This document shows, piece by piece, positions 1 through 64,000 of a stretch of 64,000 nt of DNA. Source of the DNA: an uncultured Tateyamaria sp. (GTDB lineage Bacteria > Pseudomonadota > Alphaproteobacteria > Rhodobacterales > Rhodobacteraceae); NCBI RefSeq assembly GCF_947488715.1, contig NZ_CANLAG010000001.1:372001-436000 (forward strand). The letters run 5' to 3'. The stretch's first letter is position 1. Each line of letters opens with the position of its first letter. The position numbers were made by a program, and so were the translations under genes. The notes under the pieces were generated by a model that saw only the letters and a list, made by a program, of their open reading frames with translations, had not been told where the DNA came from and did no database searches.

Positions 1-272
1 GAGATGACGAGCGGCGCATAGCCGTTGTCGGTAAGCCAGCGCAGGCTGTGCAGGTGGCTTTGCAAAATGCCATCGGCGGGAAAGACCAGGAACAGCGCCA
101 CGTTGTCCGAAGAGGGGATGCCGCCTTCACTCACCCTGATCTGGCGCGCAGTGACCATGTCGTAGAAGGGGCGTTCGGTCCAATAGCGCCATATGTTGCC
201 GGGGGCCGCGGCCAGCTGACGGCCAAATCGAGACAGTTCGCGCTGGATTTTCCAGAAAGGGAGGGACGCCAT
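1..272 (-). CDS. Partial hypothetical protein next to a glycosyltransferase
   Basis: This is the N-terminal 90 or so residues of a protein that runs off the left edge. The ATG at 272 gives a protein beginning MASLPFWKIQRELSRF, and a stretch ending HLHSLRWLTDNGYAPLVIS just before the edge. It begins 2 bases after the stop of the glycosyltransferase gene upstream on the same strand, so the two are almost certainly co-transcribed. The hydrophobic strand-like segment VALFLVFPADG followed by a helix and NGYAPLVIS looks like the first Rossmann-type unit of a sugar transferase, possibly RgpF (rhamnan synthesis F)-like. That identity is inference; too little is present to be sure. Confidence 0.6.
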   Translation of the reverse strand, partial: MASLPFWKIQRELSRFGRQLAAAPGNIWRYWTERPFYDMVTARQIRVSEGGIPSSDNVALFLVFPADGILQSHLHSLRWLTDNGYAPLVI

Positions 273-274
273 GT

Positions 275-1156
275 TCAAACCTTGCCGCTGCTATCGGGGT
301 GTCGGGTGCCACGCCCGCCATCGGAGCGCGCTGACAAGATGCCGCGCAAGAAGCCCATTTGCTTGGCCCATTTGCGCTTGGAGGTCCAGGCCAAGGGTGA
401 GGCGAGCTGGGCCAGTGCTGCCTTGAGGGACGACAGAAAGGGCGCGGGTCGTCCATGTTTGGCGGTGGCGTAAACGCGGCTGCGACCCATATGCCATGCC
501 TTGAACGCGGCGGAGGCAGGGGTGCGCGCGTTGCCATGCCCTTCGGCGTGGTGAACCACCGCATTGTGGACAAAACGAAGGGGCCCCAAGGCTGCCAGCC
601 TCAGGGACAGATCGTCATCCTCGTGGTAGAGGAAGATGTCGGTATCGAAGCCGCCTACTGCATCAAAACGTGCACGGGAGACAAACACCGCTGACCCATT
701 CAGCAGCGGGACGTCAGTGTCGGCGTCAGGTGGTGAACCGGTCCACCAGGATGAACGCGGCAAGAGATTTGAGCGACGTCGAAACGCAGGCCGTCCCCGG
801 CGGTCGCGCACATTAGGCACAAAAGCGGCGGCCTCCGGCTGTGCAGTGGCTGCGGCCAGCAGGGTTTGCAGGCACCCATCGCCGAGTTGAGCATCAGGGT
901 TCAGGAACAGCAGATAGGGGCTGTCGCCGATCGCGGCACCTATGTTGCATGCTGCGCCAAAGCCGCGGTTGACCGGACTTGTGACCACCTGCGCCTCGTG
1001 CTTGTCCGCCAGCGTGCGCAACGCATCCGCGTCGGTGCTGGCATTGTCCACGATCACGGTCTTTACCCCGTTCGGGACAGAGGCGAGCATGTCACCGATC
1101 ACCCCGGTACTGTTGTAGGCAACGGTCACGATCTGGATGTCGCTGAGTGTGGGCAT
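275..1156 (-). CDS. Glycosyltransferase family 2
   Basis: A 293-residue GT-A fold glycosyltransferase, probably cytoplasmic and acting on nucleotide sugars in surface polysaccharide synthesis. Visible family features are the N-terminal strand IVTVAYNS, the VDNAST motif at about residues 36-41, FLNPDAQL at about 84-91 (metal and sugar-nucleotide site) and FLYHEDDDLSLRL at about 175-187, the acidic motif of rhamnosyltransferase-like GT2 enzymes. I place the start at the ATG at 1156. An upstream in-frame start at 1231 would translate through the pnp terminator hairpin and is unlikely. It leads a two-gene minus-strand unit with the partial gene at the window edge. The acceptor and donor sugars cannot be told. 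Confidence 0.85.
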   Translation of the reverse strand: MPTLSDIQIVTVAYNSTGVIGDMLASVPNGVKTVIVDNASTDADALRTLADKHEAQVVTSPVNRGFGAACNIGAAIGDSPYLLFLNPDAQLGDGCLQTLLAAATAQPEAAAFVPNVRDRRGRPAFRRRSNLLPRSSWWTGSPPDADTDVPLLNGSAVFVSRARFDAVGGFDTDIFLYHEDDDLSLRLAALGPLRFVHNAVVHHAEGHGNARTPASAAFKAWHMGRSRVYATAKHGRPAPFLSSLKAALAQLASPLAWTSKRKWAKQMGFLRGILSARSDGGRGTRHPDSSGKV

Positions 1157-1212
1157 GGCGGGCCTTGGACAATGGTCAGGGTCTGAAACCACAGACCGCT
1201 TGCAGAAACAAG

Positions 1213-1240
1213 AAGGCCCCGGCGTTTCCACCGGGGCCTT
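1213..1240 (-). terminator. Rho-independent terminator after pnp
   Basis: Perfect 10-bp stem (aaggccccgg at 1213-1222 with its complement at 1231-1240) and an 8-base loop, 22 bases beyond the pnp stop. On the minus strand it is followed by the T-rich run CTTGTTTCTG. It separates pnp from the glycosyltransferase genes. Confidence 0.8.
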
Positions 1241-1262
1241 GATACGTAGAACCGTGCCGAGA

Positions 1263-3398
1263 TTACTCTTCGGCAGGCTCTTCTTTCTTGATCTCTTCGC
1301 CGGTTTCCTGATCGACGACTTTCATCGACAGGCGGACCTTGCCGCGATCGTCAAAGCCCAAGAGCTTGACCTTGACCTCTTGGCCTTCCTTCAACACGTC
1401 CGAAGGGTGGTTCAAGCGGCGGTTTTCGATTTGGCTGACGTGCACCAGGCCGTCGCGTTTGCCAAAGAAGTTCACGAAGGCGCCGAAGTCGACGATCTTC
1501 ACGACGGTGCCGGTGTAAACCATGCCTTCTTCGGGTTCGGCCACGATCGAGTGGATCATGTCGTAGGCTTTCTTGATCGAGTCGCCGTTGGGCGATGCGA
1601 TCTTGATGATGCCGTCGTCGTTGATGTCGACCTTGGCGCCCGACACTTCGACGATTTCACGGATCACTTTACCGCCCGAACCGATGACCTCACGGATTTT
1701 GTCCGTGGGCACCTGCATGGTCTCGATGCGCGGTGCGTGCACGCTGAATTCCTGCGCGCCGGTGATGGATTTGCCCATCTCGCCCAGGATGTGCATGCGG
1801 CCGTCTTTGGCTTGGGCCAGAGCTTTTTCCATGATCTCGGGCGTGATGCCTGCGATCTTGATGTCCATCTGCAGCGAGGTGATGCCGTTTTCGGTGCCTG
1901 CCACTTTGAAGTCCATGTCGCCCAGGTGGTCTTCGTCACCCAGAATGTCGGACAGGATGGCGTAGCTGCCGTCTTCTTCGAGGATCAGACCCATGGCCAC
2001 ACCGGCAACCGCCGATTTCAGCGGAACGCCCGCGTCCATCATCGACAGCGAGCCGCCGCAGACGGAAGCCATCGAGGACGAGCCGTTGGATTCGGTGATT
2101 TCCGACACCAGACGCACAGTGTAGGGGAAGTCGGTCGAGGCAGGCAGGACGGCTTGCAGCGCGCGCCATGCCAGTTTGCCGTGACCGATTTCGCGGCGGC
2201 CGGGAGGGCCCACGCGACCCGCTTCACCCACCGAGTAGGGGGGGAAGTTGTAGTGCAGCAAGAAGTTCGATTTGAAGTTGCCGTGCAGGGCGTCGATGAA
2301 TTGCTCATCATCGCCGGTGCCCAGCGTCGTGACCACGAGGCCTTGCGTCTCACCACGGGTGAAGAGCGCCGAGCCGTGCGTCCGGGGCAGGAGGCCCGTC
2401 TGGCACACGATGTCGCGGATTTCGTCGGTTTTACGACCGTCGATGCGGGTGCCGGTTTTGACCACGTCACCGCGCAGGATCGAAGCTTCGAGCCCCTTCA
2501 TCGCGGAACCGAGGTTCGGGTCTTCTTTTTGCTCGTCTGTCAGCGCGTCCATGATGGCAGCGCGGGCTTCGGAAACAGCTGTGGTGCGCTCTTGCTTGTC
2601 GCTGATTGCGAACGCGGCACGCATCTGTGTCTCGCCTGCGGCTTTGACGGCGGCGGACAGGTCGCTGTAGTCAGGCGCCTGGAAGTCAAACGGCTCTTTG
2701 GCGGCATCTTCGGCCAGCGAGATGATCAGGTCGATCACGGGCTGGAACTGTTCGTGGGCGAATTTCACCGCACCCAGCATTTCAGCCTCGGAGAGTTCGT
2801 AGGCTTCGGATTCCACCATCATCACGGCGTCTTTGGTGCCGGCAACAACCAGATCGAGGCGTTGCTCGGGGTTCAGGCGCAGGTCCTGCATGTCGTCGAC
2901 GGTGGGGTTCAGGATGTATTCGCCATCCTCGAAGCCAACGCGGCAGGCCCCGATGGGACCCATGAAGGGCGCGCCGGAAATGGTCAGAGCAGCCGAGGCG
3001 GCGATCATCGCAACCATGTCGGGGTCGTTGACCAGATCGTGCGACAGCACGGTGCACATCACCAGCACTTCGTGCTTGAAGCCGGAGACAAACAGTGGCC
3101 GGATCGGACGGTCGATCAGGCGGGCGGTCAATGTTTCTTTCTCGGTGGGCCGGGCCTCACGCTTGAAGAAACCGCCGGGGATCTTGCCCGCGGCGTAGTA
3201 TTTTTCCTGGTAGTGGACGGTCAGGGGAAAGAAGTCCTGGCCGGGTTTTGGTTTTTTCGCGAAGGTCACGTTGGCCATGACGCTGGTTTCGCCCAGCGTG
3301 GCAATCACGGAGCCGTCTGCCTGACGGGCAACCTTGCCGGTTTCCAGTGTGAGCGTTTCTTCGCCCCACTGCATGGATTTTTTCGTCTCGTTGAACAT
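1263..3398 (-). CDS. pnp: Polyribonucleotide nucleotidyltransferase (PNPase)
   Basis: A 711-residue 3'-to-5' exoribonuclease that phosphorolyses RNA to nucleoside diphosphates and is part of the RNA degradosome in many bacteria. Domain order is complete: first RNase PH domain ([10 protein letters not shown] near residue 95), helical domain, second RNase PH domain (ending near residue 465), a KH domain with the [10 protein letters not shown] loop, and an S1 domain ([22 protein letters not shown]) followed by an acidic tail. The length is normal for the family. Upstream lies a 232-base stretch containing a GGGGGC-loop-CCCCC hairpin at 3436-3453 in the mRNA leader. PNPase leaders are often structured for autoregulation, but I cannot show that here. 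Confidence 0.98.
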
Positions 3399-3435
3399 CT
3401 AGGTTTCCTAAGTTGGCCCGATTGGCCATTTGCAT

Positions 3436-3453
3436 AGGGGGCGTATTCCCCCT
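3436..3453 (-). other. Hairpin in the pnp 5' leader
   Basis: Short inverted repeat (aggggg, loop, ccccct) lying 38-55 bases before the pnp start codon. In enterobacteria a double-stranded leader lets RNase III and PNPase autoregulate pnp. A similar role here is only a possibility. Confidence 0.35.
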
Positions 3454-3630
3454 GACCCCTGTATCTTCTTTTGCGGGCGCTGAGGTCCGGGCGCCATGCT
3501 TTCAGATTTTGCGGCCATACACGAGATGCGGCCCCTTGGGAAGCGCAGTGCGCCGGGTGGGTCAATCTGCGCGGGGTGGGGGTGGACTGTTTGCTGGCGC
3601 AAAGGCGCCCACCCGCCACCCCTCTGCGCG

Positions 3631-4152
3631 TCAGGACCAGGGTTTTGCGGGTGGTTTGGCAAAGGCGATGGGGGCGTCGGGGAACAGGTCGTTCGTTTGC
3701 GCATCGGGGGCTGCCGTGCCCCAGTTTTGCATCCAGCGGGTGGGCGGGGCGAGTGTGCCGCCAGGCGCCCATTCAAAGTAGCCGAGCGCACCGGGGGCGG
3801 GGATCGGGTCGCAGGGTTCGGGGTCTGTCAATGTCAGACCTGCGGCTCCGCCGAACCATGGGCTGTCGCTTTGGGTGATGATCCCTGTCACCTCGACTGT
3901 GCCGATGATGGCACCGCGTGGCAGGTCGGCGGGGTGGGGGCATTCGACTCCATGTTTTTCCAGACGCCAGTAGAGGTATCTGAACTCTTCCTCTTTCAGT
4001 CCGGCGGCCGCGTGCAGGGCGATGCGTCCCGGCCCCATCCTGCCTGCGCGGATCGCGCCCATTGTGCGGTTTTCGATTGGCTTGTGTCCCGCGATGATGG
4101 CCCATGCGGAGGGTTGGCGGACAGAGAGGGCGAGGCGTGGCAGGTCGGGCAT
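3631..4152 (-). CDS. ASCH-domain-like protein
   Basis: A 173-residue soluble protein. Its N-terminus reads LALSVRQPSAWAIIAGHKPI followed by ENRT, which matches the ASCH/PUA-like signature (hydrophobic strand, QPWA-type turn, G-K-x-x-E-x-R). The domain is known as an RNA-binding fold related to PUA. Later segments (RIALHAAAG, GAIIGTVEVTGII) fit the remaining barrel strands. I start at the ATG at 4152; longer versions would run back into the neighbouring transporter. It sits 10 bases after the EamA transporter on the same strand and ahead of pnp. The function is unknown. The RNA-binding fold beside an RNA-decay gene is suggestive only. Confidence 0.75.
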   Translation of the reverse strand: MPDLPRLALSVRQPSAWAIIAGHKPIENRTMGAIRAGRMGPGRIALHAAAGLKEEEFRYLYWRLEKHGVECPHPADLPRGAIIGTVEVTGIITQSDSPWFGGAAGLTLTDPEPCDPIPAPGALGYFEWAPGGTLAPPTRWMQNWGTAAPDAQTNDLFPDAPIAFAKPPAKPWS

Positions 4153-4162
4153 GCTGTGAAAC

Positions 4163-5005
4163 CTAGCGCGCGGTGCGCCCAAGCCAAAGGGACCCAAGCC
4201 CGGAAGCGAGGATGATGCACAGCCCTGCCAGCGTGAGCAGATCGGGCCAGTCACCAAAGAACGTCGCCCCAACGACCGTGGCCGCGATGAGTTGCGTGTA
4301 GATCAGCGGGGCCACGATGCTGGCCGGAGTTGTGCGACTGACCCAGACAAGAAGGAAATTGCCGATGGCAGACCCTGCGGCACTGGCAAGGACCAGGAGA
4401 GCCGCGCCCGGTGTGATCTGTGGCAAGACGGTTGTGGCCCCCAGAGGCGTCAACAGAATGGCACCGATGAGCAGTTGGGAAAAGAGCAGCAGGCGAGGAC
4501 GTACCGCGCCCGACAGCCACCGGGTGGCCACCAGAAAACACCCGTAGAGCACACCCGCAAGCAGCGCAAAGCCAATGCCGGGGGTCAGGCCGAAACCGGG
4601 CTTTACCACCAGCAGCACACCGCCAAAGCCAAGGGCGAGCAGCGCGCTACGCCCACGGCCCAGCGTTTCCCCGAGCAAAAGGGCGGACAGGACGAAGGCA
4701 ACAACCGGCCCGATGAAAAACGCGCCAAAGGCGTCGGGCAGTGGCGTCGTGCTGAGGGCTGTCAGGATCGAACTGATGGCCGCGGCGATCAGGGCCGCGC
4801 GCAGGATCACACGCTTGTCGAGGAGAACACGAAGGCTGTCGCTGGTCAAACCGCAGAACGGGGCCAGTGCGATGGCGGCACAGGCAAACCGGGTCCACGC
4901 GACAAAGAACGGGTCAAACCCCGCCTCGGTCAGTGCCTTGCCTGCCGCATCGCCCAACACGATGCAGGTGGTCGCCGTGAGGACCAGAAGGCCAGTGATC
5001 AACAT
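4163..5005 (-). CDS. EamA/DMT-family transporter
   Basis: A 280-residue inner-membrane protein with about ten hydrophobic segments arranged as two EamA repeats, each ending in a GLLLL/GGVLLV-type helix (FGGVLLVVKPG in the first, LCIILASGLGSLWLG in the last). The family exports or imports small metabolites; the substrate is not predictable. I choose the ATG at 5005. The alternative GTG at 5032 lies inside the rpsO terminator stem. It follows rpsO on the same strand and precedes the ASCH-like gene by 10 bases, forming a likely pair. Confidence 0.85.
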   Translation of the reverse strand: MLITGLLVLTATTCIVLGDAAGKALTEAGFDPFFVAWTRFACAAIALAPFCGLTSDSLRVLLDKRVILRAALIAAAISSILTALSTTPLPDAFGAFFIGPVVAFVLSALLLGETLGRGRSALLALGFGGVLLVVKPGFGLTPGIGFALLAGVLYGCFLVATRWLSGAVRPRLLLFSQLLIGAILLTPLGATTVLPQITPGAALLVLASAAGSAIGNFLLVWVSRTTPASIVAPLIYTQLIAATVVGATFFGDWPDLLTLAGLCIILASGLGSLWLGRTAR

Positions 5006-5024
5006 GCCATACCCCCGAAACGCA

Positions 5025-5048
5025 AATCGCACCCCGTGGGGTGCGATT
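5025..5048 (-). terminator. Terminator after rpsO
   Basis: Perfect 11-bp inverted repeat (aatcgcacccc at 5025-5035 and its complement at 5038-5048) with a 2-base centre, 24 bases past the rpsO stop. On the minus strand it is followed by TTTGCGTTTC. It decides the start of the downstream EamA gene, whose GTG alternative falls in the stem. Confidence 0.8.
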
Positions 5049-5072
5049 GATCGTTTGGCTGTCGCGCGCGGT

Positions 5073-5342
5073 TTAGCGGCGCAGGCCCAGACGTTTGATG
5101 AGGTCGGTGTACCGCGCTTCTTCCTTGGCTTTCAGGTAGTCCAGCAGCTTGCGGCGCTGTGCCACCATTTTGAGCAGACCACGGCGGCCGTGGTTGTCTT
5201 TTTTGTGGGTTTTGAAGTGCTCGGTCAGGGTCGCGATGCGCGAGCTGAGAATGGCAACCTGGACTTCGGGCGAACCGGTGTCGCCGTCCTTGGTGCCGTA
5301 TTCCTTCATGACGCGTGCTTTTTCTTCGGCAGTGATCGACAT
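5073..5342 (-). CDS. rpsO: 30S ribosomal protein S15
   Basis: An 89-residue protein of the exact family length, beginning [15 protein letters not shown] and containing [19 protein letters not shown] and the basic [18 protein letters not shown] helix that binds 16S rRNA. S15 is a primary binder in small-subunit assembly. The start at 5342 is fixed by GGAGAT located 4-9 bases upstream. It has its own promoter (5439-5467) and terminator (5025-5048). In many bacteria rpsO is directly followed by pnp; here two accessory genes separate them. Confidence 0.98.
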
Positions 5343-5438
5343 CGGGATCTCCTTTTCAGGTTCGAGTTGAGACGCCGCAGGCCGGGATGTCGTCCAGCAC
5401 AGGGCCATTTGCCCCAAAGCAGCCCTTGGGGATGCGCG

Positions 5439-5467
5439 CGTATAGGAGAGATTCGCCGCGATGGCAA
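5439..5467 (-). promoter_or_regulatory. Sigma-70-like promoter for rpsO
   Basis: Read on the minus strand there is TTGCCA at 5467-5462, a 17-base spacer and TATACG at 5444-5439, about 95 bases before the rpsO start. The -35 box directly abuts the T-run of the terminator of the preceding RTX gene, so transcription units are packed end to end here. Confidence 0.55.
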
Positions 5468-5470
5468 AGC

Positions 5471-5490
5471 AAAACTGATCCGTGGATCAG
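5471..5490 (-). terminator. Terminator overlapping the RTX gene stop
   Basis: Inverted repeat ctgatcc/ggatcag at 5475-5490, read on the minus strand and followed by GTTTTGC. The stem begins within the TGA stop codon of the RTX gene, so the last codon is part of the terminator. Confidence 0.6.
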
Positions 5491-6479
5491 ACCGGGGCCA
5501 TCCCTGCCGACTGCGCGAGGCTGAGCGGCATGATCGCAATATCCTCGATCGTGATCTCGGCACCGTTCAACACATTGGCCACGGCGATACCGTCCATCAG
5601 CACTTGGGTGGTGTTGGGATCGTCGGGATCAGGCTGCAGGGATACATCCGGCGCGTCACCAGCTGCGTCATCGTAGACCAACAGGATGTTGTCGTCCTCG
5701 GCGTCAAAGTCGATGATGTCTGCCGCGTTCCCTTGGCCGATCCATGTGCCAGCCACAATTGTGTCTTCGCCGTCGCCCGCGGTGACGATGTCATTTTCGC
5801 CTGCAACGATGGTGTCGTCGCCGCCGCCACCGTTCAGGTAGTCAGTGCCTTGGTCAATGTCGTCAATCGCGGCTGTGGTCGGGTCGTCCTCGACCCCGCT
5901 GACATAGTCGTCGCCCCACCCGCCAAAGAGGCTGTCGGAGCCGTCGCCACCCACGAGGGTGTCATTGTCCAAGCCGCCATGCACGGCGTCATCACCATCG
6001 CCGCCCTTGAGGACATCTGCTCCGGCGGACCCTTGCATCGTGTCATCGCCGTCGCCGCCGGCGAGCATATCGTCGCCATTGTGGCCGGTGATGACGTCAT
6101 CGCCCGCGCCGCCGTCGATCTGGTCGGTGCCGTCCTCGCCGTGCAGCGTGTCGTTGCCGTCGCCGCCGTCGATCGTGTCGTTGCCATCTTCGCCATAGAG
6201 CGTGTCACCGGCATCTGATCCGGTCAGGGCGTCATCACCATCGGTGCCAAGTGTCAGGGTGTCTGCGGGTCTTTGATCAAAAGTTTGCGCGGGATCTTGC
6301 GCCGCCGCCTGTGGTTCATCCGACATAGCGGCGTCCACGGCGTCCGAGGGCGCTTCTGCCTCATCCGTGGATTCGGATGTAGTTTCGACCGTTTCTTCGT
6401 CGTCCGATTCGCCACCCATGTCGATCACGCCAACCGCGCCGACCGCCATCAGTCCCATCAAACCTGCAAGCCACAACAT
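5487..6479 (-). CDS. RTX-type calcium-binding repeat protein with N-terminal membrane anchor
   Basis: About 330 residues. A hydrophobic N-terminal segment (MLWLAGLMGLMAVGAVGVI) is followed by an acidic, Ser/Thr/Glu/Ala-rich linker, then about a dozen GGxGxDxΦx nonapeptide repeats (for example GGDGNDTLHGEDGTDQI) and a C-terminal beta-rich tail. RTX repeats bind calcium as parallel beta-rolls and are typical of exported proteins. The single hydrophobic segment could anchor it to the membrane or act as an export signal. The ATG at 6479 is taken as start; a GTG at 6506 would add PKRIGNEW. No protease or lipase domain is present, so its role is unclear. It lies between the truB region and rpsO, an unusual place. 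Confidence 0.85.
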   Translation of the reverse strand: MLWLAGLMGLMAVGAVGVIDMGGESDDEETVETTSESTDEAEAPSDAVDAAMSDEPQAAAQDPAQTFDQRPADTLTLGTDGDDALTGSDAGDTLYGEDGNDTIDGGDGNDTLHGEDGTDQIDGGAGDDVITGHNGDDMLAGGDGDDTMQGSAGADVLKGGDGDDAVHGGLDNDTLVGGDGSDSLFGGWGDDYVSGVEDDPTTAAIDDIDQGTDYLNGGGGDDTIVAGENDIVTAGDGEDTIVAGTWIGQGNAADIIDFDAEDDNILLVYDDAAGDAPDVSLQPDPDDPNTTQVLMDGIAVANVLNGAEITIEDIAIMPLSLAQSAGMAPV

Positions 6480-6609
6480 CCACTCGTTCCCAATACGTTT
6501 GGGCACAACTACCCAAGGGAAAGATACGGCGACTCAGGTGTCGGACGCAAAGCGTTTTCGGACAATTGGTTAACGTCCGGTAAAGGAAATCCACAAAATT
6601 TGGCGTATT

Positions 6610-7125
6610 TCAAACAGTGGCGGACCATGTTTGGGGTTGTTGGCTATAGGGCAGGTATAGCGGGTGTTTGGGGTGTCCGGCCTTGGACAAACCCAGATGG
6701 TAAATGGGGCGATCCATACCGCGCAACAGCGTGGCAACCGTCTCCCCCCGGCCCAGATGCGCGCCATGTGTCCCCCAGGCCGCGATCACCTGGTCTGCCC
6801 AACCAGCGCACTCGGCAATGGCGGCGTCATTGTCGGGGCCCACCGGGTCGGTTGCGGCCCGCATGGCACGGGGATCGGTATCGCGCCAGGCAAAGATATT
6901 GGTCACGGCAAAGCTGCCAAACCCCAGCGTGCGTGCGCGCCGTTCGCAGCGTTCGACTGTTGGGTCATTCTGGACTTCGGTCGCGGTGGACGGGTTCAGC
7001 ATGACAAAGTTCACCCGCTGTCCTGCCGGGTCCCAGATACGTGTCAGGCTGTACCGGTAGCGTTCGCAGTCGGAATAGACGGCGGTGGACGGGGCGTCGC
7101 CCTTGGTGTGGGTGCGGGTGATCAT
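6610..7125 (-). CDS. DUF1643 domain-containing protein
   Basis: A 171-residue soluble protein matching the DUF1643 pattern: RYSLTRIW near residue 24, FVMLNPSTA at about 40-48, DPTVERCERRA, then GFGSFAVTNIFAWRDTDP and PVGPDNDAAI. Members of this family are widespread and often found in defence or mobile contexts, but no activity is established that I know of. It is a single gene here, with its own space on both sides, between the RTX gene and a small membrane-protein gene on the same strand. Confidence 0.8.
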   Translation of the reverse strand: MITRTHTKGDAPSTAVYSDCERYRYSLTRIWDPAGQRVNFVMLNPSTATEVQNDPTVERCERRARTLGFGSFAVTNIFAWRDTDPRAMRAATDPVGPDNDAAIAECAGWADQVIAAWGTHGAHLGRGETVATLLRGMDRPIYHLGLSKAGHPKHPLYLPYSQQPQTWSATV

Positions 7126-7170
7126 GGAAGACTGTTTGCCATTGCGCTACCGGGCGCGCAACCGGCGCGC

Positions 7171-7201
7171 AAAAAGGGGCCGCCGCATAAGCGGCGACCC
7201 C
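7171..7201 (-). terminator. Terminator after the small membrane-protein gene
   Basis: An 11-bp stem with one mismatch (ggggccgccgc at 7176-7186, gcggcgacccc at 7191-7201), loop ataa, followed on the minus strand by TTTTT (7175-7171). A canonical intrinsic terminator 27 bases past the stop of the gene at 7228. Confidence 0.85.
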
Positions 7202-7227
7202 GGTTGTCGCGTGAGTGGTAGTTTGAA

Positions 7228-7734
7228 TTATTCGGCTGGGACAGCGACGGTGGTGTCGCGGCGCAGGTCAAGGACAGCGCCCTTGGCTTCCATGATGCCG
7301 GCGGCGATCAGGGCGTAGACGATGTGCCCCCACAAGGCGACCCAGGTGATCCCGGTAAAGCCGAGGAACGGTTTGTTGCCGGTCACAAGGTGCGCCATGA
7401 CGTAGAGGGCAAAGACCCAGAGGGCGACACCGTAGGCCACTGCCGTCAGCGACCAGTGCAGGCGGGGCGCAACAGCCAGTTGCAGCGGACGTGCAACCGC
7501 GAACCAGCCCACGGCATAGAACACGAGGCCCGTCAGGGCGTGCAGCAAGTAAGCCGCACCAGAGGGGTTGGCGCCGAAAATGGCTTTGATCGAGGCACCG
7601 GCGAGGCCCACCGGCGCCAGCTTGGCATAGCCAAAGAGCGGGCTGAGCGCCTGACCGAAGACGTCAAAGGCGATGGTGGCAAAGGCGCCTGCGGTGAGAA
7701 CAGTGCCGACGGTGCGGAGTGTGATAGGTGTCAT
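7228..7734 (-). CDS. Small integral membrane protein of unknown function
   Basis: A 168-residue protein with four hydrophobic segments: TVLTAGAFATIAFDVFGQAL, SGAAYLLHALTGLVFYAVGW, LTAVAYGVALWVFALYVMAH and TGITWVALWGHIVYALIAAG. I do not recognise the family. It begins at the ATG at 7734, preceded at 50-63 bases by a 14-bp perfect palindrome (7784-7797) that looks like an operator, and it ends in a strong terminator, so it is a self-contained and probably regulated transcription unit. No regulator gene is adjacent. Confidence 0.75.
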   Translation of the reverse strand: MTPITLRTVGTVLTAGAFATIAFDVFGQALSPLFGYAKLAPVGLAGASIKAIFGANPSGAAYLLHALTGLVFYAVGWFAVARPLQLAVAPRLHWSLTAVAYGVALWVFALYVMAHLVTGNKPFLGFTGITWVALWGHIVYALIAAGIMEAKGAVLDLRRDTTVAVPAE

Positions 7735-7783
7735 GTCAGTCTCTCTCTTGAAAGTCGTATGGACGTTTTGATGAGAGAGATAT

Positions 7784-7797
7784 GGACCATATGGTCC
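7784..7797. promoter_or_regulatory. Palindromic operator candidate (GGACCATATGGTCC)
   Basis: A perfect 14-bp palindrome 50 bases before the start of the small membrane-protein gene. Size and symmetry fit a dimeric TetR/MarR/HxlR-type repressor site; the cognate regulator is not in the window. Confidence 0.5.
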
Positions 7798-7844
7798 CAA
7801 AGTGTCAGCCCGCCTCACGGAGGGCTGATCTTGGATGGCGAGAC

Positions 7845-7904
7845 TGTAACAATTCGGTGCGAATCCGTCGGTGACGCAGGGTGACGGCGACGGGAATTGT
7901 TACA
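7845..7904. repeat. Long-arm inverted repeat between truB and the membrane-protein gene
   Basis: Perfect 11-bp arms TGTAACAATTC (7845-7855) and GAATTGTTACA (7894-7904) enclose a second inverted pair CCGTCG (7865-7870) and CGACGG (7888-7893). The element begins 15 bases after the truB stop. There is no T-run on either strand, so a plain intrinsic terminator is unlikely. It may be a two-site operator or a structured RNA end. Confidence 0.55.
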
Positions 7905-7918
7905 ATGCGCCCGAAGGT

Positions 7919-8824
7919 TCAGAGGTTGAACACCCGTGCGGGGTGCAACTCGCCCGCTTTGTAGCGGCCTACGGCCACTGGCACACCGTCGAGCGAGGCC
8001 CAGCATTCGTCGCCATATTCTACGTCTGATGCAAAAACCATGCCGGGGTTGCCGTTGCGCATGCGCACGGCGCCCTCGGGCGTGGCCTTGACCTCGGGCA
8101 GATCTGCCAGCCCTTCGGCGGTGGGGCGCAGGTGGGTGTCGAGCTCCGGCGTTTGGGCCATGGCCTCGATCCGGTCAAAGGTCAGGCCCTCGCTGGCCTC
8201 GAAGGGCCCCGACCAGATGCGGCGCAACTCGCGCACGTGGCCGTGACACCCGAGTGCGGCGCCCAAATCGCGCGCGATGGATCGGACATAGCCGCCCTTG
8301 CCGCAGATCATCTCCAGCTCCACGTGGTCGGCGTCGGGCCGGTCGGTCATTACCAGTTCCTCGACCCAGAGGGGGCGGGCGGCGATGTCGACGTCTTCGC
8401 CGTCGCGGGCGAGTTTATAGGCCCGCTGGCCGTCGATCTTGACGGCGGAGAACTTGGGCGGGACCTGCATGATGTCCCCGACAAAGGGGGCAAGCGCGTC
8501 CTTGATCTGGTCATCCGTGGGGCGCGCGTCTGAGGTTGCGATCACCTCGCCCTCGGCATCGTCGGTGTTGGTGGCCTGCCCCAGCCGCACGACAAATCGG
8601 TACGCCTTGAGCGCGTCGGTTATGTAGGGCACCGTCTTGGTCGCCTCACCCAGTGCGACGGCCAGAACACCGGTGGCATCGGGGTCGAGCGTCCCGGCAT
8701 GCCCGGCCTTTTTGGCCTGAAGCGCCCAGCGGACCTTGTTCACCACAGCGGTCGAGGTCAGCCCGGCGGGTTTGTCCACCACCAGCCACCCGGAAATATC
8801 GCGCCCTTTGCGTGTGCGGCCCAT
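7919..8824 (-). CDS. truB: tRNA pseudouridine(55) synthase TruB
   Basis: A 301-residue enzyme that isomerises U55 in the T-loop of tRNAs. The N-terminus [14 protein letters not shown] and the catalytic motif [19 protein letters not shown] (catalytic Asp at about residue 47) are intact, as is the [12 protein letters not shown] segment and a C-terminal PUA-like part. It starts at the ATG at 8824, 53 bases after the phosphodiester-glycosidase-like gene, and is likely in one transcript with rbfA, its usual neighbour. Confidence 0.97.
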
Positions 8825-8877
8825 GTCGCCCCCGTTTTGCGTAAGGGCTGCCGCCTAGCGCAGCGCGCGCGGGCTTG

Positions 8878-9615
8878 TCAATCTGTGCGGTCGGTCACGG
8901 TGCCGACAATCGGCCCCATGGCAAAGCCGATGTCGCTGCGGTTCAGGTCGGGCGCATAGAGCCGCGAGATGTTGCCATCGAGAAAAAGGGCATTCGGCAG
9001 TTTCAGGTGATCGCGAAAGAGCCGCCCGAACTGGTGGAACGTCACGGTGGTGTTTGAAATGGCGAACACGGCGCGGGTGCCATCGGCGCTGGTGCCGACG
9101 CCGTTGCGCACATAGCGCGAGGTACTGTCGGGCAGGAACCGCGGGTGCAGATCTCCGTCGATCACCAGCATCGGCCCCGACTGGGTGGCGTAGGCGCAGG
9201 CGGGCGCCTCGCGTTGAAAGCGCAGCGTTTCGATCACGTCCGCGCGGCCCGGCCGGATGCAGAACACCCCATTGGGCAGCAGGCCGAAATTGCCGGGGCC
9301 TGCATTCGGGATGACGCGCATCAGTTCCGTGCCGTCCTCGACATAGTGTCCAACGGGCGCACGGTTGTCATGATACATGCCCGCGTTCATGGCAAAGCCC
9401 AGCGTCTTGTCCTCAGCCCGCAGGCTCCGGTCTACCGCGCCAAACTGGCCCAGCACATCGCCCGCCTCGTCATAGAGGAACAGGCGCAGGTCCTCGGTCG
9501 TCAGATCGACCTCACAGATGGTATAGCCAGTGCCGTCATGGCGCACGTTTTCGCATGTGGCGGCCCAGGCGGGGGCAGTCCATGCGATCAACGCCAGAAG
9601 GGCGGCACGTATCAC
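8878..9615 (-). CDS. Phosphodiester glycosidase family (NAGPA/DUF2233) secreted protein
   Basis: A 245-residue protein with a signal peptide ([18 protein letters not shown], cleavage after Ala about 18) and the phosphodiester-glycosidase fold signature: [19 protein letters not shown] near residue 75, [21 protein letters not shown] near 145, and a C-terminal LDGNISRLY. The family is named for the mammalian enzyme that uncovers mannose-6-phosphate; bacterial members act in the envelope on unknown substrates. Its ATG overlaps the rbfA stop by 4 bases, which indicates translational coupling to a ribosome-assembly gene. This pairing with rbfA/truB looks operon-based rather than functional. Confidence 0.85.
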
Positions 9616-10007
9616 GCTTCGGTGTCGCGGCGCACCGCGTCCTGGCCCAGCATGCGACGGGTGTCGTCCATGCGGTCAAAGGTCTCGTCCAGTTGGAAAC
9701 GCAGGTCAGGCGCGAATTTCAGCGCCAGCTTCTTGGACACGGCGCGGCGCAGCTCGCTCTTGTTGCGGGCGAGTAGTTTCAGCACCTCGTCCTGTCCCTG
9801 CCCGCCGAGGGGGAGGACATAGGCCGTGGCGATCTTGAGATCGGGGGAGGTGCGCACCTCGCCCACGGTGATGGACATGCGGTTGAGGTCGGGGTCATGC
9901 ACGTCGCCGCGCGCCAGCACCTCGGATAGGGTGCGGCGGATCAGTTCGCCCACGCGCAGTTGACGTTGCGAGGGGCCGGGGCCGTCATGGAATTTGTTCT
10001 TTGCCAT
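9612..10007 (-). CDS. rbfA: 30S ribosome-binding factor RbfA
   Basis: A 131-residue KH-like fold protein that binds immature 30S subunits and is needed for 16S rRNA 5'-end maturation. Family features are the basic N-terminus ([20 protein letters not shown]), the strand [21 protein letters not shown] and the helix [19 protein letters not shown], ending with a [17 protein letters not shown] stretch. The ATG at 10007 is preferred over one at 10016. It is the first gene of the minus-strand run rbfA - glycosidase-like - truB, divergent from dapB with 87 bases between. Confidence 0.95.
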
Positions 10008-10094
10008 GTGACCCATCTAAGTCAGCGGCCCCCCTTTGCCAAGCGGGCCTGCGCGCGCTAGGACAGCGGGAAACCGCCAAAAGGGGTGAGGGAC

Positions 10095-10910
10095 ATGACA
10101 GAACTGCCGGGTATCGTGATTGCGGGTGCGTCGGGACGGATGGGCCAGATGCTGATCCGGTCGGTGATGGAAAGCGACAAGATGCGGCTGGTCGGCGCGC
10201 TGGAACGTCCGGGGCATGACTGGGTCGGGCAGGATGTGGGCGTGGCCATGGGCGGCGCTGCGCTGGGTGCGCAGGTCTTTGACGATCCGCTGGAGCCGAT
10301 GGCGCGGGCGCAGGCGGTGATTGATTTCACGGCACCCGAGGCCACGATTGCCCTGTCGAAGATCGCAGCACAGGCGCGGGCGGCGCATATCATCGGCACC
10401 ACCGGCATGACGGATGAGCAGATCGCACAGCTGGAACCCGCAGCGCGGCACTGCCCGATCGTGCGGGCTGGCAATATGAGCCTCGGCGTGAACCTGTTGG
10501 TGCAATTGACCAAACAGGTGGCCGCAGCGCTCGACGAGGATTTCGACATTGAAGTCATCGAGGCGCATCATCACCACAAGGTTGATGCTCCGTCTGGGAC
10601 GGCGCTGATGCTGGGTGAGGCAGCGGCTGCGGGGCGTGGCGTGGATCTGGCGCAAGTGCGCGATGCGGCGCGCGACGGGATCACCGGGGCGCGGACACGC
10701 GGCGATATTGGATTCTCCGTGGTGCGTGGCGGCGACATCGTGGGCGAGCATGAGGTGCTGTTTGCCGGGGCGGGCGAGCGGATTGTTTTGCGGCACATGG
10801 CGACGGACCGGGCGCTGTTTGCCAAGGGCGCGCTGCGCGCGGCACTCTGGGCGCAGGACAAGGTGCCGGGTGAATATGACATGCTGGATGTGCTGGGATT
10901 GAAGCGGTGA
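10095..10910 (+). CDS. dapB: 4-hydroxy-tetrahydrodipicolinate reductase
   Basis: A 271-residue NAD(P)H-dependent reductase of the diaminopimelate/lysine pathway. The N-terminal Rossmann motif [10 protein letters not shown] (residues 11-20) binds the nucleotide. [10 protein letters not shown] follows the central strand, and the catalytic signature [15 protein letters not shown] (about 157-170) holds the active His and Lys. Length is normal. The start at 10095 follows a GGTGAGGGAC ribosome-binding region. It is the first gene of the plus-strand stretch and diverges from rbfA. Confidence 0.97.
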
Positions 10911-11029
10911 TCCGCTCAATTTGATGCATTGGGCACAATGATGTCGAAATTTTTCCCACGGAGTGAACCAAAGCGCCGGTAGGCTCGTAAGTGTTTGTAC
11001 GAGTGACACCAGTTGTGAGGTGCTTTGGA

Positions 11030-11383
11030 ATGCGTGTGTTTGTTTTGGCTGCGGTTGCGGCGATCTGTGCGGTGCCTGCGATGGCCGATTTGAAGAAGGT
11101 GGATGACCAGGGGCAGTTTGTGCAACTGGTCAAGGGCAAGACGCTGACCCGGCCACTGATCAAGCTGACCGTGACGCCGGATGGTCGGATCGAGGGCCGC
11201 GGCGCACGTTGGGATGTCGAAGGCACGTGGTCCTGGAAAGATGGGTATTTCTGCCGGGATCTGTTCTGGGGCGGAGATGCGCTGGGTTACAATTGCCAGG
11301 AAGTGCGCGCTACGGCAGACGGTCGGATCAAGTTCACGTCGGATCGGGGTGCCGGTGACAGTGCGATGTTCCGGTTGCGTTAA
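11030..11383 (+). CDS. Small secreted protein of unknown function
   Basis: A 117-residue protein with a clear signal peptide (MRVFVLAAVAAICAVPAMA, cleavage before DLKKV). The mature part reads as a small beta-rich domain: a repeated strand-turn pattern VTPDGRIEGRGARWDVEGTW, GYFCRDLFWGGDALGYNCQE and ADGRIKFTSDRG. Its two cysteines are about 17 residues apart and could form a disulfide in the periplasm. I do not recognise a characterised family. It lies 120 bases after dapB and converges with the DUF1674 gene. Confidence 0.7.
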   Translation: MRVFVLAAVAAICAVPAMADLKKVDDQGQFVQLVKGKTLTRPLIKLTVTPDGRIEGRGARWDVEGTWSWKDGYFCRDLFWGGDALGYNCQEVRATADGRIKFTSDRGAGDSAMFRLR

Positions 11384-11459
11384 GTCTGTTGGCTGACGCG
11401 CGTTTGCGTGCATGCGCACGCCAACGACGCCCCACCCACCATCCCTTTGGGCGGTGCTG

Positions 11460-11639
11460 TCAGAAGTCGACGGCGATGCCTTTTTTCTCCCAATCTCCGT
11501 AACGCACCGGTTCGGGGCCATCGCGGCCACCCAATTCGGTGGGAAGGTCGAGGTCCTGTGCCGCTTTGCGTCGTGCTTCGGCTTCGGCAAGGGCGCGTTT
11601 TGCGGCGGCTGGCAGGTCGTCGGGGGTCTCTTTGGACAT
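11460..11639 (-). CDS. DUF1674 / SDHAF4-like protein
   Basis: A 59-residue protein with the conserved C-terminal motif of DUF1674: ELGGRDGPEPVRYGDWEKKG then IAVDF. The eukaryotic members (SDHAF4/Sdh8) assist assembly of the flavoprotein subunit of succinate dehydrogenase. Alphaproteobacterial homologues are small and frequent, and a related role is plausible but inferred. The N-terminal half is a charged Ala/Arg/Glu helix. It starts at the ATG at 11639, 89 bases from the divergent rsmB. Confidence 0.85.
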   Translation of the reverse strand: MSKETPDDLPAAAKRALAEAEARRKAAQDLDLPTELGGRDGPEPVRYGDWEKKGIAVDF

Positions 11640-11728
11640 GGTTGCTTTCTCTCTGGTCTGACCCTTGATATACGCGCGGCTTCTGCCCCGGCAAGTCGGG
11701 TGCGACGAGATGCAAGGGAACCTCATTC

Positions 11729-12997
11729 ATGTCTGACATCGGCCTGCCTGCGCGGCGCAGTGCGATTTATCTGCTGGATCAGATCATGGGTGAGAGCAAG
11801 CTGATGGCTGAGGTGATCGGTGCGGGGGCCTTGGACCGTCTTGAGCCCGGCGACCGTGCGCGGGCCCAGCGGTTGGCCACGGAGACATTGCGCGGGATGG
11901 AGCGGGCCGACCGTATCCTGCAGAAACATCTGAGCAAGTACCCACCCCTGACCGTGCGCAATGCCTTGCGCATTGGCACCTATGAACTGTGTCAGGGTGA
12001 GGCGGCCCATGGTGTTGTGAATGCCATGGTCGGGATCATTTCCAAGCACAAGCGCTATGGCCACCTCAAGGGGTTGGTGAACGCCGTGTTGCGTAAAGTG
12101 GCGGACAAGGGACCGGAACAGTGGCCCGCCCTGCGTACCCCGCGCCTGCCCAAGTGGTTGCGCGCGCCTTTGGTCGACGCGTGGGGGCCGCAGGCCGTGT
12201 TGGCGATGGAGGCGGTCCAATTCACTGGCGCGCCGCTCGACCTGACGCCTAAGGGTGATGTGAACGCGGTGGCTGCTGCGGTGGGCGGTACGGTGCTGCC
12301 CACGGGGTCGGTGCGGCTGACCGATCCGGGGCAGGTGTCGAGCCTGCCGGGATTTACCGCTGGCGACTGGTGGGTGCAGGACGCAGCCGCCGCCATTCCC
12401 GCACGTGTTTTGGACGCGCAGCCGGGCGAAGCGGTACTGGACCTGTGCGCCGCACCGGGCGGCAAGACGATGCAACTGGCCGCTGCTGGCGCTACGGTGA
12501 CGGCAGTGGACATTTCCGCAGGACGCATGGAGCGGGTGTCGCAAAACCTTGTCCGCACAGGACTGACTGTGGACACGCAAGTGGCGGATGCCTTTGAACT
12601 GACGGGTGCCTATGATGCGATCTTGCTGGATGCGCCCTGTTCCGCAACGGGCACGATGCGGCGGCACCCTGATTTGCCCTTTGCCAAGGATGGCTCGGAG
12701 TTCGGCGCGCTGATGGACGTGCAGGCGCGGATGCTGGATCACGCGTTGGGCCTGTTGAAACCCGGCGGGCGGTTGGTGTTTTGCACCTGTTCGCTGCTGC
12801 CGGACGAGGGCGAGGTGCAGGTCGAAGAGGCATTGGAGCGCCATCCCGGTCTGTCGGTAGATCGCGCCGCACTGGACCGTCCCGGCATTGACCAGAGCTG
12901 GATCACCGAAGAGGGCGGACTGCGCCTGCGCCCGGACATGTGGGCGGACCAAGGTGGGATGGATGGGTTCTATGTCGCTTGCCTGCGCAAAAGCTGA
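11729..12997 (+). CDS. rsmB: 16S rRNA (cytosine-C5)-methyltransferase RsmB
   Basis: A 422-residue enzyme with an N-terminal NusB-like RNA-binding domain (about 1-140) and a Rossmann methyltransferase domain. S-adenosylmethionine motif I is LDLCAAPGGKTMQL (about 237-250). Motif IV is DAPCSATGT with a Cys at 304, and motif VI is FCTCSL with the catalytic Cys at about 354. It methylates C967 of 16S rRNA in the type enzyme. It heads a plus-strand run with the heparinase-like gene and purH, a gene order common in Rhodobacterales. Confidence 0.95.
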   Translation: MSDIGLPARRSAIYLLDQIMGESKLMAEVIGAGALDRLEPGDRARAQRLATETLRGMERADRILQKHLSKYPPLTVRNALRIGTYELCQGEAAHGVVNAMVGIISKHKRYGHLKGLVNAVLRKVADKGPEQWPALRTPRLPKWLRAPLVDAWGPQAVLAMEAVQFTGAPLDLTPKGDVNAVAAAVGGTVLPTGSVRLTDPGQVSSLPGFTAGDWWVQDAAAAIPARVLDAQPGEAVLDLCAAPGGKTMQLAAAGATVTAVDISAGRMERVSQNLVRTGLTVDTQVADAFELTGAYDAILLDAPCSATGTMRRHPDLPFAKDGSEFGALMDVQARMLDHALGLLKPGGRLVFCTCSLLPDEGEVQVEEALERHPGLSVDRAALDRPGIDQSWITEEGGLRLRPDMWADQGGMDGFYVACLRKS

Positions 12998-13072
12998 CGG
13001 GACCACGTGACTTGAAGGCGCGGTGCGGCTATGGTGCCGCCAAAGCGCCCAAGACGCACCGAGGCAGTCAGC

Positions 13073-14818
13073 ATGTCCACCCGATATGGGTTTTCCGAAC
13101 GAAAAGCGCGGTTCCTGAACCGTTGGCATGCCGCGCGCGCAACGCGGGCCAAGGCCGCGACTGCGTTCGTATCCGCGCCCGAGCCGCGCACCATCGGCAG
13201 TTTTGCCAAGGGGCGGCAACTGGTGGCGGGTAACTACCTGTTTGCGGGTGCGCTGATCGAAGCGCCCGATACCCCGATCTGGGATGTGGCCATGCCCGAC
13301 CGCGCCTTCGAGGACGCCGTGCACGGATTTGCCTGGATGGACGATCTGGCGGCGGTGGGCGACGTGTCCACACGGACGCTGGGGCAGACCTGGCTGTGGG
13401 GGTGGATTGACCGCTATGGCCGCGGACGTGGGCCGGGCTGGACACCGGACCTGACCGGGCGTCGCCTGATCCGCTGGATCAACCACGCGCTGTTTGTGCT
13501 GCGCGGACAGGATGCCGATCTGGCCGAGGCGTTCTATCGCTCGCTTGCGCAACAGACGGAATTTCTATCGAAACGCTGGCACGCAGCCCCGCCGGGGCTG
13601 TCGCGGTTCGAGGCGCTCACAGGGTTGATCTATGCCGGTCTGTCGCTCGAGGGCAAAGAGGCGCTGGCCCCGCCCGCCGTCACGGCACTGGCCCGCGAAT
13701 GTCGTGACCAGATCGACGAACAGGGCGGGTTGCCGACCCGCAATCCGGAAGAACTGCTTGAGGTGTTCACCCTGCTCACATGGGCGGCGGCGGCGCTTAC
13801 AGCTGCCGAACGCGAAGTGCCACAGGCGCATCTGGCCGCAATTGAACGCATCGCCCCGACCCTGCGCACCTTGCGGCACTCGGACGGCAGCCTTGCGCGG
13901 TTTCACGGTGGTGGGCGCGGACAAGAGGGGTGGCTGGATCATGCGCTGGCCGCATCCGGCATCCGCACGCGCCAACCGGACGGGTTGTCGATGGGCTATG
14001 CCCGGCTGAGCGCGGGGCGCACCAGCGTGATCATCGACGCGGCCACACCACCCGCACCCGAGGCCAGCCACAACGCCCATGCCTCGACGCTGGCCTTTGA
14101 GTTGACGTCGGGACGGCGCCCGTTGGTCGTAAACTGCGGATCAGGCATCAGCTTTGGCGCGGATTGGCGGCGTGCGGGCCGGGCGACGCCGTCGCATTCG
14201 GCCCTGTCGCTTGACGGCTATTCCAGCGCCCGCCTTGGGGATGCCGACCGCGCCACCGCGCGTGAAATTCTGATTGATGCCCCCGACCACGTCCCGATCG
14301 AGGTCAGCCATGCCCCGGACGGCCTGCGATTTCAGGGGGGGCACAATGGCTATGTCCAGACCCACGGCGTGACCCACGCCCGCCAGCTTGAGCTGACCTT
14401 TGACGGACGCGGCATGGCGGGCGAGGATATGTTGCTGGCGCTTGAGGACAACGAAAAGCGCGTGTTCGACAAGGTGATGGACGCCAAGAAACTTGGGGGC
14501 ATACCCTTTGACATCCGGTTCCACCTGCACCCGGAGGTGGACGCGGCCATCGATATGGGTGGCGCCGCCGTGTCCATGGCGCTCAAGAGCGGTGAGATCT
14601 GGGTGTTCCGCCATGACGGCACGCAAAACCTGTCGCTGGAGCCCAGCGTTTTTCTGGAAAAAGGCCGCCTGAAACCGCGTGCCGCTTTGCAAATCGTGCT
14701 GACGGGACGTGCGATGGATTATGCCACACGTGTGCGCTGGTCCTTGTCCAAGGCGCAGGAAACTGCCATGGGCATCCGCGACCTGAACCGGGATGAGCCC
14801 GGCGAGATCTACGAGTAA
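13073..14818 (+). CDS. Heparinase II/III-like family protein
   Basis: A 581-residue protein with an alpha-helical N-terminal toroid (residues about 40-330, rich in Trp: TWLWGWIDRYGRGRG) and a beta-sandwich C-terminal domain typical of heparinase II/III. The C-terminal domain holds SHNAHASTLAFELTSGRRPL and PSHSALSLDGYSSA. No signal peptide is seen, so it may act in the cytoplasm or by another export route. The polysaccharide substrate is unknown. The conserved position between rsmB and purH is characteristic of this bacterial group. The start at 13073 follows a GAGGCAG stretch; an upstream in-frame GTG/ATG region looks non-coding. Confidence 0.85.
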   Translation: MSTRYGFSERKARFLNRWHAARATRAKAATAFVSAPEPRTIGSFAKGRQLVAGNYLFAGALIEAPDTPIWDVAMPDRAFEDAVHGFAWMDDLAAVGDVSTRTLGQTWLWGWIDRYGRGRGPGWTPDLTGRRLIRWINHALFVLRGQDADLAEAFYRSLAQQTEFLSKRWHAAPPGLSRFEALTGLIYAGLSLEGKEALAPPAVTALARECRDQIDEQGGLPTRNPEELLEVFTLLTWAAAALTAAEREVPQAHLAAIERIAPTLRTLRHSDGSLARFHGGGRGQEGWLDHALAASGIRTRQPDGLSMGYARLSAGRTSVIIDAATPPAPEASHNAHASTLAFELTSGRRPLVVNCGSGISFGADWRRAGRATPSHSALSLDGYSSARLGDADRATAREILIDAPDHVPIEVSHAPDGLRFQGGHNGYVQTHGVTHARQLELTFDGRGMAGEDMLLALEDNEKRVFDKVMDAKKLGGIPFDIRFHLHPEVDAAIDMGGAAVSMALKSGEIWVFRHDGTQNLSLEPSVFLEKGRLKPRAALQIVLTGRAMDYATRVRWSLSKAQETAMGIRDLNRDEPGEIYE

Positions 14819-14833
14819 AGGACTGCTGCCAAC

Positions 14834-16417
14834 ATGACCGACCTGACCCCCGTGCGCCGCGCGTTGATTTCCGTATCCGACAAGACCGGGCTGGTGGAAT
14901 TTGCCACCGCATTGGCCGGTCACGGCGTGGAACTGCTGAGCACCGGGGGCACGGCGCGCGCCCTGCGCGAGGCCGGTCTGACGGTCAAGGATGTGAGCGA
15001 CGTCACCGGGTTCCCCGAGATGATGGATGGTCGGGTCAAGACGCTGCACCCGGTCGTACACGGTGGTCTGCTGGCGCTGCGCGACAATGACGACCATGTC
15101 GCCGCGATGGAGGAACACGGGATCGGCGCAATCGATCTGGTGGTGGTGAACCTCTATCCGTTCGAAGAGACCGTGGCCAAAGGTGCGGAATACGCTGAGG
15201 TCATCGAGAACATCGACATCGGTGGCCCCGCGATGATCCGGTCGGCGGCCAAGAATCATGGGTTTGTGAACATCGTCGTCGATGTGGCCGACTATGATGT
15301 CGTGCTGGCCGAGATGGCCGGGAACGACGGCCAGACCACCTATGCCCTGCGGCAGCGGCTGGCGCAGACGGCCTATGCCCGCACGGCGGCCTATGACACC
15401 GCCGTCAGCACGTGGATGGCCGCACAGGTGGAGGACACCCCGCGCCGACGCACCTTTGGCGGCGAACTGGCGCAGACGCTGCGCTATGGCGAGAACCCGC
15501 ATCAGGCGGCGGCATTCTATACGGACGGCTCGGCCCGTCCCGGCGTGGCCACCGCGACCCAGCATCAGGGCAAGGAACTGTCCTACAACAACATCAACGA
15601 CACCGATGCGGCGTTCGAGCTGGTGAGCGAGTTTGCGGGCAAAGGCCCCGCCTGTGCCATCATCAAGCACGCCAACCCCTGCGGTGTGGCAACGGGGGCC
15701 ACGTTGAAAGAGGCCTACTCCCGCGCCTTTGACTGTGACCGCACGTCGGCTTTTGGCGGGATCATCGCGCTGAATACCGAACTGGACGGCGACACCGCCC
15801 GCGAGATCACCGGCATCTTTACCGAGGTGGTCATCGCCCCTGCGGCAAGCGACGAGGCGCGCGAGGTCTTTGCCGCCAAAAAGAACCTGCGCCTGCTGAC
15901 CACCGATGGTCTGGCGGATGCGTCGGCGGCGTCGTTGGCCGTCAAACAAGTGTCCGGCGGGTTCCTCGTGCAGGATAAGGATGTGGGCCGGATCAGCGCC
16001 GATGACCTCAAGGTCGTGACCAAACGCCAGCCGTCCGAGCAGGAACTTGCCGATCTGCTCTTTGCCTGGACGGTCGCTAAACACGTGAAATCCAATGCCA
16101 TCATCTACGTGAAGGACGGCGCGACCGTTGGTGTGGGCGCAGGCCAGATGAGCCGCGTGGACAGCACCCGCATCGCCGCGCGCAAAGCACAGGATATGGC
16201 CGAAGCCATGGGCCTGCCCGCCCCGCTGACCCAAGGGTCGGTCGTGGCCTCGGACGCGTTCTTTCCCTTTGCCGACGGCCTGATCACGGCGGCGGAGGCA
16301 GGTGCCACGGCGCTGATCCAACCCGGCGGGTCGATGCGTGACGACGAGGTGATTGCCGCCGCAGACGAGGCTGGTCTGGCCATGGTCTTTACCGGCATGC
16401 GTCATTTCCGGCATTAA
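14834..16417 (+). CDS. purH: Bifunctional AICAR formyltransferase / IMP cyclohydrolase
   Basis: A 527-residue enzyme for the last two steps of IMP synthesis. The N-terminal IMP cyclohydrolase domain shows [22 protein letters not shown] and [15 protein letters not shown]. The C-terminal AICAR transformylase domain shows [14 protein letters not shown], the catalytic Lys-His in [11 protein letters not shown], and [18 protein letters not shown] near the end. Length and motifs are complete. It begins 15 bases after the heparinase-like gene and is followed at 7 bases by lspA. Confidence 0.97.
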
Positions 16418-16424
16418 GGCGCGT

Positions 16425-16916
16425 ATGAAACTTCTCTGGATCTCTGCGGCTATCGCCTTTGTGCTCGATCAGGTGTCGAAATACCTGGTCATTCACGTCA
16501 TGGGCGTGTCCCAGTTCAAGCCCGTCGATGTGCTGCCGCCGATCCTGAACTTTCGCTATGGCGAGAACCGTGGCATCAACTTTGGCCTTTTGGGCGAGGG
16601 GACAAGCGTCTGGTTGCTGATTGCCATCGCCTGCGCGATCTGCGCGAGCGTACTGTGGTGGATGTGGCGGCACCCCCAGGGGGCCATTGCACGGATTTGT
16701 GCAGGTATGTTGATCGGCGGGGCGCTGGCCAACGTGCTGGACCGGGTGCTTTATGGCTTTGTCCTGGATTTTTTGAACATGTCCTGCTGCGGCGTCGACA
16801 ACCCGTTTGTGTTCAACGTGGCGGATATCTTTATCTTTGCCGGTGCCATCGGCCTTGTCTTTTTTGGCAAGGAAGGCGGATCGGGCAAAACGGGTGCGCG
16901 TAAAAAGGGCGCGTGA
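16425..16916 (+). CDS. lspA: Lipoprotein signal peptidase (signal peptidase II)
   Basis: A 163-residue inner-membrane aspartic protease that removes the signal peptide of prolipoproteins after lipidation. Four hydrophobic helices are visible. Conserved regions are FRYGENRGINFGLL and the two catalytic aspartates at about 115 (GFVLDFL) and 134 (FNVADIFIFAG). It starts 7 bases after purH, and is directly followed by a lipoprotein gene whose product is a substrate of this enzyme. Confidence 0.95.
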   Translation: MKLLWISAAIAFVLDQVSKYLVIHVMGVSQFKPVDVLPPILNFRYGENRGINFGLLGEGTSVWLLIAIACAICASVLWWMWRHPQGAIARICAGMLIGGALANVLDRVLYGFVLDFLNMSCCGVDNPFVFNVADIFIFAGAIGLVFFGKEGGSGKTGARKKGA

Positions 16917-16967
16917 CAACGCGGGCCAAGTTGCGATAATGCGGCCCGAACAAGGGAGAGACGTTCG

Positions 16968-17483
16968 ATGCGACTGATCGCGTGTGCCATGATTGCCGTG
17001 ACCCTGCTTGCCGCGTGCGAGAACAAGGGCCTGCGCCAGGTCACGTCGCGCGGCGAGGGGCCGGACGAGTTCATCATCGTGCCGTCCAAGCCGCTGCAAC
17101 AGCCCGAAAGCCTGACTGCACTGCCCACGCCGACGCCCGGCGGGTTCAACCGCACAGATCAACGCCCCCTCGAAGAAAGCGCCGCCGCATTGGGTGGACA
17201 GCGCACATCGCCCAACGCACCTGTGCCGGGGGCAGACGGTGCACTGGTCAACCACGCCAGTCGCTTTGGTCGCGAGGCCAATATCCGCGCCACATTGGCC
17301 GAGGCAGACGCCGCCTTCCGCAAACGTCAGGCCCGGTTCACACAGTTCCGCCTGATCCGCGAAGACTTCTATAACGAAGCCTACCGGCGCGAGTCGCTCA
17401 ATGCCGGGCGCACGGCACAACAGTTCCGCCGTGCGGGCATCCCGACGCCCAACGCGCCGCCATCCGGTCGCCGTCGCCGCTGA
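16968..17483 (+). CDS. bamF: BamF-like lipoprotein (DUF3035)
   Basis: A 171-residue lipoprotein with a type II signal peptide, lipobox LLAAC (lipidated Cys at about residue 17). The mature region starts ENKGLRQVTSRGEGPDEFII and then VPSKPLQQPESLTALPTP, the DUF3035 hallmark. In Caulobacter a DUF3035 protein is the BamF subunit of the outer-membrane beta-barrel assembly complex; the symbol rests on that. A charged helical C-terminus follows. It is 51 bases after lspA and precedes the periplasmic M16 peptidase pair. Confidence 0.8.
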   Translation: MRLIACAMIAVTLLAACENKGLRQVTSRGEGPDEFIIVPSKPLQQPESLTALPTPTPGGFNRTDQRPLEESAAALGGQRTSPNAPVPGADGALVNHASRFGREANIRATLAEADAAFRKRQARFTQFRLIREDFYNEAYRRESLNAGRTAQQFRRAGIPTPNAPPSGRRRR

Positions 17484-17580
17484 CCACGGGCGATCGGTTG
17501 CTCACAAACCCGCCAGCGCCGCTTGAAGCCGGGCGGGCGCACTGTATCTGTTGGTCAACCGACACAAGTCAGGAAATCTT

Positions 17581-18924
17581 ATGATCCGATTGCGTTCCGC
17601 CCTGTCCGGGCTTGCCTTGTCCGCTGCTCTGCCGCTTGCGGCACTGGCGGCTGACGTCACCACATTCGAACTGGACAACGGCATGCAGGTTGTCGTCGTC
17701 GAGGACAGCCGCGCACCCGTTGTGCAACACATGGTGTGGTACAAGGCCGGGTCCGCCGACGAACCTGTCGGATCTTCGGGCGTGGCGCATTTCCTCGAAC
17801 ACCTGTTGTTCAAGGCCACCGACACCCTCAAGGACGGCGAATTTTCGGCAACCGTGGCGGCCAACGGCGGGCGCGACAACGCCTTTACCAGCTATGACTA
17901 CACCGCCTATTTCCAGCGTGTCGCGGCAGACCGGCTGGAATTGATGATGCGCATGGAATCCGACCGGATGCGCAACATCAACTTTACCGATCAGAACGTG
18001 GCGACCGAGCGGGACGTGATCCTCGAGGAACGCAACCAACGTACCGACAGCAACCCCCGCGCGCTGTTCTCTGAACAGATGAACGCCGCGCAGTACCTCA
18101 ACCACCGGTACGGCGTACCGATCATCGGCTGGCGTCACGAGATGGAGACGTTGGACAAGGCGGACGCGCTGGGCTTTTACGACACTTACTATTATCCCAA
18201 CAACGCGATCCTCGTGGTGTCGGGTGGCGTGGACCCCGATGAGGTTCGCGTACTGGCCGAGAAATACTATGGCGTGATCCCCGCCAATCCCGATCTGCCC
18301 GAACGGGTGCGCAGCGCCGAGCCACCGCAAACCGCAGAACGCCGCCTGATCTACCGCGACGCACGTGTGGCGCAGGAATATGTCAGCCGGTCCTACCTCG
18401 CGCCTGAACGTGATCCGGGTGATCAACGGGCGGCGGCTGCGTTGACCTTGCTGGCCGAAGTGCTGGGTGGCGGGCAGACCAGCTATATGACTGAAAAGCT
18501 GCAGTTCGAGGAACAGAAGGTCGTGTTCTCGGGCGCGTTCTATCGGGGTGTGTCACTGGATGACACGACCTTTGACGTGGTGGTTGTGCCGGTGCCGGGC
18601 CTGTCCTTGCAAGAGGTCGAGGACGCCATGGATGCCACGCTGGCCCAATTCCTGCAGGACGGTGTGGATGAGGAATTGCTGGAGCGGATCAAGTATCAAC
18701 TGCGCGCCAACGAGATCTACGAACGCGACAATGTTGACGGGATCGCCCGCCGCTACGGCGCTGCGATGTCCGTTGGCCTGACGGTCGAAGACATCCAGTC
18801 GTGGCCGGATGTTTTGCAGTCGGTGACAAGCGACGAAATCATGGAGGCCGCGCGCATGGTGCTGAACCGCGATGCGTCGGTGACCGGCTGGCTGACCAAA
18901 CCTGAGGCGGAGGTGACACAATGA
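17581..18924 (+). CDS. M16 family zinc metallopeptidase (catalytic subunit)
   Basis: A 447-residue periplasmic peptidase with a signal peptide (MIRLRSALSGLALSAALPLAA is its core region). The inverted zinc motif HFLEH is at residues 70-74 within GVAHFLEHLLFKAT, and the distal Glu lies in ERDVILEERNQR. A second M16 half follows with RSYLAPERDPGD. It is paired with the next gene, whose ATG overlaps its stop by 4 bases; M16B enzymes of this kind commonly work as active/inactive heterodimers. The start at 17581 puts the signal peptide at the N-terminus. Confidence 0.92.
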   Translation: MIRLRSALSGLALSAALPLAALAADVTTFELDNGMQVVVVEDSRAPVVQHMVWYKAGSADEPVGSSGVAHFLEHLLFKATDTLKDGEFSATVAANGGRDNAFTSYDYTAYFQRVAADRLELMMRMESDRMRNINFTDQNVATERDVILEERNQRTDSNPRALFSEQMNAAQYLNHRYGVPIIGWRHEMETLDKADALGFYDTYYYPNNAILVVSGGVDPDEVRVLAEKYYGVIPANPDLPERVRSAEPPQTAERRLIYRDARVAQEYVSRSYLAPERDPGDQRAAAALTLLAEVLGGGQTSYMTEKLQFEEQKVVFSGAFYRGVSLDDTTFDVVVVPVPGLSLQEVEDAMDATLAQFLQDGVDEELLERIKYQLRANEIYERDNVDGIARRYGAAMSVGLTVEDIQSWPDVLQSVTSDEIMEAARMVLNRDASVTGWLTKPEAEVTQ

Positions 18925-20252
18925 ACAAGGTCGTGACACGTTTTCTGGGTGCCGTGATGGTGGCACTGGCTGCGGCGTTGCCCGCGCGCGCCGAAGTCGA
19001 GATCACCGAAGTTGTCAGTCCCGGTGGCATCACCGCCTGGCTGGTGCAAGAGCCGTCGATCCCCTTCATGGCGCTCGAACTGCGGTTCCGGGGTGGCGCG
19101 TCGCTTGACGCACCGGGCAAGCGCGGGGCGATCAATCTTATGACTGGCCTGCTCGAAGAAGGGGCGGCCGATCTGGACGCGCGCGCCTTTGCCCGCGAGC
19201 TGGAACGCCTTGCGGCGTCCTTTGACTATGACATCAGCGATGATGCCCTGTCGGTGTCGGCGCGGTTCCTTAGTGAAAACCGGGGTGCAGCGGTCGAGTT
19301 GCTGCGCAAGTCGATCATCGAGCCGAGCTTTGGCCAGGTGGCACTGGACCGGGTGCGGGGGCAGGTGCTGACGGGGCTGCGCTCCGATGCCAAGGACCCC
19401 AACGAGATTGCGCGTGCCGCCTTTGACAAGATGGCCTACGGCGATCACCCCTATGGATCGAATTTCCGCGGCACGATCGAAAGTGTCGAAGCGTTGACCC
19501 GCGATGACATGCTGGCCGCACATGGCGCGGTGTTTGCCAAGGACAGGCTTTATGTCGGTGCGGTCGGTGACATCACGCCTGACGAGTTGGGTGTGCTGTT
19601 GGATGATCTGCTGGGCGCGCTGCCCGATGAGGGTGCGCCACAGCCCGGTCCGGCGCAGGTATTGATCGAGGGCGGCACCACGGTTGTGCCATTCGATACG
19701 CCGCAGTCGGTGGCGATTTTCGGTCAGCGCGGGATTGAGCAGGAGGATCCGGATTTCTTTGCCGCGCGCGTGCTGAACCAGGTGCTGGGTGCAGGCGGGT
19801 TCGAGAGCCGTCTGATGACCGAAGTGCGCGAGAAACGTGGATTGACCTACGGTGTCTATTCCTTCCTCGTGCCGCAGGACCACGCGGCGACGTTCCAGGG
19901 GCAGGTGGCCTCAGCCAATGAGCGCGTGGCCGAAGCGGTGTCGGTGATCCGCGACGAGTGGGCGCGTACTGCGGTCGAGGGTGTGACGCAGGAAGAGCTG
20001 GACGCCGCCAAGACCTATGTGACCGGTGCATATCCGCTGCGGTTCGATGGCAACGGCCCCATTGCGCGGATCATGGTGGGGATGCAGATGCTGGGCTTGC
20101 CCATCGACTACATTGCCACCCGCAATGAAAAGGTTGAGGCGGTAACCCTGGATGATGTGAAGCGCGTGGCGGGTGAGTTGCTGGATCCCGAGGGCCTGCA
20201 CTTTGTCGTGGTGGGCCAACCCGTCGGGTTGGAGAGCACCGTCGCCAATTGA
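18921..20252 (+). CDS. M16 family peptidase-like protein (non-catalytic partner)
   Basis: A 443-residue M16 homologue with a signal peptide (ending LPARAEVEI). At the position where the active paralogue has HxxEH this protein reads GAINLMTGLLEEG, so the zinc ligands are missing. The rest of the fold, including LNQVLGAGGFESRLMTEVRE then KRGLTYGVYS and the C-terminal domain, is kept. The family pattern suggests a substrate-binding partner of the upstream gene, with which it overlaps by 4 bases. A strong terminator follows 25 bases after the stop. Confidence 0.9.
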   Translation: MNKVVTRFLGAVMVALAAALPARAEVEITEVVSPGGITAWLVQEPSIPFMALELRFRGGASLDAPGKRGAINLMTGLLEEGAADLDARAFARELERLAASFDYDISDDALSVSARFLSENRGAAVELLRKSIIEPSFGQVALDRVRGQVLTGLRSDAKDPNEIARAAFDKMAYGDHPYGSNFRGTIESVEALTRDDMLAAHGAVFAKDRLYVGAVGDITPDELGVLLDDLLGALPDEGAPQPGPAQVLIEGGTTVVPFDTPQSVAIFGQRGIEQEDPDFFAARVLNQVLGAGGFESRLMTEVREKRGLTYGVYSFLVPQDHAATFQGQVASANERVAEAVSVIRDEWARTAVEGVTQEELDAAKTYVTGAYPLRFDGNGPIARIMVGMQMLGLPIDYIATRNEKVEAVTLDDVKRVAGELLDPEGLHFVVVGQPVGLESTVAN

Positions 20253-20277
20253 GTGCTGACGCACACACGATGTTTGA

Positions 20278-20304
20278 CCCCCGCGCTGTGCGCGGGGGTT
20301 TTTT
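20278..20304 (+). terminator. Terminator after the M16 pair
   Basis: Perfect 9-bp stem cccccgcgc / gcgcggggg with loop tgt, followed by TTTTTT. It closes the lspA - M16 run. Confidence 0.92.
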
Positions 20305-20352
20305 GTTGGGGCGCTGCCCCAAACCCCGAGGTATTTCTGGCGAAAGGAAGGG

Positions 20353-22692
20353 CTATTCGCCGTAGGGGATCCAGACGGTTTTGATTTCTGTGGAGGCTTG
20401 CAGGAAGGGTTTGCCTTCGCCCTCGGGGCCGAACCAGTCGCGCGCCAGGGCTGCGTTGACCCAGGTGCGTTTGAGGTTGCCTGCGGCTGCGTGTTCGATG
20501 GTGGCCGAGAGGTCGCTGCCGGAGAAGGACCAGACTGCGTCGATGTTGAGGTGTTTGCCCATGTGGGGGGCGAGGTCGGCGTGGTCGCCTGTCAGGATGT
20601 TGACGACGCCGCCCGGCACGTCGGAGGTGTCGAGCACCTGATAGAAGTCGGTGGCGGCCAGCGGGAAGGGTTGCGAGGCGGCGAGGATGACGCGGTTGCC
20701 CATGGCGATCGCGGGCGCCATGCAGGAGATGAGGCCTAGCAGTGGAGCCTCGTCCGGGCAGAGGGCTGCGATGATGCCGGTGGGTTCGTTCATCGCAAGC
20801 GCCACGCCGCGCAGGGGCACGCCCTTGGCCGCGCCGTCGTATTTGTCGGCCCACGCGGCGTAGGTAAAGAGGCGCTGGATGGAGGCGTCGACTTCTTTGT
20901 CACCGTTGCGTCCGCCCTGCATCGCATTCAGCCGTGCGGCGAATTCATCGGCCCGCGCGGAGAGGTTTTCGGCGATGTAGTAGAGGATTTGCGCGCGCAG
21001 GTGGCCGGAGCTCTTGCCCCAGCCCTTGGCAGCTGCGGCGGCTTCGACGGCATTGCGCAGGTCCTTGCGGTTGGCGAGGCTGGTCTGGCCCAGAAGCGCG
21101 CCGTTCTTGCCGTAGACATTGCGGGAATAGCCGCCGTCGGGGCGCGCCTGTTTGCCGCCGATATAGAGTTTTGCGGTGCGGTCCAGTGGGCCGGCGGGAG
21201 CGGCATCGCCGGTGAAGGCAGCAATGGGTTTGATCCGTTTGGGTTTGTCTGCGGGCTTGGTGTAAGCCATGAGCCCTTCCCAGCCGCCTTCGCGTCCGAA
21301 CCCGCTTTCGCGGACCCCGCCAAAGCCTGCGGCGGCGTCAAAGAGGTTGGTGGCGTTCACCCAGACCACGCCTGCGGCCAGTTTCGGCGCGATATCCAGG
21401 GCGAGGTTCACGTTCTCGGTCCAAAGCGTCGCGGCCAGCCCGTAGCGGGTGTTGTTGGCCAGTTCGACCGCTTCGGACGGCGTGCGGAAGGTGGTGGAGA
21501 CGAGGACGGGGCCAAAGATCTCCTCCTGCATCAACGTGTCGGCGGTGTTGAGGCCGGTGATGAGCGTGGGTGGGTAATAGCAGCCTGTCTCGGGCAAAGC
21601 CGTTTGCGCCTGATAGGTATCCCCTGCGGTGTTGTCCGCGACCATCCGTGTGATGGTTTCGAGCTGGACCGGGTCGACGACGGCGCCCACATCGATGCTC
21701 TTGTCCAGCGGGTCGCCGATGCGCAGTTTGTCCATGCGCGCGCGCAGTTTGGCATAGAAGGCGTCGGCCACGGGTTCGTGCACCAACAGGCGCGACCCGG
21801 CGCAACACACCTGGCCCTGATTGAACCAGATGGCGTCGACCAGCCCTTCGACGGCTGAGTCGAGATCGGCGTCGTCAAAGACGATGTAGGGGGATTTGCC
21901 GCCCAGTTCGAGCGTCAGCGCCTTGCCCGTGCCTGCCGTGGCCTCGCGGATGCGGCGGCCCACGGCGGTGGAGCCGGTAAAGGCAATCTTGTCCACGTCT
22001 GCATCGACCAGAGCGGCACCCGTATCGCCATCGCCCGTGACGATGTTCACAACACCCGGGGGCACGCCCGCCTCGGTGCAGATTTCGGCAAAAACCATCG
22101 CAGACAGCGATGTGTATTCGGCGGGTTTCAGGACAACGGTGTTGCCCATGGCCAGCGCGGGCGCGATCTTCCACGCCAGCATCAGCAGGGGGAAGTTCCA
22201 AGGGATGATCTGGCCACACACGCCCAGTGGCACGCGGTCGGGCAGTGTATCGTCCATCAACTGGGCAAAGCCCGCGTGGTGATAAAAATGCCGGATCGCC
22301 AGGGGCACGTCGATGTCGCGGCTTTCGCGTATCGGTTTGCCGTTGTCGAGCGTTTCCATGACCGCCAGCAGACGGCTGTGTTTCTGCATCAGGCGGGCCA
22401 TGGCATAAAGGACGCGGGCGCGTGTGTGGCCCGATTTGGCCCATGCTGGTTGCGCCTTGCGTGCGGCAGCGACGGCGGTTGCGACCTCGTCCGCCGTACC
22501 CTTGGTAACGCCTGCAAGCTTGTCACCGGTGGCCGGGTTGCGCGCGGCAAAATCGTCGCGGAGCGGACCCCACTGGCCGTTGATGTAGTGGCCCGCGATG
22601 CCGCCGCGATCGGCGATCCATTTCAACGCTTCGCCTGCAGCCTCGGGGGCCGTGCCGTAGTCCATGGTCTCGAATATGTCTTTGACGGTCAT
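20353..22692 (-). CDS. Double-domain aldehyde dehydrogenase family protein
   Basis: A 779-residue NAD(P)-dependent dehydrogenase of duplicated ALDH architecture. The first domain (about 1-490) is complete: IIPWNFPLLMLAWKIAPAL, the FTGSTAVGRRI nucleotide loop, LELGGKSP with the general-base Glu, and FNQGQVCCAGSRLLV with the catalytic Cys. The second domain (about 510-779) keeps the fold (CPDEAPLLGLISCMAPAIAM) but has no equivalent catalytic-Cys segment, so it is probably structural. Its start overlaps the stop of a small secreted-protein gene by 4 bases, and deoC lies upstream. That suggests a role in aldehyde use after deoxyribose-phosphate cleavage to acetaldehyde. Confidence 0.88.
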   Translation of the reverse strand: MTVKDIFETMDYGTAPEAAGEALKWIADRGGIAGHYINGQWGPLRDDFAARNPATGDKLAGVTKGTADEVATAVAAARKAQPAWAKSGHTRARVLYAMARLMQKHSRLLAVMETLDNGKPIRESRDIDVPLAIRHFYHHAGFAQLMDDTLPDRVPLGVCGQIIPWNFPLLMLAWKIAPALAMGNTVVLKPAEYTSLSAMVFAEICTEAGVPPGVVNIVTGDGDTGAALVDADVDKIAFTGSTAVGRRIREATAGTGKALTLELGGKSPYIVFDDADLDSAVEGLVDAIWFNQGQVCCAGSRLLVHEPVADAFYAKLRARMDKLRIGDPLDKSIDVGAVVDPVQLETITRMVADNTAGDTYQAQTALPETGCYYPPTLITGLNTADTLMQEEIFGPVLVSTTFRTPSEAVELANNTRYGLAATLWTENVNLALDIAPKLAAGVVWVNATNLFDAAAGFGGVRESGFGREGGWEGLMAYTKPADKPKRIKPIAAFTGDAAPAGPLDRTAKLYIGGKQARPDGGYSRNVYGKNGALLGQTSLANRKDLRNAVEAAAAAKGWGKSSGHLRAQILYYIAENLSARADEFAARLNAMQGGRNGDKEVDASIQRLFTYAAWADKYDGAAKGVPLRGVALAMNEPTGIIAALCPDEAPLLGLISCMAPAIAMGNRVILAASQPFPLAATDFYQVLDTSDVPGGVVNILTGDHADLAPHMGKHLNIDAVWSFSGSDLSATIEHAAAGNLKRTWVNAALARDWFGPEGEGKPFLQASTEIKTVWIPYGE

Positions 22693-22997
22693 CGTTTTTC
22701 CTCAAAGTTCCCAGGCTCACACCAAAAGACTGTTTTTACGTCAGGTTGCTCTTTGAACAGTGTTGCTGCCAACCAACAATTCTCGAAATTGTAATCCCGC
22801 CCAGAAGATGCATCAAAGGTGGCGACGTGAATTCTCATTTGAGCATCAAGCAGAGAATTCCTGTACAGAGTGTAGGTCTGGTCTCCTGCGCTTGCGAAGT
22901 TTGGGGCGAACAATTGGGCCACCACTAGGATGGGGACCAATGCGCTTTTCTTCACATGGAACCGAGCAAAATGACTTATTTTCCAGCTACCTTGCAT
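22689..22997 (-). CDS. Small secreted protein between deoC and the aldehyde dehydrogenase
   Basis: A 102-residue protein (ATG at 22997) with a signal peptide: basic FHVKKS, hydrophobic ALVPILVVAQLFAPNFASA, cleavage before GDQTY. A GTG at 22955 is an alternative start that keeps the whole signal. The mature part is short, contains TLYRNSLLDAQMRIHVATFD and a two-Cys core (YNFENCWLAATLF, VFWCEPGNF). It ends 4 bases into the aldehyde dehydrogenase start, so it is translated in the same operon. Its base composition is visibly more AT-rich than the neighbours. The function is unknown. Confidence 0.75.
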   Translation of the reverse strand: MQGSWKISHFARFHVKKSALVPILVVAQLFAPNFASAGDQTYTLYRNSLLDAQMRIHVATFDASSGRDYNFENCWLAATLFKEQPDVKTVFWCEPGNFEEKR

Positions 22998-23008
22998 GAA
23001 ATGCCCAG

Positions 23009-24016
23009 TCACCCGATTGCGTGGCGGTAGCCGGCGGAATAGGCGCCGGTCAGGTGGTGTTCCAACTGGCGCTCGATATCGCCCAAGAGTGACGACGCGC
23101 CAAAGCGGAAGAGGTCGGGCATCAGCCAGCGGTCGCCCAGTTCCTCCTTGATCAGGCTCAGATAGACCAGCGCGTCCTTGGCCTTGGAAATCCCGCCCGC
23201 GGGTTTGTAGCCCACACGATGCCCGGTCTGGTCGTAAAAGTCGCGGATCGCGCGGATCATCACGAGGCTGACGGGCAGGGTGGCGTTCACGCTTTCCTTG
23301 CCGGTCGAAGTCTTGATGAAATCCGCCCCCGCCATCATGCACACCAGCGACGCACGCGCCACGTTGCGCAGCGTGCCCAGCTCGCCCGTGGCGAGGATCG
23401 CCTTGACGTGGGCATCGCCGCAGGCCGCGCGCATCTGTGCCATCTCGTCATAAAGCGCCTGCCAGTTGCCCTCGAGCACGTGGCGGCGCGAGATGACGAT
23501 GTCGATCTCGGAGGCACCCGCGGCAACGCCGTCGCGGATTTCCTGCAAGCGCAGGGGAAAGGGCGACAGGCCGGCGGGAAAGCCGGTGGAAACAGCCGCC
23601 ACCGGAATTCCCGTGCCGCGCAGAGCCGTGACCGCTGCGGGGATCATCTCGTGATAGACACATACCGCCCCGGTGGTCAGGCCGGGCATTCCCAGTGCTT
23701 CCAACATTTCAGCGCGCACAGGCTGGCGAGCCTTGGCGCACAACCGCTGCACGCGCCGCTCGGTGTCGTCGCCCGACAGGGTGGTCAGGTCGATCAGGCT
23801 CACCGCCTTGAGCAGCCACGCGGCTTGGTGATCCTTCTTGATCGACCGGCGACCGGGCAGGGTGGCGCAGCGTCGCTCAATGGCCGAAGTGTTGGCCTGT
23901 ACGCGTCGGACCCAATCCATATCCAGCGGCTGACCCGGATTGCGCGGCTCTGTGACCTGCGGCAATTGCGCAGTCGTGCCTGTCTGGATGTCGGCGGTGC
24001 GGGTGGTCTCGTGCAT
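23009..24016 (-). CDS. deoC: Deoxyribose-phosphate aldolase
   Basis: A 335-residue class I aldolase that cleaves 2-deoxyribose-5-phosphate to glyceraldehyde-3-phosphate and acetaldehyde. Key elements are SLIDLTTL, the catalytic EIDIVI Asp at about 172, the Schiff-base Lys at about 235 in ADFIKTSTGK, and GYKPAGGI with the proton-relay Lys. The long N-terminal extension resembles the eukaryote-like DeoC2 group. The ATG at 24016 has AAAGGA 9-14 bases upstream. It starts the minus-strand deoC - small secreted protein - aldehyde dehydrogenase unit, and the dehydrogenase could oxidise the acetaldehyde product. Confidence 0.93.
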   Translation of the reverse strand: MHETTRTADIQTGTTAQLPQVTEPRNPGQPLDMDWVRRVQANTSAIERRCATLPGRRSIKKDHQAAWLLKAVSLIDLTTLSGDDTERRVQRLCAKARQPVRAEMLEALGMPGLTTGAVCVYHEMIPAAVTALRGTGIPVAAVSTGFPAGLSPFPLRLQEIRDGVAAGASEIDIVISRRHVLEGNWQALYDEMAQMRAACGDAHVKAILATGELGTLRNVARASLVCMMAGADFIKTSTGKESVNATLPVSLVMIRAIRDFYDQTGHRVGYKPAGGISKAKDALVYLSLIKEELGDRWLMPDLFRFGASSLLGDIERQLEHHLTGAYSAGYRHAIG

Positions 24017-24104
24017 CTGGGCAATCCTTTCGGACATTGGTCCCGTTGAACGGGGCAGGCCATGGAAGTCGCATGCAACGCGGGATTTGGCAAGCGTCGG
24101 CCCC

Positions 24105-24143
24105 TGCACAATCTCTGCACAAATGCCTGCACAAGCGATGCAC
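24105..24143 (+). promoter_or_regulatory. Array of four TGCAC direct repeats (response-regulator-like operator)
   Basis: TGCAC occurs at 24105, 24116, 24128 and 24139. Repeats 1-2 and 3-4 are each separated by exactly 6 bases (11-bp period) and the two pairs by 7 bases. OmpR-family regulators bind direct repeats of this period; the E. coli CreB tag is TTCAC-N6-TTCAC. The array lies 50-89 bases before the operon that encodes an OmpR-type regulator, in the divergent space with deoC. Confidence 0.6.
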
Positions 24144-24193
24144 ATCGCAGCGTCATACCCGTCTTCAAAGGCCAGACAAAAAGGGACAGCGCC

Positions 24194-25702
24194 ATGAAGA
24201 CGATGATCGTGCGGGGCATACCGCTTGCCATGCAACAGGACGGGTGGTGGTTGAACAGCGCCGAGCGCGAACCCGCTGACCGACCAGATACCGGACGTCA
24301 GCAGCGCCAACAAAGGGACCTGACGCGGGCCGCGATGCTGGGCTTGTTGATTGCGCTGGGCGATGCACTGGTCTGGCAAGTTGTGCCGGGCCTCAGCCTA
24401 GCGGTGCTGGGGGCGGCGGTGTTTCTGGTGGGGCTTGGCCTGGCATGGCCGCGCCTGTCGGTCCGCACCCGCGTCACGGCCGGTGGGGGTGCGATGCTCA
24501 GCCTCTTGCCGCTGGTCGAACTGGTGCAACCGTTGTCGGTGCTTGTCGCACTTGCCGGGCTGTCAGCTGTGGCTGTGGTTCTGGCTGGTGTGCAGCGCGC
24601 CGACCTGATGCGCGCGATCATGCGGCTGTGGTGGATCGCCCCAACGCAAACCGTGACCGACAGCGTACGGAGCGTGCGCGCACTGCAACATGTCCGTCCG
24701 CGCGGCATCGACCTGCGTGCGTTGGCGATGGGGTGGGCACTGCCCGGCCTTGCCACGTTGATCTTTGGTGCGCTGCTGGCCGGGGCCAACCCGGTGTTGG
24801 ACCGTGTGTTGATACAGATCACCACGTGGGAAGTACCTGCGCCGGACATGTGGCGGCTGTGGTTCTGGATCTTTCTCGGGGCTGCGATCTGGCCCGTGCT
24901 GGTCGCCTACCGCATGCGCGAGCGGTTGCAATACCGCCGCCCCGCCCGTGCAACCGTGGTCCGTCCGGGCCTGATCAATGCGCAATCGGTGGCGCGGTCG
25001 CTTGTGGCCTTCAACGCGCTCTTTGCCGTGCAGACGGGGATGGACGTGCTGTACCTCTACGGCAATGTGGCGCTGCCTGAAGGGATCAGCCCGGCATCCT
25101 ATGCCCACCGAGGGGCCTATCCGTTGCTGGCAACGGCGCTTCTGGCGGGGCTGTTTGCGGTGCTGGCGCGGCCTCATCTGGGCGCACGGCCTGTGGTGCG
25201 GATGCTGATGATGCTGTGGCTGGCGCAGACGCTTGCGCTGGTCTTTGCTTCCGTGTGGCGGCTTGACCTCTATGTCGACACGTTTGGTCTCACCCGGTTG
25301 CGCCTTGCCGCCTATATCTGGATGGGCGTGGTGGCCGTGGGCCTTGGCATCACCGCGCAACAGGTCTGGCAGGACCGCCCAACTGGCTGGATGACCAAGC
25401 GTTGCGCGATCCTGGGCGCAGTGGTCCTCTATGCCTGCACCATCGTGAACTTTGACAACCTGGTGGCGCAGCACAACCTGACCCGAAACGTGCCCGAAGA
25501 TCGCAAGATGCTGTGCGAACTCAGCGAAGGCGCGATGCCCGCCATCACACGGTTGACCGGGATGAATGCCAGTGCATTCTGTGACCGCTACTATTTCCAC
25601 CCGACGCTCTTTCAGCCGGATGACTGGCGCGAATGGGGCTTTCGCAACTGGCGGGTGCGCCGTAGCCTTGCGGCCATCGCGAACCAGGGCGCAGCAGAAT
25701 GA
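24194..25702 (+). CDS. DUF4173 domain-containing membrane protein
   Basis: A 502-residue inner-membrane protein with about ten hydrophobic segments (for example LGLLIALGDALVWQVVPGLSL without charged breaks, and RVTAGGGAMLSLLPLVELV) and the DUF4173 block around MDVLYLYGNVALPEGISPAS. The C-terminus holds a soluble tail ending WREWGFRNWRVRRSLAAIAN. The biochemical role is unknown. Its stop overlaps the response-regulator start by 4 bases, so it is the first gene of a three-gene operon with a two-component system, comparable in layout to the membrane protein CreD with CreBC. That comparison is by context only. Confidence 0.8.
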   Translation: MKTMIVRGIPLAMQQDGWWLNSAEREPADRPDTGRQQRQQRDLTRAAMLGLLIALGDALVWQVVPGLSLAVLGAAVFLVGLGLAWPRLSVRTRVTAGGGAMLSLLPLVELVQPLSVLVALAGLSAVAVVLAGVQRADLMRAIMRLWWIAPTQTVTDSVRSVRALQHVRPRGIDLRALAMGWALPGLATLIFGALLAGANPVLDRVLIQITTWEVPAPDMWRLWFWIFLGAAIWPVLVAYRMRERLQYRRPARATVVRPGLINAQSVARSLVAFNALFAVQTGMDVLYLYGNVALPEGISPASYAHRGAYPLLATALLAGLFAVLARPHLGARPVVRMLMMLWLAQTLALVFASVWRLDLYVDTFGLTRLRLAAYIWMGVVAVGLGITAQQVWQDRPTGWMTKRCAILGAVVLYACTIVNFDNLVAQHNLTRNVPEDRKMLCELSEGAMPAITRLTGMNASAFCDRYYFHPTLFQPDDWREWGFRNWRVRRSLAAIANQGAAE

Positions 25703-26385
25703 GCACCGCAGACCTCTTGATTGTCGACGACGATCCGCACATCCGTTCCGTGCTGCGCGTCGGCCTGACACAAGCAGGGTACACAGTGACCGAGGCGGGG
25801 GATGGTGCCGAAGGGCTGGCCAAGGCGCAGTCGGGCCGCTTCGACCTGATCATCCTCGACATCGGCCTGCCCGAGATGGATGGCCTCGCCGTGTGCCGCA
25901 CCCTGCGGGCGACCCACGCAACGCCGGTCCTGTTCCTGACGGCCCGCCAGGACGAGATCGACCGTGTGCTGGGTTTTGAGATGGGCGGCGACGACTATGT
26001 GACCAAACCGTTCTCGCCGCGTGAACTGACGGCGCGCGTGGGGGCGATCCTGAAACGCACGCTGGACCGCGGTGCATCCGGATTGGTGCGCGGTGTGCTG
26101 CGGGTCGATCCGGCGCGCCACCTCTGCGATGTGGGTGGCACGCCCGTGACCCTCACCGCGCGCGAGATGGAGATTTTGGCCCATCTGATGGCAAAACCGG
26201 ACCGCATCGCGCCCCGCACGACACTCACCGACATGCTGTACGGGACCCGTGTGACTGTAAGCGACCGCACCGTCGATAGCCACCTGCGCAATCTGCGTGG
26301 CAAACTGGCGGCGGCGGGCTGTGGCGACGCCATTGAAACCGTGCATGGCATCGGCATCCGGATGGGGCCATGCGCGGGATCGTAA
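25699..26385 (+). CDS. OmpR/PhoB-family response regulator
   Basis: A 228-residue regulator. The receiver domain has the acidic pocket LLIVDDD (residues 6-12), the phosphorylated Asp at 54 in ILDIGLPEMDG, Thr at about 81 and Lys103 in KPFSPREL. The C-terminal winged helix has LTAREMEILAHLM and the recognition region VSDRTVDSHLRNLRGKL. It overlaps the DUF4173 gene by 4 bases and the histidine kinase by 16 bases. It is the natural candidate to bind the TGCAC repeats upstream of its own operon. Confidence 0.95.
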   Translation: MSTADLLIVDDDPHIRSVLRVGLTQAGYTVTEAGDGAEGLAKAQSGRFDLIILDIGLPEMDGLAVCRTLRATHATPVLFLTARQDEIDRVLGFEMGGDDYVTKPFSPRELTARVGAILKRTLDRGASGLVRGVLRVDPARHLCDVGGTPVTLTAREMEILAHLMAKPDRIAPRTTLTDMLYGTRVTVSDRTVDSHLRNLRGKLAAAGCGDAIETVHGIGIRMGPCAGS

Positions 26386-27317
26386 GGAAATGGCGCCCAC
26401 CGCTTGCGCTGGTGGTGGGCGGCGCGCTGGTCGGGGTGTTTGCCCTGCCGATCTTGGGGCTGGTGTCGCTCCGGCTTTGGGGGGACGTGCTGGGCTGGGG
26501 CGAGGCGGCAACACTGGTTGTGGTGCTGGCGCTCGTGGCCACAACGGTGCTTGGCCTGCTGCTGTGGCGTCTGGTGCTGCGCCCTGTCTATGCGCTGACC
26601 GACTATGCCCGCGCGATGAAGGCGGGCGAGGCCCCGCAAGCCCCGACCCAGTTCGGCACGCCGGAATTCAGCGCATTGGGTGCCAGCGTGATGGCCATGG
26701 GCAACAGCCTGCACAGCCGCGCCGAAGGGATGAAGGCCTATTCGGATCACGTCGCCCACGAGCTGACGTCGCCGTTGACGGCGATCCGGGGGGCGGCGGA
26801 ATTGCTGGAAACTGCCCCGCCACCGGACGACGCGGCGACCCTCAGCACGACGATCCGCGCAGCGTCCGATCGGATGCAGACCCTGCTGGACGATCTGGGC
26901 CACCACGCCCGTGCCGGAACCAGCGCCGGGCCGGGCACCAGCCGCCTGAGTGCCGTGGCCGCCGACCTGCCGGAGATGCCGCTCGACATCGGTGTAACGG
27001 CGGACGGCGCTGTGCCGCTCGACGCGCAGGACCTGCACACAATCCTGACGCAACTGGCCCGCAACGCCGCCGAACACGGGGCCACGCGCCTTGACCTCAG
27101 TGTCCTTGAGGCGGGGATACAGGTGACCGATGACGGGCCGGGCATCAGCACGGGCAACCGCGCCCGCATCTTTGATCCGTTCTTTACCACGCGGCGCGAA
27201 CAGGGCGGCACCGGGATGGGTCTCAGCATCGTTCGCAGCCTGTTGGCCGCACGGGGTGGCCGCATTTCGCTGGCGGATTCGATCCAAGGTGCTGCTTTTC
27301 TCATCACGTTTGATTGA
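26370..27317 (+). CDS. Membrane sensor histidine kinase
   Basis: A 315-residue kinase with two N-terminal membrane helices (about 10-35 and 47-70) joined by a very short loop, a HAMP-like linker (LRPVYALTDYARAMKAG), the H-box HVAHELTSPLTAIRG with the phospho-acceptor His at about 130, and an ATP-binding domain with N box (QLARNAAEHGA), G1 (VTDDGPGI), F box (FDPFFTTR) and G2 (GTGMGLSIV). The almost absent periplasmic domain suggests it senses within the membrane, perhaps through the co-encoded DUF4173 protein. Confidence 0.93.
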   Translation: MRGIVRKWRPPLALVVGGALVGVFALPILGLVSLRLWGDVLGWGEAATLVVVLALVATTVLGLLLWRLVLRPVYALTDYARAMKAGEAPQAPTQFGTPEFSALGASVMAMGNSLHSRAEGMKAYSDHVAHELTSPLTAIRGAAELLETAPPPDDAATLSTTIRAASDRMQTLLDDLGHHARAGTSAGPGTSRLSAVAADLPEMPLDIGVTADGAVPLDAQDLHTILTQLARNAAEHGATRLDLSVLEAGIQVTDDGPGISTGNRARIFDPFFTTRREQGGTGMGLSIVRSLLAARGGRISLADSIQGAAFLITFD

Positions 27318-27343
27318 AAACGGCGCTTTATCGGCGAGAAAAC

Positions 27344-27388
27344 TGAGAATCATTCTCAATCCAATTGATTTTCTGCGAATGACTCTCA
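27344..27388 (+). promoter_or_regulatory. Two Fur-family-like boxes in the sit operon promoter
   Basis: TGAGAATCATTCTCA at 27344-27358 is a perfect 7-1-7 palindrome close to the Fur consensus. A weaker copy TGCGAATGACTCTCA lies at 27374-27388. The second copy falls between a possible -35 (TTGATT at 27365) and a possible -10 (CATATT at 27387), so metal-loaded repressor would block the promoter. Fur, Mur/Mn or Zur specificity cannot be told from the sequence. Confidence 0.7.
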
Positions 27389-27399
27389 TATTCAATCTC

Positions 27400-28371
27400 A
27401 TGAAACACAAACACACCCCCGTTCTGTCCCGTCGCGCCCTGTTGGCAGGGATGGCGGCTTTTGCGGCGACGCCCGCGCTGGCGGCGCAGCCTCTGAACAT
27501 CGTGACCACGACAGGCATGATCGCGGATATGGTCCGCGCCGTGGGCGGGGACGTGGTGAACGTGACCGCGTTGATGGGACCGGGTGTTGACCCGCACGCC
27601 TATCGACAAACCCGCAGCGACATCGTCGCCATGACCCGCGCCGACGCGGTGCTGTGGCACGGCCTCTACCTCGAGGCGCAAATGGAGGCGTTTCTGGCCG
27701 ATCTCGGGCGCAAACGCCCGGTCCATGCCATTGCCGATACGCTGGACCCCGCGCGCCTGCTGTCACACGAGGACTATGCCGGGCGTTATGATCCGCATGT
27801 GTGGATGGACCCCGACCTTTGGGTGCAATGTCTGCCTGCGGTTGTTGCGACCCTGTCCGACCTGCGCCCTGCGGCGCGTGACCAGTTCAAGGCGAATGCG
27901 GCCGCCTTCACGGCCGAGGCGGCGGCGCTGTCGGACTATGCGCGCACCTCGCTTTTGTCCGTGGCGCCCGAGCGCCGTGTGTTGCTGACGGCGCATGACG
28001 CCTTTGGCTACTTTGGTTCGGCCTACGGGTTTGATGTGCTGGGCATTCAGGGCATCTCGACCGAAAGCGAGGCGGGCCTGAACCGCATCAGCACGTTGGT
28101 GGACACGCTTGTGGACCGTGACCTGCCTGCCGTGTTTGTCGAAACCTCCGTGTCGGATCGCAACATCCGCGCCCTTGTCGAAGGGGCCGGTGCGCGCGGC
28201 CATGAGGTTCAGATCGGCGGCGCACTCTTTTCCGACGCGATGGGGCCGGACGGCACCTATGAAGGCACGTGGTTCGGCATGATCGACCACAACGTGACCA
28301 CCATCGCGCGCGCGCTGGGTGGCGACGTGCCAGCCACCGGACGCCTTGGCAAACTGAGGGGCAGCGCATGA
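27400..28371 (+). CDS. sitA: Metal ABC transporter substrate-binding protein (ZnuA/SitA/MntC type)
   Basis: A 323-residue cluster A-I periplasmic binding protein. The N-terminus carries SRRALLAGMAAFAATPALA, a signal peptide with a twin-arginine-like pair. Metal ligands are recognisable in MGPGVDPHAYRQT (His), the second His in HVWMDP, a Glu in ISTESEAGL and an Asp in MIDHNVTT. The His-rich loop typical of zinc-only ZnuA is absent, which favours manganese/iron (SitA-like), consistent with the Fur-family boxes upstream. No Shine-Dalgarno precedes the ATG at 27400, and a predicted transcription start would fall at or very near it. Confidence 0.9.
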   Translation: MKHKHTPVLSRRALLAGMAAFAATPALAAQPLNIVTTTGMIADMVRAVGGDVVNVTALMGPGVDPHAYRQTRSDIVAMTRADAVLWHGLYLEAQMEAFLADLGRKRPVHAIADTLDPARLLSHEDYAGRYDPHVWMDPDLWVQCLPAVVATLSDLRPAARDQFKANAAAFTAEAAALSDYARTSLLSVAPERRVLLTAHDAFGYFGSAYGFDVLGIQGISTESEAGLNRISTLVDTLVDRDLPAVFVETSVSDRNIRALVEGAGARGHEVQIGGALFSDAMGPDGTYEGTWFGMIDHNVTTIARALGGDVPATGRLGKLRGSA

Positions 28372-29168
28372 CCCTCGCACTTGTCACCGCGGGCGCACAG
28401 CCCGATGAGGCCGCGCGCCGCGCCAGCCCGCTGGCCGTACGTGGCCTGACCGTGTCCTATGGTCAGACGCCTGCGATCTTTTCGGTGGATGTGACTGTGC
28501 GCACGGGTGCCATGACGGCGATTGTCGGGCCAAACGGCGCGGGCAAATCCACGCTTCTCAAGGCCGCGCTCAATGTTGTGAAACCGCTGGCGGGGACGGT
28601 GACCGTTTTGGGGCAGCCGCTGGCACAGATGCGCGATCGCATTGCCTATGTGCCGCAACGCGCCAGTGTCGACTGGGATTTCCCGACCCGCGTGATCGAC
28701 GTGGTGATGATGGGCATGTACCGCAAACTGGGCCTGTTGGGCCGGGTGCGCGCCACGCACCGTTCGCAGGCCATGGCCTGCCTCGACCGGGTGGGCATGG
28801 CCGACTTTGCCACCCGCCAGATCGGCCAGCTTTCGGGGGGGCAGCAACAGCGCGTGTTCCTCGCCCGTGCCCTCGCCCAAGAGGCGGACATCTACCTGCT
28901 GGACGAACCCTTTGCCGGGGTCGATGCCGCCACGGAAAAGGCGATCATCGCCGTGCTCAAGTCCCTGCGTGACACAGGCCGTACCGTTGTTGCCGTGCAT
29001 CACGACCTGGCCACCGTGCCGGACTATTTCGACGAGGTTGTCCTGCTGAACACCCAGGTCATTGCCGCAGGCCCCGTGGCCGAGGTCTTTACCGAAGACA
29101 ACCTGCACACGGCCTATGGCGGCCGCCTGACCACCGCCCGCGCCGACCCCGAAAGCGTGGCGGGCTGA
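28368..29168 (+). CDS. sitB: Metal ABC transporter ATP-binding protein
   Basis: A 266-residue ABC ATPase with Walker A GPNGAGKSTLL (about 55-65), Q-loop YVPQRASVDWDFP, signature LSGGQQQRVFLARAL, Walker B IYLLDEPFAGVD and switch His in VAVHHDL. WDFP after the Q-loop is typical of the Mn/Zn/Fe subfamily. It overlaps sitA by 4 bases and is followed by sitC after 3 bases. Confidence 0.95.
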   Translation: MTLALVTAGAQPDEAARRASPLAVRGLTVSYGQTPAIFSVDVTVRTGAMTAIVGPNGAGKSTLLKAALNVVKPLAGTVTVLGQPLAQMRDRIAYVPQRASVDWDFPTRVIDVVMMGMYRKLGLLGRVRATHRSQAMACLDRVGMADFATRQIGQLSGGQQQRVFLARALAQEADIYLLDEPFAGVDAATEKAIIAVLKSLRDTGRTVVAVHHDLATVPDYFDEVVLLNTQVIAAGPVAEVFTEDNLHTAYGGRLTTARADPESVAG

Positions 29169-29171
29169 CCC

Positions 29172-30374
29172 ATGCTGGCCGACGCGCTGCTGTTGCAGCT
29201 GGGGTACAACGCGACACTTGTCACCATCGGCGCCACCCTCTTGGGCATGGCCGCGGGCGTGGCGGGTACGTTCCTCTTTTTGCGCAAACGCGCGCTGGTC
29301 AGCGACGCCATCAGCCACGCGACCCTGCCGGGGGTCGGCCTTGCCTTTATGGTGATGGTCGCGCTGGGCGGTGACGGGCGTGCACTGCCCGGCCTCTTGC
29401 TGGGCGCGGGCGTGTCCGCCGCCCTTGGCCTGCTCTGCGTGCAATGGCTGACCGCCCGCACCCGTCTGGGCGAGGACGCAGCCATCGGCGCCGTCCTGTC
29501 GGTGTTCTTTGGGTTCGGGGTGGTGATCCTGACTGTGATCCAAACCATGACCGCCGGGCGACAGGCCGGGCTCGAAGGGTTCCTGCTGGGATCCACCGCA
29601 GGCATGTTGCGCAGTGACGCAGTCCTGCTGGCCGTCGCCGCCGCCCTTGTGCTGGCCCTTGTCATGCTCCTGCGCCGCCCGCTTGAGCTGGCCTCCTTCG
29701 ACTCCGGTTACGCGCAGGCCGCGGGCTGGTCGCTGGCCCGCATCGACCTGGCGATGATGGGCATTGTGCTGGTTGTGACCGTCGTGGGGCTCAAGGTGGT
29801 CGGCCTGATCCTGATTGTTGCCCTGCTGATTGTGCCGGCGGTGACGGCGCGGTTCTGGACCGACCGCACTGACCACGTGGTGCTGATCGCAGGTGCCGTG
29901 GGCGGGCTGTCGGGCTATGCGGGCGCGGCCCTGTCCGCCGTGGCCCCCGCACTGCCCACAGGGCCGATCATCGTGCTTGTGGGCTTTGCCCTGTTCCTTG
30001 TGTCGCTTCTGGTGTCGCCGGGCCGGGGGCTGCTGGCCTCGGTGGTCATGCACCACCGCTATCAGCGCCGCGTCCACATGCGTCAGGGCCTGCTGGCTCT
30101 CGCACAGGGCCAACCGATATTCGAGGCGCTCACCCGTCGCTTGCTGCACCGTGCGGGCCTGATCCTGCCCGATGGTGTGGCCACGGCCACGGGACAGGCC
30201 GCCGCTGCCAAGGCGCTGCTGGACGAAACCCGCTGGTCCATCGTCCGCATGGATCAAAGCTTTGCCGCGGCCGCTACGCGCTATGACGGCCTCACCCCAA
30301 TCGAAGACGTGCTGACCCCGGACCAACTCCGCGAAGTGGACGCCCGCATCGACGCCCCTCAGGTGGTGGCGTGA
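29172..30374 (+). CDS. sitC: Metal ABC transporter permease with C-terminal extension
   Basis: A 400-residue protein. Residues about 1-285 are an ABC-3 permease with eight or so membrane helices (FLFLRKRALVSDAISHATLP, and GLKVVGLILIVALLIVPAVT near the end). A soluble tail of about 115 residues follows (HHRYQRRVHMRQGLLALAQG onward) with helix-turn-helix-like spacing. Such tails occur in some MntC-like permeases and resemble metal-dependent repressor winged helices. Its stop overlaps sitD by 4 bases. Confidence 0.93.
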   Translation: MLADALLLQLGYNATLVTIGATLLGMAAGVAGTFLFLRKRALVSDAISHATLPGVGLAFMVMVALGGDGRALPGLLLGAGVSAALGLLCVQWLTARTRLGEDAAIGAVLSVFFGFGVVILTVIQTMTAGRQAGLEGFLLGSTAGMLRSDAVLLAVAAALVLALVMLLRRPLELASFDSGYAQAAGWSLARIDLAMMGIVLVVTVVGLKVVGLILIVALLIVPAVTARFWTDRTDHVVLIAGAVGGLSGYAGAALSAVAPALPTGPIIVLVGFALFLVSLLVSPGRGLLASVVMHHRYQRRVHMRQGLLALAQGQPIFEALTRRLLHRAGLILPDGVATATGQAAAAKALLDETRWSIVRMDQSFAAAATRYDGLTPIEDVLTPDQLREVDARIDAPQVVA

Positions 30375-31285
30375 TGGGGGCTGAATTTGTCGCCTTGTCG
30401 CTGCCACCGATCCTGATCGGGATCTGCGTGGCCGTGGCCTGTGCCCTGCCGGGGAACTTCCTGTTGCTGCGGCGACAGGCGTTGATTGGCGACGCAATCA
30501 GCCACGTGGTCCTGCCCGGCATCGTCGTGGCATTCCTGCTGACAGGCGTGGTCGCAACTGGCCCGATGTTGATCGGCGCTGCAGGGGCCGCCGTGGTGGC
30601 CGTCGTGGCGATCGAGGTGATCCGCCGTCTGGGCCGGATCGAGGCGGGCGCGGCCATGGGCGTTGTATTCACTGCCATGTTTGCGGGTGGTGTGCTGCTG
30701 CTCGAACGCTCCGATACGTCGAACGTGCATCTGGATGTGGAACACGCGCTCTTCGGCAATCTGGAAAGCCTGATATGGCTGGATGCGACGGGTTGGGGGT
30801 CGTTGGTTGATCCTGCCTCCTTGGCGGGGCTGCCCGTTGAACTGCCCCGCATGGCACTTGCACTGGGCTTGGTGGCCCTGTTTCTTTGGCTATTCTGGCG
30901 ACCGCTCGCCATGTCGACCTTTGACGAAGGGTTCGCGCGCGGCATGGGTCTGCGCACCGGGCCTTTGGGGCTGGCGCTGGTGGTGGTGTCGGCCATCGCG
31001 GCTGTGGCGGCCTTTGATGCTGTTGGGTCGATCATCGTGATCGCGATGTTCATCTGCCCGGCAGCGGCAGCACGTATGATGACCAACCGCCTCGACCACC
31101 AAGTCGCGTGGTCGGCGGTCTTTGCGGCACTGTCGGCGATTGTCGGATATGTGCTGGCGGGTTACGGCCCGCTCTGGATCGGCGCGTCCGCATCGGTCAG
31201 CGCGGCGGGTATGATCGCCACCGTGTCGGGGCTGATCCTCGCCCTTGCCGCCATCGCCGGACCGCACCGCAAAGCGGTGCAGTGA
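30371..31285 (+). CDS. sitD: Metal ABC transporter permease
   Basis: A 304-residue ABC-3 family permease without the extra tail of sitC. The hallmark NFLLLRRQALIGDAISHVVL and VVAFLLTG follow the first helices, and AFDAVGSIIVIAMFICPAAA marks the last core helices. It completes the four-gene uptake operon and ends 5 bases from the convergent map gene. Two different permease subunits suggest a heterodimeric channel. Confidence 0.94.
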   Translation: MMGAEFVALSLPPILIGICVAVACALPGNFLLLRRQALIGDAISHVVLPGIVVAFLLTGVVATGPMLIGAAGAAVVAVVAIEVIRRLGRIEAGAAMGVVFTAMFAGGVLLLERSDTSNVHLDVEHALFGNLESLIWLDATGWGSLVDPASLAGLPVELPRMALALGLVALFLWLFWRPLAMSTFDEGFARGMGLRTGPLGLALVVVSAIAAVAAFDAVGSIIVIAMFICPAAAARMMTNRLDHQVAWSAVFAALSAIVGYVLAGYGPLWIGASASVSAAGMIATVSGLILALAAIAGPHRKAVQ

Positions 31286-31290
31286 CACGC

Positions 31291-32112
31291 CTAGTATGTT
31301 GGGTGGAATTTGCCCGCCGGAGACAGGGTAAAGATCTCGGCCCCGTCCTCAGTCACACCAACCGAATGTTCAAACTGCGCCGACAGCGATTTGTCGCGGG
31401 TCACAGCCGTCCAGTCGTCGGCCAGCGTCTTGGTCTCGGGACGGCCCAGGTTCACCATCGGCTCGATGGTAAAGAACATGCCCGGCTCCAGCACCGCGCC
31501 GGTGCCCGGACGGCCATAGTGCAGCACGTTGGGCGGTGCGTGAAACACCCGACCCAGCCCGTGGCCGCAGAAATCACGGACCACCGACATGCGATGGCTC
31601 TCGACATAGCCCTGAATGGCGTGTCCGATGTCACCAAAGGTGTTGCCCGGCTTGACGGCCTCAATCCCCAGCATCAGCGCGTTATGGGTGATCTCGATCA
31701 GCCGCTCGGCCTTGCGTGGCAGCTTGCCCGCCACGTACATCCGGCTTGTGTCGCCGAACCAGCCGTCCACAATCACCGTCACGTCGATGTTCAGGATGTC
31801 GCCGTCTTTCAGGACCTTGTCGCCGGGAATGCCGTGGCACACCACGTGGTTCACACTGATGCAGCTGGCGTGCTTGTAGCCCTTGTAGCCGATGGTGGCG
31901 GACGTGGCCCCGGCCTCTTCGACCATTTCGGTGATGCGGCGGTCGATGGCGCCAGTGGTCTGGCCGGGAAACACCAGCGGTGCCATCGCGTCGAGGATCT
32001 CGGCGGCGAGGCGACCGGCGGCATGCATACCGGCAAAGTCGGCGTCGTCGTAAATGCGAATGCCATCCTTGGTCAGGCGGCCGCGGGTTTCGTGGTTCAA
32101 GGTCTGCTCCAT
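31291..32112 (-). CDS. map: Type I methionine aminopeptidase
   Basis: A 273-residue metalloprotease that removes N-terminal methionine. The five metal ligands are in the expected segments: the Asp pair in DILNIDVTVIVDGWFGDTS, the His in CGHGLGRVFH, and Glu residues in MFFTIEPMVN and AQFEHSVGVT. ISVNHVVCHGIPG is the substrate loop. The ATG at 32112 is chosen (MEQTLNHETRGR) over one 10 codons upstream. It is followed upstream by sfsA on the same strand. Confidence 0.97.
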   Translation of the reverse strand: MEQTLNHETRGRLTKDGIRIYDDADFAGMHAAGRLAAEILDAMAPLVFPGQTTGAIDRRITEMVEEAGATSATIGYKGYKHASCISVNHVVCHGIPGDKVLKDGDILNIDVTVIVDGWFGDTSRMYVAGKLPRKAERLIEITHNALMLGIEAVKPGNTFGDIGHAIQGYVESHRMSVVRDFCGHGLGRVFHAPPNVLHYGRPGTGAVLEPGMFFTIEPMVNLGRPETKTLADDWTAVTRDKSLSAQFEHSVGVTEDGAEIFTLSPAGKFHPTY

Positions 32113-32166
32113 CAGCAAAATGCGTCCGACACTATACTGCACTGCGGCGAAAAGGACCAGTCAAGC

Positions 32167-32883
32167 CTATGTGTCGACCGGAATGGGCGCGGCCACAGTC
32201 ACGCCATCAGGCGAAATATGGGTGCCAAGGCACAGGGTTTCCACCCCCGCGCCAGACGCGTGCGCATAGGCCGCAGCGTAGGCCGCAGCGTAGGCCGGGT
32301 CGATATCGGCCGCGAGGGCAAAGCGGTCGCAATCCGTGCGCTGCACCAGATAGAGTATCACGGCCCGGTGCCCGGCTTGCGCCATGCGCGCCAGTTCCCC
32401 CAGATGCTTGGCCCCGCGCGCGGTCACACTGTCGGGAAATTCGGCCAGTCCGGGCGTGCGCGACAGGGTCACGGATTTGACCTCCACATAGGCATCGGGC
32501 AACCCGTCCCCCTGCAACAGGAAATCGATCCGGCTGTTTTCGCCGTACTTCTGCTCGGGCCGCACGGTTCTGTAGCAGTCAAATCCCGGCACCACGCCCG
32601 CCTCGAACGCTGCGCGCAGGGCGCGGTTGGGCACGGATGTGTCGACACCGGTGAAGTGGCCCCCGCCATGCTCCACCAGCCGCCAGCCGAATTTCAGTTT
32701 CTTCTTGGGGTCGTCGTTCGGCTCCAGCCAGATGCGCATCCCCGGCTCGGCCAGCCCCATCATCGAACCGGGGTTCGCACAATGCGCCACCACCTCGCGC
32801 CCATCCTCCAGCGTGCAGTCGGCCAGAAACCGTTTATAGCGGCGGATCAGCGTGGCGGGGACAAGTTCGGTTTGAAAGCGCAT
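32167..32883 (-). CDS. sfsA: SfsA family sugar fermentation stimulation protein
   Basis: A 238-residue member of the SfsA family: MRFQTELVPATLIRRYKRFL, AHCANPGSMMGL, GVDTSVPNRALRAA and the nuclease-like core RIDFLLQG with AYVEVKSVTL. SfsA has a nuclease-like fold; its cellular role is poorly known. Near the C-terminus the protein carries a run AAYAAAYAAAYAHA encoded by a 12-bp tandem repeat (about 32266-32300). It is divergent from the CinA/MoaB-like gene, 48 bases apart. Confidence 0.94.
   Translation of the reverse strand: MRFQTELVPATLIRRYKRFLADCTLEDGREVVAHCANPGSMMGLAEPGMRIWLEPNDDPKKKLKFGWRLVEHGGGHFTGVDTSVPNRALRAAFEAGVVPGFDCYRTVRPEQKYGENSRIDFLLQGDGLPDAYVEVKSVTLSRTPGLAEFPDSVTARGAKHLGELARMAQAGHRAVILYLVQRTDCDRFALAADIDPAYAAAYAAAYAHASGAGVETLCLGTHISPDGVTVAAPIPVDT
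32266..32300. repeat. In-frame 12-bp tandem repeat inside sfsA
   Basis: About three copies of a gcgtaggccgca unit, encoding (A-A-Y-A) repeats. The unit length keeps the frame, so copy-number change would lengthen or shorten a helix without breaking the protein. Confidence 0.65.
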
Positions 32884-32931
32884 GGGCGCAGCCCTATACC
32901 GTGGCAGGCCCTGCACACAAGGAGGCCCGCA

Positions 32932-33654
32932 ATGCCCAACCCCACCGCCGCCATGCTCGTCATCGGAGACGAGATCCTGTCCGGCCGCACCCGCGACGCC
33001 AATATGCACTATCTTGCAGGCCAACTGACCGAAGCCGGGATCGACCTGCGCGAAGTCCGCGTGGTCAGCGATGACCAACCCGCCATCGTGGCCGCGGTGC
33101 AGGCGCTGTCGGCGGCCTATGACACGGTGTTCACCTCTGGCGGCATCGGACCCACCCATGACGACATCACGGCCGACTGCATTGCCGCGGCCTTTGACGC
33201 GCATATCGACGTGCGCGCCGACGCCCGCGCCCTGCTCGAAGCGCATTACGCCAAATCTGGGCTGGAACTGAACGCGGCGCGCCTGCGCATGGCGCGCATC
33301 CCCGACGGCGCGACCCTGATCGACAACCCCGTGTCCACCGCGCCGGGCTTTACCATGGGCAACGTGCACGTGATGGCCGGCGTCCCGTCGGTGTTTCAGG
33401 CGATGGTGGCCAGCGTCCTGCCAACGCTTACCGGGGGCGACCCGCTGGTGTCGCGCACCGTCCGCATCGACCGGGGCGAGGGCGACATCGCGGGGCCGCT
33501 GGGCGAACTGGCCGGCGCCTACCCGGACCTCAGCATCGGGTCCTACCCGTTCCAGAAAGACGGCAAATACGGCGCCAATGTCGTGATCCGTGGCACGGAT
33601 GCCGCGATGGTCGATACCTGCGCGGATGCCCTGAACGCACACTTTCCCGCATGA
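32932..33654 (+). CDS. Molybdopterin-binding (CinA/MoaB-like) protein
   Basis: A 240-residue protein made of the MoCF-binding domain only: LVIGDEILSGRTRDANMHYL at the start, the FTSGGIGPTHDDITADCIAAA motif at about 65-85 and the GFTMGNVHVMAGVP loop. It corresponds to the N-terminal domain of CinA without the C-terminal nicotinamide-nucleotide deamidase domain. Stand-alone versions are common in alphaproteobacteria; the function is unsettled. A good GGAGG ribosome-binding site precedes the ATG at 32932, and its stop overlaps the next GNAT gene by 4 bases. Confidence 0.88.
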   Translation: MPNPTAAMLVIGDEILSGRTRDANMHYLAGQLTEAGIDLREVRVVSDDQPAIVAAVQALSAAYDTVFTSGGIGPTHDDITADCIAAAFDAHIDVRADARALLEAHYAKSGLELNAARLRMARIPDGATLIDNPVSTAPGFTMGNVHVMAGVPSVFQAMVASVLPTLTGGDPLVSRTVRIDRGEGDIAGPLGELAGAYPDLSIGSYPFQKDGKYGANVVIRGTDAAMVDTCADALNAHFPA

Positions 33655-34367
33655 CGACGCCCGCGGCCTTCTACGCAGCACTTGACGGCACATGGCCTGC
33701 CGCGCGGCGCATCACGCTGGGGGATTGGACCCTGCGCATCGGTGAGGGCGGTGGCAAACGCGTGTCTGCGGCCACCGCCAACGCACCCGGCGCGGATATC
33801 CAGACGGCCGAAACCGCCATGCGCGACCACGGGCAACCGCCGCTCTTTATGGTCAAACCGGGCGAGGACGCGTTGGATCAGGCGCTGGCCGCGCGCGGCT
33901 ATGACATCGTGGACCCAACCAACGGCTATATCGCCCCGGTGGCCACCCTCACCGATATCCCGATCCCCCGTGTGACCGCCTTTGCCATCTGGGAACCGCT
34001 CGCGATCATGGAAGAGATCTGGGCCAAGGGCGGCATCGGCCCCGCGCGGCTGGCCACCATGGCCCGCGCGGAAACAAAGACCGCCATCCTCGCCCGCTGG
34101 AACGAAAAGCCCGCAGGGGTGGGGTTCGTGGCCCTGCAAGACGGCATCGCCATGGTCCACGCGGTCGAGGTGCTGGCCCACCAGCGCAGGCAGGGCGTGG
34201 CCCAATGGATCATGCGCCGTGCTGCATTCTGGGCGCAGGAAAAAGGCGCACATTCCATCGCCCTTCTGACCACGGCGGACAATGTCGCGGCAAATGCGCT
34301 CTACCAAGGCTTGGGTTTTCAACCGATTGGCGGCTATCATTACCGCGCACAGCCGCAACAGACGTGA
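33651..34367 (+). CDS. GNAT family N-acetyltransferase
   Basis: A 238-residue protein with a C-terminal GNAT domain: VEVLAHQRRQGVAQWIMRRA is the acetyl-CoA-binding motif A (Q/R-x-x-G-x-G/A), followed by the motif B helix ALYQGLGFQPIGGYHYR. The N-terminal 110 residues form a degenerate second GNAT-like half. The substrate is unknown. It is coupled to the CinA/MoaB-like gene by a 4-base overlap and precedes the AhpD-like gene by 11 bases. Confidence 0.85.
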   Translation: MTTPAAFYAALDGTWPAARRITLGDWTLRIGEGGGKRVSAATANAPGADIQTAETAMRDHGQPPLFMVKPGEDALDQALAARGYDIVDPTNGYIAPVATLTDIPIPRVTAFAIWEPLAIMEEIWAKGGIGPARLATMARAETKTAILARWNEKPAGVGFVALQDGIAMVHAVEVLAHQRRQGVAQWIMRRAAFWAQEKGAHSIALLTTADNVAANALYQGLGFQPIGGYHYRAQPQQT

Positions 34368-34378
34368 CCGACACCGCC

Positions 34379-34945
34379 ATGACAGACCAGCCCACCGCCC
34401 TCGATCTGCCCATGGTCGACCCGCTGCCTGCGCCAACGCAGAAATATTTCGCCATCTGTCAGGACCGGCTTGGCATGGTGCCGAATGTCCTCAAGGCGCA
34501 CGCCTTCGATATCGACAAGCTGAACGCCTTCACCGGCCTTTACAACGACCTGATGCTCGCCGACAGCGGCCTGACCAAACTGGAACGCGAGATGGTTGCC
34601 GTCGTGGTCAGCGCCACGAACCGCTGCCACTATTGCCTGACGGCGCACGGCGCGGCGGTGCGACAACTGTCCGGTGATCCAGCTTTGGGCGAGGCGCTGG
34701 TGATGAACTGGCGTGTGGCCGACGTGACCCCGCGCCAACGCGCGATGCTGGCCTTTGCCGAACGGGTCACGCTGGCCTCCGCCCAGATCGAGGAACCGGA
34801 CAGGCAGGCGCTGCGCGATGTGGGCCTGAGCGACCGCGACATCTGGGACCTGATCAACGTGGCCGCGTTCTTCAACATGTCCAACCGCGTGGCCAGTGCG
34901 ACCGCCATGGTGCCAAACCCCGAATATCACGGACAGGCGCGCTAG
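34379..34945 (+). CDS. AhpD-like peroxidase-related protein
   Basis: A 188-residue all-helical protein of the carboxymuconolactone decarboxylase/AhpD superfamily. The redox motif NRCHYCLTAHG (Cys83, Cys86, His90) fits the CxxCxxxH proton-relay of AhpD. The preceding LTKLEREMVAVVVSAT is the family helix. It closely resembles the uncharacterised peroxidase-related group. It is the third gene of a run with the CinA/MoaB-like and GNAT genes, and probably handles peroxides or another thiol reaction in the cytoplasm. Confidence 0.88.
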   Translation: MTDQPTALDLPMVDPLPAPTQKYFAICQDRLGMVPNVLKAHAFDIDKLNAFTGLYNDLMLADSGLTKLEREMVAVVVSATNRCHYCLTAHGAAVRQLSGDPALGEALVMNWRVADVTPRQRAMLAFAERVTLASAQIEEPDRQALRDVGLSDRDIWDLINVAAFFNMSNRVASATAMVPNPEYHGQAR

Positions 34946-34949
34946 GGCC

Positions 34950-35927
34950 GTGGAGCAGGGCCGTAGCACGCGATACATGCTGGCCCTTGTGCTGGCTGGC
35001 CTGTGCGGTCCCGCAGCCGCCCTGCAACTCACCTTGCCCACCAACGCCCGCGCGACGGCCGCCCGCGACAGCACGCTTGAACTGGTCTCGATTGCTGTTG
35101 GGCCATTTGCCGATGGCGCCCTGCCCACGCGCCAGGCCGAGGGCGCAGTGCTGCGCCGGGCCTACCGTTTGCCTTCGCCAGGCCTGACCCCGCTTCAGAT
35201 CCTTGCCCCGCTGCGGGCGCAACTGGATGCCGCGGGCTACGACATCCTGCTCGACTGTGACGAAGACCTCTGCGGCGGCTTTGATTTCCGCTTTGCCATC
35301 GATGTGCTGCCCGCGCCGAACATGTATATCAACATCCGTGCCTTCCACTTTCTCAGCGCCCAGCACCCAGATACGGGTGGAATTGTGTCACTGGTGGCGA
35401 GTGCTGCGGCGGGGGCGGGATACCTGCAGATCGTTCAGGTCGGCCCACAGGATGCGCCCGACGCGCCGGTTACAACTGCAAACCCTGCGCCCGCATCCAC
35501 GCCCGCGACGGTCGCCACCGCGACACCCGCGCCAACTGTGGGTGAAACCGACCTGCAAACCGCGCTTTTGCAATCCGGGGCGGCGGTGCTGCACGGCATC
35601 GACTTTGCCGTCGGCACCACAACCCTCAGCAGCCCCGATGCCCCCGAACTCGCGGCACTGGCCGAACTGTTGCAGGCGCGGCCCGGTCTTCAGATCGCGG
35701 TGGTCGGCCACACCGACACCGTGGGCGGGCTGGACGCCAACATCAACGTGTCACGGGCGCGGGCACGCGCCGTGCGCGAGGCGCTGATCAATGCACATGG
35801 CGTGCCGGGCGGCCAGATCGAGGCCGAAGGCATGGGTTACCTGTCTCCCATCGCCACCAACCTCACCGCCGAAGGCCGCGCCGCCAACCGGCGGGTCGAG
35901 GTGATCGTGGTGCGCGAAAGCGAATAG
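34950..35927 (+). CDS. OmpA-family periplasmic/outer-membrane protein
   Basis: About 325 residues. A signal peptide (core MLALVLAGLCGPAAA) is followed by an N-terminal domain of about 150 residues with one Cys pair (LDCDEDLCGGFDF), a Pro/Ala/Thr linker (about 165-200) and a C-terminal OmpA-like peptidoglycan-binding domain: LLQARPGLQIAVVGHTDTVG, SRARARAVREALI and GRAANRRVEVIVV. The GTG at 34950 is preferred because it supplies a basic n-region; an ATG at 34977 is the alternative. It begins 4 bases after the AhpD-like gene. It would anchor the envelope to peptidoglycan. Confidence 0.85.
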   Translation: MEQGRSTRYMLALVLAGLCGPAAALQLTLPTNARATAARDSTLELVSIAVGPFADGALPTRQAEGAVLRRAYRLPSPGLTPLQILAPLRAQLDAAGYDILLDCDEDLCGGFDFRFAIDVLPAPNMYINIRAFHFLSAQHPDTGGIVSLVASAAAGAGYLQIVQVGPQDAPDAPVTTANPAPASTPATVATATPAPTVGETDLQTALLQSGAAVLHGIDFAVGTTTLSSPDAPELAALAELLQARPGLQIAVVGHTDTVGGLDANINVSRARARAVREALINAHGVPGGQIEAEGMGYLSPIATNLTAEGRAANRRVEVIVVRESE

Positions 35928-35946
35928 CCACCGATATGGCTCACGG

Positions 35947-35976
35947 AAAAAGCCCCGGCATTTGAAACGCCGGGGC
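35947..35976 (-). terminator. Terminator after the LysR gene
   Basis: Stem gccccggc (35952-35959) / gccggggc (35969-35976) followed on the minus strand by a run of T (35951-35947). It lies between the convergent OmpA-family and LysR genes. Confidence 0.82.
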
Positions 35977-36013
35977 AGGTGCAACCGAGGGGGAGGTTGG
36001 TCGGAAGAAAGTC

Positions 36014-36919
36014 TTACCAGTCGGACGGGCCCTTGTCGGCAAAGGCATGCACGAGAAAGTCGATGAACGCGCGGACTTTGGGCTGGGTGAACCGGCCGGG
36101 GGGATACACGGCATAGATGCCCTGCGTCTCCATCGGCAGATCGGGGATCGCATCCTCGACCAGCCCCTGCTCCATCGCCTCTCCGTAGAGAAAGCTGGGC
36201 AGGTAGGCGATGCCCAGACCCGAGATCGCGGCGTTCAGCAGCGATTGCCCGTCGTTCACACTCAGCCAACCGGCGGTGCGCACCTGACGTTTCTCGCCAG
36301 ACGGTGCGGTCAGTTTCCACACGTTGCCCGAAGACTGGTTGGAATAGTGCAACAGCTTGTGTTCGTTCAGATCGTCGATCTTTTCGGGGCGGCCATACTT
36401 GGCGAAATACTCCGGTGACGCGATCATGCGCTTGGTGGTCTCGGTCAGCTTGCGGGCCCGCAGAGTGCTGTCTTCCAGCTCCCCGATGCGCACGGCCATG
36501 TCAAAGCCTTCGGAAATCAGTTCCACATAGCGGTTGTTCAGCACCATGTTGACCGTGATGTCCTCGAAATCCTCCAGGAACTCCGACAGACGCGGCGACA
36601 GGTGGTTGACCCCGAAATCCGTCGCAACCGAGATGCGCAAGAGGCCCGAGGGCGCCGATTGCATCGAGGTAACAAGCGAATCCGCTTCGCCTGCATCGTT
36701 CAGAACGCGGCGGGCGCGGTCGTAATAGGCCAGACCAATCTCGGTCGGGCTGACCCGACGTGTGGTGCGGTTCAACAGCCGGGCGCCCAGACGGGCCTCC
36801 AGCGACGACACGTGCTTTGAGACGGCGGACTTGGAAATGCCCATCTTCTTTGCGGCGTCGGTAAAGCCACCTTGGTCCACGACCGTGGCAAATGCTTCCA
36901 TTTCAGTGAGGCGGTCCAT
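36014..36919 (-). CDS. LysR-family transcriptional regulator
   Basis: A 301-residue regulator with the N-terminal winged helix (MDRLTEMEAFATVVDQGGFT, then DAAKKMGISKSAVSKHVSSL) and a two-lobed effector domain (LRISVATDFGVNHLSP, GLGIAYLPSFL). The pattern is that of the CrgA-like LysR group. The start at 36919 follows AAAGGGA. The regulated gene is not obvious: the neighbours are an OmpA-family gene (convergent) and an anti-sigma gene (same strand, 131 bases upstream). Confidence 0.92.
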   Translation of the reverse strand: MDRLTEMEAFATVVDQGGFTDAAKKMGISKSAVSKHVSSLEARLGARLLNRTTRRVSPTEIGLAYYDRARRVLNDAGEADSLVTSMQSAPSGLLRISVATDFGVNHLSPRLSEFLEDFEDITVNMVLNNRYVELISEGFDMAVRIGELEDSTLRARKLTETTKRMIASPEYFAKYGRPEKIDDLNEHKLLHYSNQSSGNVWKLTAPSGEKRQVRTAGWLSVNDGQSLLNAAISGLGIAYLPSFLYGEAMEQGLVEDAIPDLPMETQGIYAVYPPGRFTQPKVRAFIDFLVHAFADKGPSDW

Positions 36920-37050
36920 GCCCGTCCCTTTCAATCATGCGGTTCGAGGATCAGGTATCGACCTCAATCAGGGCACAATCAGGGCAGCGGTGGGATAATA
37001 CTGGGGTTATTGAGGGGATCGTTCATGGCATGGAAACGACCGGTTAACCT

Positions 37051-37824
37051 TTACGCCTCGATGTCACGGCTCCAGTCACGGAAGGTTTCCGCCTCCTGCG
37101 CCAGCGGCGCCGCATCCTCGCCACCGATCAACAGGAACCCGAAACCGGGCGTGTTCCAACGGGCAATGTCCAGCCCTTCGGCCTCACCCATGCTCAGCGG
37201 TTTGTCATCCGGCCCCGACGCAATGATGCACAGCGCCACCGGCGTGCCATCCTCGCGCAGGTACGCAATCTGGATCAGCGGTTTGCCGTTGAACCCAAGA
37301 ACCTGCGCGCGCTTGAACGTCAGACCCTCCGCCACAGGCAAGCCCGTCAGATCAAGGCCCAGCGCATCAGACACACTGGCCAATTGCACCTCGGCCTCTT
37401 GCGACGACGGTGTCGCACCCGCCAACGTGGCTGTTGTATAAAGCGCCTGATAACTCGCCACGAAGGAAATCCAGCCACGGGGCTGCGGCTCGGGCGTGCC
37501 AAAGCCGGTGAACACGGCCACCGCCAAACCAGCGGCCAGACCTGTGCCAAACAGCCCGACACCCTTGGCCCACAAACCGCGCGGGCGCGCGGCAACCGGC
37601 TCGGGGATCACCACGTCAAACGCTGGCATCGGCGGCGCAGTGGCCAACAACGCATCATAGGCATCCACAATCGGTCCCAACGGCAAATCCAGCGCTGCCA
37701 TGCGTTCGGCCAACACAGCGTCTGTTTCCAGAGCGCCCTCAATCGCCGCATGCAAGGCATCGCCCGCCTCTCCATCCAGAAAGGCGGTCAGTTCTTCATC
37801 AGAGAAATGGCGCACGTCCGTCAT
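37051..37824 (-). CDS. Anti-sigma factor (membrane-bound)
   Basis: A 257-residue protein. The N-terminus FSDEELTAFLDGEAGDALH is the zinc-less anti-sigma domain pattern seen in ChrR/ FecR-neighbour type regulators. A single membrane helix (VGLFGTGLAAGLAVAVFTGF, about 90-109) is followed by a periplasmic domain. Its ATG overlaps the stop of the sigma-factor gene by 4 bases, which is the standard arrangement for a cognate pair. The signal sensed by the periplasmic part is unknown. Confidence 0.85.
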   Translation of the reverse strand: MTDVRHFSDEELTAFLDGEAGDALHAAIEGALETDAVLAERMAALDLPLGPIVDAYDALLATAPPMPAFDVVIPEPVAARPRGLWAKGVGLFGTGLAAGLAVAVFTGFGTPEPQPRGWISFVASYQALYTTATLAGATPSSQEAEVQLASVSDALGLDLTGLPVAEGLTFKRAQVLGFNGKPLIQIAYLREDGTPVALCIIASGPDDKPLSMGEAEGLDIARWNTPGFGFLLIGGEDAAPLAQEAETFRDWSRDIEA

Positions 37825-38300
37825 GTTACCTCTGCCTGCTTCTCGGCCATCTCCGTATTCAGCCGTTTGCGCGCGGCTGCAAGACGGCTCATGACCGTGC
37901 CGATCGGAATCTCCATGATGTCCGCGGCTTCCTTGTAGCTGAACCCCTCGACATAGACGAGAACCACGGCTTGGCGCTGCGCCTCTGGCAAGGTGTTCAC
38001 TTTGTTCAACACCTCACGCGCAACAATATTCACTTCTGTGCCAGGAGAATGATCAGGCAGGTCAATTTCTTCGACAGGGACCAGTCCGCCGCCCGTCCGT
38101 ACCTTGCGCGACCGCAGCTCGTTCAGCCAGATACGCTGCGCCATGCGGAACATCCAGCGGTCCAGATGGGTGCCGGGTTCAAACTGGTCCGCCTTGTCCA
38201 GCGCCCGCAAACAGGTGGTCTGGATCAAGTCATCGGCCCAGTCCCGCCGCCCGGTCAGCGACATCGCGTAGCGCCACAGGCGAGGATAGACCTCTGCCAT
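37821..38300 (-). CDS. ECF-type RNA polymerase sigma factor
   Basis: About 159 residues from the ATG at 38300. Region 2 is YPRLWRYAMSLTGRRDWADD with LIQTTCLRAL, and region 4 is LPEAQRQAVVLVYVEGFSYK then EAADIMEIPIGTVMSRLAAA. The gene forms a pair with the membrane anti-sigma factor, overlapping by 4 bases. The start is uncertain: a GTG at 38393 would add 31 residues (FVVLLRNKYFCRT and more) that do not look like sigma sequence and overlap an inverted repeat likely to be promoter DNA. It probably responds to an envelope stress signal. Confidence 0.88.
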   Translation of the reverse strand: MAEVYPRLWRYAMSLTGRRDWADDLIQTTCLRALDKADQFEPGTHLDRWMFRMAQRIWLNELRSRKVRTGGGLVPVEEIDLPDHSPGTEVNIVAREVLNKVNTLPEAQRQAVVLVYVEGFSYKEAADIMEIPIGTVMSRLAAARKRLNTEMAEKQAEVT

Positions 38301-38351
38301 ACCCGCACGCACGGCTTGAATTGATTTTTGCGATGAAGAAGGGATGGGATC

Positions 38352-38385
38352 GGTCCTGCAAAAGTACTTGTTCCGCAAAAGGACC
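38352..38385. repeat. Inverted and direct repeats upstream of the sigma gene
   Basis: GGTCCT (38352-38357) and AGGACC (38380-38385) are inverted, and each is next to a GCAAAAG copy (38358-38364 and 38375-38381) in direct order. Position, 52-85 bases before the chosen sigma start, fits a promoter or operator. Confidence 0.4.
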
Positions 38386-38450
38386 ACGAACACTGCGCAC
38401 GAACAATGAAATCTTTTGTTAAAATTGTGACAATAAACCGCCTGGGTGGT

Positions 38451-39386
38451 TCATATCCACTTGAGGCGGCGCAGCAACCAGACCGCGCCCACCGTCATCA
38501 CCACCAGCGAAATGCACAGCGCGGCAAAGGCCCAGGGCGTGTCGATGCCCGGCATCCCGCCGACGTTCACGCCGAACAGCCCCGTCACAAATCCCAGCGG
38601 CAGGAACACCGCCGCCACGATGGACAACAGGTATCCGGTGTGGCCCTGCATCAGCGCGGCCTGCGCGGTGTGGTGGTCTTGTACCGCCGTCATGCGGGAA
38701 ATCAACGCCTCCAGCTCTTCGACGGTCAGTTTCGCAAGGTTCGCCTGCTCGCGCAGACTGTCGCGGTTGGCCTGGGTGATCAGGCCGCTGTCGATGCCCA
38801 CCAGCGCCACCAGCGCGTCCCGTTGCGGGGCGAGGTATCGACGCATCCGTATGGCCATGCGCCGTTCCTCGGCCAGTTCGGGGGGCAGCGGCGCGTCGTC
38901 GTCCTGCACGCTGTCTTCCATCTCGTCGACACGGCCTGACAGGTCGAACACGGTGTCCTGAACGCGGCTCATCAATCGCGTGGCCAGCGTTGACACAAAT
39001 TGCATGGGCGTTGCGGGCGCGTCGCCCTGACTGGCCTCGGTCCGCATCGCGTCGAGGGCAAAGACCTTGCGCACCCGCACCGTCACGACCAGTTGTGCCG
39101 TCACCCACATCCGCACGGCCACCATCTGATCGGCGGGGCCATCCGCGTTCAGGTTCACGCCCCGCAGGTTCAGCATCAGCCCATCGCCATAGCGGTCCGC
39201 GCGCGGTCGCGTTTCTGGCGCGGTCAGCGCCGCCGCCGGGATCGCGGGGACATGCGCCTCAAGATAGGCAGGCAGGTCCGCATCCGTCAGGTCGAAATGC
39301 ACCCAGCGATAGCCGCCTTCGGGGGCCGTGTCGCCCGCTGCTTCTCGGGGGTCGGTGGCGGTGATGTCATAGGCACAGATGGTCAT
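38451..39386 (-). CDS. CorA/ZntB-family divalent-metal transporter
   Basis: A 311-residue protein with a long cytoplasmic N-terminal domain (about 1-245), a coiled helical stalk (MRRYLAPQRDALVALVGI and following) and two C-terminal membrane helices. The pore signature between the helices reads FGVNVGGMPG instead of the GMN of CorA; the GVN variant is typical of ZntB-type zinc transporters. It is upstream of and codirectional with the sigma/anti-sigma pair, 150 bases away. Confidence 0.9.
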   Translation of the reverse strand: MTICAYDITATDPREAAGDTAPEGGYRWVHFDLTDADLPAYLEAHVPAIPAAALTAPETRPRADRYGDGLMLNLRGVNLNADGPADQMVAVRMWVTAQLVVTVRVRKVFALDAMRTEASQGDAPATPMQFVSTLATRLMSRVQDTVFDLSGRVDEMEDSVQDDDAPLPPELAEERRMAIRMRRYLAPQRDALVALVGIDSGLITQANRDSLREQANLAKLTVEELEALISRMTAVQDHHTAQAALMQGHTGYLLSIVAAVFLPLGFVTGLFGVNVGGMPGIDTPWAFAALCISLVVMTVGAVWLLRRLKWI

Positions 39387-39433
39387 GGCCTCACGCTACC
39401 CACCCGCGCGGCAGGCGGCAACCGCTCTGGGTG

Positions 39434-42630
<3,197 letters not shown>

Positions 42631-42699
42631 GGTGATATTGCATATCAGGGCGCTGTGACCCCAGATCAGTGGCACGTGTTCCCGACGAAAGGTCCAACG

Positions 42700-43185
42700 A
42701 TGTTGCGTGTTCTGAGTGTTTTGGCCGTGATGGCCCCCCTGCCTGCTTTTGCCCTGTCCTGTGTGCCGCACGGGGTGACAGACGCCTATCATCAGGCCGC
42801 TGACGCCGAGGCGGCGTATGTGCCGGTGCTGGGTACGCTCGACTTTGACGCAAGTGCTGCGCCGCAGGTGGATTGGGAGGCCCAGCAGGACACGCCACCA
42901 GTGACGCTGATCCCTGCCACATTCAAGGGCGAGGCGCTGACGGTGCGCGGGATTGCGCAACCCTTTGCGACGGATGTGGTGCTGGAGGTGCGTTGCGCCG
43001 GGCCGTGGTGCCCACAGCCCCAGCCCGGTCCGATGCTCGGGTTTCTGCGCAAGACGTCGCACAGCTATGTGTTGAACACCAACATCTGTGGTGGGTTCAT
43101 GTTTGGCCGTCCGACAGATGCGGATGTGCAGCAGGTCAAGGATTGCCTTGCCGGGCGCACATGCAAGCCGCTGGCAAACTATTAG
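42700..43185 (+). CDS. Secreted protein of unknown function, cysteine-containing
   Basis: A 161-residue protein with a signal peptide (MLRVLSVLAVMAPLPAFA) and a mature part starting LSCVPHG. It has six cysteines in the mature chain (CVPHG, VRCAGPWCPQ, NICGG, DCLAGRTC), likely disulfide-bonded in the periplasm. No family is recognised. A small inverted repeat (TGATAT / ATATCA, 42633-42647) lies upstream. It converges with a GNAT gene, overlapping by 4 bases at the stops. Confidence 0.72.
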   Translation: MLRVLSVLAVMAPLPAFALSCVPHGVTDAYHQAADAEAAYVPVLGTLDFDASAAPQVDWEAQQDTPPVTLIPATFKGEALTVRGIAQPFATDVVLEVRCAGPWCPQPQPGPMLGFLRKTSHSYVLNTNICGGFMFGRPTDADVQQVKDCLAGRTCKPLANY

Positions 43186-43778
43186 GGCTCAAAGATCGGC
43201 ACATGCGGCGCCAATGCGCGGTCATAGCCAAAGGTGAGGCGCGGATCGTCGGCAATCTCGATCTTTTGCCGGATCGGCACAAAGCCCGAGCGCCGGTAGA
43301 ACCCCAGCGCCTGAGGGCTGTCGAGCGTGCATGTATAGACGTGGAACCGTTTGATCGGCTCTGACCATGCGGCGTCGATGGCGGCATTCAACAGGAACCG
43401 GCCCGCGCCCGTGCCAATCAGCTCGGGGATGAGGCCGAAATAGACCAGCTCGCATTCCCCATCGACACGGAAATCCAGTTCGAGCAGCGCGCCATCGGTG
43501 CCGTCCTTTTGCAGGGTGTAGACATGCAGTTTGGGATCGGACAGCACGGTGTCAATCTCGGCATCGGGCAGTTTCATCCGCCCGAACCACAGCCAATCGG
43601 CCCCCACGGATGTATAGATCGCGCGATACCACGGCACAGTCGGCGTCTGGATCCGTGTCAGCCGCCAGCCCTCGGGCGCGGGCACGTCGCGCGTTTCGAC
43701 CCGCGACAGCATCTCCAGGTGTGTGACCACTGTGGCGACTTTGCCCTTGGGTACATCGTGATATCCGTCGCTCAGCAT
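43182..43778 (-). CDS. GNAT family N-acetyltransferase
   Basis: A 198-residue protein with a C-terminal GNAT domain: LVYFGLIPELIGTGAGRFLL is the acetyl-CoA-binding motif (G-T-G-A-G) and SPQALGFYRRSGFVPIRQKI the terminal helix-strand. An N-terminal extension (about 1-80, with PTVPWYRAIYTSVGADWLWF) is typical of a Rhodobacterales subgroup. The substrate is unknown. It is preceded on the same strand, 52 bases away, by the PfkB kinase gene. Confidence 0.86.
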   Translation of the reverse strand: MLSDGYHDVPKGKVATVVTHLEMLSRVETRDVPAPEGWRLTRIQTPTVPWYRAIYTSVGADWLWFGRMKLPDAEIDTVLSDPKLHVYTLQKDGTDGALLELDFRVDGECELVYFGLIPELIGTGAGRFLLNAAIDAAWSEPIKRFHVYTCTLDSPQALGFYRRSGFVPIRQKIEIADDPRLTFGYDRALAPHVPIFEP

Positions 43779-43830
43779 CGCTTCATTGTTCCTAAAATAT
43801 GCAAGTTCAACCGCGCAAACCGGGCAAAGG

Positions 43831-44820
43831 TCAGATCAGGCCCGCAGCGGCAAATTGCTGTTTCATGTCAATCTGGGGGCGTGGGCCGATATGGCTGATG
43901 ACCTCGGCGGCGCACAGGTTGCCCATCCGCCCGCAGGTCGCCAGATCCGCGCCCGTCGCCATGCCATAGATGAACCCGGCGGCAAACTGGTCACCCGCCC
44001 CTGTGGCATCCACTGGTGTGATCGTCTCGACCGGGATGTCGTGGCGCGCGCCGCCACCGATGATCGTGACCCCGTCGCCTGACCGGGTACAGACCATCAG
44101 GTCGATCATGTCCGCCGTCTTGGCCATTGACGCCTCAAGGTCGTCGGTTTCAAACAGGGATTTGATTTCGTGTTCGTTGCCGATCACATAGTCCAGCTCG
44201 TTCCCGATCATGTCGAGGAAATCGGGCCGGTGCCGGTCGACGCAGAACGGGTCGGAAATGGCGATGCCCGCCTTGCCGCCCGCGCCGCGCGTGAAGCGCG
44301 AGGCCTGGCGGAACGCCTCCTTGCCCTTGTCCTTGTCAAAGAGGTACCCCTCAAGGAACATAATCTCGGCGCTTGCGGCGACGGCCTCTGGCACGTCCTC
44401 GGGGCCCAGTTCGGTCGAGATGCCCAGATAGGTGTTGAGCGACCGCTCGCCATCGGGCGTGACAAAGATCATGCAGCGTGAGGTCGGCAATTCGCCATCC
44501 GGCACCGGCGCGTTCACGAAATCCGTGCCGCTTTCGGCCATCGACTGGGCATAGAACCGGCCCAGCGCATCGTCATGCACCCGCCCGATGAACGCCGTGG
44601 GCAGGCCCAGCGCGCCCACGCCCGCAATCGTGTTGGCCACCGCCCCGCCGGGGGTTTGCAGCCGCTCGGTCATGGAAGCATAGAGCACCTCGCCCCGGTC
44701 CTGTTCGATCAGCTGCATGATCCCCTTTTCGATCCCCATGAGATCAAGAAAGCTGTCATCAGCATGGGAGATCACATCGACAACGGCGTTGCCGATGCCA
44801 GCGAGCGTGTATTTGGTCAT
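43831..44820 (-). CDS. PfkB-family carbohydrate/nucleoside kinase (adenosine kinase-like)
   Basis: A 329-residue ribokinase-fold kinase. Family motifs are the GG pair (QTPGGAVANTIAGVGALG, about 56-73), a DxNxR-like region and the C-terminal catalytic TPVDATGAGDQFAAGFIYG, with the catalytic Asp in GAGD. It is closest in pattern to the adenosine-kinase-like group of alphaproteobacteria; the substrate is not proven. Its ATG overlaps the nth stop by 4 bases. Confidence 0.88.
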   Translation of the reverse strand: MTKYTLAGIGNAVVDVISHADDSFLDLMGIEKGIMQLIEQDRGEVLYASMTERLQTPGGAVANTIAGVGALGLPTAFIGRVHDDALGRFYAQSMAESGTDFVNAPVPDGELPTSRCMIFVTPDGERSLNTYLGISTELGPEDVPEAVAASAEIMFLEGYLFDKDKGKEAFRQASRFTRGAGGKAGIAISDPFCVDRHRPDFLDMIGNELDYVIGNEHEIKSLFETDDLEASMAKTADMIDLMVCTRSGDGVTIIGGGARHDIPVETITPVDATGAGDQFAAGFIYGMATGADLATCGRMGNLCAAEVISHIGPRPQIDMKQQFAAAGLI

Positions 44821-45461
44821 TCGGTTTTGTCCTCAAACGGGCAGAGATCGCGGATGATGCAGGTCGGGCATTGCGGCTTGCGTGCCTTGCAATGGTAGCG
44901 CCCGTGCAAAATCATCCAGTGGTGAGCGTGCAGTTGGAAGTCTGCGGGAATGTTGTCTTCGATGGCGCGTTCGACGGCGTCCACGGTCTTGCCGGGCGCA
45001 ATGCCCGTCCGGTTGCCAAGGCGAAAGATGTGGGTGTCGACGGCCTGCGCCGGAAAGCTCCACCACATGTTCAGCACGACATTGGCGGTCTTGCGCCCCA
45101 CACCCGGCAGCGATTGCAGTGCGGCACGGGAATTGGGAACTTCGCCGCCATAGTCGTCGACGAGGATCTGGGAGAGCTTCATCACGTTCTTGGCCTTTTG
45201 GCGGAAGAGGCCGATGGTCTTGATATGCTCGGTCAGCCCCTCAAGTCCGAGGTCGAGCATCTTTTGCGGCGTGTCGGCCACCTGAAAGAGCGCTTTGGTC
45301 GCCTTGTTCACGCCTGCGTCCGTGGCCTGCGCCGACAGGGCCACGGCCACCACGAGGGTGTAGACATTCACGTGGTCCAATTCGCCCTTTGGTTCGGGGT
45401 CAGCGTCCTGAAACCGGGTAAAGATCGCGCGGATCGTATGGTAGTCGAGTTGCTTGGCCAT
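44817..45461 (-). CDS. nth: Endonuclease III
   Basis: A 214-residue DNA glycosylase/AP lyase of base-excision repair. The helix-hairpin-helix LPGVGRKTANVVL contains the catalytic Lys124, and VDTHIFRLGNR holds Asp142. The 4Fe-4S ligands C191, C198, C201 and C207 follow the C-X6-C-X2-C-X5-C spacing. It heads a two-gene unit with the PfkB kinase. About 230 bases upstream to the next gene hold nothing I can identify. Confidence 0.97.
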   Translation of the reverse strand: MAKQLDYHTIRAIFTRFQDADPEPKGELDHVNVYTLVVAVALSAQATDAGVNKATKALFQVADTPQKMLDLGLEGLTEHIKTIGLFRQKAKNVMKLSQILVDDYGGEVPNSRAALQSLPGVGRKTANVVLNMWWSFPAQAVDTHIFRLGNRTGIAPGKTVDAVERAIEDNIPADFQLHAHHWMILHGRYHCKARKPQCPTCIIRDLCPFEDKTE

Positions 45462-45691
45462 GGCGCGGGGTTATGGGCGAAGACAGGGCGCGCGGCAAGT
45501 GGGCTTGGGTGTGTTTGAGTGGCGCGTGGTGAGTGTCCGGCTGGGGCCAACCTGCGGATACATATGGCAGCGAGCTTTGGAGTCCGACACTATCGGCGAG
45601 ACTGAAACGAGGCGCTGCATCGATATGCGAGTGGCGATTAGCCAGACGCAGACTGTCGGCGTCGCATTGCGGTGTCTCTGGCATTGTCAGA

Positions 45692-46585
45692 TCAGCGTTC
45701 AGACCCGGTTGCATCGGCCGCCCAACTCCAGGTCAAGGGCGACTTGCGCTTGAGCGCGCCGCTCAGGTGCTGGCGCATCCTATAGGACGCATCCACGATG
45801 TTTCCGCGTTCCAGCAAGGACAGTATTTCTAGATGTTCGGTGCATTGTTCGACCAACCGCTCGCGGTTGATCTCGGCGCGGTATTCCATCAACCGGCGCA
45901 TACGGTTGACCCGTTGCAGGGCCATCAGAAAGAACGGATTTCCGGACAGTTTGATGATCTCTTCGTGGAACAAGGAGCCGTTTTCCAACAGCGACTGCCC
46001 GTGCGCGACATCCATGTCTATTTCAAGCATGCCTTCCTGTATGCGCCTTTGCTCGTCCAACACTTTGCGGTCGAGTTCGAATGAAGGTTCCAGCATGGCG
46101 GCAGGTTCGATCGCCAACCGGAACCTGTAGATCTCGTCAAAGGCTTCGGGGGTTTTGGCGACGGGCAGGAAGCGCCAGCCATATCCTTCTTTGCGTTCTG
46201 CCCACCCCTCTCTGGCGGCGCGCACCAAGAGCTCTCCAACCTTGGCCTTTGTCCATCCATACCGTTGCCGCAGCGCCTGTTCGGTGACCTCTTCTGCGAT
46301 TTCATTGGTCAGCCAATCGTGTGCCAACCTTTGATAGTCGCTGGTTTCTGCGTCGTCCGTAGCGGCCAATTGATCTTTGATCGTCTGGGGCAGTTTATCC
46401 GCGACGAAGTATCCACGGTTTTCCTGCCGCACCAGAACGTCCTGTTGTTCCAGGTTGACCAGTGCCTCGCGCACGGGGGTTCTGGAAACGCCATAGCGGT
46501 CAGCGACCTGTTGCGCGCTGATATGCTGGCCGCTGTCCAATGCGCCGGAAAGAATGTCGTGAAGAAGCCGTTGTGAAATCTTCAT
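45692..46585 (-). CDS. GntR-family regulator with two predicted winged-helix segments
   Basis: About 297 residues. The first winged helix is residues 1-63 (LHDILSGALDSGQHISAQQV then SRTPVREALVNLEQQDVL). A second, more diverged winged-helix-like segment spans about 84-140 (LAHDWLTNEIAEEVTEQALR, WTKAKVGELLVRAAREGW, GYGWRFLPV). A C-terminal FCD-type ligand domain follows (RFRLAIEPAAML, LFHEEIIKLSGNPFFL). It is divergent from the tctC operon, with a 10-bp-arm inverted repeat between them, so it is the likely local repressor. The ATG at 46585 is used because earlier in-frame codons read as intergenic DNA. Confidence 0.88.
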   Translation of the reverse strand: MKISQRLLHDILSGALDSGQHISAQQVADRYGVSRTPVREALVNLEQQDVLVRQENRGYFVADKLPQTIKDQLAATDDAETSDYQRLAHDWLTNEIAEEVTEQALRQRYGWTKAKVGELLVRAAREGWAERKEGYGWRFLPVAKTPEAFDEIYRFRLAIEPAAMLEPSFELDRKVLDEQRRIQEGMLEIDMDVAHGQSLLENGSLFHEEIIKLSGNPFFLMALQRVNRMRRLMEYRAEINRERLVEQCTEHLEILSLLERGNIVDASYRMRQHLSGALKRKSPLTWSWAADATGSER

Positions 46586-46982
46586 CGAAAGGTCGCTTGT
46601 TCGCACCGCTGTTGGCCTTCCCACGTCACAAACCACGCGCAGATTGCACGTTACTCCGTCAGCATAGCTGCATTTGTGCTTTTCTATAATCAAAAATGCA
46701 AACTTTTTGCATTTTGCATGGTCGAGAAGATCGGATTCTTACCAGAAAATTGGATTTTTGGTTCGGGAGGTTGGTCGGTCAGGGCGCGGGTTGAGGGGGC
46801 GTAAACCTGAAATATGTAGCAAAAACAATTAAATGTGCGGAATCTTCTCCAAGGTGGGTGCCGTTTTGTGGTTTTGTGAGTTCCAAAATCCAGAATAAGA
46901 TTGGCTTTTTATAACCACATGTGCAATTTTCCTGACCAGCGCGGGAATCGCGCGTCGAAAAACACCATCTGGGAGGAACCAC
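46586..46982. other. Divergent regulatory region (397 bases, no gene)
   Basis: AT-rich stretch between the GntR gene and tctC. It contains the inverted repeat at 46693-46715 and several TTTTTG/CAAAAA runs. No open frame here resembles a protein. It must hold the promoters for both directions. Confidence 0.7.
46693..46715. promoter_or_regulatory. Operator candidate with 10-bp arms
   Basis: AAAATGCAAA (46693-46702) and TTTGCATTTT (46706-46715) are exact inverted repeats separated by CTT. A further TTTTGCAT half-site overlaps the right end. The site is 108 bases before the GntR start and 268 before tctC. Confidence 0.6.
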
Positions 46983-47969
46983 GTGTTTATGAACCTTACT
47001 CGCATTGGCGCATTCGCCATTGCAGCGTCCGTGGCTGGCGTGACGACCGCGTCAGCCGAATTCAAAGCTGAAAGCCCTCAGTGCATCGCGCCGTCTAACC
47101 CCGGCGGCGGGTGGGACTTTATCTGCCGGACCACCGCGAAATACCTGTTTGACCTGGGTGTCATCGAGGACTCGATGCAGGTCACCAATATGTCGGGTGG
47201 CGGTGGTGGTGTTGCGTTTGCGCATGTCACGCAGGAACGCAACGAAGACAACAACCTGATCGTGGCGGCATCCATGTCGACCAGCGCGCGGATCGCGCAG
47301 GGCATCTATGAAGGTGCCGAGCAGGACGATGTCCATTTCCTTGCGACCTTTGGGGCGGAATACGGTGCCATCGCGGTAAACGCGGATTCAAAATATCAGA
47401 CGCTCAACGAGATGATGGATGACATCCTGGCCGATCCAAAGTCTGTTGGCATCGCCGGTGGGTCGTCTGTTGGCAGCTTTGACCATATCAAGCCAATGTT
47501 GCTTGCCCGCGAGGCTGGCCTGGCAGACGTCACGCAGATGAAATACGTGTCCTACTCTGGCGGCGGCGAAGCCATGACAGGTCTTCTTTCTGGTTCGGTC
47601 GAGGCCTTGTCCGGCGACTTTTCCGAGATGCTGGGTTTCCTTGAATCCGGTGACATCCGGATTCTCGCGATCATGGGGCCGGAGCGCCTGAAGAACTTTC
47701 CAGACATTCCGACAGCCAAAGAGCAAGGCTACGACGTGATCGGGGCAAACTGGCGCGGTCTCTACATGCCGGCAGGTGCCTCGGATGAGGCCAAGGCGTT
47801 CTGGAGCAATGCCATCCAGACAATGGTTGCCGATCCGGGCTTCCAGGGGACGCTCGAGGCTGCGGCCATGGCGCCCTTCAACAACTTTGGCGACGACATG
47901 TACAACTTCGTTGCTGGCAGCATTGAAGACGTGACCAAGCTCTCCAAAGAGATTGGCATCATCGAGTAA
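46983..47969 (+). CDS. tctC: Tripartite tricarboxylate transporter substrate-binding protein
   Basis: A 328-residue periplasmic binding protein of the TctC/Bug family with a signal peptide (AFAIAASVAGVTTASA). Family features are PSNPGGGWDFICRTTAKYL at the first ligand loop, GGGGVAFAHV, and the second-lobe GGSSVGSFDHIKPML and MTGLLSGSVEALSGD. GTG at 46983 is favoured over ATG at 46989 because GGGAGG lies 7 bases before the GTG. It is the first gene of the accessory operon, and its product delivers the imported acid to TctAB. A strong hairpin follows its stop. Confidence 0.93.
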   Translation: MFMNLTRIGAFAIAASVAGVTTASAEFKAESPQCIAPSNPGGGWDFICRTTAKYLFDLGVIEDSMQVTNMSGGGGGVAFAHVTQERNEDNNLIVAASMSTSARIAQGIYEGAEQDDVHFLATFGAEYGAIAVNADSKYQTLNEMMDDILADPKSVGIAGGSSVGSFDHIKPMLLAREAGLADVTQMKYVSYSGGGEAMTGLLSGSVEALSGDFSEMLGFLESGDIRILAIMGPERLKNFPDIPTAKEQGYDVIGANWRGLYMPAGASDEAKAFWSNAIQTMVADPGFQGTLEAAAMAPFNNFGDDMYNFVAGSIEDVTKLSKEIGIIE

Positions 47970-47978
47970 GTGCTCTGT

Positions 47979-48010
47979 CTGGCTGACCCGCCATGCTGTG
48001 GGTCAGCCAG
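47979..48010 (+). other. Intercistronic stem-loop between tctC and tctB
   Basis: Perfect 11-bp stem ctggctgaccc (47979-47989) / gggtcagccag (48000-48010) with a 10-base loop and no T-run. This position, directly after a binding-protein gene, is typical of elements that stabilise the upstream mRNA and raise binding protein over membrane subunits. Confidence 0.6.
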
Positions 48011-48036
48011 CACTCAAGACATCCTGGGAGGACAAA

Positions 48037-48468
48037 ATGAGCGACCGCATCTTTGGCGGTGTCGGGTTGGCGCTTGCCATCTTCTACATCTGGGCCGCGT
48101 CCACGATCAAACTCACGTTCATGGTTGATCTCGTTGGACCAAGAACATTTCCCTACATCATTGGCGCGGGGCTGGCGTTGACCTCTGTTTACATGATGAT
48201 CCGTCCCGACGACGAACCGGACTGGCCAAGCGCAGGCGGTGTGATGGAGATTTTGGCCGCGACAGTTGTCATGCTGCTTTATGGTCGCTTTCTGCCCGAG
48301 GTCGGCTTCATCGTTTCGACTGCTTTGGCAACGGCATACCTCACGTGGCGGCTTGGTACTTTGCCGCAGTGGTCGGTGGTCGTCGGCGCGTCCACGTCCG
48401 TGGGAATTTACATCGTCTTTCATCTCATTCTTGGCCTGTCGTTGGCCAAGGGCCCGCTTGGTTTCTAG
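48037..48468 (+). CDS. tctB: Tripartite tricarboxylate transporter small membrane subunit
   Basis: A 143-residue membrane protein with four hydrophobic segments (IFGGVGLALAIFYIWAAS, VGPRTFPYIIGAGLALTSVY, ILAATVVMLLYGRFL, VVVGASTSVGIYIVFHLILG). The motif GPRTFPYIIG is the TctB hallmark. GGGAGGAC precedes the ATG at 48037. It lies between tctC and tctA, 11 bases ahead of tctA. Confidence 0.92.
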   Translation: MSDRIFGGVGLALAIFYIWAASTIKLTFMVDLVGPRTFPYIIGAGLALTSVYMMIRPDDEPDWPSAGGVMEILAATVVMLLYGRFLPEVGFIVSTALATAYLTWRLGTLPQWSVVVGASTSVGIYIVFHLILGLSLAKGPLGF

Positions 48469-48479
48469 GAGCAAGACTG

Positions 48480-50024
48480 ATGGAAACTCTCTCTCTTCTT
48501 GCCGGTGGGTTCGCGCTTGCCTTCACGGCGCAGAACCTGATGCTTGCCCTGATCGGTTGCTTTATCGGTACAATTGTCGGTGCCTTGCCCGGTCTTGGCC
48601 CATCGAATGGTGTGGCAATCCTGATCCCGATCGCGTTTTCGCTTGGCCTGGGGCCGATACCATCGCTGATTTTGCTGTGCAGTGTCTACTACGGCGCCCT
48701 CTATGGGTCGCGTATCAGTGCCATTTTGCTGAACATTCCGGGTGACGATGCTGCGATGATGACTTGTCTGGACGGTCATCCAATGGCGCAAAAGGGTATG
48801 CCGGGGCAGGCGTTGACCCTGTCGGCCATCGCATCCTTTGTGGGCGCATTCATTGCCACCTGGGGACTTGTTTTTCTGGCGCCTCAACTGGTCAAGATTG
48901 CGTTGTTGTTTGGCCCGGCTGAATACTTCGTTCTGTATGTCATGGCCTTTGCCACGCTGGGCGGCATCATGAGCAACAATCAGGGCAAGGCGCTGTTTGC
49001 AGTGGCGGTTGGTCTCGCCATCGCCATGGTCGGCAGTGACAGCCAGACGGGGTCGCAACGTTTCACCTTTGGTCAGATCTACCTCTTTGACGGGGTCAGT
49101 TTTCTGGTTGCGGTTGTCGGGCTGTTTGCCTTGTCCGAGGTGTTCTATTTCCTCGAAAAGCACCACAGCGGGACACGGGGCGATGCCAAGCAGATGAAGA
49201 TCGGCAAGCTGATGCCCAAGTGGAGCACGATCAAGAGCTGCATCCCGACCATGGGCCGCACCACCGTGATCGGGTTCATTTGCGGGGTTCTGCCCGGATC
49301 GGGTGCGACGCTTGGGTCCTTCCTGTCCTATTCGCTGGAAAAGGCGACCGTGGACCGGGACGGCAAGAGCTTTGGCACCGGTGATCCCCGCGGTGTTGTG
49401 GCACCTGAGGTCGGGAACAACGCCGCTGCGGGCGGTTCGCTGGTTCCGATGCTGTCGCTCGGTATCCCCGGTTCCGGGACAACCGCCATTCTGCTTGCAC
49501 TGCTTTTGCAGTTGAACATCACACCCGGTCCGCTTTTGTTTTCCAAAAACCCTGACATCGTCTGGAGCCTCATTGCCTCGCTTTTCATTGCGAACGTGAT
49601 GCTGCTGGTGATGAACGTGCCGCTCGTCGGGATCTTCACACGGGTTCTGTTGGTTCCGACGCGGATCATGATGCCGATTGTTGCGATGATCTCGGTTGTG
49701 GGCGTCTACAGCCTGTCAGGCTCGACCGTGGACGTGATGACGATGGTTGGCTTTGGCCTTTTGGGCTGGCTCTTTCGCAAGTTGGACGTGCCGATTGTGC
49801 CGATCATCCTCGGGATCCTTCTGGGCAACGAGATGGAGGTCAACCTGCGTCGCGCCATGACGATCTCGGATGGTGAGTGGTCCATTCTGGTGGGCAGCCC
49901 GCTTGCGATCATCCTCTGGGCCATCGCGATCACAGGCTTCCTGTTGCCCGTCATCCTCGGACGCCGCGTGAAGAAGCGCATGGCGGCAGAACTGAACGAA
50001 ACAAATGCGGCATCGGACACATAA
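48480..50024 (+). CDS. tctA: Tripartite tricarboxylate transporter large membrane subunit
   Basis: A 514-residue permease with about a dozen helices. The signature GALPGLGPSNGVAILIPIAF appears near residue 35, YYGALYGSRISAILLNIPGD at about 76-95, and the second-half copy GVLPGSGATLGSFLSYSLEK with PEVGNNAAAGGSLVPMLSLG. These duplicated PG-containing loops are diagnostic of TctA. With tctC and tctB it forms a secondary, ion-driven high-affinity importer for carboxylates. Confidence 0.95.
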   Translation: METLSLLAGGFALAFTAQNLMLALIGCFIGTIVGALPGLGPSNGVAILIPIAFSLGLGPIPSLILLCSVYYGALYGSRISAILLNIPGDDAAMMTCLDGHPMAQKGMPGQALTLSAIASFVGAFIATWGLVFLAPQLVKIALLFGPAEYFVLYVMAFATLGGIMSNNQGKALFAVAVGLAIAMVGSDSQTGSQRFTFGQIYLFDGVSFLVAVVGLFALSEVFYFLEKHHSGTRGDAKQMKIGKLMPKWSTIKSCIPTMGRTTVIGFICGVLPGSGATLGSFLSYSLEKATVDRDGKSFGTGDPRGVVAPEVGNNAAAGGSLVPMLSLGIPGSGTTAILLALLLQLNITPGPLLFSKNPDIVWSLIASLFIANVMLLVMNVPLVGIFTRVLLVPTRIMMPIVAMISVVGVYSLSGSTVDVMTMVGFGLLGWLFRKLDVPIVPIILGILLGNEMEVNLRRAMTISDGEWSILVGSPLAIILWAIAITGFLLPVILGRRVKKRMAAELNETNAASDT

Positions 50025-50074
50025 CCGATGCGCCAAGACCTGATGGGCTTTGGCAACAAGATAGGAGTAACAAA

Positions 50075-51160
50075 ATGCGTATCATGACACTGCCTTGCGA
50101 TGGCATTGGGCCCGAAATCATGGCGGCCACCCTCGAAGTGGTGGAAGCCGCGAACAAGCGATTTGACCTGGGGCTGACGTTCCACGAGGAGGAGTCCGGG
50201 TTTCCAAGTCTGGAAAAGCACGGGATCACCCTGCGTGATGAAGTGCTTGACCGTGCGCGGACAGAGTTTGACGGCGTGATCCTCGGCACCCAATCGCATA
50301 TGGACTACCCCCCGGTGGCCGAAGGCGGGCGCAATGTCTCGGCCGGGTTCCGCATTGGCCTTGACCTTTATGCCAATGTGCGGCCCGCGCGCAGTCGGGA
50401 TTTCTTGCCAAACAAGGCACCCGGCATGGACCTTGTGATCATGCGGGAAGCGACCGAAGGGTTTTATCCGGATCGCAATATGTTCAAAGGCGTGGGCGAG
50501 ATGATGCCCGACCCTGATATGGCGCTATCGGTGCGCAAGATCACACGACACGGATCGATGCGCATCTGCCGCGAGGCGTTCAAACTGGCCATGCAGCGCA
50601 AGAAAAAGGTGGCTGCAATCCACAAGGCCAATTCGTTTCTGATGACGGATGGTCTGTTCCTCGAATGCTTCCGCACGGTCGCCAAGGATTTCCCCGAGGT
50701 CGAGACCGAAGAACTGATTGTCGATGCTTTTGCCGCCCTTCTGGTGCGCAAGCCGCATGAATATGACGTCGTGGTTGCTACGAATTTCTACGGTGACATC
50801 CTGTCTGATCTGGCGTCGGAATTGTCAGGCTCTTTGGGTCTGGCGGGGTCTATCAATGCCAATGCCGAGACGGGTCTGTGTTGTGCGCAAGCGCAGCACG
50901 GGTCGGCGCCAGATATTCAGGGACAGAATATTGCGAACCCGACATCGTTGATTTTGTCGGCGGCCATGATGCTGATTTGGCTGGGTGAGCAACGGAACAT
51001 TTCAAAGCTCATGGACGCGGGGCAGGCCATTGCTGATGCGGTGGATGCTGTCATCGATAACCCTGCGACACGCACCAGAGACCTTGGCGGCACGGTCAAC
51101 ACCGACGCCTTTGGATCGCTGGTTGCCCAGATGGTTTCCAAAGAGGCCGTTGCCGCTTGA
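50075..51160 (+). CDS. Isocitrate/isopropylmalate dehydrogenase family protein
   Basis: A 361-residue NAD(P)-dependent beta-decarboxylating dehydrogenase. Visible features are the N-terminal DGIGPEIMAATLEVVE, LYANVRPARS, REATEGFYPDRN, the catalytic Lys184 in HKANSF, and metal-binding Asp241/Asp245 in NFYGDILSDLAS. The family oxidises a 2-hydroxyacid with a beta-carboxylate and releases CO2 (isocitrate, isopropylmalate, tartrate, D-malate). The substrate-specific segment REATEGFYPDRNMFKGVG differs from the canonical REnTEGxY of citrate-cycle enzymes, so a non-standard substrate is likely. It follows tctA and precedes the racemase-like gene, with two hairpins between. Confidence 0.9.
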   Translation: MRIMTLPCDGIGPEIMAATLEVVEAANKRFDLGLTFHEEESGFPSLEKHGITLRDEVLDRARTEFDGVILGTQSHMDYPPVAEGGRNVSAGFRIGLDLYANVRPARSRDFLPNKAPGMDLVIMREATEGFYPDRNMFKGVGEMMPDPDMALSVRKITRHGSMRICREAFKLAMQRKKKVAAIHKANSFLMTDGLFLECFRTVAKDFPEVETEELIVDAFAALLVRKPHEYDVVVATNFYGDILSDLASELSGSLGLAGSINANAETGLCCAQAQHGSAPDIQGQNIANPTSLILSAAMMLIWLGEQRNISKLMDAGQAIADAVDAVIDNPATRTRDLGGTVNTDAFGSLVAQMVSKEAVAA

Positions 51161-51171
51161 TGTTTCTCCCT

Positions 51172-51225
51172 GCGGGCAGCTTTGCCCGCCTCTCTTGGCG
51201 GCGGAGCCATTCACGCTCCGCCGCC
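51172..51225 (+). other. Two consecutive stem-loops between the dehydrogenase and racemase-like genes
   Basis: First stem gcgggca/tgcccgc (51172-51189). Second, perfect 11-bp stem ggcggcggagc/gctccgccgcc (51197-51225) with a 7-base loop. Neither is followed by a T-run, so they are more likely mRNA-processing or stability elements than terminators. Confidence 0.55.
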
Positions 51226-51244
51226 CCTTACCAAAGCAAGTGAT

Positions 51245-51913
51245 ATGACCCGTCAGCCCAGGATTGCGTTGATACATGCAACGCGTGTTGCAATTGACCC
51301 CATTGAGGCCGCAGCGACAGTGTTGTGGCCCGAAGCAGAGACCATTTCCATTCTGGAGGAAGGGCTGTCCGTCGACAGGCAAAAGACCCGAGAGCTGTCC
51401 GGTGACATGTTACGGCGTATTGTCGATCTGACCCGCTATGCAGAAGCGTCACAGGCCGACGGTGTCTTGTTTACCTGCTCTGCCTTTGGAGCGGCGATAG
51501 ATCGCGCAAACGCTGAGGCGTGCATTCCTGTCATGAAGCCGAACGAGGCCATGTTCGATGCCGCATTCGCTCATGGTGATCGTGTGGCGATGATCTATAC
51601 CTTTGCGCCCGCTGCCGCGGGGATGGAGGAAGAATTTCGCGAAGCCGCCAGAGAGCGTGGCAGTGATGCGGAGATCACATCCTATTTCTGTGATGGCGCC
51701 CTTGAGGCCAAACGCGCAGGGGACGATACGACACACAACCGACTGATCGCCCAAACCGCGCGCACGATCGAGGGGGCGGATGTTGTCCTGTTGGCGCAAT
51801 TCTCGATGGCGGGCGCCGCGGGTGACGTGCGCAGTGCGACCTCTGTTCCCGTTCTGACAAGCCCCGAAGCCGCGCTGACGGAAATCAAGCGCCGCGTCGA
51901 GTCAAATGGATAA
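51245..51913 (+). CDS. Asp/Glu racemase superfamily protein with a single catalytic Cys
   Basis: A 222-residue protein of the aspartate/glutamate/hydantoin racemase and maleate isomerase superfamily. The first active-site Cys is present in LFTCSAFGAAID (Cys78). The expected second Cys position in the C-terminal half reads LLAQFSMAGAAG, with Ser187. Members lacking one Cys include arylmalonate decarboxylase (which keeps the other one), so a decarboxylase or isomerase rather than a racemase is plausible. It lies inside the carboxylate operon, 9 bases before otnK. Confidence 0.82.
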   Translation: MTRQPRIALIHATRVAIDPIEAAATVLWPEAETISILEEGLSVDRQKTRELSGDMLRRIVDLTRYAEASQADGVLFTCSAFGAAIDRANAEACIPVMKPNEAMFDAAFAHGDRVAMIYTFAPAAAGMEEEFREAARERGSDAEITSYFCDGALEAKRAGDDTTHNRLIAQTARTIEGADVVLLAQFSMAGAAGDVRSATSVPVLTSPEAALTEIKRRVESNG

Positions 51914-51922
51914 GGAAAGCCC

Positions 51923-53200
51923 ATGCAGATTGGCGTCATTGCGGATGATTTTACGGGTGCAAGTGACATTGCAAATACATTGGCCAAAGGTGTCGGTCCC
52001 GAAGGTGGGCTGCGCACGGCGCAGTATGCAGGTGTTCCTGACGGGTCGGCGGATCTGAAAATCGAGGCGGGTGTCATTTCGCTCAAGAGCCGTTCGGCCC
52101 CGGTCGATGAGGCGGTTCGGGACAGTCTGGCGGCCCTCCATTGGTTGCTGCGGCAAGGGTGCACACAGATCATTTTCAAATATTGCTCCACGTTTGATTC
52201 AACGCGGGAGGGCAATATCGGCCCGGTTGCTGATGCATTGGCAGATGAGATGGGCGCGAACGGCGTTGTCGTGTGCCCCGCGTTTCCGACAACGGGTCGC
52301 ACGGTCTATCAGGGGCATCTGTTTGTGAATGATGCGCTGCTGAACGAAAGCGGCATGGAAAATCATCCGCTCACGCCGATGACGGATCCCGACATTCGGC
52401 GCTGGCTAGGGCATCAGACGGCGTCCTCCATCGGTCATCTGCCTTTGACGACCGTGGCGCAGGGACCCGAAAAGGTGCAGGCGGCCTTGCGGGAAGCCAC
52501 GGACCGCTTTGTGGTCGCGGATGCGGTGAGTGACGACGACCTTTTGACCCTCGGTGCTGCCTTGGCGGAGGCACCGTTGATCACCGGCGGGTCGGGCATC
52601 GCGCTTGGTCTGCCTCGCAACTTCCTTGGCCAAACATCACGGCAAGACCGTGTATCTCAGCACCCGGCGATTTCGGGGCCAGCCGCCATTCTGTCCGGGT
52701 CGTGTTCAGGGGCTACGCGCGGGCAAATTGATGCTCATGAAAAGAACCACCCCTGCCTTTCGATTGACGTGCCTGGTGTGATGAACGGGACCGTTTCTGT
52801 CGAAACGCTCGTGGCGTTCTTTGACGCCAATCAGGACAACCGCCCCTTGGTCTATTCCTCTGGCGCGCCGGAACACGTCAGGGACTTGCAGGAACAGTTT
52901 GGCCGCGACGCGGTTGCTGCGAAACTCGATGCCTTGTTTGCGGATACGGCACGCGCGCTGATCCAAAAGGGGTACCGGCGTATCGTTGTCGCCGGGGGCG
53001 AGACGTCAGGGGCCGTAGCCCAAGCCGTTGCACAGGAGCGCGCCGCCCCGGCGATGTTGATCGGCCGCGAAATTGATCCCGGTGTTCCGGTCCTGACTGT
53101 GGGCCGATCCGATCCGGTGGCATTGGCCCTCAAGTCCGGGAATTTCGGCTCTGCGGATTTCTTTGCCAAGGCGCTGGACGTGATGGAAGCCGACACATGA
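51923..53200 (+). CDS. otnK: Four-carbon acid sugar kinase (3-oxo-tetronate kinase-like)
   Basis: A 425-residue DUF1537 kinase. The N-terminal sugar-acid-binding domain starts MQIGVIADDFTGASDIANTL and includes KYCSTFDSTREGNIGPV. The C-terminal nucleotide-binding domain has SGSCSGATRGQI and VVAGGETSGAVAQAV. In the known pathways OtnK phosphorylates 3-oxo-tetronate (from L-threonate or D-erythronate) before OtnC decarboxylates it to DHAP. Its stop overlaps the otnC-like gene by 4 bases, supporting the same pair here. The usual OtnI isomerase and LtnD/DenD dehydrogenase are absent. Confidence 0.92.
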   Translation: MQIGVIADDFTGASDIANTLAKGVGPEGGLRTAQYAGVPDGSADLKIEAGVISLKSRSAPVDEAVRDSLAALHWLLRQGCTQIIFKYCSTFDSTREGNIGPVADALADEMGANGVVVCPAFPTTGRTVYQGHLFVNDALLNESGMENHPLTPMTDPDIRRWLGHQTASSIGHLPLTTVAQGPEKVQAALREATDRFVVADAVSDDDLLTLGAALAEAPLITGGSGIALGLPRNFLGQTSRQDRVSQHPAISGPAAILSGSCSGATRGQIDAHEKNHPCLSIDVPGVMNGTVSVETLVAFFDANQDNRPLVYSSGAPEHVRDLQEQFGRDAVAAKLDALFADTARALIQKGYRRIVVAGGETSGAVAQAVAQERAAPAMLIGREIDPGVPVLTVGRSDPVALALKSGNFGSADFFAKALDVMEADT

Positions 53201-53838
53201 CAGAGGCAGAACAACACTTGCGGCATGACATGGTGCGTTTGTGCCGATCCCTTTTTGACCGTGGTTTCTCGGTCGGGTCGGCGGGGAATGTGTCTGCAAA
53301 GCTGCCGGACGGTATCCTCATGACACCAACAAATTCGACCCTTGGGTCGTTGGAGGCCGAGCGGATTTCCAAGCTCGACGCGGCGGGCAATCACGTCTCC
53401 GGGGACAAGCCCTCGAAGGAAGTGTTTCTGCATCAGGCTTTCCATGAGACCCGCCCGGATGCCGGGGCTGTGGTGCACTTGCATTCGACATGGGCCACAG
53501 CCGTCTCTTGCCTGCTCGACACAGACCCCGATGACTGTATCCCGCAACTGACGCCCTATGTCGTCATGCGCGTGGGGCGTGTTAAACAGTTGCCCTACGT
53601 CAAGCCTGGCGATCCCCGGACCGGGGACATGATCCGCGATCTGAAGGGGGCGTACAGTGCCGTGTTGCTGGCAAACCATGGGCCTGTCGTGACCGGAAAG
53701 AACCTGTTCTCGGCGGTTTGCGCGGCGGAGGAACTGGAAGAAACCGCCAAGCTGGTCGTTGCCCTTCAGGGTAAAAGGACGCGGCACTTGACCGACGCAC
53801 AGGTTGCTGAATTACGGGCCACGTTTGGACAGATATGA
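53197..53838 (+). CDS. otnC: Class II aldolase (3-oxo-tetronate 4-phosphate decarboxylase-like)
   Basis: A 213-residue zinc-dependent class II aldolase/adducin domain. Metal and catalytic residues fit the family: SAGNVSAKL, EVFLHQAFHETRPDAGAVVH with His94 and His96 of VVHLHSTW, Glu75 and the second His at about 161 in LANHGPVV. OtnC removes CO2 from 3-oxo-tetronate 4-phosphate to give DHAP. It is coupled to otnK and followed 10 bases later by the RraA-like gene. Confidence 0.9.
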   Translation: MTEAEQHLRHDMVRLCRSLFDRGFSVGSAGNVSAKLPDGILMTPTNSTLGSLEAERISKLDAAGNHVSGDKPSKEVFLHQAFHETRPDAGAVVHLHSTWATAVSCLLDTDPDDCIPQLTPYVVMRVGRVKQLPYVKPGDPRTGDMIRDLKGAYSAVLLANHGPVVTGKNLFSAVCAAEELEETAKLVVALQGKRTRHLTDAQVAELRATFGQI

Positions 53839-53848
53839 GGACCTTTAA

Positions 53849-54322
53849 ATGAAAACTGCTGACTTGATCGATAGCCATGCTGCGGACCTATCGCTGGTCC
53901 ATCTGCCATTCCGGCAGTTTGGAACCGTGTCGGACTTTGCCGCGCCCATACAGACGATCCGCTGTTTTGAGGACAACACCGTCCTGCGCGCCCAGCTTGA
54001 GACGCCGGGCGAGGGGCGCGTGCTGGTCGTTGATGGCGGCGGATCGACCCGGATTGCCATCCTTGGGGACATCCTTGCCGATCTTGCGATCAAGAACGGG
54101 TGGGCCGGGCTGGTCATGAACGCCGCCATCCGTGACAGCGCTGAGATCAATGCCATGAACACGCTGGTCTTTGCACTTGCCACCAGCCCGGTGAAAAGTG
54201 CCAAGCTGGGATGGGGCGAGGTTGGTGTCGAAGTCAGCTTTGGTGGCGTCACATTTGCGCCGGGCGATTGGGTCTATGGCGACGCGGATGGCGTCTTGCA
54301 CAGCACGAAGAAGCTGGTCTGA
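53849..54322 (+). CDS. RraA-like / HMG aldolase family protein
   Basis: A 157-residue protein of the RraA fold. The sequence GGGSTRIAILGDILADLAIK leads to the D-X20-R-D motif: Asp74, then Arg95-Asp96 in NAAIRDS. In 4-hydroxy-4-methyl-2-oxoglutarate and 4-carboxy-4-hydroxy-2-oxoadipate aldolases this motif binds the divalent metal and substrate. The RNase E inhibitor RraA shares the fold, but the operon context favours a pyruvate-type aldolase or oxaloacetate decarboxylase. It begins 10 bases after the otnC-like gene and precedes the aconitase-family gene by 18. Confidence 0.85.
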   Translation: MKTADLIDSHAADLSLVHLPFRQFGTVSDFAAPIQTIRCFEDNTVLRAQLETPGEGRVLVVDGGGSTRIAILGDILADLAIKNGWAGLVMNAAIRDSAEINAMNTLVFALATSPVKSAKLGWGEVGVEVSFGGVTFAPGDWVYGDADGVLHSTKKLV

Positions 54323-54340
54323 CACCGGATCGCGCCCGTC

Positions 54341-56902
54341 ATGCAATTACAGACCATCAAGAGCGCGGGCCAAGAGCTGCGGGTTGTTGATTTGCGGGCA
54401 GCACTTGGCGGTCGCTTGGACGACCTGCCGGTCTGTATTCGGCTGTTGTGTGAAAATCACATTCGGTCTGGTGCGCCTTTGGAGCCGTTCTTGCAAGGTG
54501 ACGAGACCTTTGAATTTGCGTTCCGTCCCAACCGGTTGCTGATGCATGACACGACGTGCACGCCCGCATTGGCGGATGTGGCCGGATTGCGCGATGCATT
54601 GGCGGGGGCGGGTGTTGATCCGACCGTCCTGTCGCCGACCTTGCCGGTTGATGTGTCCGTTGATCATTCCGTGGCTGTCGATGCTTTTGGGGTACCTGAC
54701 GCCTTGCAACGCAACTTGGCCAATGAATTTGCCCGCAACAGCGAACGCTATGCCTTTTTGAAATGGGCATCCCGCACCATGGACGGTTTGCGCGTTCACC
54801 CACCGGGCAGCGGGATCATGCACACGATCAACCTCGAACAGCTTGCAACGGTTTTGGAGGTTGATCCGGACGGTATTTCGCATCCCGATATGCTGCTGGG
54901 CACGGACAGCCACACGACGATGATCAACGGCATAGGTCTCATGGCGTGGGGGATCGGGGGGCTGGAGGCGGAAAGCGTGATGTTCGGGCAGGCGGTGTCC
55001 CTTGCTGTGCCAAAAACGGTTGGGGTTCGGCTGTCAGGGCAGATGCCGCGGCACATGCTGGCGACTGATCTGGCGTTGGAAATCACACACAGGCTGCGCG
55101 CGTTTGGCGTGACGGGTGAGTTTGTGGAGTTCTTTGGCCCCGGTGTGTCGCAGCTTGGCGCGGATACGCGCGGGGTTGTGGCGAACATGGCACCGGAATT
55201 TGGCGCATCGACCGGGTATTTCCCGGTGGACGCCGAAACGATTGCCTATCTGAAGCGTACGGGGCGAAAGCCGGTCCAATACCAGCATATCGAAGCGGTC
55301 TTTCGCGCGATGGGCCTTTGGTTCGATCCGGATGCTTGCCCGCGCTATGATCGAACGCTTGATCTTGATTTATCGGCTATTTCGCCCGCGATTGCCGGTC
55401 CGCGCCGCCCGCAGGACCGGTGCAAACCGGCGCAAGCCGCCGGGCAGGTCGAGATCGCCATTGGCCGCTCATTGATGCCCATCAGTGCAGACACAACTGC
55501 GGTTCCTGACGGCGCTGTCGGCATTGCCGCTATCACAAGCTGCACCAATACATCCGATCCGAACCTGCTTGTCGCCGCCGGACTTCTGGCCAGAAATGCG
55601 CGCAGACTTGGCCTTGGACCCGCGCCTTGGGTCAAGACGTCACTGGCTCCGGGTTCCCCTTCTGCCCGCAAACTGTTGGACCGTGCGGGCCTGATGGAAG
55701 ATTTGTCCGCTTTGGGGTTCGACATTGTGGGCTTTGGCTGCACGACCTGCATTGGAAACTCGGGTCCATTGCCCGCTGCAATCGAAACTGCGCTTGCCGA
55801 CGGCAAGGCAATTGCCGCAGTTCTATCGGGCAATCGGAACTTTCCGGGGCGCGTGCATCCCAAACTCGACCTTGGGGACCTGACTTCGCCGCCGCTTGTG
55901 ATTGCTTATGCGCTCAAGGGGGATATCGCGGGCGATATTCTGACTGATTCGCTTGGTATCGGCACAGACGGACAGGATGTCATGCTGGAAGATATTTGGC
56001 CCTCACCAGAAGACATCGCTGAGGCGCTCTCAATGGGCTACCGAAGCGAGGATGTGAAAGCCGCTTTTGCCACAGCGGCCCAAGACGCCACATGGTCGGG
56101 GATTGCCACACCGGACACGCCGTTGTTCCCATGGGATCCGGTGTCCAGCTACCTGCGTTGCCCCAAGTTCGCATCGCATCCGCATGGCACAAGGCTGGGA
56201 CGCTACGACGCGCGCGCCCTGATGGTTTTGGGCGACGACGTGACGACCGATCACATCTCTCCTGCGGGGTGGATTGCGCCGAACAGTGCGGCGGGGCAGT
56301 GGCTGATTGCGCGTGGGGGTGATCCAGACAACCTGAATGTCTATGCCGCCTATCGCGGCAATTGGGAGGTTATGCTGCGCGGGTTGTTCACCAACAGATC
56401 GGTGAAAAACCACCTGGCAGAGGGACTTGAGCCCTCAGAAACCATGCTTGGGGATGGGCGTGTCTTGCCCCTTCATGAGGCTGCCAATGAGCTGGAAAAC
56501 AGTGGATTGAGTGCCGTCATCTTTGCGGGCGACCGCTATGGTATGGGGTCAAGCCGCGATTGGGCTGCGAAAGGTGTGGCATTGCTTGGCGTCAAAGCGG
56601 TCATCGCAAAGAGCTTTGAGCGGATCCACCGAACAAATTTGATCGGCATGGGGGTCCTGCCGCTTGAAATCACTGATGGGTTCGACCCCGCAACCGCGCG
56701 GATCGGTCCAGCGGATCAAGTCCTTGTTGACCTGTCTGGCGATGCTCTGACACCGCGCAAAGAAACGGCGATCACTTTGAAGCGGACGGGAAAACCTGCG
56801 GCGAAGATCGCCTGCCGCGCCGCCGTGGAGACGGAGCAAGAGATCGCATTGCTTCGGGTCGGGGGCGTGCTGCCGAATATCCTCGGGATGCATTTACGCT
56901 AG
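54341..56902 (+). CDS. AcnA-family aconitase-like hydro-lyase
   Basis: An 853-residue [4Fe-4S] hydro-lyase. Cluster ligands are Cys401 (TSCTNTSDPN), Cys467 and Cys470 (GFGCTTCIGNSG). Other intact motifs are GTDSHTTMINGIG (about 187-199), GNRNFPGR, DDVTTDHISPAG and YGMGSSRDWAAKG (Arg739), so the swivel domain is complete. The substrate-facing segments differ from AcnA: LLMHDTT (His69) where AcnA has a Gln, and MHTINLE (Thr162) where HQVNLE is usual. It is not likely the housekeeping aconitase. It is the last core enzyme of the operon and probably isomerises or dehydrates the imported acid. Confidence 0.9.
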   Translation: MQLQTIKSAGQELRVVDLRAALGGRLDDLPVCIRLLCENHIRSGAPLEPFLQGDETFEFAFRPNRLLMHDTTCTPALADVAGLRDALAGAGVDPTVLSPTLPVDVSVDHSVAVDAFGVPDALQRNLANEFARNSERYAFLKWASRTMDGLRVHPPGSGIMHTINLEQLATVLEVDPDGISHPDMLLGTDSHTTMINGIGLMAWGIGGLEAESVMFGQAVSLAVPKTVGVRLSGQMPRHMLATDLALEITHRLRAFGVTGEFVEFFGPGVSQLGADTRGVVANMAPEFGASTGYFPVDAETIAYLKRTGRKPVQYQHIEAVFRAMGLWFDPDACPRYDRTLDLDLSAISPAIAGPRRPQDRCKPAQAAGQVEIAIGRSLMPISADTTAVPDGAVGIAAITSCTNTSDPNLLVAAGLLARNARRLGLGPAPWVKTSLAPGSPSARKLLDRAGLMEDLSALGFDIVGFGCTTCIGNSGPLPAAIETALADGKAIAAVLSGNRNFPGRVHPKLDLGDLTSPPLVIAYALKGDIAGDILTDSLGIGTDGQDVMLEDIWPSPEDIAEALSMGYRSEDVKAAFATAAQDATWSGIATPDTPLFPWDPVSSYLRCPKFASHPHGTRLGRYDARALMVLGDDVTTDHISPAGWIAPNSAAGQWLIARGGDPDNLNVYAAYRGNWEVMLRGLFTNRSVKNHLAEGLEPSETMLGDGRVLPLHEAANELENSGLSAVIFAGDRYGMGSSRDWAAKGVALLGVKAVIAKSFERIHRTNLIGMGVLPLEITDGFDPATARIGPADQVLVDLSGDALTPRKETAITLKRTGKPAAKIACRAAVETEQEIALLRVGGVLPNILGMHLR

Positions 56903-57143
56903 GCTCTGCCGTTTGTGCATTTTGCGAACGGCTGCCGACGATACGATCCGTCAAATGATCTAACTGGTAGATCAATGTCGTGAGAAATCGATGTTATCTT
57001 TGGATTGGCTGTACAGCTACCTCTTCTTTTGACGATGCGCTGGAACGGCGGATGGAACGGTTGTTCAACGCCTGTGGGTTGCACGTCATCACTATCCGAC
57101 CAGCGGTTTCAGTACGCTGAAGCGAAAGATGAAGGAGAGGAAC

Positions 57144-57617
57144 GTGTCAAATCGTCAAAGCCAGAGGCTGGATCACTTTGGTGTCGCGCCTGAATTGTTT
57201 CAGCCGATGTTTGACCAGGAAAAGCTGTTGGAAGAAAGCGGGCTTGAACACAGCCTGATCGCCTTGGTGAAAGTGCGGGCCTCGCAAATCAATGGCTGCG
57301 CTTTCTGCATAGACATGCATTGGCAGGATGCGCGGGCGGGCAGTGAAGTTGAAAACCGCCTGTACCTGCTGAATGCCTGGCGCGAAGCCTCTGTGTACAC
57401 CGCGCGCGAAGCTGCGGCGCTTGGTTGGACCGAAGCCCTGACGCGGATCGAGACCTCGCAAGCGCCGGATGCGGTCTATGCAGACATCGCGGCACATTTC
57501 AGTCCCCGCGAACAAGTTGCGCTGAGCCTTGTGATCACCGCAATCAACGCCTGGAACAGGATCGCGATTGCATTTCGGATGCCACACGGTGTGCCGGGCG
57601 CAACGCACGCAGCTTGA
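57144..57617 (+). CDS. Carboxymuconolactone decarboxylase family (AhpD-like) protein
   Basis: A 157-residue helical protein with the redox motif INGCAFCIDMHW (Cys52, Cys55, His59), matching AhpD-type alkylhydroperoxidases. I choose the GTG at 57144 because GGAGAGG lies just before it; an ATG at 57129 sits upstream of that ribosome-binding site. The 241 bases before it hold a GATCTA-5-TAGATC inverted repeat and no convincing gene. It may be a separate transcript from the aconitase operon. Confidence 0.85.
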   Translation: MSNRQSQRLDHFGVAPELFQPMFDQEKLLEESGLEHSLIALVKVRASQINGCAFCIDMHWQDARAGSEVENRLYLLNAWREASVYTAREAAALGWTEALTRIETSQAPDAVYADIAAHFSPREQVALSLVITAINAWNRIAIAFRMPHGVPGATHAA

Positions 57618-57739
57618 ATTCAGCAAGTCCCCCGCAAGACGTCGGTTCGGCGCGCTGAACAGACATGGGACGCCACCTTGGGGCCGACTGGACCCGTGGT
57701 CCCATCGGTATGACCAGAAAACATGAAATGGAGAGAGAA

Positions 57740-58333
57740 ATGGCAAAGTTAGCAATCGTTTATCACAGTGGGTTCGGACACACTGCCGTGCAAGCAGAAG
57801 CCGTGTATCGGGGTGCGAGCGAGGTCGCGGGGACCGACGTTACGCTCATTCCGGCGGAGGAATTCGAGCAGAATTGGCGGGTGATGGATGCCGCTGACGC
57901 GATCATTTTCGGCTCGCCTACCTATTTCGGCAGCGCCTCAGCCCAGTTCAAGGCGTTCCTGGACGCAACGTCCGGCCGGTGGCTCGAAGGGCGTTGGAAA
58001 AACAAACTGGCTGCGGGTTTCACCGTTTCGGCTGGCATGAGCGGGGACAAGCTGGCCACGCTTCAACAGATCAACCATTTCGCCATGCAACACGGAATGA
58101 TTTGGGTGGGTTTGGGATTGCCGCCGGGCAACAACACCAGCTCAGGCTCGCCAGAGGATCTGAACCGGCTTGGTGGTTTCATGGGGGCCATGGCGCAGGC
58201 GAATGCAGATGCGTCGCCCGAAGCGGCACCGGCTGGATCGGACCTGAGAACAGCCGAATATCTTGGCAAACGCGTGGCGGAAACGGCGCAGCGTTGGCTG
58301 GTGGGCCAAAGCGTCGGGGCCGTCGCCGCCTGA
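57740..58333 (+). CDS. Flavodoxin-fold NAD(P)H-quinone reductase-like protein
   Basis: A 197-residue protein of the WrbA/flavodoxin family. The FMN phosphate loop is IVYHSGFGHTAVQAEAV near the N-terminus, GSPTYFGSASAQFKAFLD and the C-terminal LPPGNNTSSGSPEDLNRLGG complete the flavin site. Such proteins reduce quinones by two electrons. GAGAGAG precedes the ATG at 57740. It lies 122 bases after the AhpD-like gene, suggesting an oxidative-stress pair. Confidence 0.86.
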   Translation: MAKLAIVYHSGFGHTAVQAEAVYRGASEVAGTDVTLIPAEEFEQNWRVMDAADAIIFGSPTYFGSASAQFKAFLDATSGRWLEGRWKNKLAAGFTVSAGMSGDKLATLQQINHFAMQHGMIWVGLGLPPGNNTSSGSPEDLNRLGGFMGAMAQANADASPEAAPAGSDLRTAEYLGKRVAETAQRWLVGQSVGAVAA

Positions 58334-58388
58334 GTGTGCCTGCGCCCGTGCCGCCTAAGTTGCAGAACGGGCCAACCCATCCACTAAC

Positions 58389-58423
58389 GATGCCCACTCA
58401 TGACTGGGCTTGGGCATCTTTTT
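58389..58423 (+). terminator. Terminator after the flavodoxin-fold gene
   Basis: Stem gatgccca (58389-58396) / tgggcatc (58411-58418) followed by TTTTT, between convergent genes. It closes the plus-strand run from the AhpD-like gene. Confidence 0.78.
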
Positions 58424-58455
58424 AGCTGAGCGGCGACGGATTGCGGAACGTAGGC

Positions 58456-59361
58456 TTAGGTGGATTGGGGCGCGTCCATTGGCATTTCGCCCGTCTCAAT
58501 TGACGTCCAGATCGCGGTCATGACTTTGCCCATGTGCTTGTCACGCCGCCGGATCGCAAAAATCTCTGTGTGGCGCGGCGGGAAACCGTCGACCCGCAAG
58601 GGAACAAGCGCGCCGGATGCCAGATCGTCTTGGATCAAATGCTCGGGCATGCCGCCCCAGCCGAGGCCAGCTTTGATGATGGACTTTTTCGCCTCGAAAT
58701 CCGACACGGTCCAACGCTGCCCGCCTGACAAGACATCCCGGCTTTGGTCAAAGTCTTTGCCCCCGGTGCCGGACACAACGACCTGGGTGTAGCGCTGCAT
58801 CTCGAGCCGGGACAAAACCCCTGGTTTCTGCGCGGCCTCAAAACCGGCACTGGCCACTGGGCGTATCGTTATGGCGCCGAACGGCAATGTTTCGACCTCG
58901 TCAATCGGGACATCCTGTAGTCCCGCAAAAATCATGTCTGCGTCGCCCGCCATCAACCGAGCGAGCGGTCCCCCCATCATCTCGGACGCAACATGGATGT
59001 TCGTCGCCGGATAGATCTGTTTGATCGTGCCCAACAGGTCCAACACCGGCTCCAGTGCCATGGTCGAGGTGATTGCAATCGAGATCATCGCCTCTTGTTC
59101 GCTGCGCAATCCGGCAGCGACTGATTTCAAGCTGCGCACCTGTTCCAAAACGCGCGCGGTTTCGCGGTAAAACACCTCACCTTCAGATGTCAGGCTTGGG
59201 CGGTAGGCATCACGTGATAGCAGGGTAAACCCAAGCTCGTCCTCCAGTTTGCGTATTTGGTGGCTGACGGCGGATTGCGCCTTGTTCAGGCGGTCGGCGG
59301 CGGCGCGGAAGGTGCCAGTGGCCACGATAGCGTCGAGAGCGATAAGCTGATCAAGCGTCAT
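58456..59361 (-). CDS. LysR-family transcriptional regulator
   Basis: A 301-residue regulator: N-terminal MTLDQLIALDAIVATGTFRA then AADRLNKAQSAVSHQIRKLE, and an effector-binding domain (ISIAITSTMALEPVLDLLG, KSIIKAGLGWGGMPEHLI). It starts at 59361, preceded by GCCTCCCAAT read as AATGGGAGGC on the other strand, and diverges from the small membrane-protein operon with 107 bases between. It is therefore the likely regulator of that operon. Confidence 0.93.
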   Translation of the reverse strand: MTLDQLIALDAIVATGTFRAAADRLNKAQSAVSHQIRKLEDELGFTLLSRDAYRPSLTSEGEVFYRETARVLEQVRSLKSVAAGLRSEQEAMISIAITSTMALEPVLDLLGTIKQIYPATNIHVASEMMGGPLARLMAGDADMIFAGLQDVPIDEVETLPFGAITIRPVASAGFEAAQKPGVLSRLEMQRYTQVVVSGTGGKDFDQSRDVLSGGQRWTVSDFEAKKSIIKAGLGWGGMPEHLIQDDLASGALVPLRVDGFPPRHTEIFAIRRRDKHMGKVMTAIWTSIETGEMPMDAPQST

Positions 59362-59468
59362 TGGGAGGCTCTTTGATCTGTTTTTTGGATCATTGTGGTG
59401 ACAACTCGATATTATCAATCGTTGCTCTGGATTGCTACCTCAAGGCTGTAATCAAACGGAGCTATCCA

Positions 59469-59624
59469 ATGACACTCTCATACAAATGGTGTGCTTCTTC
59501 ACCGGGTTATCCGGTCCGTTCAAAGGGGTCGGGGGCAATCCTGAACGTGATTGCCCTGTGGTTCCTGATCTGGGCTGCGGCGGTGGCGATGCACCTTGTG
59601 GGCCGCACGGGTGGGGTGATGTGA
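59469..59624 (+). CDS. Small single-helix membrane protein (51 aa)
   Basis: A 51-residue ORF beginning MTLSYKWCASSPGYP with one hydrophobic helix ILNVIALWFLIWAAAVAMHL. The CGGAGC ribosome-binding region is 8 bases upstream. Its TGA overlaps the ATG of the next gene by one base (TGATG), which argues that it is translated. No family is known to me. It is the first gene of the plus-strand mini-operon. Confidence 0.6.
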   Translation: MTLSYKWCASSPGYPVRSKGSGAILNVIALWFLIWAAAVAMHLVGRTGGVM

Positions 59625-60004
59625 TGGACGGGGTTGAGCATGATGACATTCGGGATCTGATGGAGCGCTACTTTGACGGGCTCTACCAGTCCGACAGCAC
59701 AATCCTGCGCACGGTTTTTCACGACGATCTTGTCTATGTGAACGGCACGGCTGGCACCTACGAGAATATGGATCTCGAAAGCTACATGGCCCGGATTGAT
59801 GCCCGCACAGCGCCTGCGTCACGGGGCGATGCCCGGCACGAGGTGGTCGAGCGCGTGACGCTGAAAGGTGACCGTATCGGGGTGATCGAGGCGCGGATGA
59901 CCATGCTTGGACGAAACTATCAGGACCTGCTGACGCTCATCCACACGGATGACGGTTGGCGCGTCCTGACCAAGGTTTTCTCATTTGTCGAACGAAAGGA
60001 CTAA
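59624..60004 (+). CDS. NTF2-like/SnoaL-like nuclear transport factor 2 family protein
   Basis: A 126-residue cone-fold protein: DDIRDLMERYFDGLYQSDST, then FHDDLVYVNGTAG and a sheet ending DLLTLIHTDDGWRVLTKVFS. The fold is used for isomerases, dehydratases and binding of small hydrophobic ligands; the role is unknown. It is translationally coupled to the small membrane-protein ORF and followed 4 bases later by the tautomerase gene. Confidence 0.86.
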   Translation: MDGVEHDDIRDLMERYFDGLYQSDSTILRTVFHDDLVYVNGTAGTYENMDLESYMARIDARTAPASRGDARHEVVERVTLKGDRIGVIEARMTMLGRNYQDLLTLIHTDDGWRVLTKVFSFVERKD

Positions 60005-60008
60005 GGCA

Positions 60009-60230
60009 ATGCCCTATGTAAACATCAAAGTCACCCGGGAAGGTGGGCCAAACGGCACCGGCCCTTCGGATGCGGAAAAAGCGCAACTGGTCGAGGGTGT
60101 GTCCGATCTGCTCTTGCAGGTTCTGGGCAAGAGCCCCGCGACGACATTCGTCGTGATTGACGAAGTGCCGTTGGAAAACTGGGGCATCAGCGGCAAACAG
60201 GTGAGCCAAATCCGCGCGGCAAGCACCTGA
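60009..60230 (+). CDS. 4-oxalocrotonate tautomerase family protein
   Basis: A 73-residue protein with the catalytic N-terminal Pro directly after Met (MPYVNIKVTRE), the defining feature of 4-OT enzymes, and an SDAEKAQLVEGVSDLLLQVL helix. It tautomerises 2-hydroxymuconate-type or other enols; the true substrate is unknown. AAGGCA precedes the ATG. A 10-bp hairpin follows before the EamA gene. Confidence 0.88.
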   Translation: MPYVNIKVTREGGPNGTGPSDAEKAQLVEGVSDLLLQVLGKSPATTFVVIDEVPLENWGISGKQVSQIRAAST

Positions 60231-60258
60231 TCCAAACCCACCACTCACGAAACACTAT

Positions 60259-60282
60259 GCGGCACGCCTCGGGGCGTGCCGC
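60259..60282 (+). other. Intercistronic hairpin before the EamA gene
   Basis: Perfect 10-bp stem gcggcacgcc / ggcgtgccgc closed by a TCGG loop, ending 4 bases before the AGAGGAG ribosome-binding site. It could tune expression of the EamA exporter or act as a partial terminator. Confidence 0.55.
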
Positions 60283-60299
60283 TCAAGAGGAGTGCGCCA

Positions 60300-61286
60300 A
60301 TGCCCCGCATAGGTTTTGTCGGTCGCCGCACCGTGAGGACGTCAGCGCCGCGACTGATGGGCTATGCCTGGATGGCGGTTGCCATAACGATCTGGGCGAG
60401 TTGGCTGGTACTGACATCTTCGGGTGTGACAACCGCACTGTCTCCTGTCGATCTGGCCGGGCTACGGGCGCTTGTTCCTGCGGTTGTCCTTGCGCCGCTG
60501 CTGTGGCGTCAGCGATATGAGGTCGCAAGACTTGGTCTGCAGAAGAGCTTGTTGCTGTCCTTATATGGTGCGCCTTTCACGCTCTGCGTTGGATATGGCC
60601 TCAGCTACGCTCCGGTTGCCCATGCGGGCGCCATGGTGCCAAGCCTGATGCCGGTCTTCGTCCTCTTTATCGGATGGATTGCCCTTGGGCAGCGCGTGTC
60701 AGCGTATCAACTCGGGTCGGCTGTGCTGATCATTGCTGGTGCCGCGGCAATCGTGTTCCGCCCTGCCGAAGGTGCCCGCCCCGACAACCTGTGGATCGGA
60801 CATGGCGTCTTTCTGGCTGGGGCTTTCTTTTGGGCCTGTTTCACGTTGACGCTCAGGCAACACGCGATCTCTCCCTTTCTGGCGACGGCGCTTGTGGGCG
60901 CGATCTCGACACTCTGCCTCGCGCCGTTTTGGGTCATGTCGGGTTTGTCGACCATGGGCGCGGCAACGCCGCCGGACATTGCGTTTCAATTTGTCTTTCA
61001 AGGCGTCATCACTGGGCTTGTATCGCTCTATGCCTTCGGCGAGGCGCTGCGGGTGCTGGGCCTGGTGGCGACCCGTCTGGCGGCATTCACGCCTGCTGTG
61101 GCAACCTGCCTTGCCATTCCCATTCTGTCTCAGGTGCCTGACGCGTATGAGATTGCCGCTATCGGATTGGTTGTTGGCGGGCTGTTGGTTGCGTCGCTGC
61201 CAGCGCGCGCCGTTCGATCTGCCGCGTCCGAGCGTGGTCAGAGCCCAGACGACCCGCGATGTCGCAAGTCGCAAATGCCGTACTGA
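60300..61286 (+). CDS. EamA/DMT-family transporter
   Basis: A 328-residue inner-membrane protein with about ten helices in two EamA halves (MAVAITIWASWLVLTSSGV, LSYAPVAHAGAMVPSLMPVF, and the second half from HGVFLAGAFFWACFTLTL). The start at 60300 has AGAGGAG upstream. It ends the mini-operon with the NTF2-like and tautomerase genes, so it may export or import their substrate. Confidence 0.9.
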   Translation: MPRIGFVGRRTVRTSAPRLMGYAWMAVAITIWASWLVLTSSGVTTALSPVDLAGLRALVPAVVLAPLLWRQRYEVARLGLQKSLLLSLYGAPFTLCVGYGLSYAPVAHAGAMVPSLMPVFVLFIGWIALGQRVSAYQLGSAVLIIAGAAAIVFRPAEGARPDNLWIGHGVFLAGAFFWACFTLTLRQHAISPFLATALVGAISTLCLAPFWVMSGLSTMGAATPPDIAFQFVFQGVITGLVSLYAFGEALRVLGLVATRLAAFTPAVATCLAIPILSQVPDAYEIAAIGLVVGGLLVASLPARAVRSAASERGQSPDDPRCRKSQMPY

Positions 61287-61384
61287 AGCGACCATTCGGT
61301 CTGAACTTGTATTTCTAGTTCAATGAACGGATTGCTCGGGGCAAGGCTCGTGTTGCCGATCGCTTGCTGTTGACTGGGAAAGAG

Positions 61385-62026
61385 TCACTCGAGCGCCTTC
61401 AGAAGGCTCGGCAACCTGGCCCCCTGCAACATCATGTGGTTTCGCATCAGCGTGTTGGCCAAGTCGCCGTCCTTGGCAAAGATCGCGCCGCTGATTTCAC
61501 GATGTTCTGCGAGCGACTGTGCCAACCGTCCGACAACCTCGTAAGGCATCAGCCGATACACGTTGATCCGTGCCTGTATCTGATCCAGTTGATCAACCAG
61601 CCACGTATTGCCGCTGGCTTTGTGAATGGCTGCGTGGAACGCGAGGTTGGCTTGCGCGTAGGCGGAAATATCCTCGGCTTCGGCGGCGATGCGGCACTGT
61701 TCCAGACCCGCCTCGATGTCCTTTTTGTCCGAAAGTGTCAGCAGATCGCTGGCCAGACGGCAGGCCATGCCCTCCAGCTCCGCGGCCACTTCGAACAGAT
61801 CGTTGAGCTCTTTTGCGGTCAAAACACGCACCATCGCCCCTTTGCGTGGGCGCGTTTCCAACAATCCGCAGTCTACCAATGACCGGATGGCCTCACGGAT
61901 CGGCGTGCGGCTCACATCAAAGCGCGCAGCGAGGTCAGCCTCTTCGAGCTGATCGCCCGGCTTTAGTAAGCCACTGAAAATATCATGTTTTAGCTGCTCA
62001 ATGAGCGTGTCTGATGCCCGTGCCAT
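61385..62026 (-). CDS. GntR-family regulator (FCD domain)
   Basis: A 213-residue regulator with the usual single winged helix (LIEQLKHDIFSGLLKPGDQL, then FDVSRTPIREAIRSLVDCGL) and an FCD domain with the metal-binding His pattern (LAFHAAIHKASGN, LAEHREI, MRNHMML). The ATG at 62026 has AAAGGAA upstream. It diverges from the TRAP operon and is its likely repressor; two ATGGATACAT-like sites lie between them. Confidence 0.93.
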   Translation of the reverse strand: MARASDTLIEQLKHDIFSGLLKPGDQLEEADLAARFDVSRTPIREAIRSLVDCGLLETRPRKGAMVRVLTAKELNDLFEVAAELEGMACRLASDLLTLSDKKDIEAGLEQCRIAAEAEDISAYAQANLAFHAAIHKASGNTWLVDQLDQIQARINVYRLMPYEVVGRLAQSLAEHREISGAIFAKDGDLANTLMRNHMMLQGARLPSLLKALE

Positions 62027-62111
62027 ACGCATTCCTTTCGGGTGTTTCATAGCGATCTCCGCATCTGATCGCCAGCCAAAACTCAGTTATGTGAATCTTT
62101 TGTCTTGCCAT

Positions 62112-62142
62112 ATGGATACATATAGATATTAAGAGGATACAT
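62112..62142. promoter_or_regulatory. Two GntR-type operator candidates
   Basis: ATGGATACAT (62112-62121) and GAGGATACAT (62133-62142) are 21 bp apart, two helical turns. They resemble the imperfect ATGTATACAT palindrome bound by FCD-type GntR regulators, and lie between the GntR gene and dctP. Confidence 0.5.
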
Positions 62143-62155
62143 AGGAGGAATCGAA

Positions 62156-63136
62156 ATGAACAAATTTATCCAATCGACCATGCTCTCTTTTGCCCTTGTA
62201 GGAGGGGCCGCGCAGGCGGAGGAACTGCGCTTGTCCCACCAGTGGTCCACCAGTGACGTGCGTCACGAAGTGGCTCAGATCGTCGCTGATGAAGTCGCGG
62301 CAGCCGGTGTTGATCTTGAGATCACCATCTTTCCGTCGAAGTCGCTGTTTAAGCCGCGCGAGCAGTATCGCCCCTTGTCACGCGGGCAGTTGGACATGAC
62401 GGTCTTTCCGCTGTCCTATGCAGGCGGTCAGCAACCGGCATTCAATCTGACGCTTATGCCCGGTCTTGTGAAAAACCATGATCACGCCGCCCGTCTGAGC
62501 CATTCGCCCTTTATGGAGGCGCTTGAGGCAAGGATGGCCGAGGACGATGTGATGGTCCTGGTCCACGGCTACCTTGCCGGCGGGTTTGTCGGCAAAGACA
62601 CCTGCATCACGCATCCAGATGATGTCGCGGGTTTGCAGACCCGTGCGGCGGGCAAGTCGTTTGAGCAAATGCTGGTTGGTGCCGATGCGTCGATCACGTC
62701 TATGGCGTCATCCGAGATTTACTCGGCCATGCAGACGGGCGTTTTGGATGCGGCCAACACGTCGTCTTCGTCGTTCGTATCTTATCGGATTTTTGAGCAG
62801 GTCGCCTGCTATACACCCGCGTCCGATATTGCGCTTTGGTTTCTGTACCAACCGCTGCTGATGAACAAATCCACGTTCGAGGGTTTGTCGGAAGAGCAAC
62901 AAGCGGCCCTGCTTGCCGCGGCGGACGTGGCCGAGGCGCACTACCTTGAACAAGCCAAGCTGCAAGATGCCGCATCGGTCGATGTGTTCCGCGAAGCAGG
63001 CGTCGAAATCGCCGAAATGACAGCGGATGATTTCGCAGCATGGCAGGCGCTGGCCCAGGAAACATCCTATGCCGCGTTTGCGGCTGATGTCGAAGGCGGC
63101 CAAGAGCTGCTGGATATGGCGCTCGCGGTCGAGTGA
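62156..63136 (+). CDS. dctP: TRAP transporter substrate-binding protein (DctP)
   Basis: A 326-residue periplasmic binding protein with a signal peptide (MLSFALVGGAAQAEEL). TRAP hallmarks are LSHQWSTSDVRHEVAQIVAD at the first lobe, SRGQLDMTVFPLSYAGG, the arginine in LQTRAAGKSFEQML that binds a carboxylate, and GVLDAANTSSSSF. GGAGGAA precedes the ATG. The next genes are dctQ and dctM, so it imports an organic acid of unknown identity. Confidence 0.93.
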   Translation: MNKFIQSTMLSFALVGGAAQAEELRLSHQWSTSDVRHEVAQIVADEVAAAGVDLEITIFPSKSLFKPREQYRPLSRGQLDMTVFPLSYAGGQQPAFNLTLMPGLVKNHDHAARLSHSPFMEALEARMAEDDVMVLVHGYLAGGFVGKDTCITHPDDVAGLQTRAAGKSFEQMLVGADASITSMASSEIYSAMQTGVLDAANTSSSSFVSYRIFEQVACYTPASDIALWFLYQPLLMNKSTFEGLSEEQQAALLAAADVAEAHYLEQAKLQDAASVDVFREAGVEIAEMTADDFAAWQALAQETSYAAFAADVEGGQELLDMALAVE

Positions 63137-63197
63137 CCCCAATTGCGAGGGGCGCGCAGCCTCTCGCCCATCTCAAACCAATTGGAAGGAAAACGTC

Positions 63198-63749
63198 ATG
63201 GCTGGCCATGCCCTTTCGGCTGCCCAACGCACAAAGAGCGAGAATGGTTTTGTGCGCGCAGTCCAGAATATTTCTAGTGTCGCCGGGTGGTGTTCTGCCT
63301 TGATGATTTTGGCCGCTGTTTTTCTCACGTGCCAAATGATCTTTATCCGCTTTGCACTGAACGGATCGACCGTTTGGCAAACCGAGATTGTCGTCTTCTT
63401 GGTGATTGCCGCGACCCTCATCGGGTTGCCGTTTGTGCAGTATCAACGCGGCCATGTGAACGTGGACCTCATCCCGTTGGCACTGAAAGGCAAAGCGCGA
63501 TTTGGGTTGGCCATTGTGACGCTGACGCTGTCGATCATCATCACAAGTGTGATGTTGTTCTATGCTTACGAGCATTGGCATTTCGCTTGGGCGCGAGGCT
63601 GGACATCGGACACCGTAACGGCGGTTCCCCTGTGGATACCCTACCTGTCGCTGCCTGTCGGTTTTGGCCTGTTGTGGCTGCAACTGATCGCCGATCTCAC
63701 AGCCCTTCTCACGAAATCTGAATCGCCCTTTGGGCTGGAGGCATCGTAA
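63198..63749 (+). CDS. dctQ: TRAP transporter small permease (DctQ)
   Basis: A 183-residue membrane protein with four helices: SALMILAAVFLTCQMIFIRF, WQTEIVVFLVIAATLIGLPF, LAIVTLTLSIIITSVMLFYA and SLPVGFGLLWLQLIADLTAL. The WQTE motif after the first helix is typical of DctQ. Its stop codon shares a base with the dctM start. Upstream GGAAGGAA serves as ribosome-binding site. Confidence 0.92.
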   Translation: MAGHALSAAQRTKSENGFVRAVQNISSVAGWCSALMILAAVFLTCQMIFIRFALNGSTVWQTEIVVFLVIAATLIGLPFVQYQRGHVNVDLIPLALKGKARFGLAIVTLTLSIIITSVMLFYAYEHWHFAWARGWTSDTVTAVPLWIPYLSLPVGFGLLWLQLIADLTALLTKSESPFGLEAS

Positions 63750-64000
63750 TGGATCCCCTTCTTCTTGGTGCCCTGGTTGGCATCTGCACCATCCTGGTCC
63801 TGTTTTCTGGCGTGTCCGTCGGTGTTGGACTGCTGATCGTCTCTGCCGGTTTTCTGGTGATCTTTGATGGCATGCGGTCTCTGGAGCTGATGCCTGAGAT
63901 ATTCTTTGGCAATCTGGACAGCTTTGCCCTGCTGGCGATCCCCATGTTCATCATTATGGGGGCATCCATTGCGTCCACCCGCGCCGGAGCGGACCTGTAC
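63749..64000 (+). CDS. dctM: TRAP transporter large permease (DctM), partial
   Basis: The first 84 residues of a DctM subunit cut by the right edge of the window. The translation starts MDPLLLGALVGICTILVLFS and includes FLVIFDG and the conserved AIPMFIIMGA segment. The ATG at 63749 overlaps the dctQ TAA by one base. Confidence 0.9.
   Translation, partial: MDPLLLGALVGICTILVLFSGVSVGVGLLIVSAGFLVIFDGMRSLELMPEIFFGNLDSFALLAIPMFIIMGASIASTRAGADLY

Follow-up and report, generated by a model that had tools for sequence, protein, structure and literature searches.

A candidate carboxylate catabolic operon with an isocitrate dehydrogenase-like front end and a 3-oxotetronate route to DHAP in Tateyamaria

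Enzyme pairs from the aconitase and isocitrate/isopropylmalate dehydrogenase (Iso_dh) families act on 2-substituted malates in the TCA cycle, the leucine pathway and phosphonate pathways such as that of FR-900098. In Ralstonia eutropha, L-ascorbate is reportedly degraded via 2-carboxy-L-lyxonate by a gluconolactonase, a beta-propeller protein, an amidohydrolase lactonase and an oxidative decarboxylase, a pathway that is said to use PdxA and to do without OtnK and OtnC (Stack et al. 2020). The L-threonate/D-erythronate pathway reportedly goes back to Zhang et al. 2016. As presented in excerpts of later articles, it consists of LtnD or DenD, OtnI, OtnK and OtnC (PMC12540250, PMC10580937), and the OtnC type with an Aldolase_II domain is tied to the 3-oxo route (PMC12540250). 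An aconitase-type step on phosphonomethylmalate likewise appears in an excerpt of PMC7858074.

The nine genes described here are, in our judgement, probably a substrate-induced catabolic operon that converts a hydroxylated di-/tricarboxylate to 3-oxotetronate and then to DHAP, with an isocitrate dehydrogenase-like enzyme (IDH) as its front end. Within it, IDH, the racemase homologue Rac, OtnK and OtnC are likely the core leading to DHAP.

Gene order and upstream region

The ORF map of the window (the whole 64-kb stretch of DNA analysed) places nine plus strand ORFs between 46983 and 56902 (Table 1), with successive intergenic gaps of 67, 11, 50, 84, 9, -4, 10 and 18 bp; the next plus strand ORF considered begins 226 bp past the ninth gene. 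The consecutive arrangement with short gaps or overlaps reported in a preliminary description is borne out (range -4 to 84 bp), and so are its family assignments for the importer, dehydrogenase, racemase homologue, kinase, aldolase, RraA and AcnA. In gene order, Pfam identifies TctC, TctB, TctA, Iso_dh, Asp_Glu_race, SBD_N+NBD_C, Aldolase_II, RraA-like and Aconitase+Aconitase_C, every one above its gathering score.

Table 1. Coordinates of the operon genes, the divergent regulator and the upstream element
Feature	Position	Strand	Basis and remarks
GntR/FCD regulator, divergent from operon	45695..46585	-	PF00392 + PF07729 above cut-off; start approximate, ORF opens 46693
Promoter/operator-like element (putative), ATTGGCTTT-N10-ATRTGCAAT	46900..46927	+	conserved; spotted by eye in relatives' divergent intergenic regions
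TctC, substrate-binding protein of TTT importer	46983..47969	+	PF03401; start GTG 46983 or ATG 46989; GGGAGGAA upstream
TctB	48037..48468	+	PF07331
TctA	48480..50024	+	PF01970
IDH, NAD-type beta-decarboxylating dehydrogenase of the isocitrate/isopropylmalate family, unnamed subfamily	50075..51160	+	PF00180
Rac, Asp/Glu racemase-superfamily protein, one conserved Cys	51245..51913	+	PF01177
OtnK, 3-oxo-tetronate kinase	51923..53200	+	NF043035, 523.6 bits (cut-off 350)
OtnC	53197..53838	+	NF043034, 303.5 bits (cut-off 250)
RraA-family protein, accessory; decarboxylase/aldolase or otherwise	53849..54322	+	NF006875, 191.4 (cut-off 136)
AcnA-family hydro-lyase, HDTTC subfamily, accessory	54341..56902	+	PF00330/PF00694; HDTTC at residue 69

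The divergent GntR regulator probably controls the operon in a substrate-dependent manner; a homologue of it (31-83% identity) lies inside 65 of 80 related loci. The conserved upstream element may act as a promoter or operator. Across the whole genome it has one exact match and three further matches with 3 mismatches, against one match for the reversed control, and a genome-wide regulon search with it returned no operon but the nine-gene one. A scan for sigma-70 promoters and terminators gave 1 and 10 sites, no excess over shuffle means of 3.5 and 13.0.

Conservation of the gene set

The gene-neighbourhood search proposed earlier covered 80 related loci, of which 22 had short flanks, and revealed a co-conserved set (main gene counts by tblastn). 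Rac is present in 71 loci, OtnK in 61, OtnC in 52, RraA in 39 and AcnA in 33, while seven carry none of these five, one of which (L085) is cut at the dehydrogenase. IDH adjoins Rac in 55 of the 71 Rac-bearing loci. The set is co-located in other genera and classes, and this recurrence argues for clustering beyond chance. The core is IDH-Rac-OtnK-OtnC, all four of which are present, for example, in locus L109 of Pseudomonas putida NBRC 14671; AcnA and RraA, given their frequencies, are accessory.

Core genes missing from a cluster are mostly found elsewhere. Among the 28 loci without OtnC, all eight checked (L036, L042, L049, L054, L079, L080, L082 and L088) belong to genomes with a distant copy, 48-55% identical save in the genome of L042, where the copy sits in another cluster. 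For the 19 loci without OtnK, seven of eight genomes checked have OtnK elsewhere, two of them with a copy just 40% identical that was not scored against the cut-off; the genome of L098 gave no OtnK match. Three clusters consist of IDH and Rac only (L079, L080, L082), and their genomes hold both OtnK and OtnC at other sites.

Within the order, close orthologues of IDH (at least 86%) and Rac (at least 56%) occur in exactly the same eight of 292 genomes, the window's own included. OtnK above its cut-off is present in all eight, versus 130 of 292 overall (hypergeometric 0.0014, ignoring phylogeny). OtnK is, however, common in the order, and genes such as these may be co-inherited without forming one pathway.

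Enzymes of the operon

IDH has R93, R103, R124, Y131, K184, D217, D241 and D245, all invariant in 21 aligned of 81 sequences, and so carries the signature of the beta-decarboxylating dehydrogenase superfamily (Arg triad, Tyr/Lys, metal Asp triad). We take the three Arg to bind carboxylates and the Tyr/Lys pair and Asp triad to serve catalysis and metal binding; D280 and I281, by a general rule, presumably confer NAD preference. None of the NCBIfam models for 3-isopropylmalate, isocitrate, homoisocitrate and tartrate dehydrogenases was passed (top score 265.5 bits, 409.8 required). The AF2 model has a pLDDT of 79.3, falling below 50 over residues 127-155.

Rac had been described as a one-Cys racemase homologue. 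This holds in that C78 is its one conserved cysteine of catalytic type (66/66 rows), but the protein contains three Cys (78, 93 and 149). In a weak alignment with an Asp/Glu racemase of solved structure (E 0.037), Rac has an Ala (LLAQFSM) opposite the racemase's Cys in VVCTNTM. With C78 alone invariant, Rac does not have the catalytic pair of two-Cys Asp/Glu racemases. Its AF2 model (pLDDT 91.5) retrieves MurI, hydantoin racemase and arylmalonate decarboxylase in Foldseek, at 10-19% identity among the 50 matches listed. Relatives of Rac adjoin OtnK/OtnC together with other front ends, namely an FMN alpha-hydroxyacid oxidase, a SAF-domain oxidoreductase, or LtnD plus OtnI, the last in the cluster of a 31% identical relative where both exceed their cut-offs. 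Rac is a more general partner of OtnK/OtnC than IDH is. A role as plain substitute for OtnI was rejected in view of the relative that coexists with OtnI. A 40% identical relative in Pseudosulfitobacter stands beside malonyl-CoA genes, with no OtnK.

The assignment of OtnK and OtnC in the preliminary description is confirmed by NCBIfam equivalog models (Table 1), and OtnC is of the Aldolase_II type (Pfam). Given these equivalogs and the Rac relatives with other front ends, including LtnD/OtnI, the locus probably joins a new front end, made up of aconitase and isocitrate dehydrogenase relatives, to the known last part of the 3-oxotetronate route. DHAP as end product is suggested by triose-phosphate-handling genes adjoining some relatives. 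In L096, GAPDH, PK and TPI follow immediately after OtnC (Pfam); PK and TPI occur in L094, PK and enolase in L101, L104 and L105, tpiA after OtnC in Rhizobium NXC24, and pyk and GAPDH in P. sabiae. In C. taiwanensis, tpiA, gpmA, pyk, GAPDH, ppc and eno accompany IDH; OtnK and OtnC were not found in the stretch viewed. Such neighbours are sparse (at least 5 PK, 2 TPI and 3 enolase loci among the 80). A further gene, mgsA, occurs in 13 of 80 loci, which may be mere synteny.

AcnA passes the broader subfamily models PRK12881 and PRK09277 and retains the Fe-S Cys motifs SCTNT and GCTTCIG; against the aconitase equivalog TIGR01341 it reaches 849.9 bits, below the cut-off of 945. Each of the 36 AcnA rows from clusters has HDTTC at the place of QDFTG or QDATA in aconitases. 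The Gln of the latter motifs is presumably a substrate contact, and its place is taken by His in the operon's AcnA. In the tree, the 29 cluster HDTTC sequences included group together (99/95), separate from both aconitase and AcnD, a topology to be read with caution as two long HDTTC branches meet. An HDTTC codon pattern is matched in six of the 292 genomes; five of these six genomes have the IDH orthologue and all six have OtnK, while three of the eight IDH-bearing genomes have no match. AcnA is probably not the TCA aconitase of its genome, since a separate QDFTG housekeeping copy lies on contig C7. Proteins annotated 'aconitate hydratase AcnA' that carry HDTTC where a separate QDFTG aconitase exists are probably not TCA enzymes.

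Proposed pathway, alternatives and known systems

In the proposed pathway, the TTT importer would take up a hydroxylated di- or tricarboxylate X. NAD-dependent IDH would oxidise the hydroxyl beside one carboxylate of X, with loss of CO2 from the adjacent carbon, and the resulting enediol would turn into 2-oxo- or 3-oxotetronate. Rac could then yield the 3-oxotetronate form by proton transfer (keto shift or racemisation), after which OtnK would phosphorylate C4 and OtnC would decarboxylate the phosphorylated compound, leaving DHAP. Where citrate-like isomers or lactones are imported instead, the HDTTC aconitase and, in relatives, lactonases may turn them into X, and RraA would be an optional decarboxylase/aldolase. 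One simple X compatible with this core chemistry is a 2-(hydroxymethyl)tartrate-type acid, a rather doubtful candidate reached by chemical deduction.

The earlier idea of a dedicated operon feeding an imported carboxylate into 3-oxotetronate chemistry is upheld by genomic context, except that AcnA and RraA are outside the core. Its order, isomerisation then decarboxylation, was set aside as chemically incomplete: a strict AcnA, IDH, OtnK series yields R-CH2-CO-COOH, and no simple substituent R was found that links this to 3-oxotetronate. Routes through 4-hydroxy-2-oxobutanoate, 2-keto-3-deoxypentonate and dihydroxycitrate were set aside on paper chemistry. AcnA chemistry itself has no simple connection to 3-oxotetronate.

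The substrate may be a branched hydroxy-di/tricarboxylate or a lactone of one, judging by the citrate-type transporters and lactonases of relatives. ORF clustering found CitMHS-family genes in at least 12 of 80 loci (one member confirmed by NCBIfam) and lactonase-type genes in at least 21 (one per family by Pfam); these are lower bounds, as the picker keeps the longest ORF, sometimes antisense. The same genes would fit degradation of hydroxycitrate or its lactone (garcinia/hibiscus acid type), in which ring opening by lactonases would be followed by a hydroxyl shift (HDTTC aconitase), formation of 4-hydroxy-2-oxoglutarate (IDH) and its cleavage to pyruvate and glyoxylate (RraA), with OtnK/OtnC serving a second substrate. 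In line with this, a Priestia plasmid combines citrate:H+ symporters, lactonase, AcnA, RraA and a 43% identical IDH (no OtnK in the stretch viewed), a Rhizobium locus has a trans-aconitate methyltransferase, and in L190 AcnA stands beside SMP-30, amidohydrolase and TRAP genes without OtnK. This explanation is nevertheless unlikely, as it does not account for the usual Rac-OtnK-OtnC genes, hydroxycitrate lacks the hydroxyls required to reach DHAP, and many clusters lack both AcnA and lactonase.

Comparably improbable is a plain threonate/erythronate pathway in which a non-decarboxylating IDH stands in for LtnD/DenD, Rac fixes stereochemistry, and AcnA and RraA are passengers. The OtnK and OtnC equivalog scores, the Rac relative clustered with LtnD and OtnI and the Rac clusters with FMN alpha-hydroxyacid oxidase would agree with it; however, IDH retains residues for two carboxylates and beta-decarboxylation, a distinct AcnA subfamily is kept across classes, and the CitMHS and TTT transporters suggest di/tricarboxylate substrates. 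Very unlikely is a composite locus in which TTT, IDH and AcnA would handle one tricarboxylate and Rac-OtnK-OtnC would handle tetronates, under joint regulation as the substrates co-occur (e.g. in plant/algal exudate): the AcnA and OtnK/OtnC modules are separate in some genomes (L042, L190), but IDH-Rac adjacency and the IDH+Rac-only clusters with distant OtnK and OtnC speak against it.

More broadly, the IDH-fronted route to DHAP may perhaps, and we put this forward tentatively, be a pathway shared by alpha-, beta- and gammaproteobacteria that degrades a natural polyhydroxy di-/tricarboxylate with a branched skeleton, and its lactones, with HDTTC proteins as a further aconitase subfamily, IDH as a new dehydrogenase subfamily, and a common, overlooked plant/algal acid as substrate. 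If so, DUF1537/OtnK acid-sugar pathways would extend to carboxylates handled by TCA-like enzymes, and a function would be given to the aconitase subfamily called AcnA in annotated plasmid records and to a nameless Iso_dh subfamily. Roseobacters, rhizobia, pseudomonads and plant-associated enterobacteria would gain an environmental carboxylate with no tie to these genes in the literature searched. A listing-level search of open-licence literature on hydroxycitrate, itatartarate and the gene set found no matching description, in keeping with the earlier view that the combination is undescribed.

Among known systems, the L-threonate/D-erythronate pathway, as excerpted, resembles the operon in OtnK and OtnC, both above curated cut-offs, and in the same presumed final two steps to DHAP. 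The operon differs by its decarboxylating IDH-like enzyme, Rac, RraA, AcnA and TTT importer, and Pfam and NCBIfam place none of its nine genes in the LtnD, DenD or OtnI families. The lactonase-type families of the R. eutropha ascorbate pathway recur in related clusters (Pfam), whereas the operon has an IDH-like enzyme and no lactonase genes of its own. In AcnD, too, His occupies the position equivalent to Gln-72 (CHDILG in L202 and L203, which both exceed the AcnD cut-off), but the operon's AcnA has HDTTC, scores 666.9 bits against the 1419.85 required by TIGR02333, and lies on a separate branch. With the TCA, leucine and phosphonate pairs the operon shares the two enzyme families and malate-type acids; unlike those pairs, which are anabolic or part of the TCA cycle, its AcnA/IDH pair is not always present and goes together with OtnK/OtnC.

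Layout of the operon and its paralogues

The nine consecutive same-strand genes proposed in the preliminary description are borne out by their coordinates, family calls and intergenic gaps of 67, 11, 50, 84, 9, -4, 10 and 18 bp, and a GntR/FCD regulator gene lies divergent from them. The identities of OtnK and OtnC likewise held, as both pass their NCBI equivalog cut-offs (523.6 vs 350 bits and 303.5 vs 250 bits). The isocitrate/isopropylmalate-family dehydrogenase (IDH) reached no NCBI equivalog cut-off, and AcnA falls below the AcnA (849.9 vs 945 bits) and AcnD (666.9 vs 1419.85 bits) equivalogs and passes broader AcnA subfamily models. Because the genome encodes a separate aconitase (contig C7, 46% identity to the operon AcnA) and two further Iso_dh proteins (39% and 37% identity to the operon IDH), the operon AcnA and IDH are dedicated paralogues. 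Contig C3 of the same genome holds another OtnK cassette (OtnK 55%, OtnC 48%) with a different racemase-type partner, which resembles EutA and arylmalonate decarboxylase and is under both cut-offs.

Gene order and coordinates of the operon and of the second OtnK/OtnC pair
Feature	Coordinates	Strand	Genes in order
Operon (window)	46983-56902	+	TctC, TctB, TctA, IDH, Rac, OtnK, OtnC, RraA, AcnA
Second pair (contig C3, L034)	8052-10739		racemase-superfamily gene ahead of the OtnK/OtnC pair

Co-conservation of the gene set

A scan of named genomes gave 337 IDH relatives, of which the best 80 loci were analysed; by their titles these belong to Rhodobacterales, rhizobia and other alphas, Granulosicoccaceae and other gammas, Pseudomonas, Enterobacterales and Burkholderiales. 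With tblastn matches required to cover half of the query or more, the racemase-superfamily protein (Rac) is present in 71 of these best 80 loci, OtnK in 61, OtnC in 52, RraA in 39 and AcnA in 33. The counts for GntR (65), TctC (55) and TctA (55) take in distant homologues with identities as low as about 22-30%; full 10 kb flanks are missing in 22 of the 80. In 55 of the 71 loci with Rac, it immediately follows IDH, and all five of Rac, OtnK, OtnC, RraA and AcnA are absent from 7/80. In ten genomes searched for OtnC, it was found elsewhere in the genome in all eight whose locus lacks it (L036, L042, L049, L054, L079, L080, L082, L088) and within the cluster in the other two (L047, L062). OtnK occurs elsewhere in seven of eight genomes whose locus is without it (40-69% identity), and was not found in the eighth, Plasticicumulans (L098).

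Among 292 genomes of the window's order, IDH at at least 86% identity occurs in eight, including the genome studied here, and Rac at at least 56% in exactly the same eight; IDH relatives at 52-55% are found in seven other genomes and Rac relatives at 29-34% in five. OtnK passes its cut-off in 130/292 genomes and in all eight with the close IDH. In this sample, IDH had no match in three other members of the genus, which makes the operon's distribution patchy. The operon is real, and the gene-neighbourhood check shows its gene set to be co-conserved. One bin, Nioella MAG 4-12, contains three dehydrogenase loci (L042, L063, L066), each with another transporter (TRAP, TTT type 1, TTT type 2).

Enzyme subfamilies of the operon

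HDTTC replaces the housekeeping QDFTG in 36/36 cluster AcnA rows (the window and 35 loci, L021 and L039 being one contig), most catalytic motifs being kept, and also occurs in three annotated plasmid clusters; mitochondrial aconitase has QDATA at this site. Gln-72 of aconitase is a substrate contact. Two AcnD proteins that pass the TIGR02333 cut-off also have His at this position (CHDILG), a known case in which His goes with changed specificity. In a tree of 41 AcnA rows, a 99/95 branch (found in 99% of bootstrap trees) separates the 29 HDTTC rows from nine QDFTG aconitases, two AcnD and a Priestia protein (HDTTG); the alpha and gamma HDTTC groups both sit on long branches, so their join may be false. 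The codon pattern MHDTTCxP matched 6/292 genomes (reversed control, 0), namely five of the eight IDH genomes and G287, the G049 match being by pattern alone; all six have OtnK. The HDTTC gene of G287 (857 aa) has its own TctC, TctA and GntR, with a SAF-type oxidoreductase, OtnK and OtnC about 9 kb away, and Rac was not found in this region. In G272 the HDTTC gene is at a separate locus, alongside TRAP genes and genes for an SMP-30 protein and an amidohydrolase. On the Gram-positive Priestia megaterium plasmid NZ_CP127875.1 (L130), the AcnA with HDTTG is clustered with two citrate:proton symporters, a lactonase, RraA and a dehydrogenase of 43% identity; the 19 kb viewed contain no OtnK.

IDH residues R93, R103, R124, Y131, K184, D217, D241 and D245 are invariant in 21 aligned sequences, and we take them to be the substrate-binding, catalytic and metal residues (numbering and roles from Thermus IPMDH); D280-I281 suggests NAD as cofactor. 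In the side-chain pocket, N87 and S89 align with Ser and Asn of a solved isocitrate dehydrogenase; the pocket is polar without matching the isocitrate pattern, so a malate-type acid carrying a small polar substituent is the likely substrate. IDH paralogues of 50-55% identity (L026-L033), read from sequence, lie mostly near TcuA/TcuB-like, PrpF-like or TTT genes, likely a tricarballylate/aconitate-type system; TcuA/TcuB are annotated in the similar L127. Bradyrhizobium japonicum plasmid NZ_CP066352.1 (L126) groups a dehydrogenase of 45% identity with an aconitase large subunit and an isocitrate lyase/PEP mutase-family protein, and looks like a phosphonate-type biosynthetic locus.

The AF2 model of Rac (pLDDT 91.5) predicts a racemase-superfamily fold; the 50 Foldseek matches listed, with identities of 10-19%, are MurI, hydantoin, allantoin and aspartate racemases and arylmalonate decarboxylase. 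C78, T77, H11, H164, F186 and S187 are conserved in 66/66 rows, and Rac is most likely a proton-transfer enzyme. Relatives accompany OtnK/OtnC beside other partners: an FMN alpha-hydroxyacid oxidase (L171, and L167, whose OtnK is a fragment), an OtnI-like TIM barrel that scores under its cut-off (L169), and LtnD plus OtnI, both passing their cut-offs (L186, where the Rac relative has 31% identity). In L168 and L172, the gene between TTT and Rac/OtnK/OtnC encodes an oxidoreductase of some 460-480 aa that has DRL_cat and SAF domains in Pfam and passes no NCBIfam cut-off; it would be another front end, without assigned function, of the 3-oxotetronate route. A 32-34% relative of it adjoins OtnK/OtnC in L189. 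Rac can be read as often accompanying 3-oxotetronate chemistry; a 40% relative in Pseudosulfitobacter, which sits among malonyl-CoA genes instead, speaks against a universal link.

Substrate, product and relation to the known route

Relatives carry transporters of the TTT (two types), ABC, TRAP and CitMHS classes (CitMHS in 12/80 loci by clustering; one checked, over cut-off). Lactonase-type families occur in 21/80: Amidohydro_2, Lactonase propeller and SMP-30/gluconolactonase, each with one member checked in Pfam and scoring below NCBIfam cut-offs. A trans-aconitate methyltransferase is present in one annotated locus. Combined with AcnA, these transporters and enzymes suggest as substrate a hydroxyacid resembling citrate or tartrate, along with its lactones. 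If only the core is considered, reaching 3-oxotetronate by oxidative decarboxylation would need HOOC-CH(OH)-C(OH)(CH2OH)-COOH, 2-(hydroxymethyl)tartrate, as a deduction rather than evidence.

Several loci have triose-phosphate genes next to the core: L096 has GAPDH, pyruvate kinase and TPI after OtnC (Pfam), L094 has pyruvate kinase and TPI, and L101, L104 and L105 have pyruvate kinase and enolase (one enolase checked by Pfam). By annotation, a Cupriavidus taiwanensis plasmid has IDH with tpiA, gpmA, pyk, GAPDH, ppc and eno (no OtnK/OtnC in the stretch viewed), a Rhizobium NXC24 plasmid has tpiA after OtnC, and a Paraburkholderia sabiae plasmid has pyk and GAPDH ahead of IDH and eno farther away. 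An Agrobacterium vitis Rac cluster without IDH, where the OtnK position is annotated as a fragment only, has FBA and FBPase after OtnC. Methylglyoxal synthase, in 13/80 loci (checked in one), may reflect synteny. These neighbours fit DHAP as product, which is also that of the known OtnK/OtnC route (PMC12540250).

The preliminary description knew of no pathway combining these families, and none was found in the open-licence literature by title and abstract opening, which does not establish absence from print; the operon's OtnK/OtnC end was already known. The genes probably form a catabolic operon for a single substrate. The HDTTC aconitase and IDH are two enzyme subfamilies for which no assigned function was found, and the operon is a new front end on the known OtnK/OtnC route.
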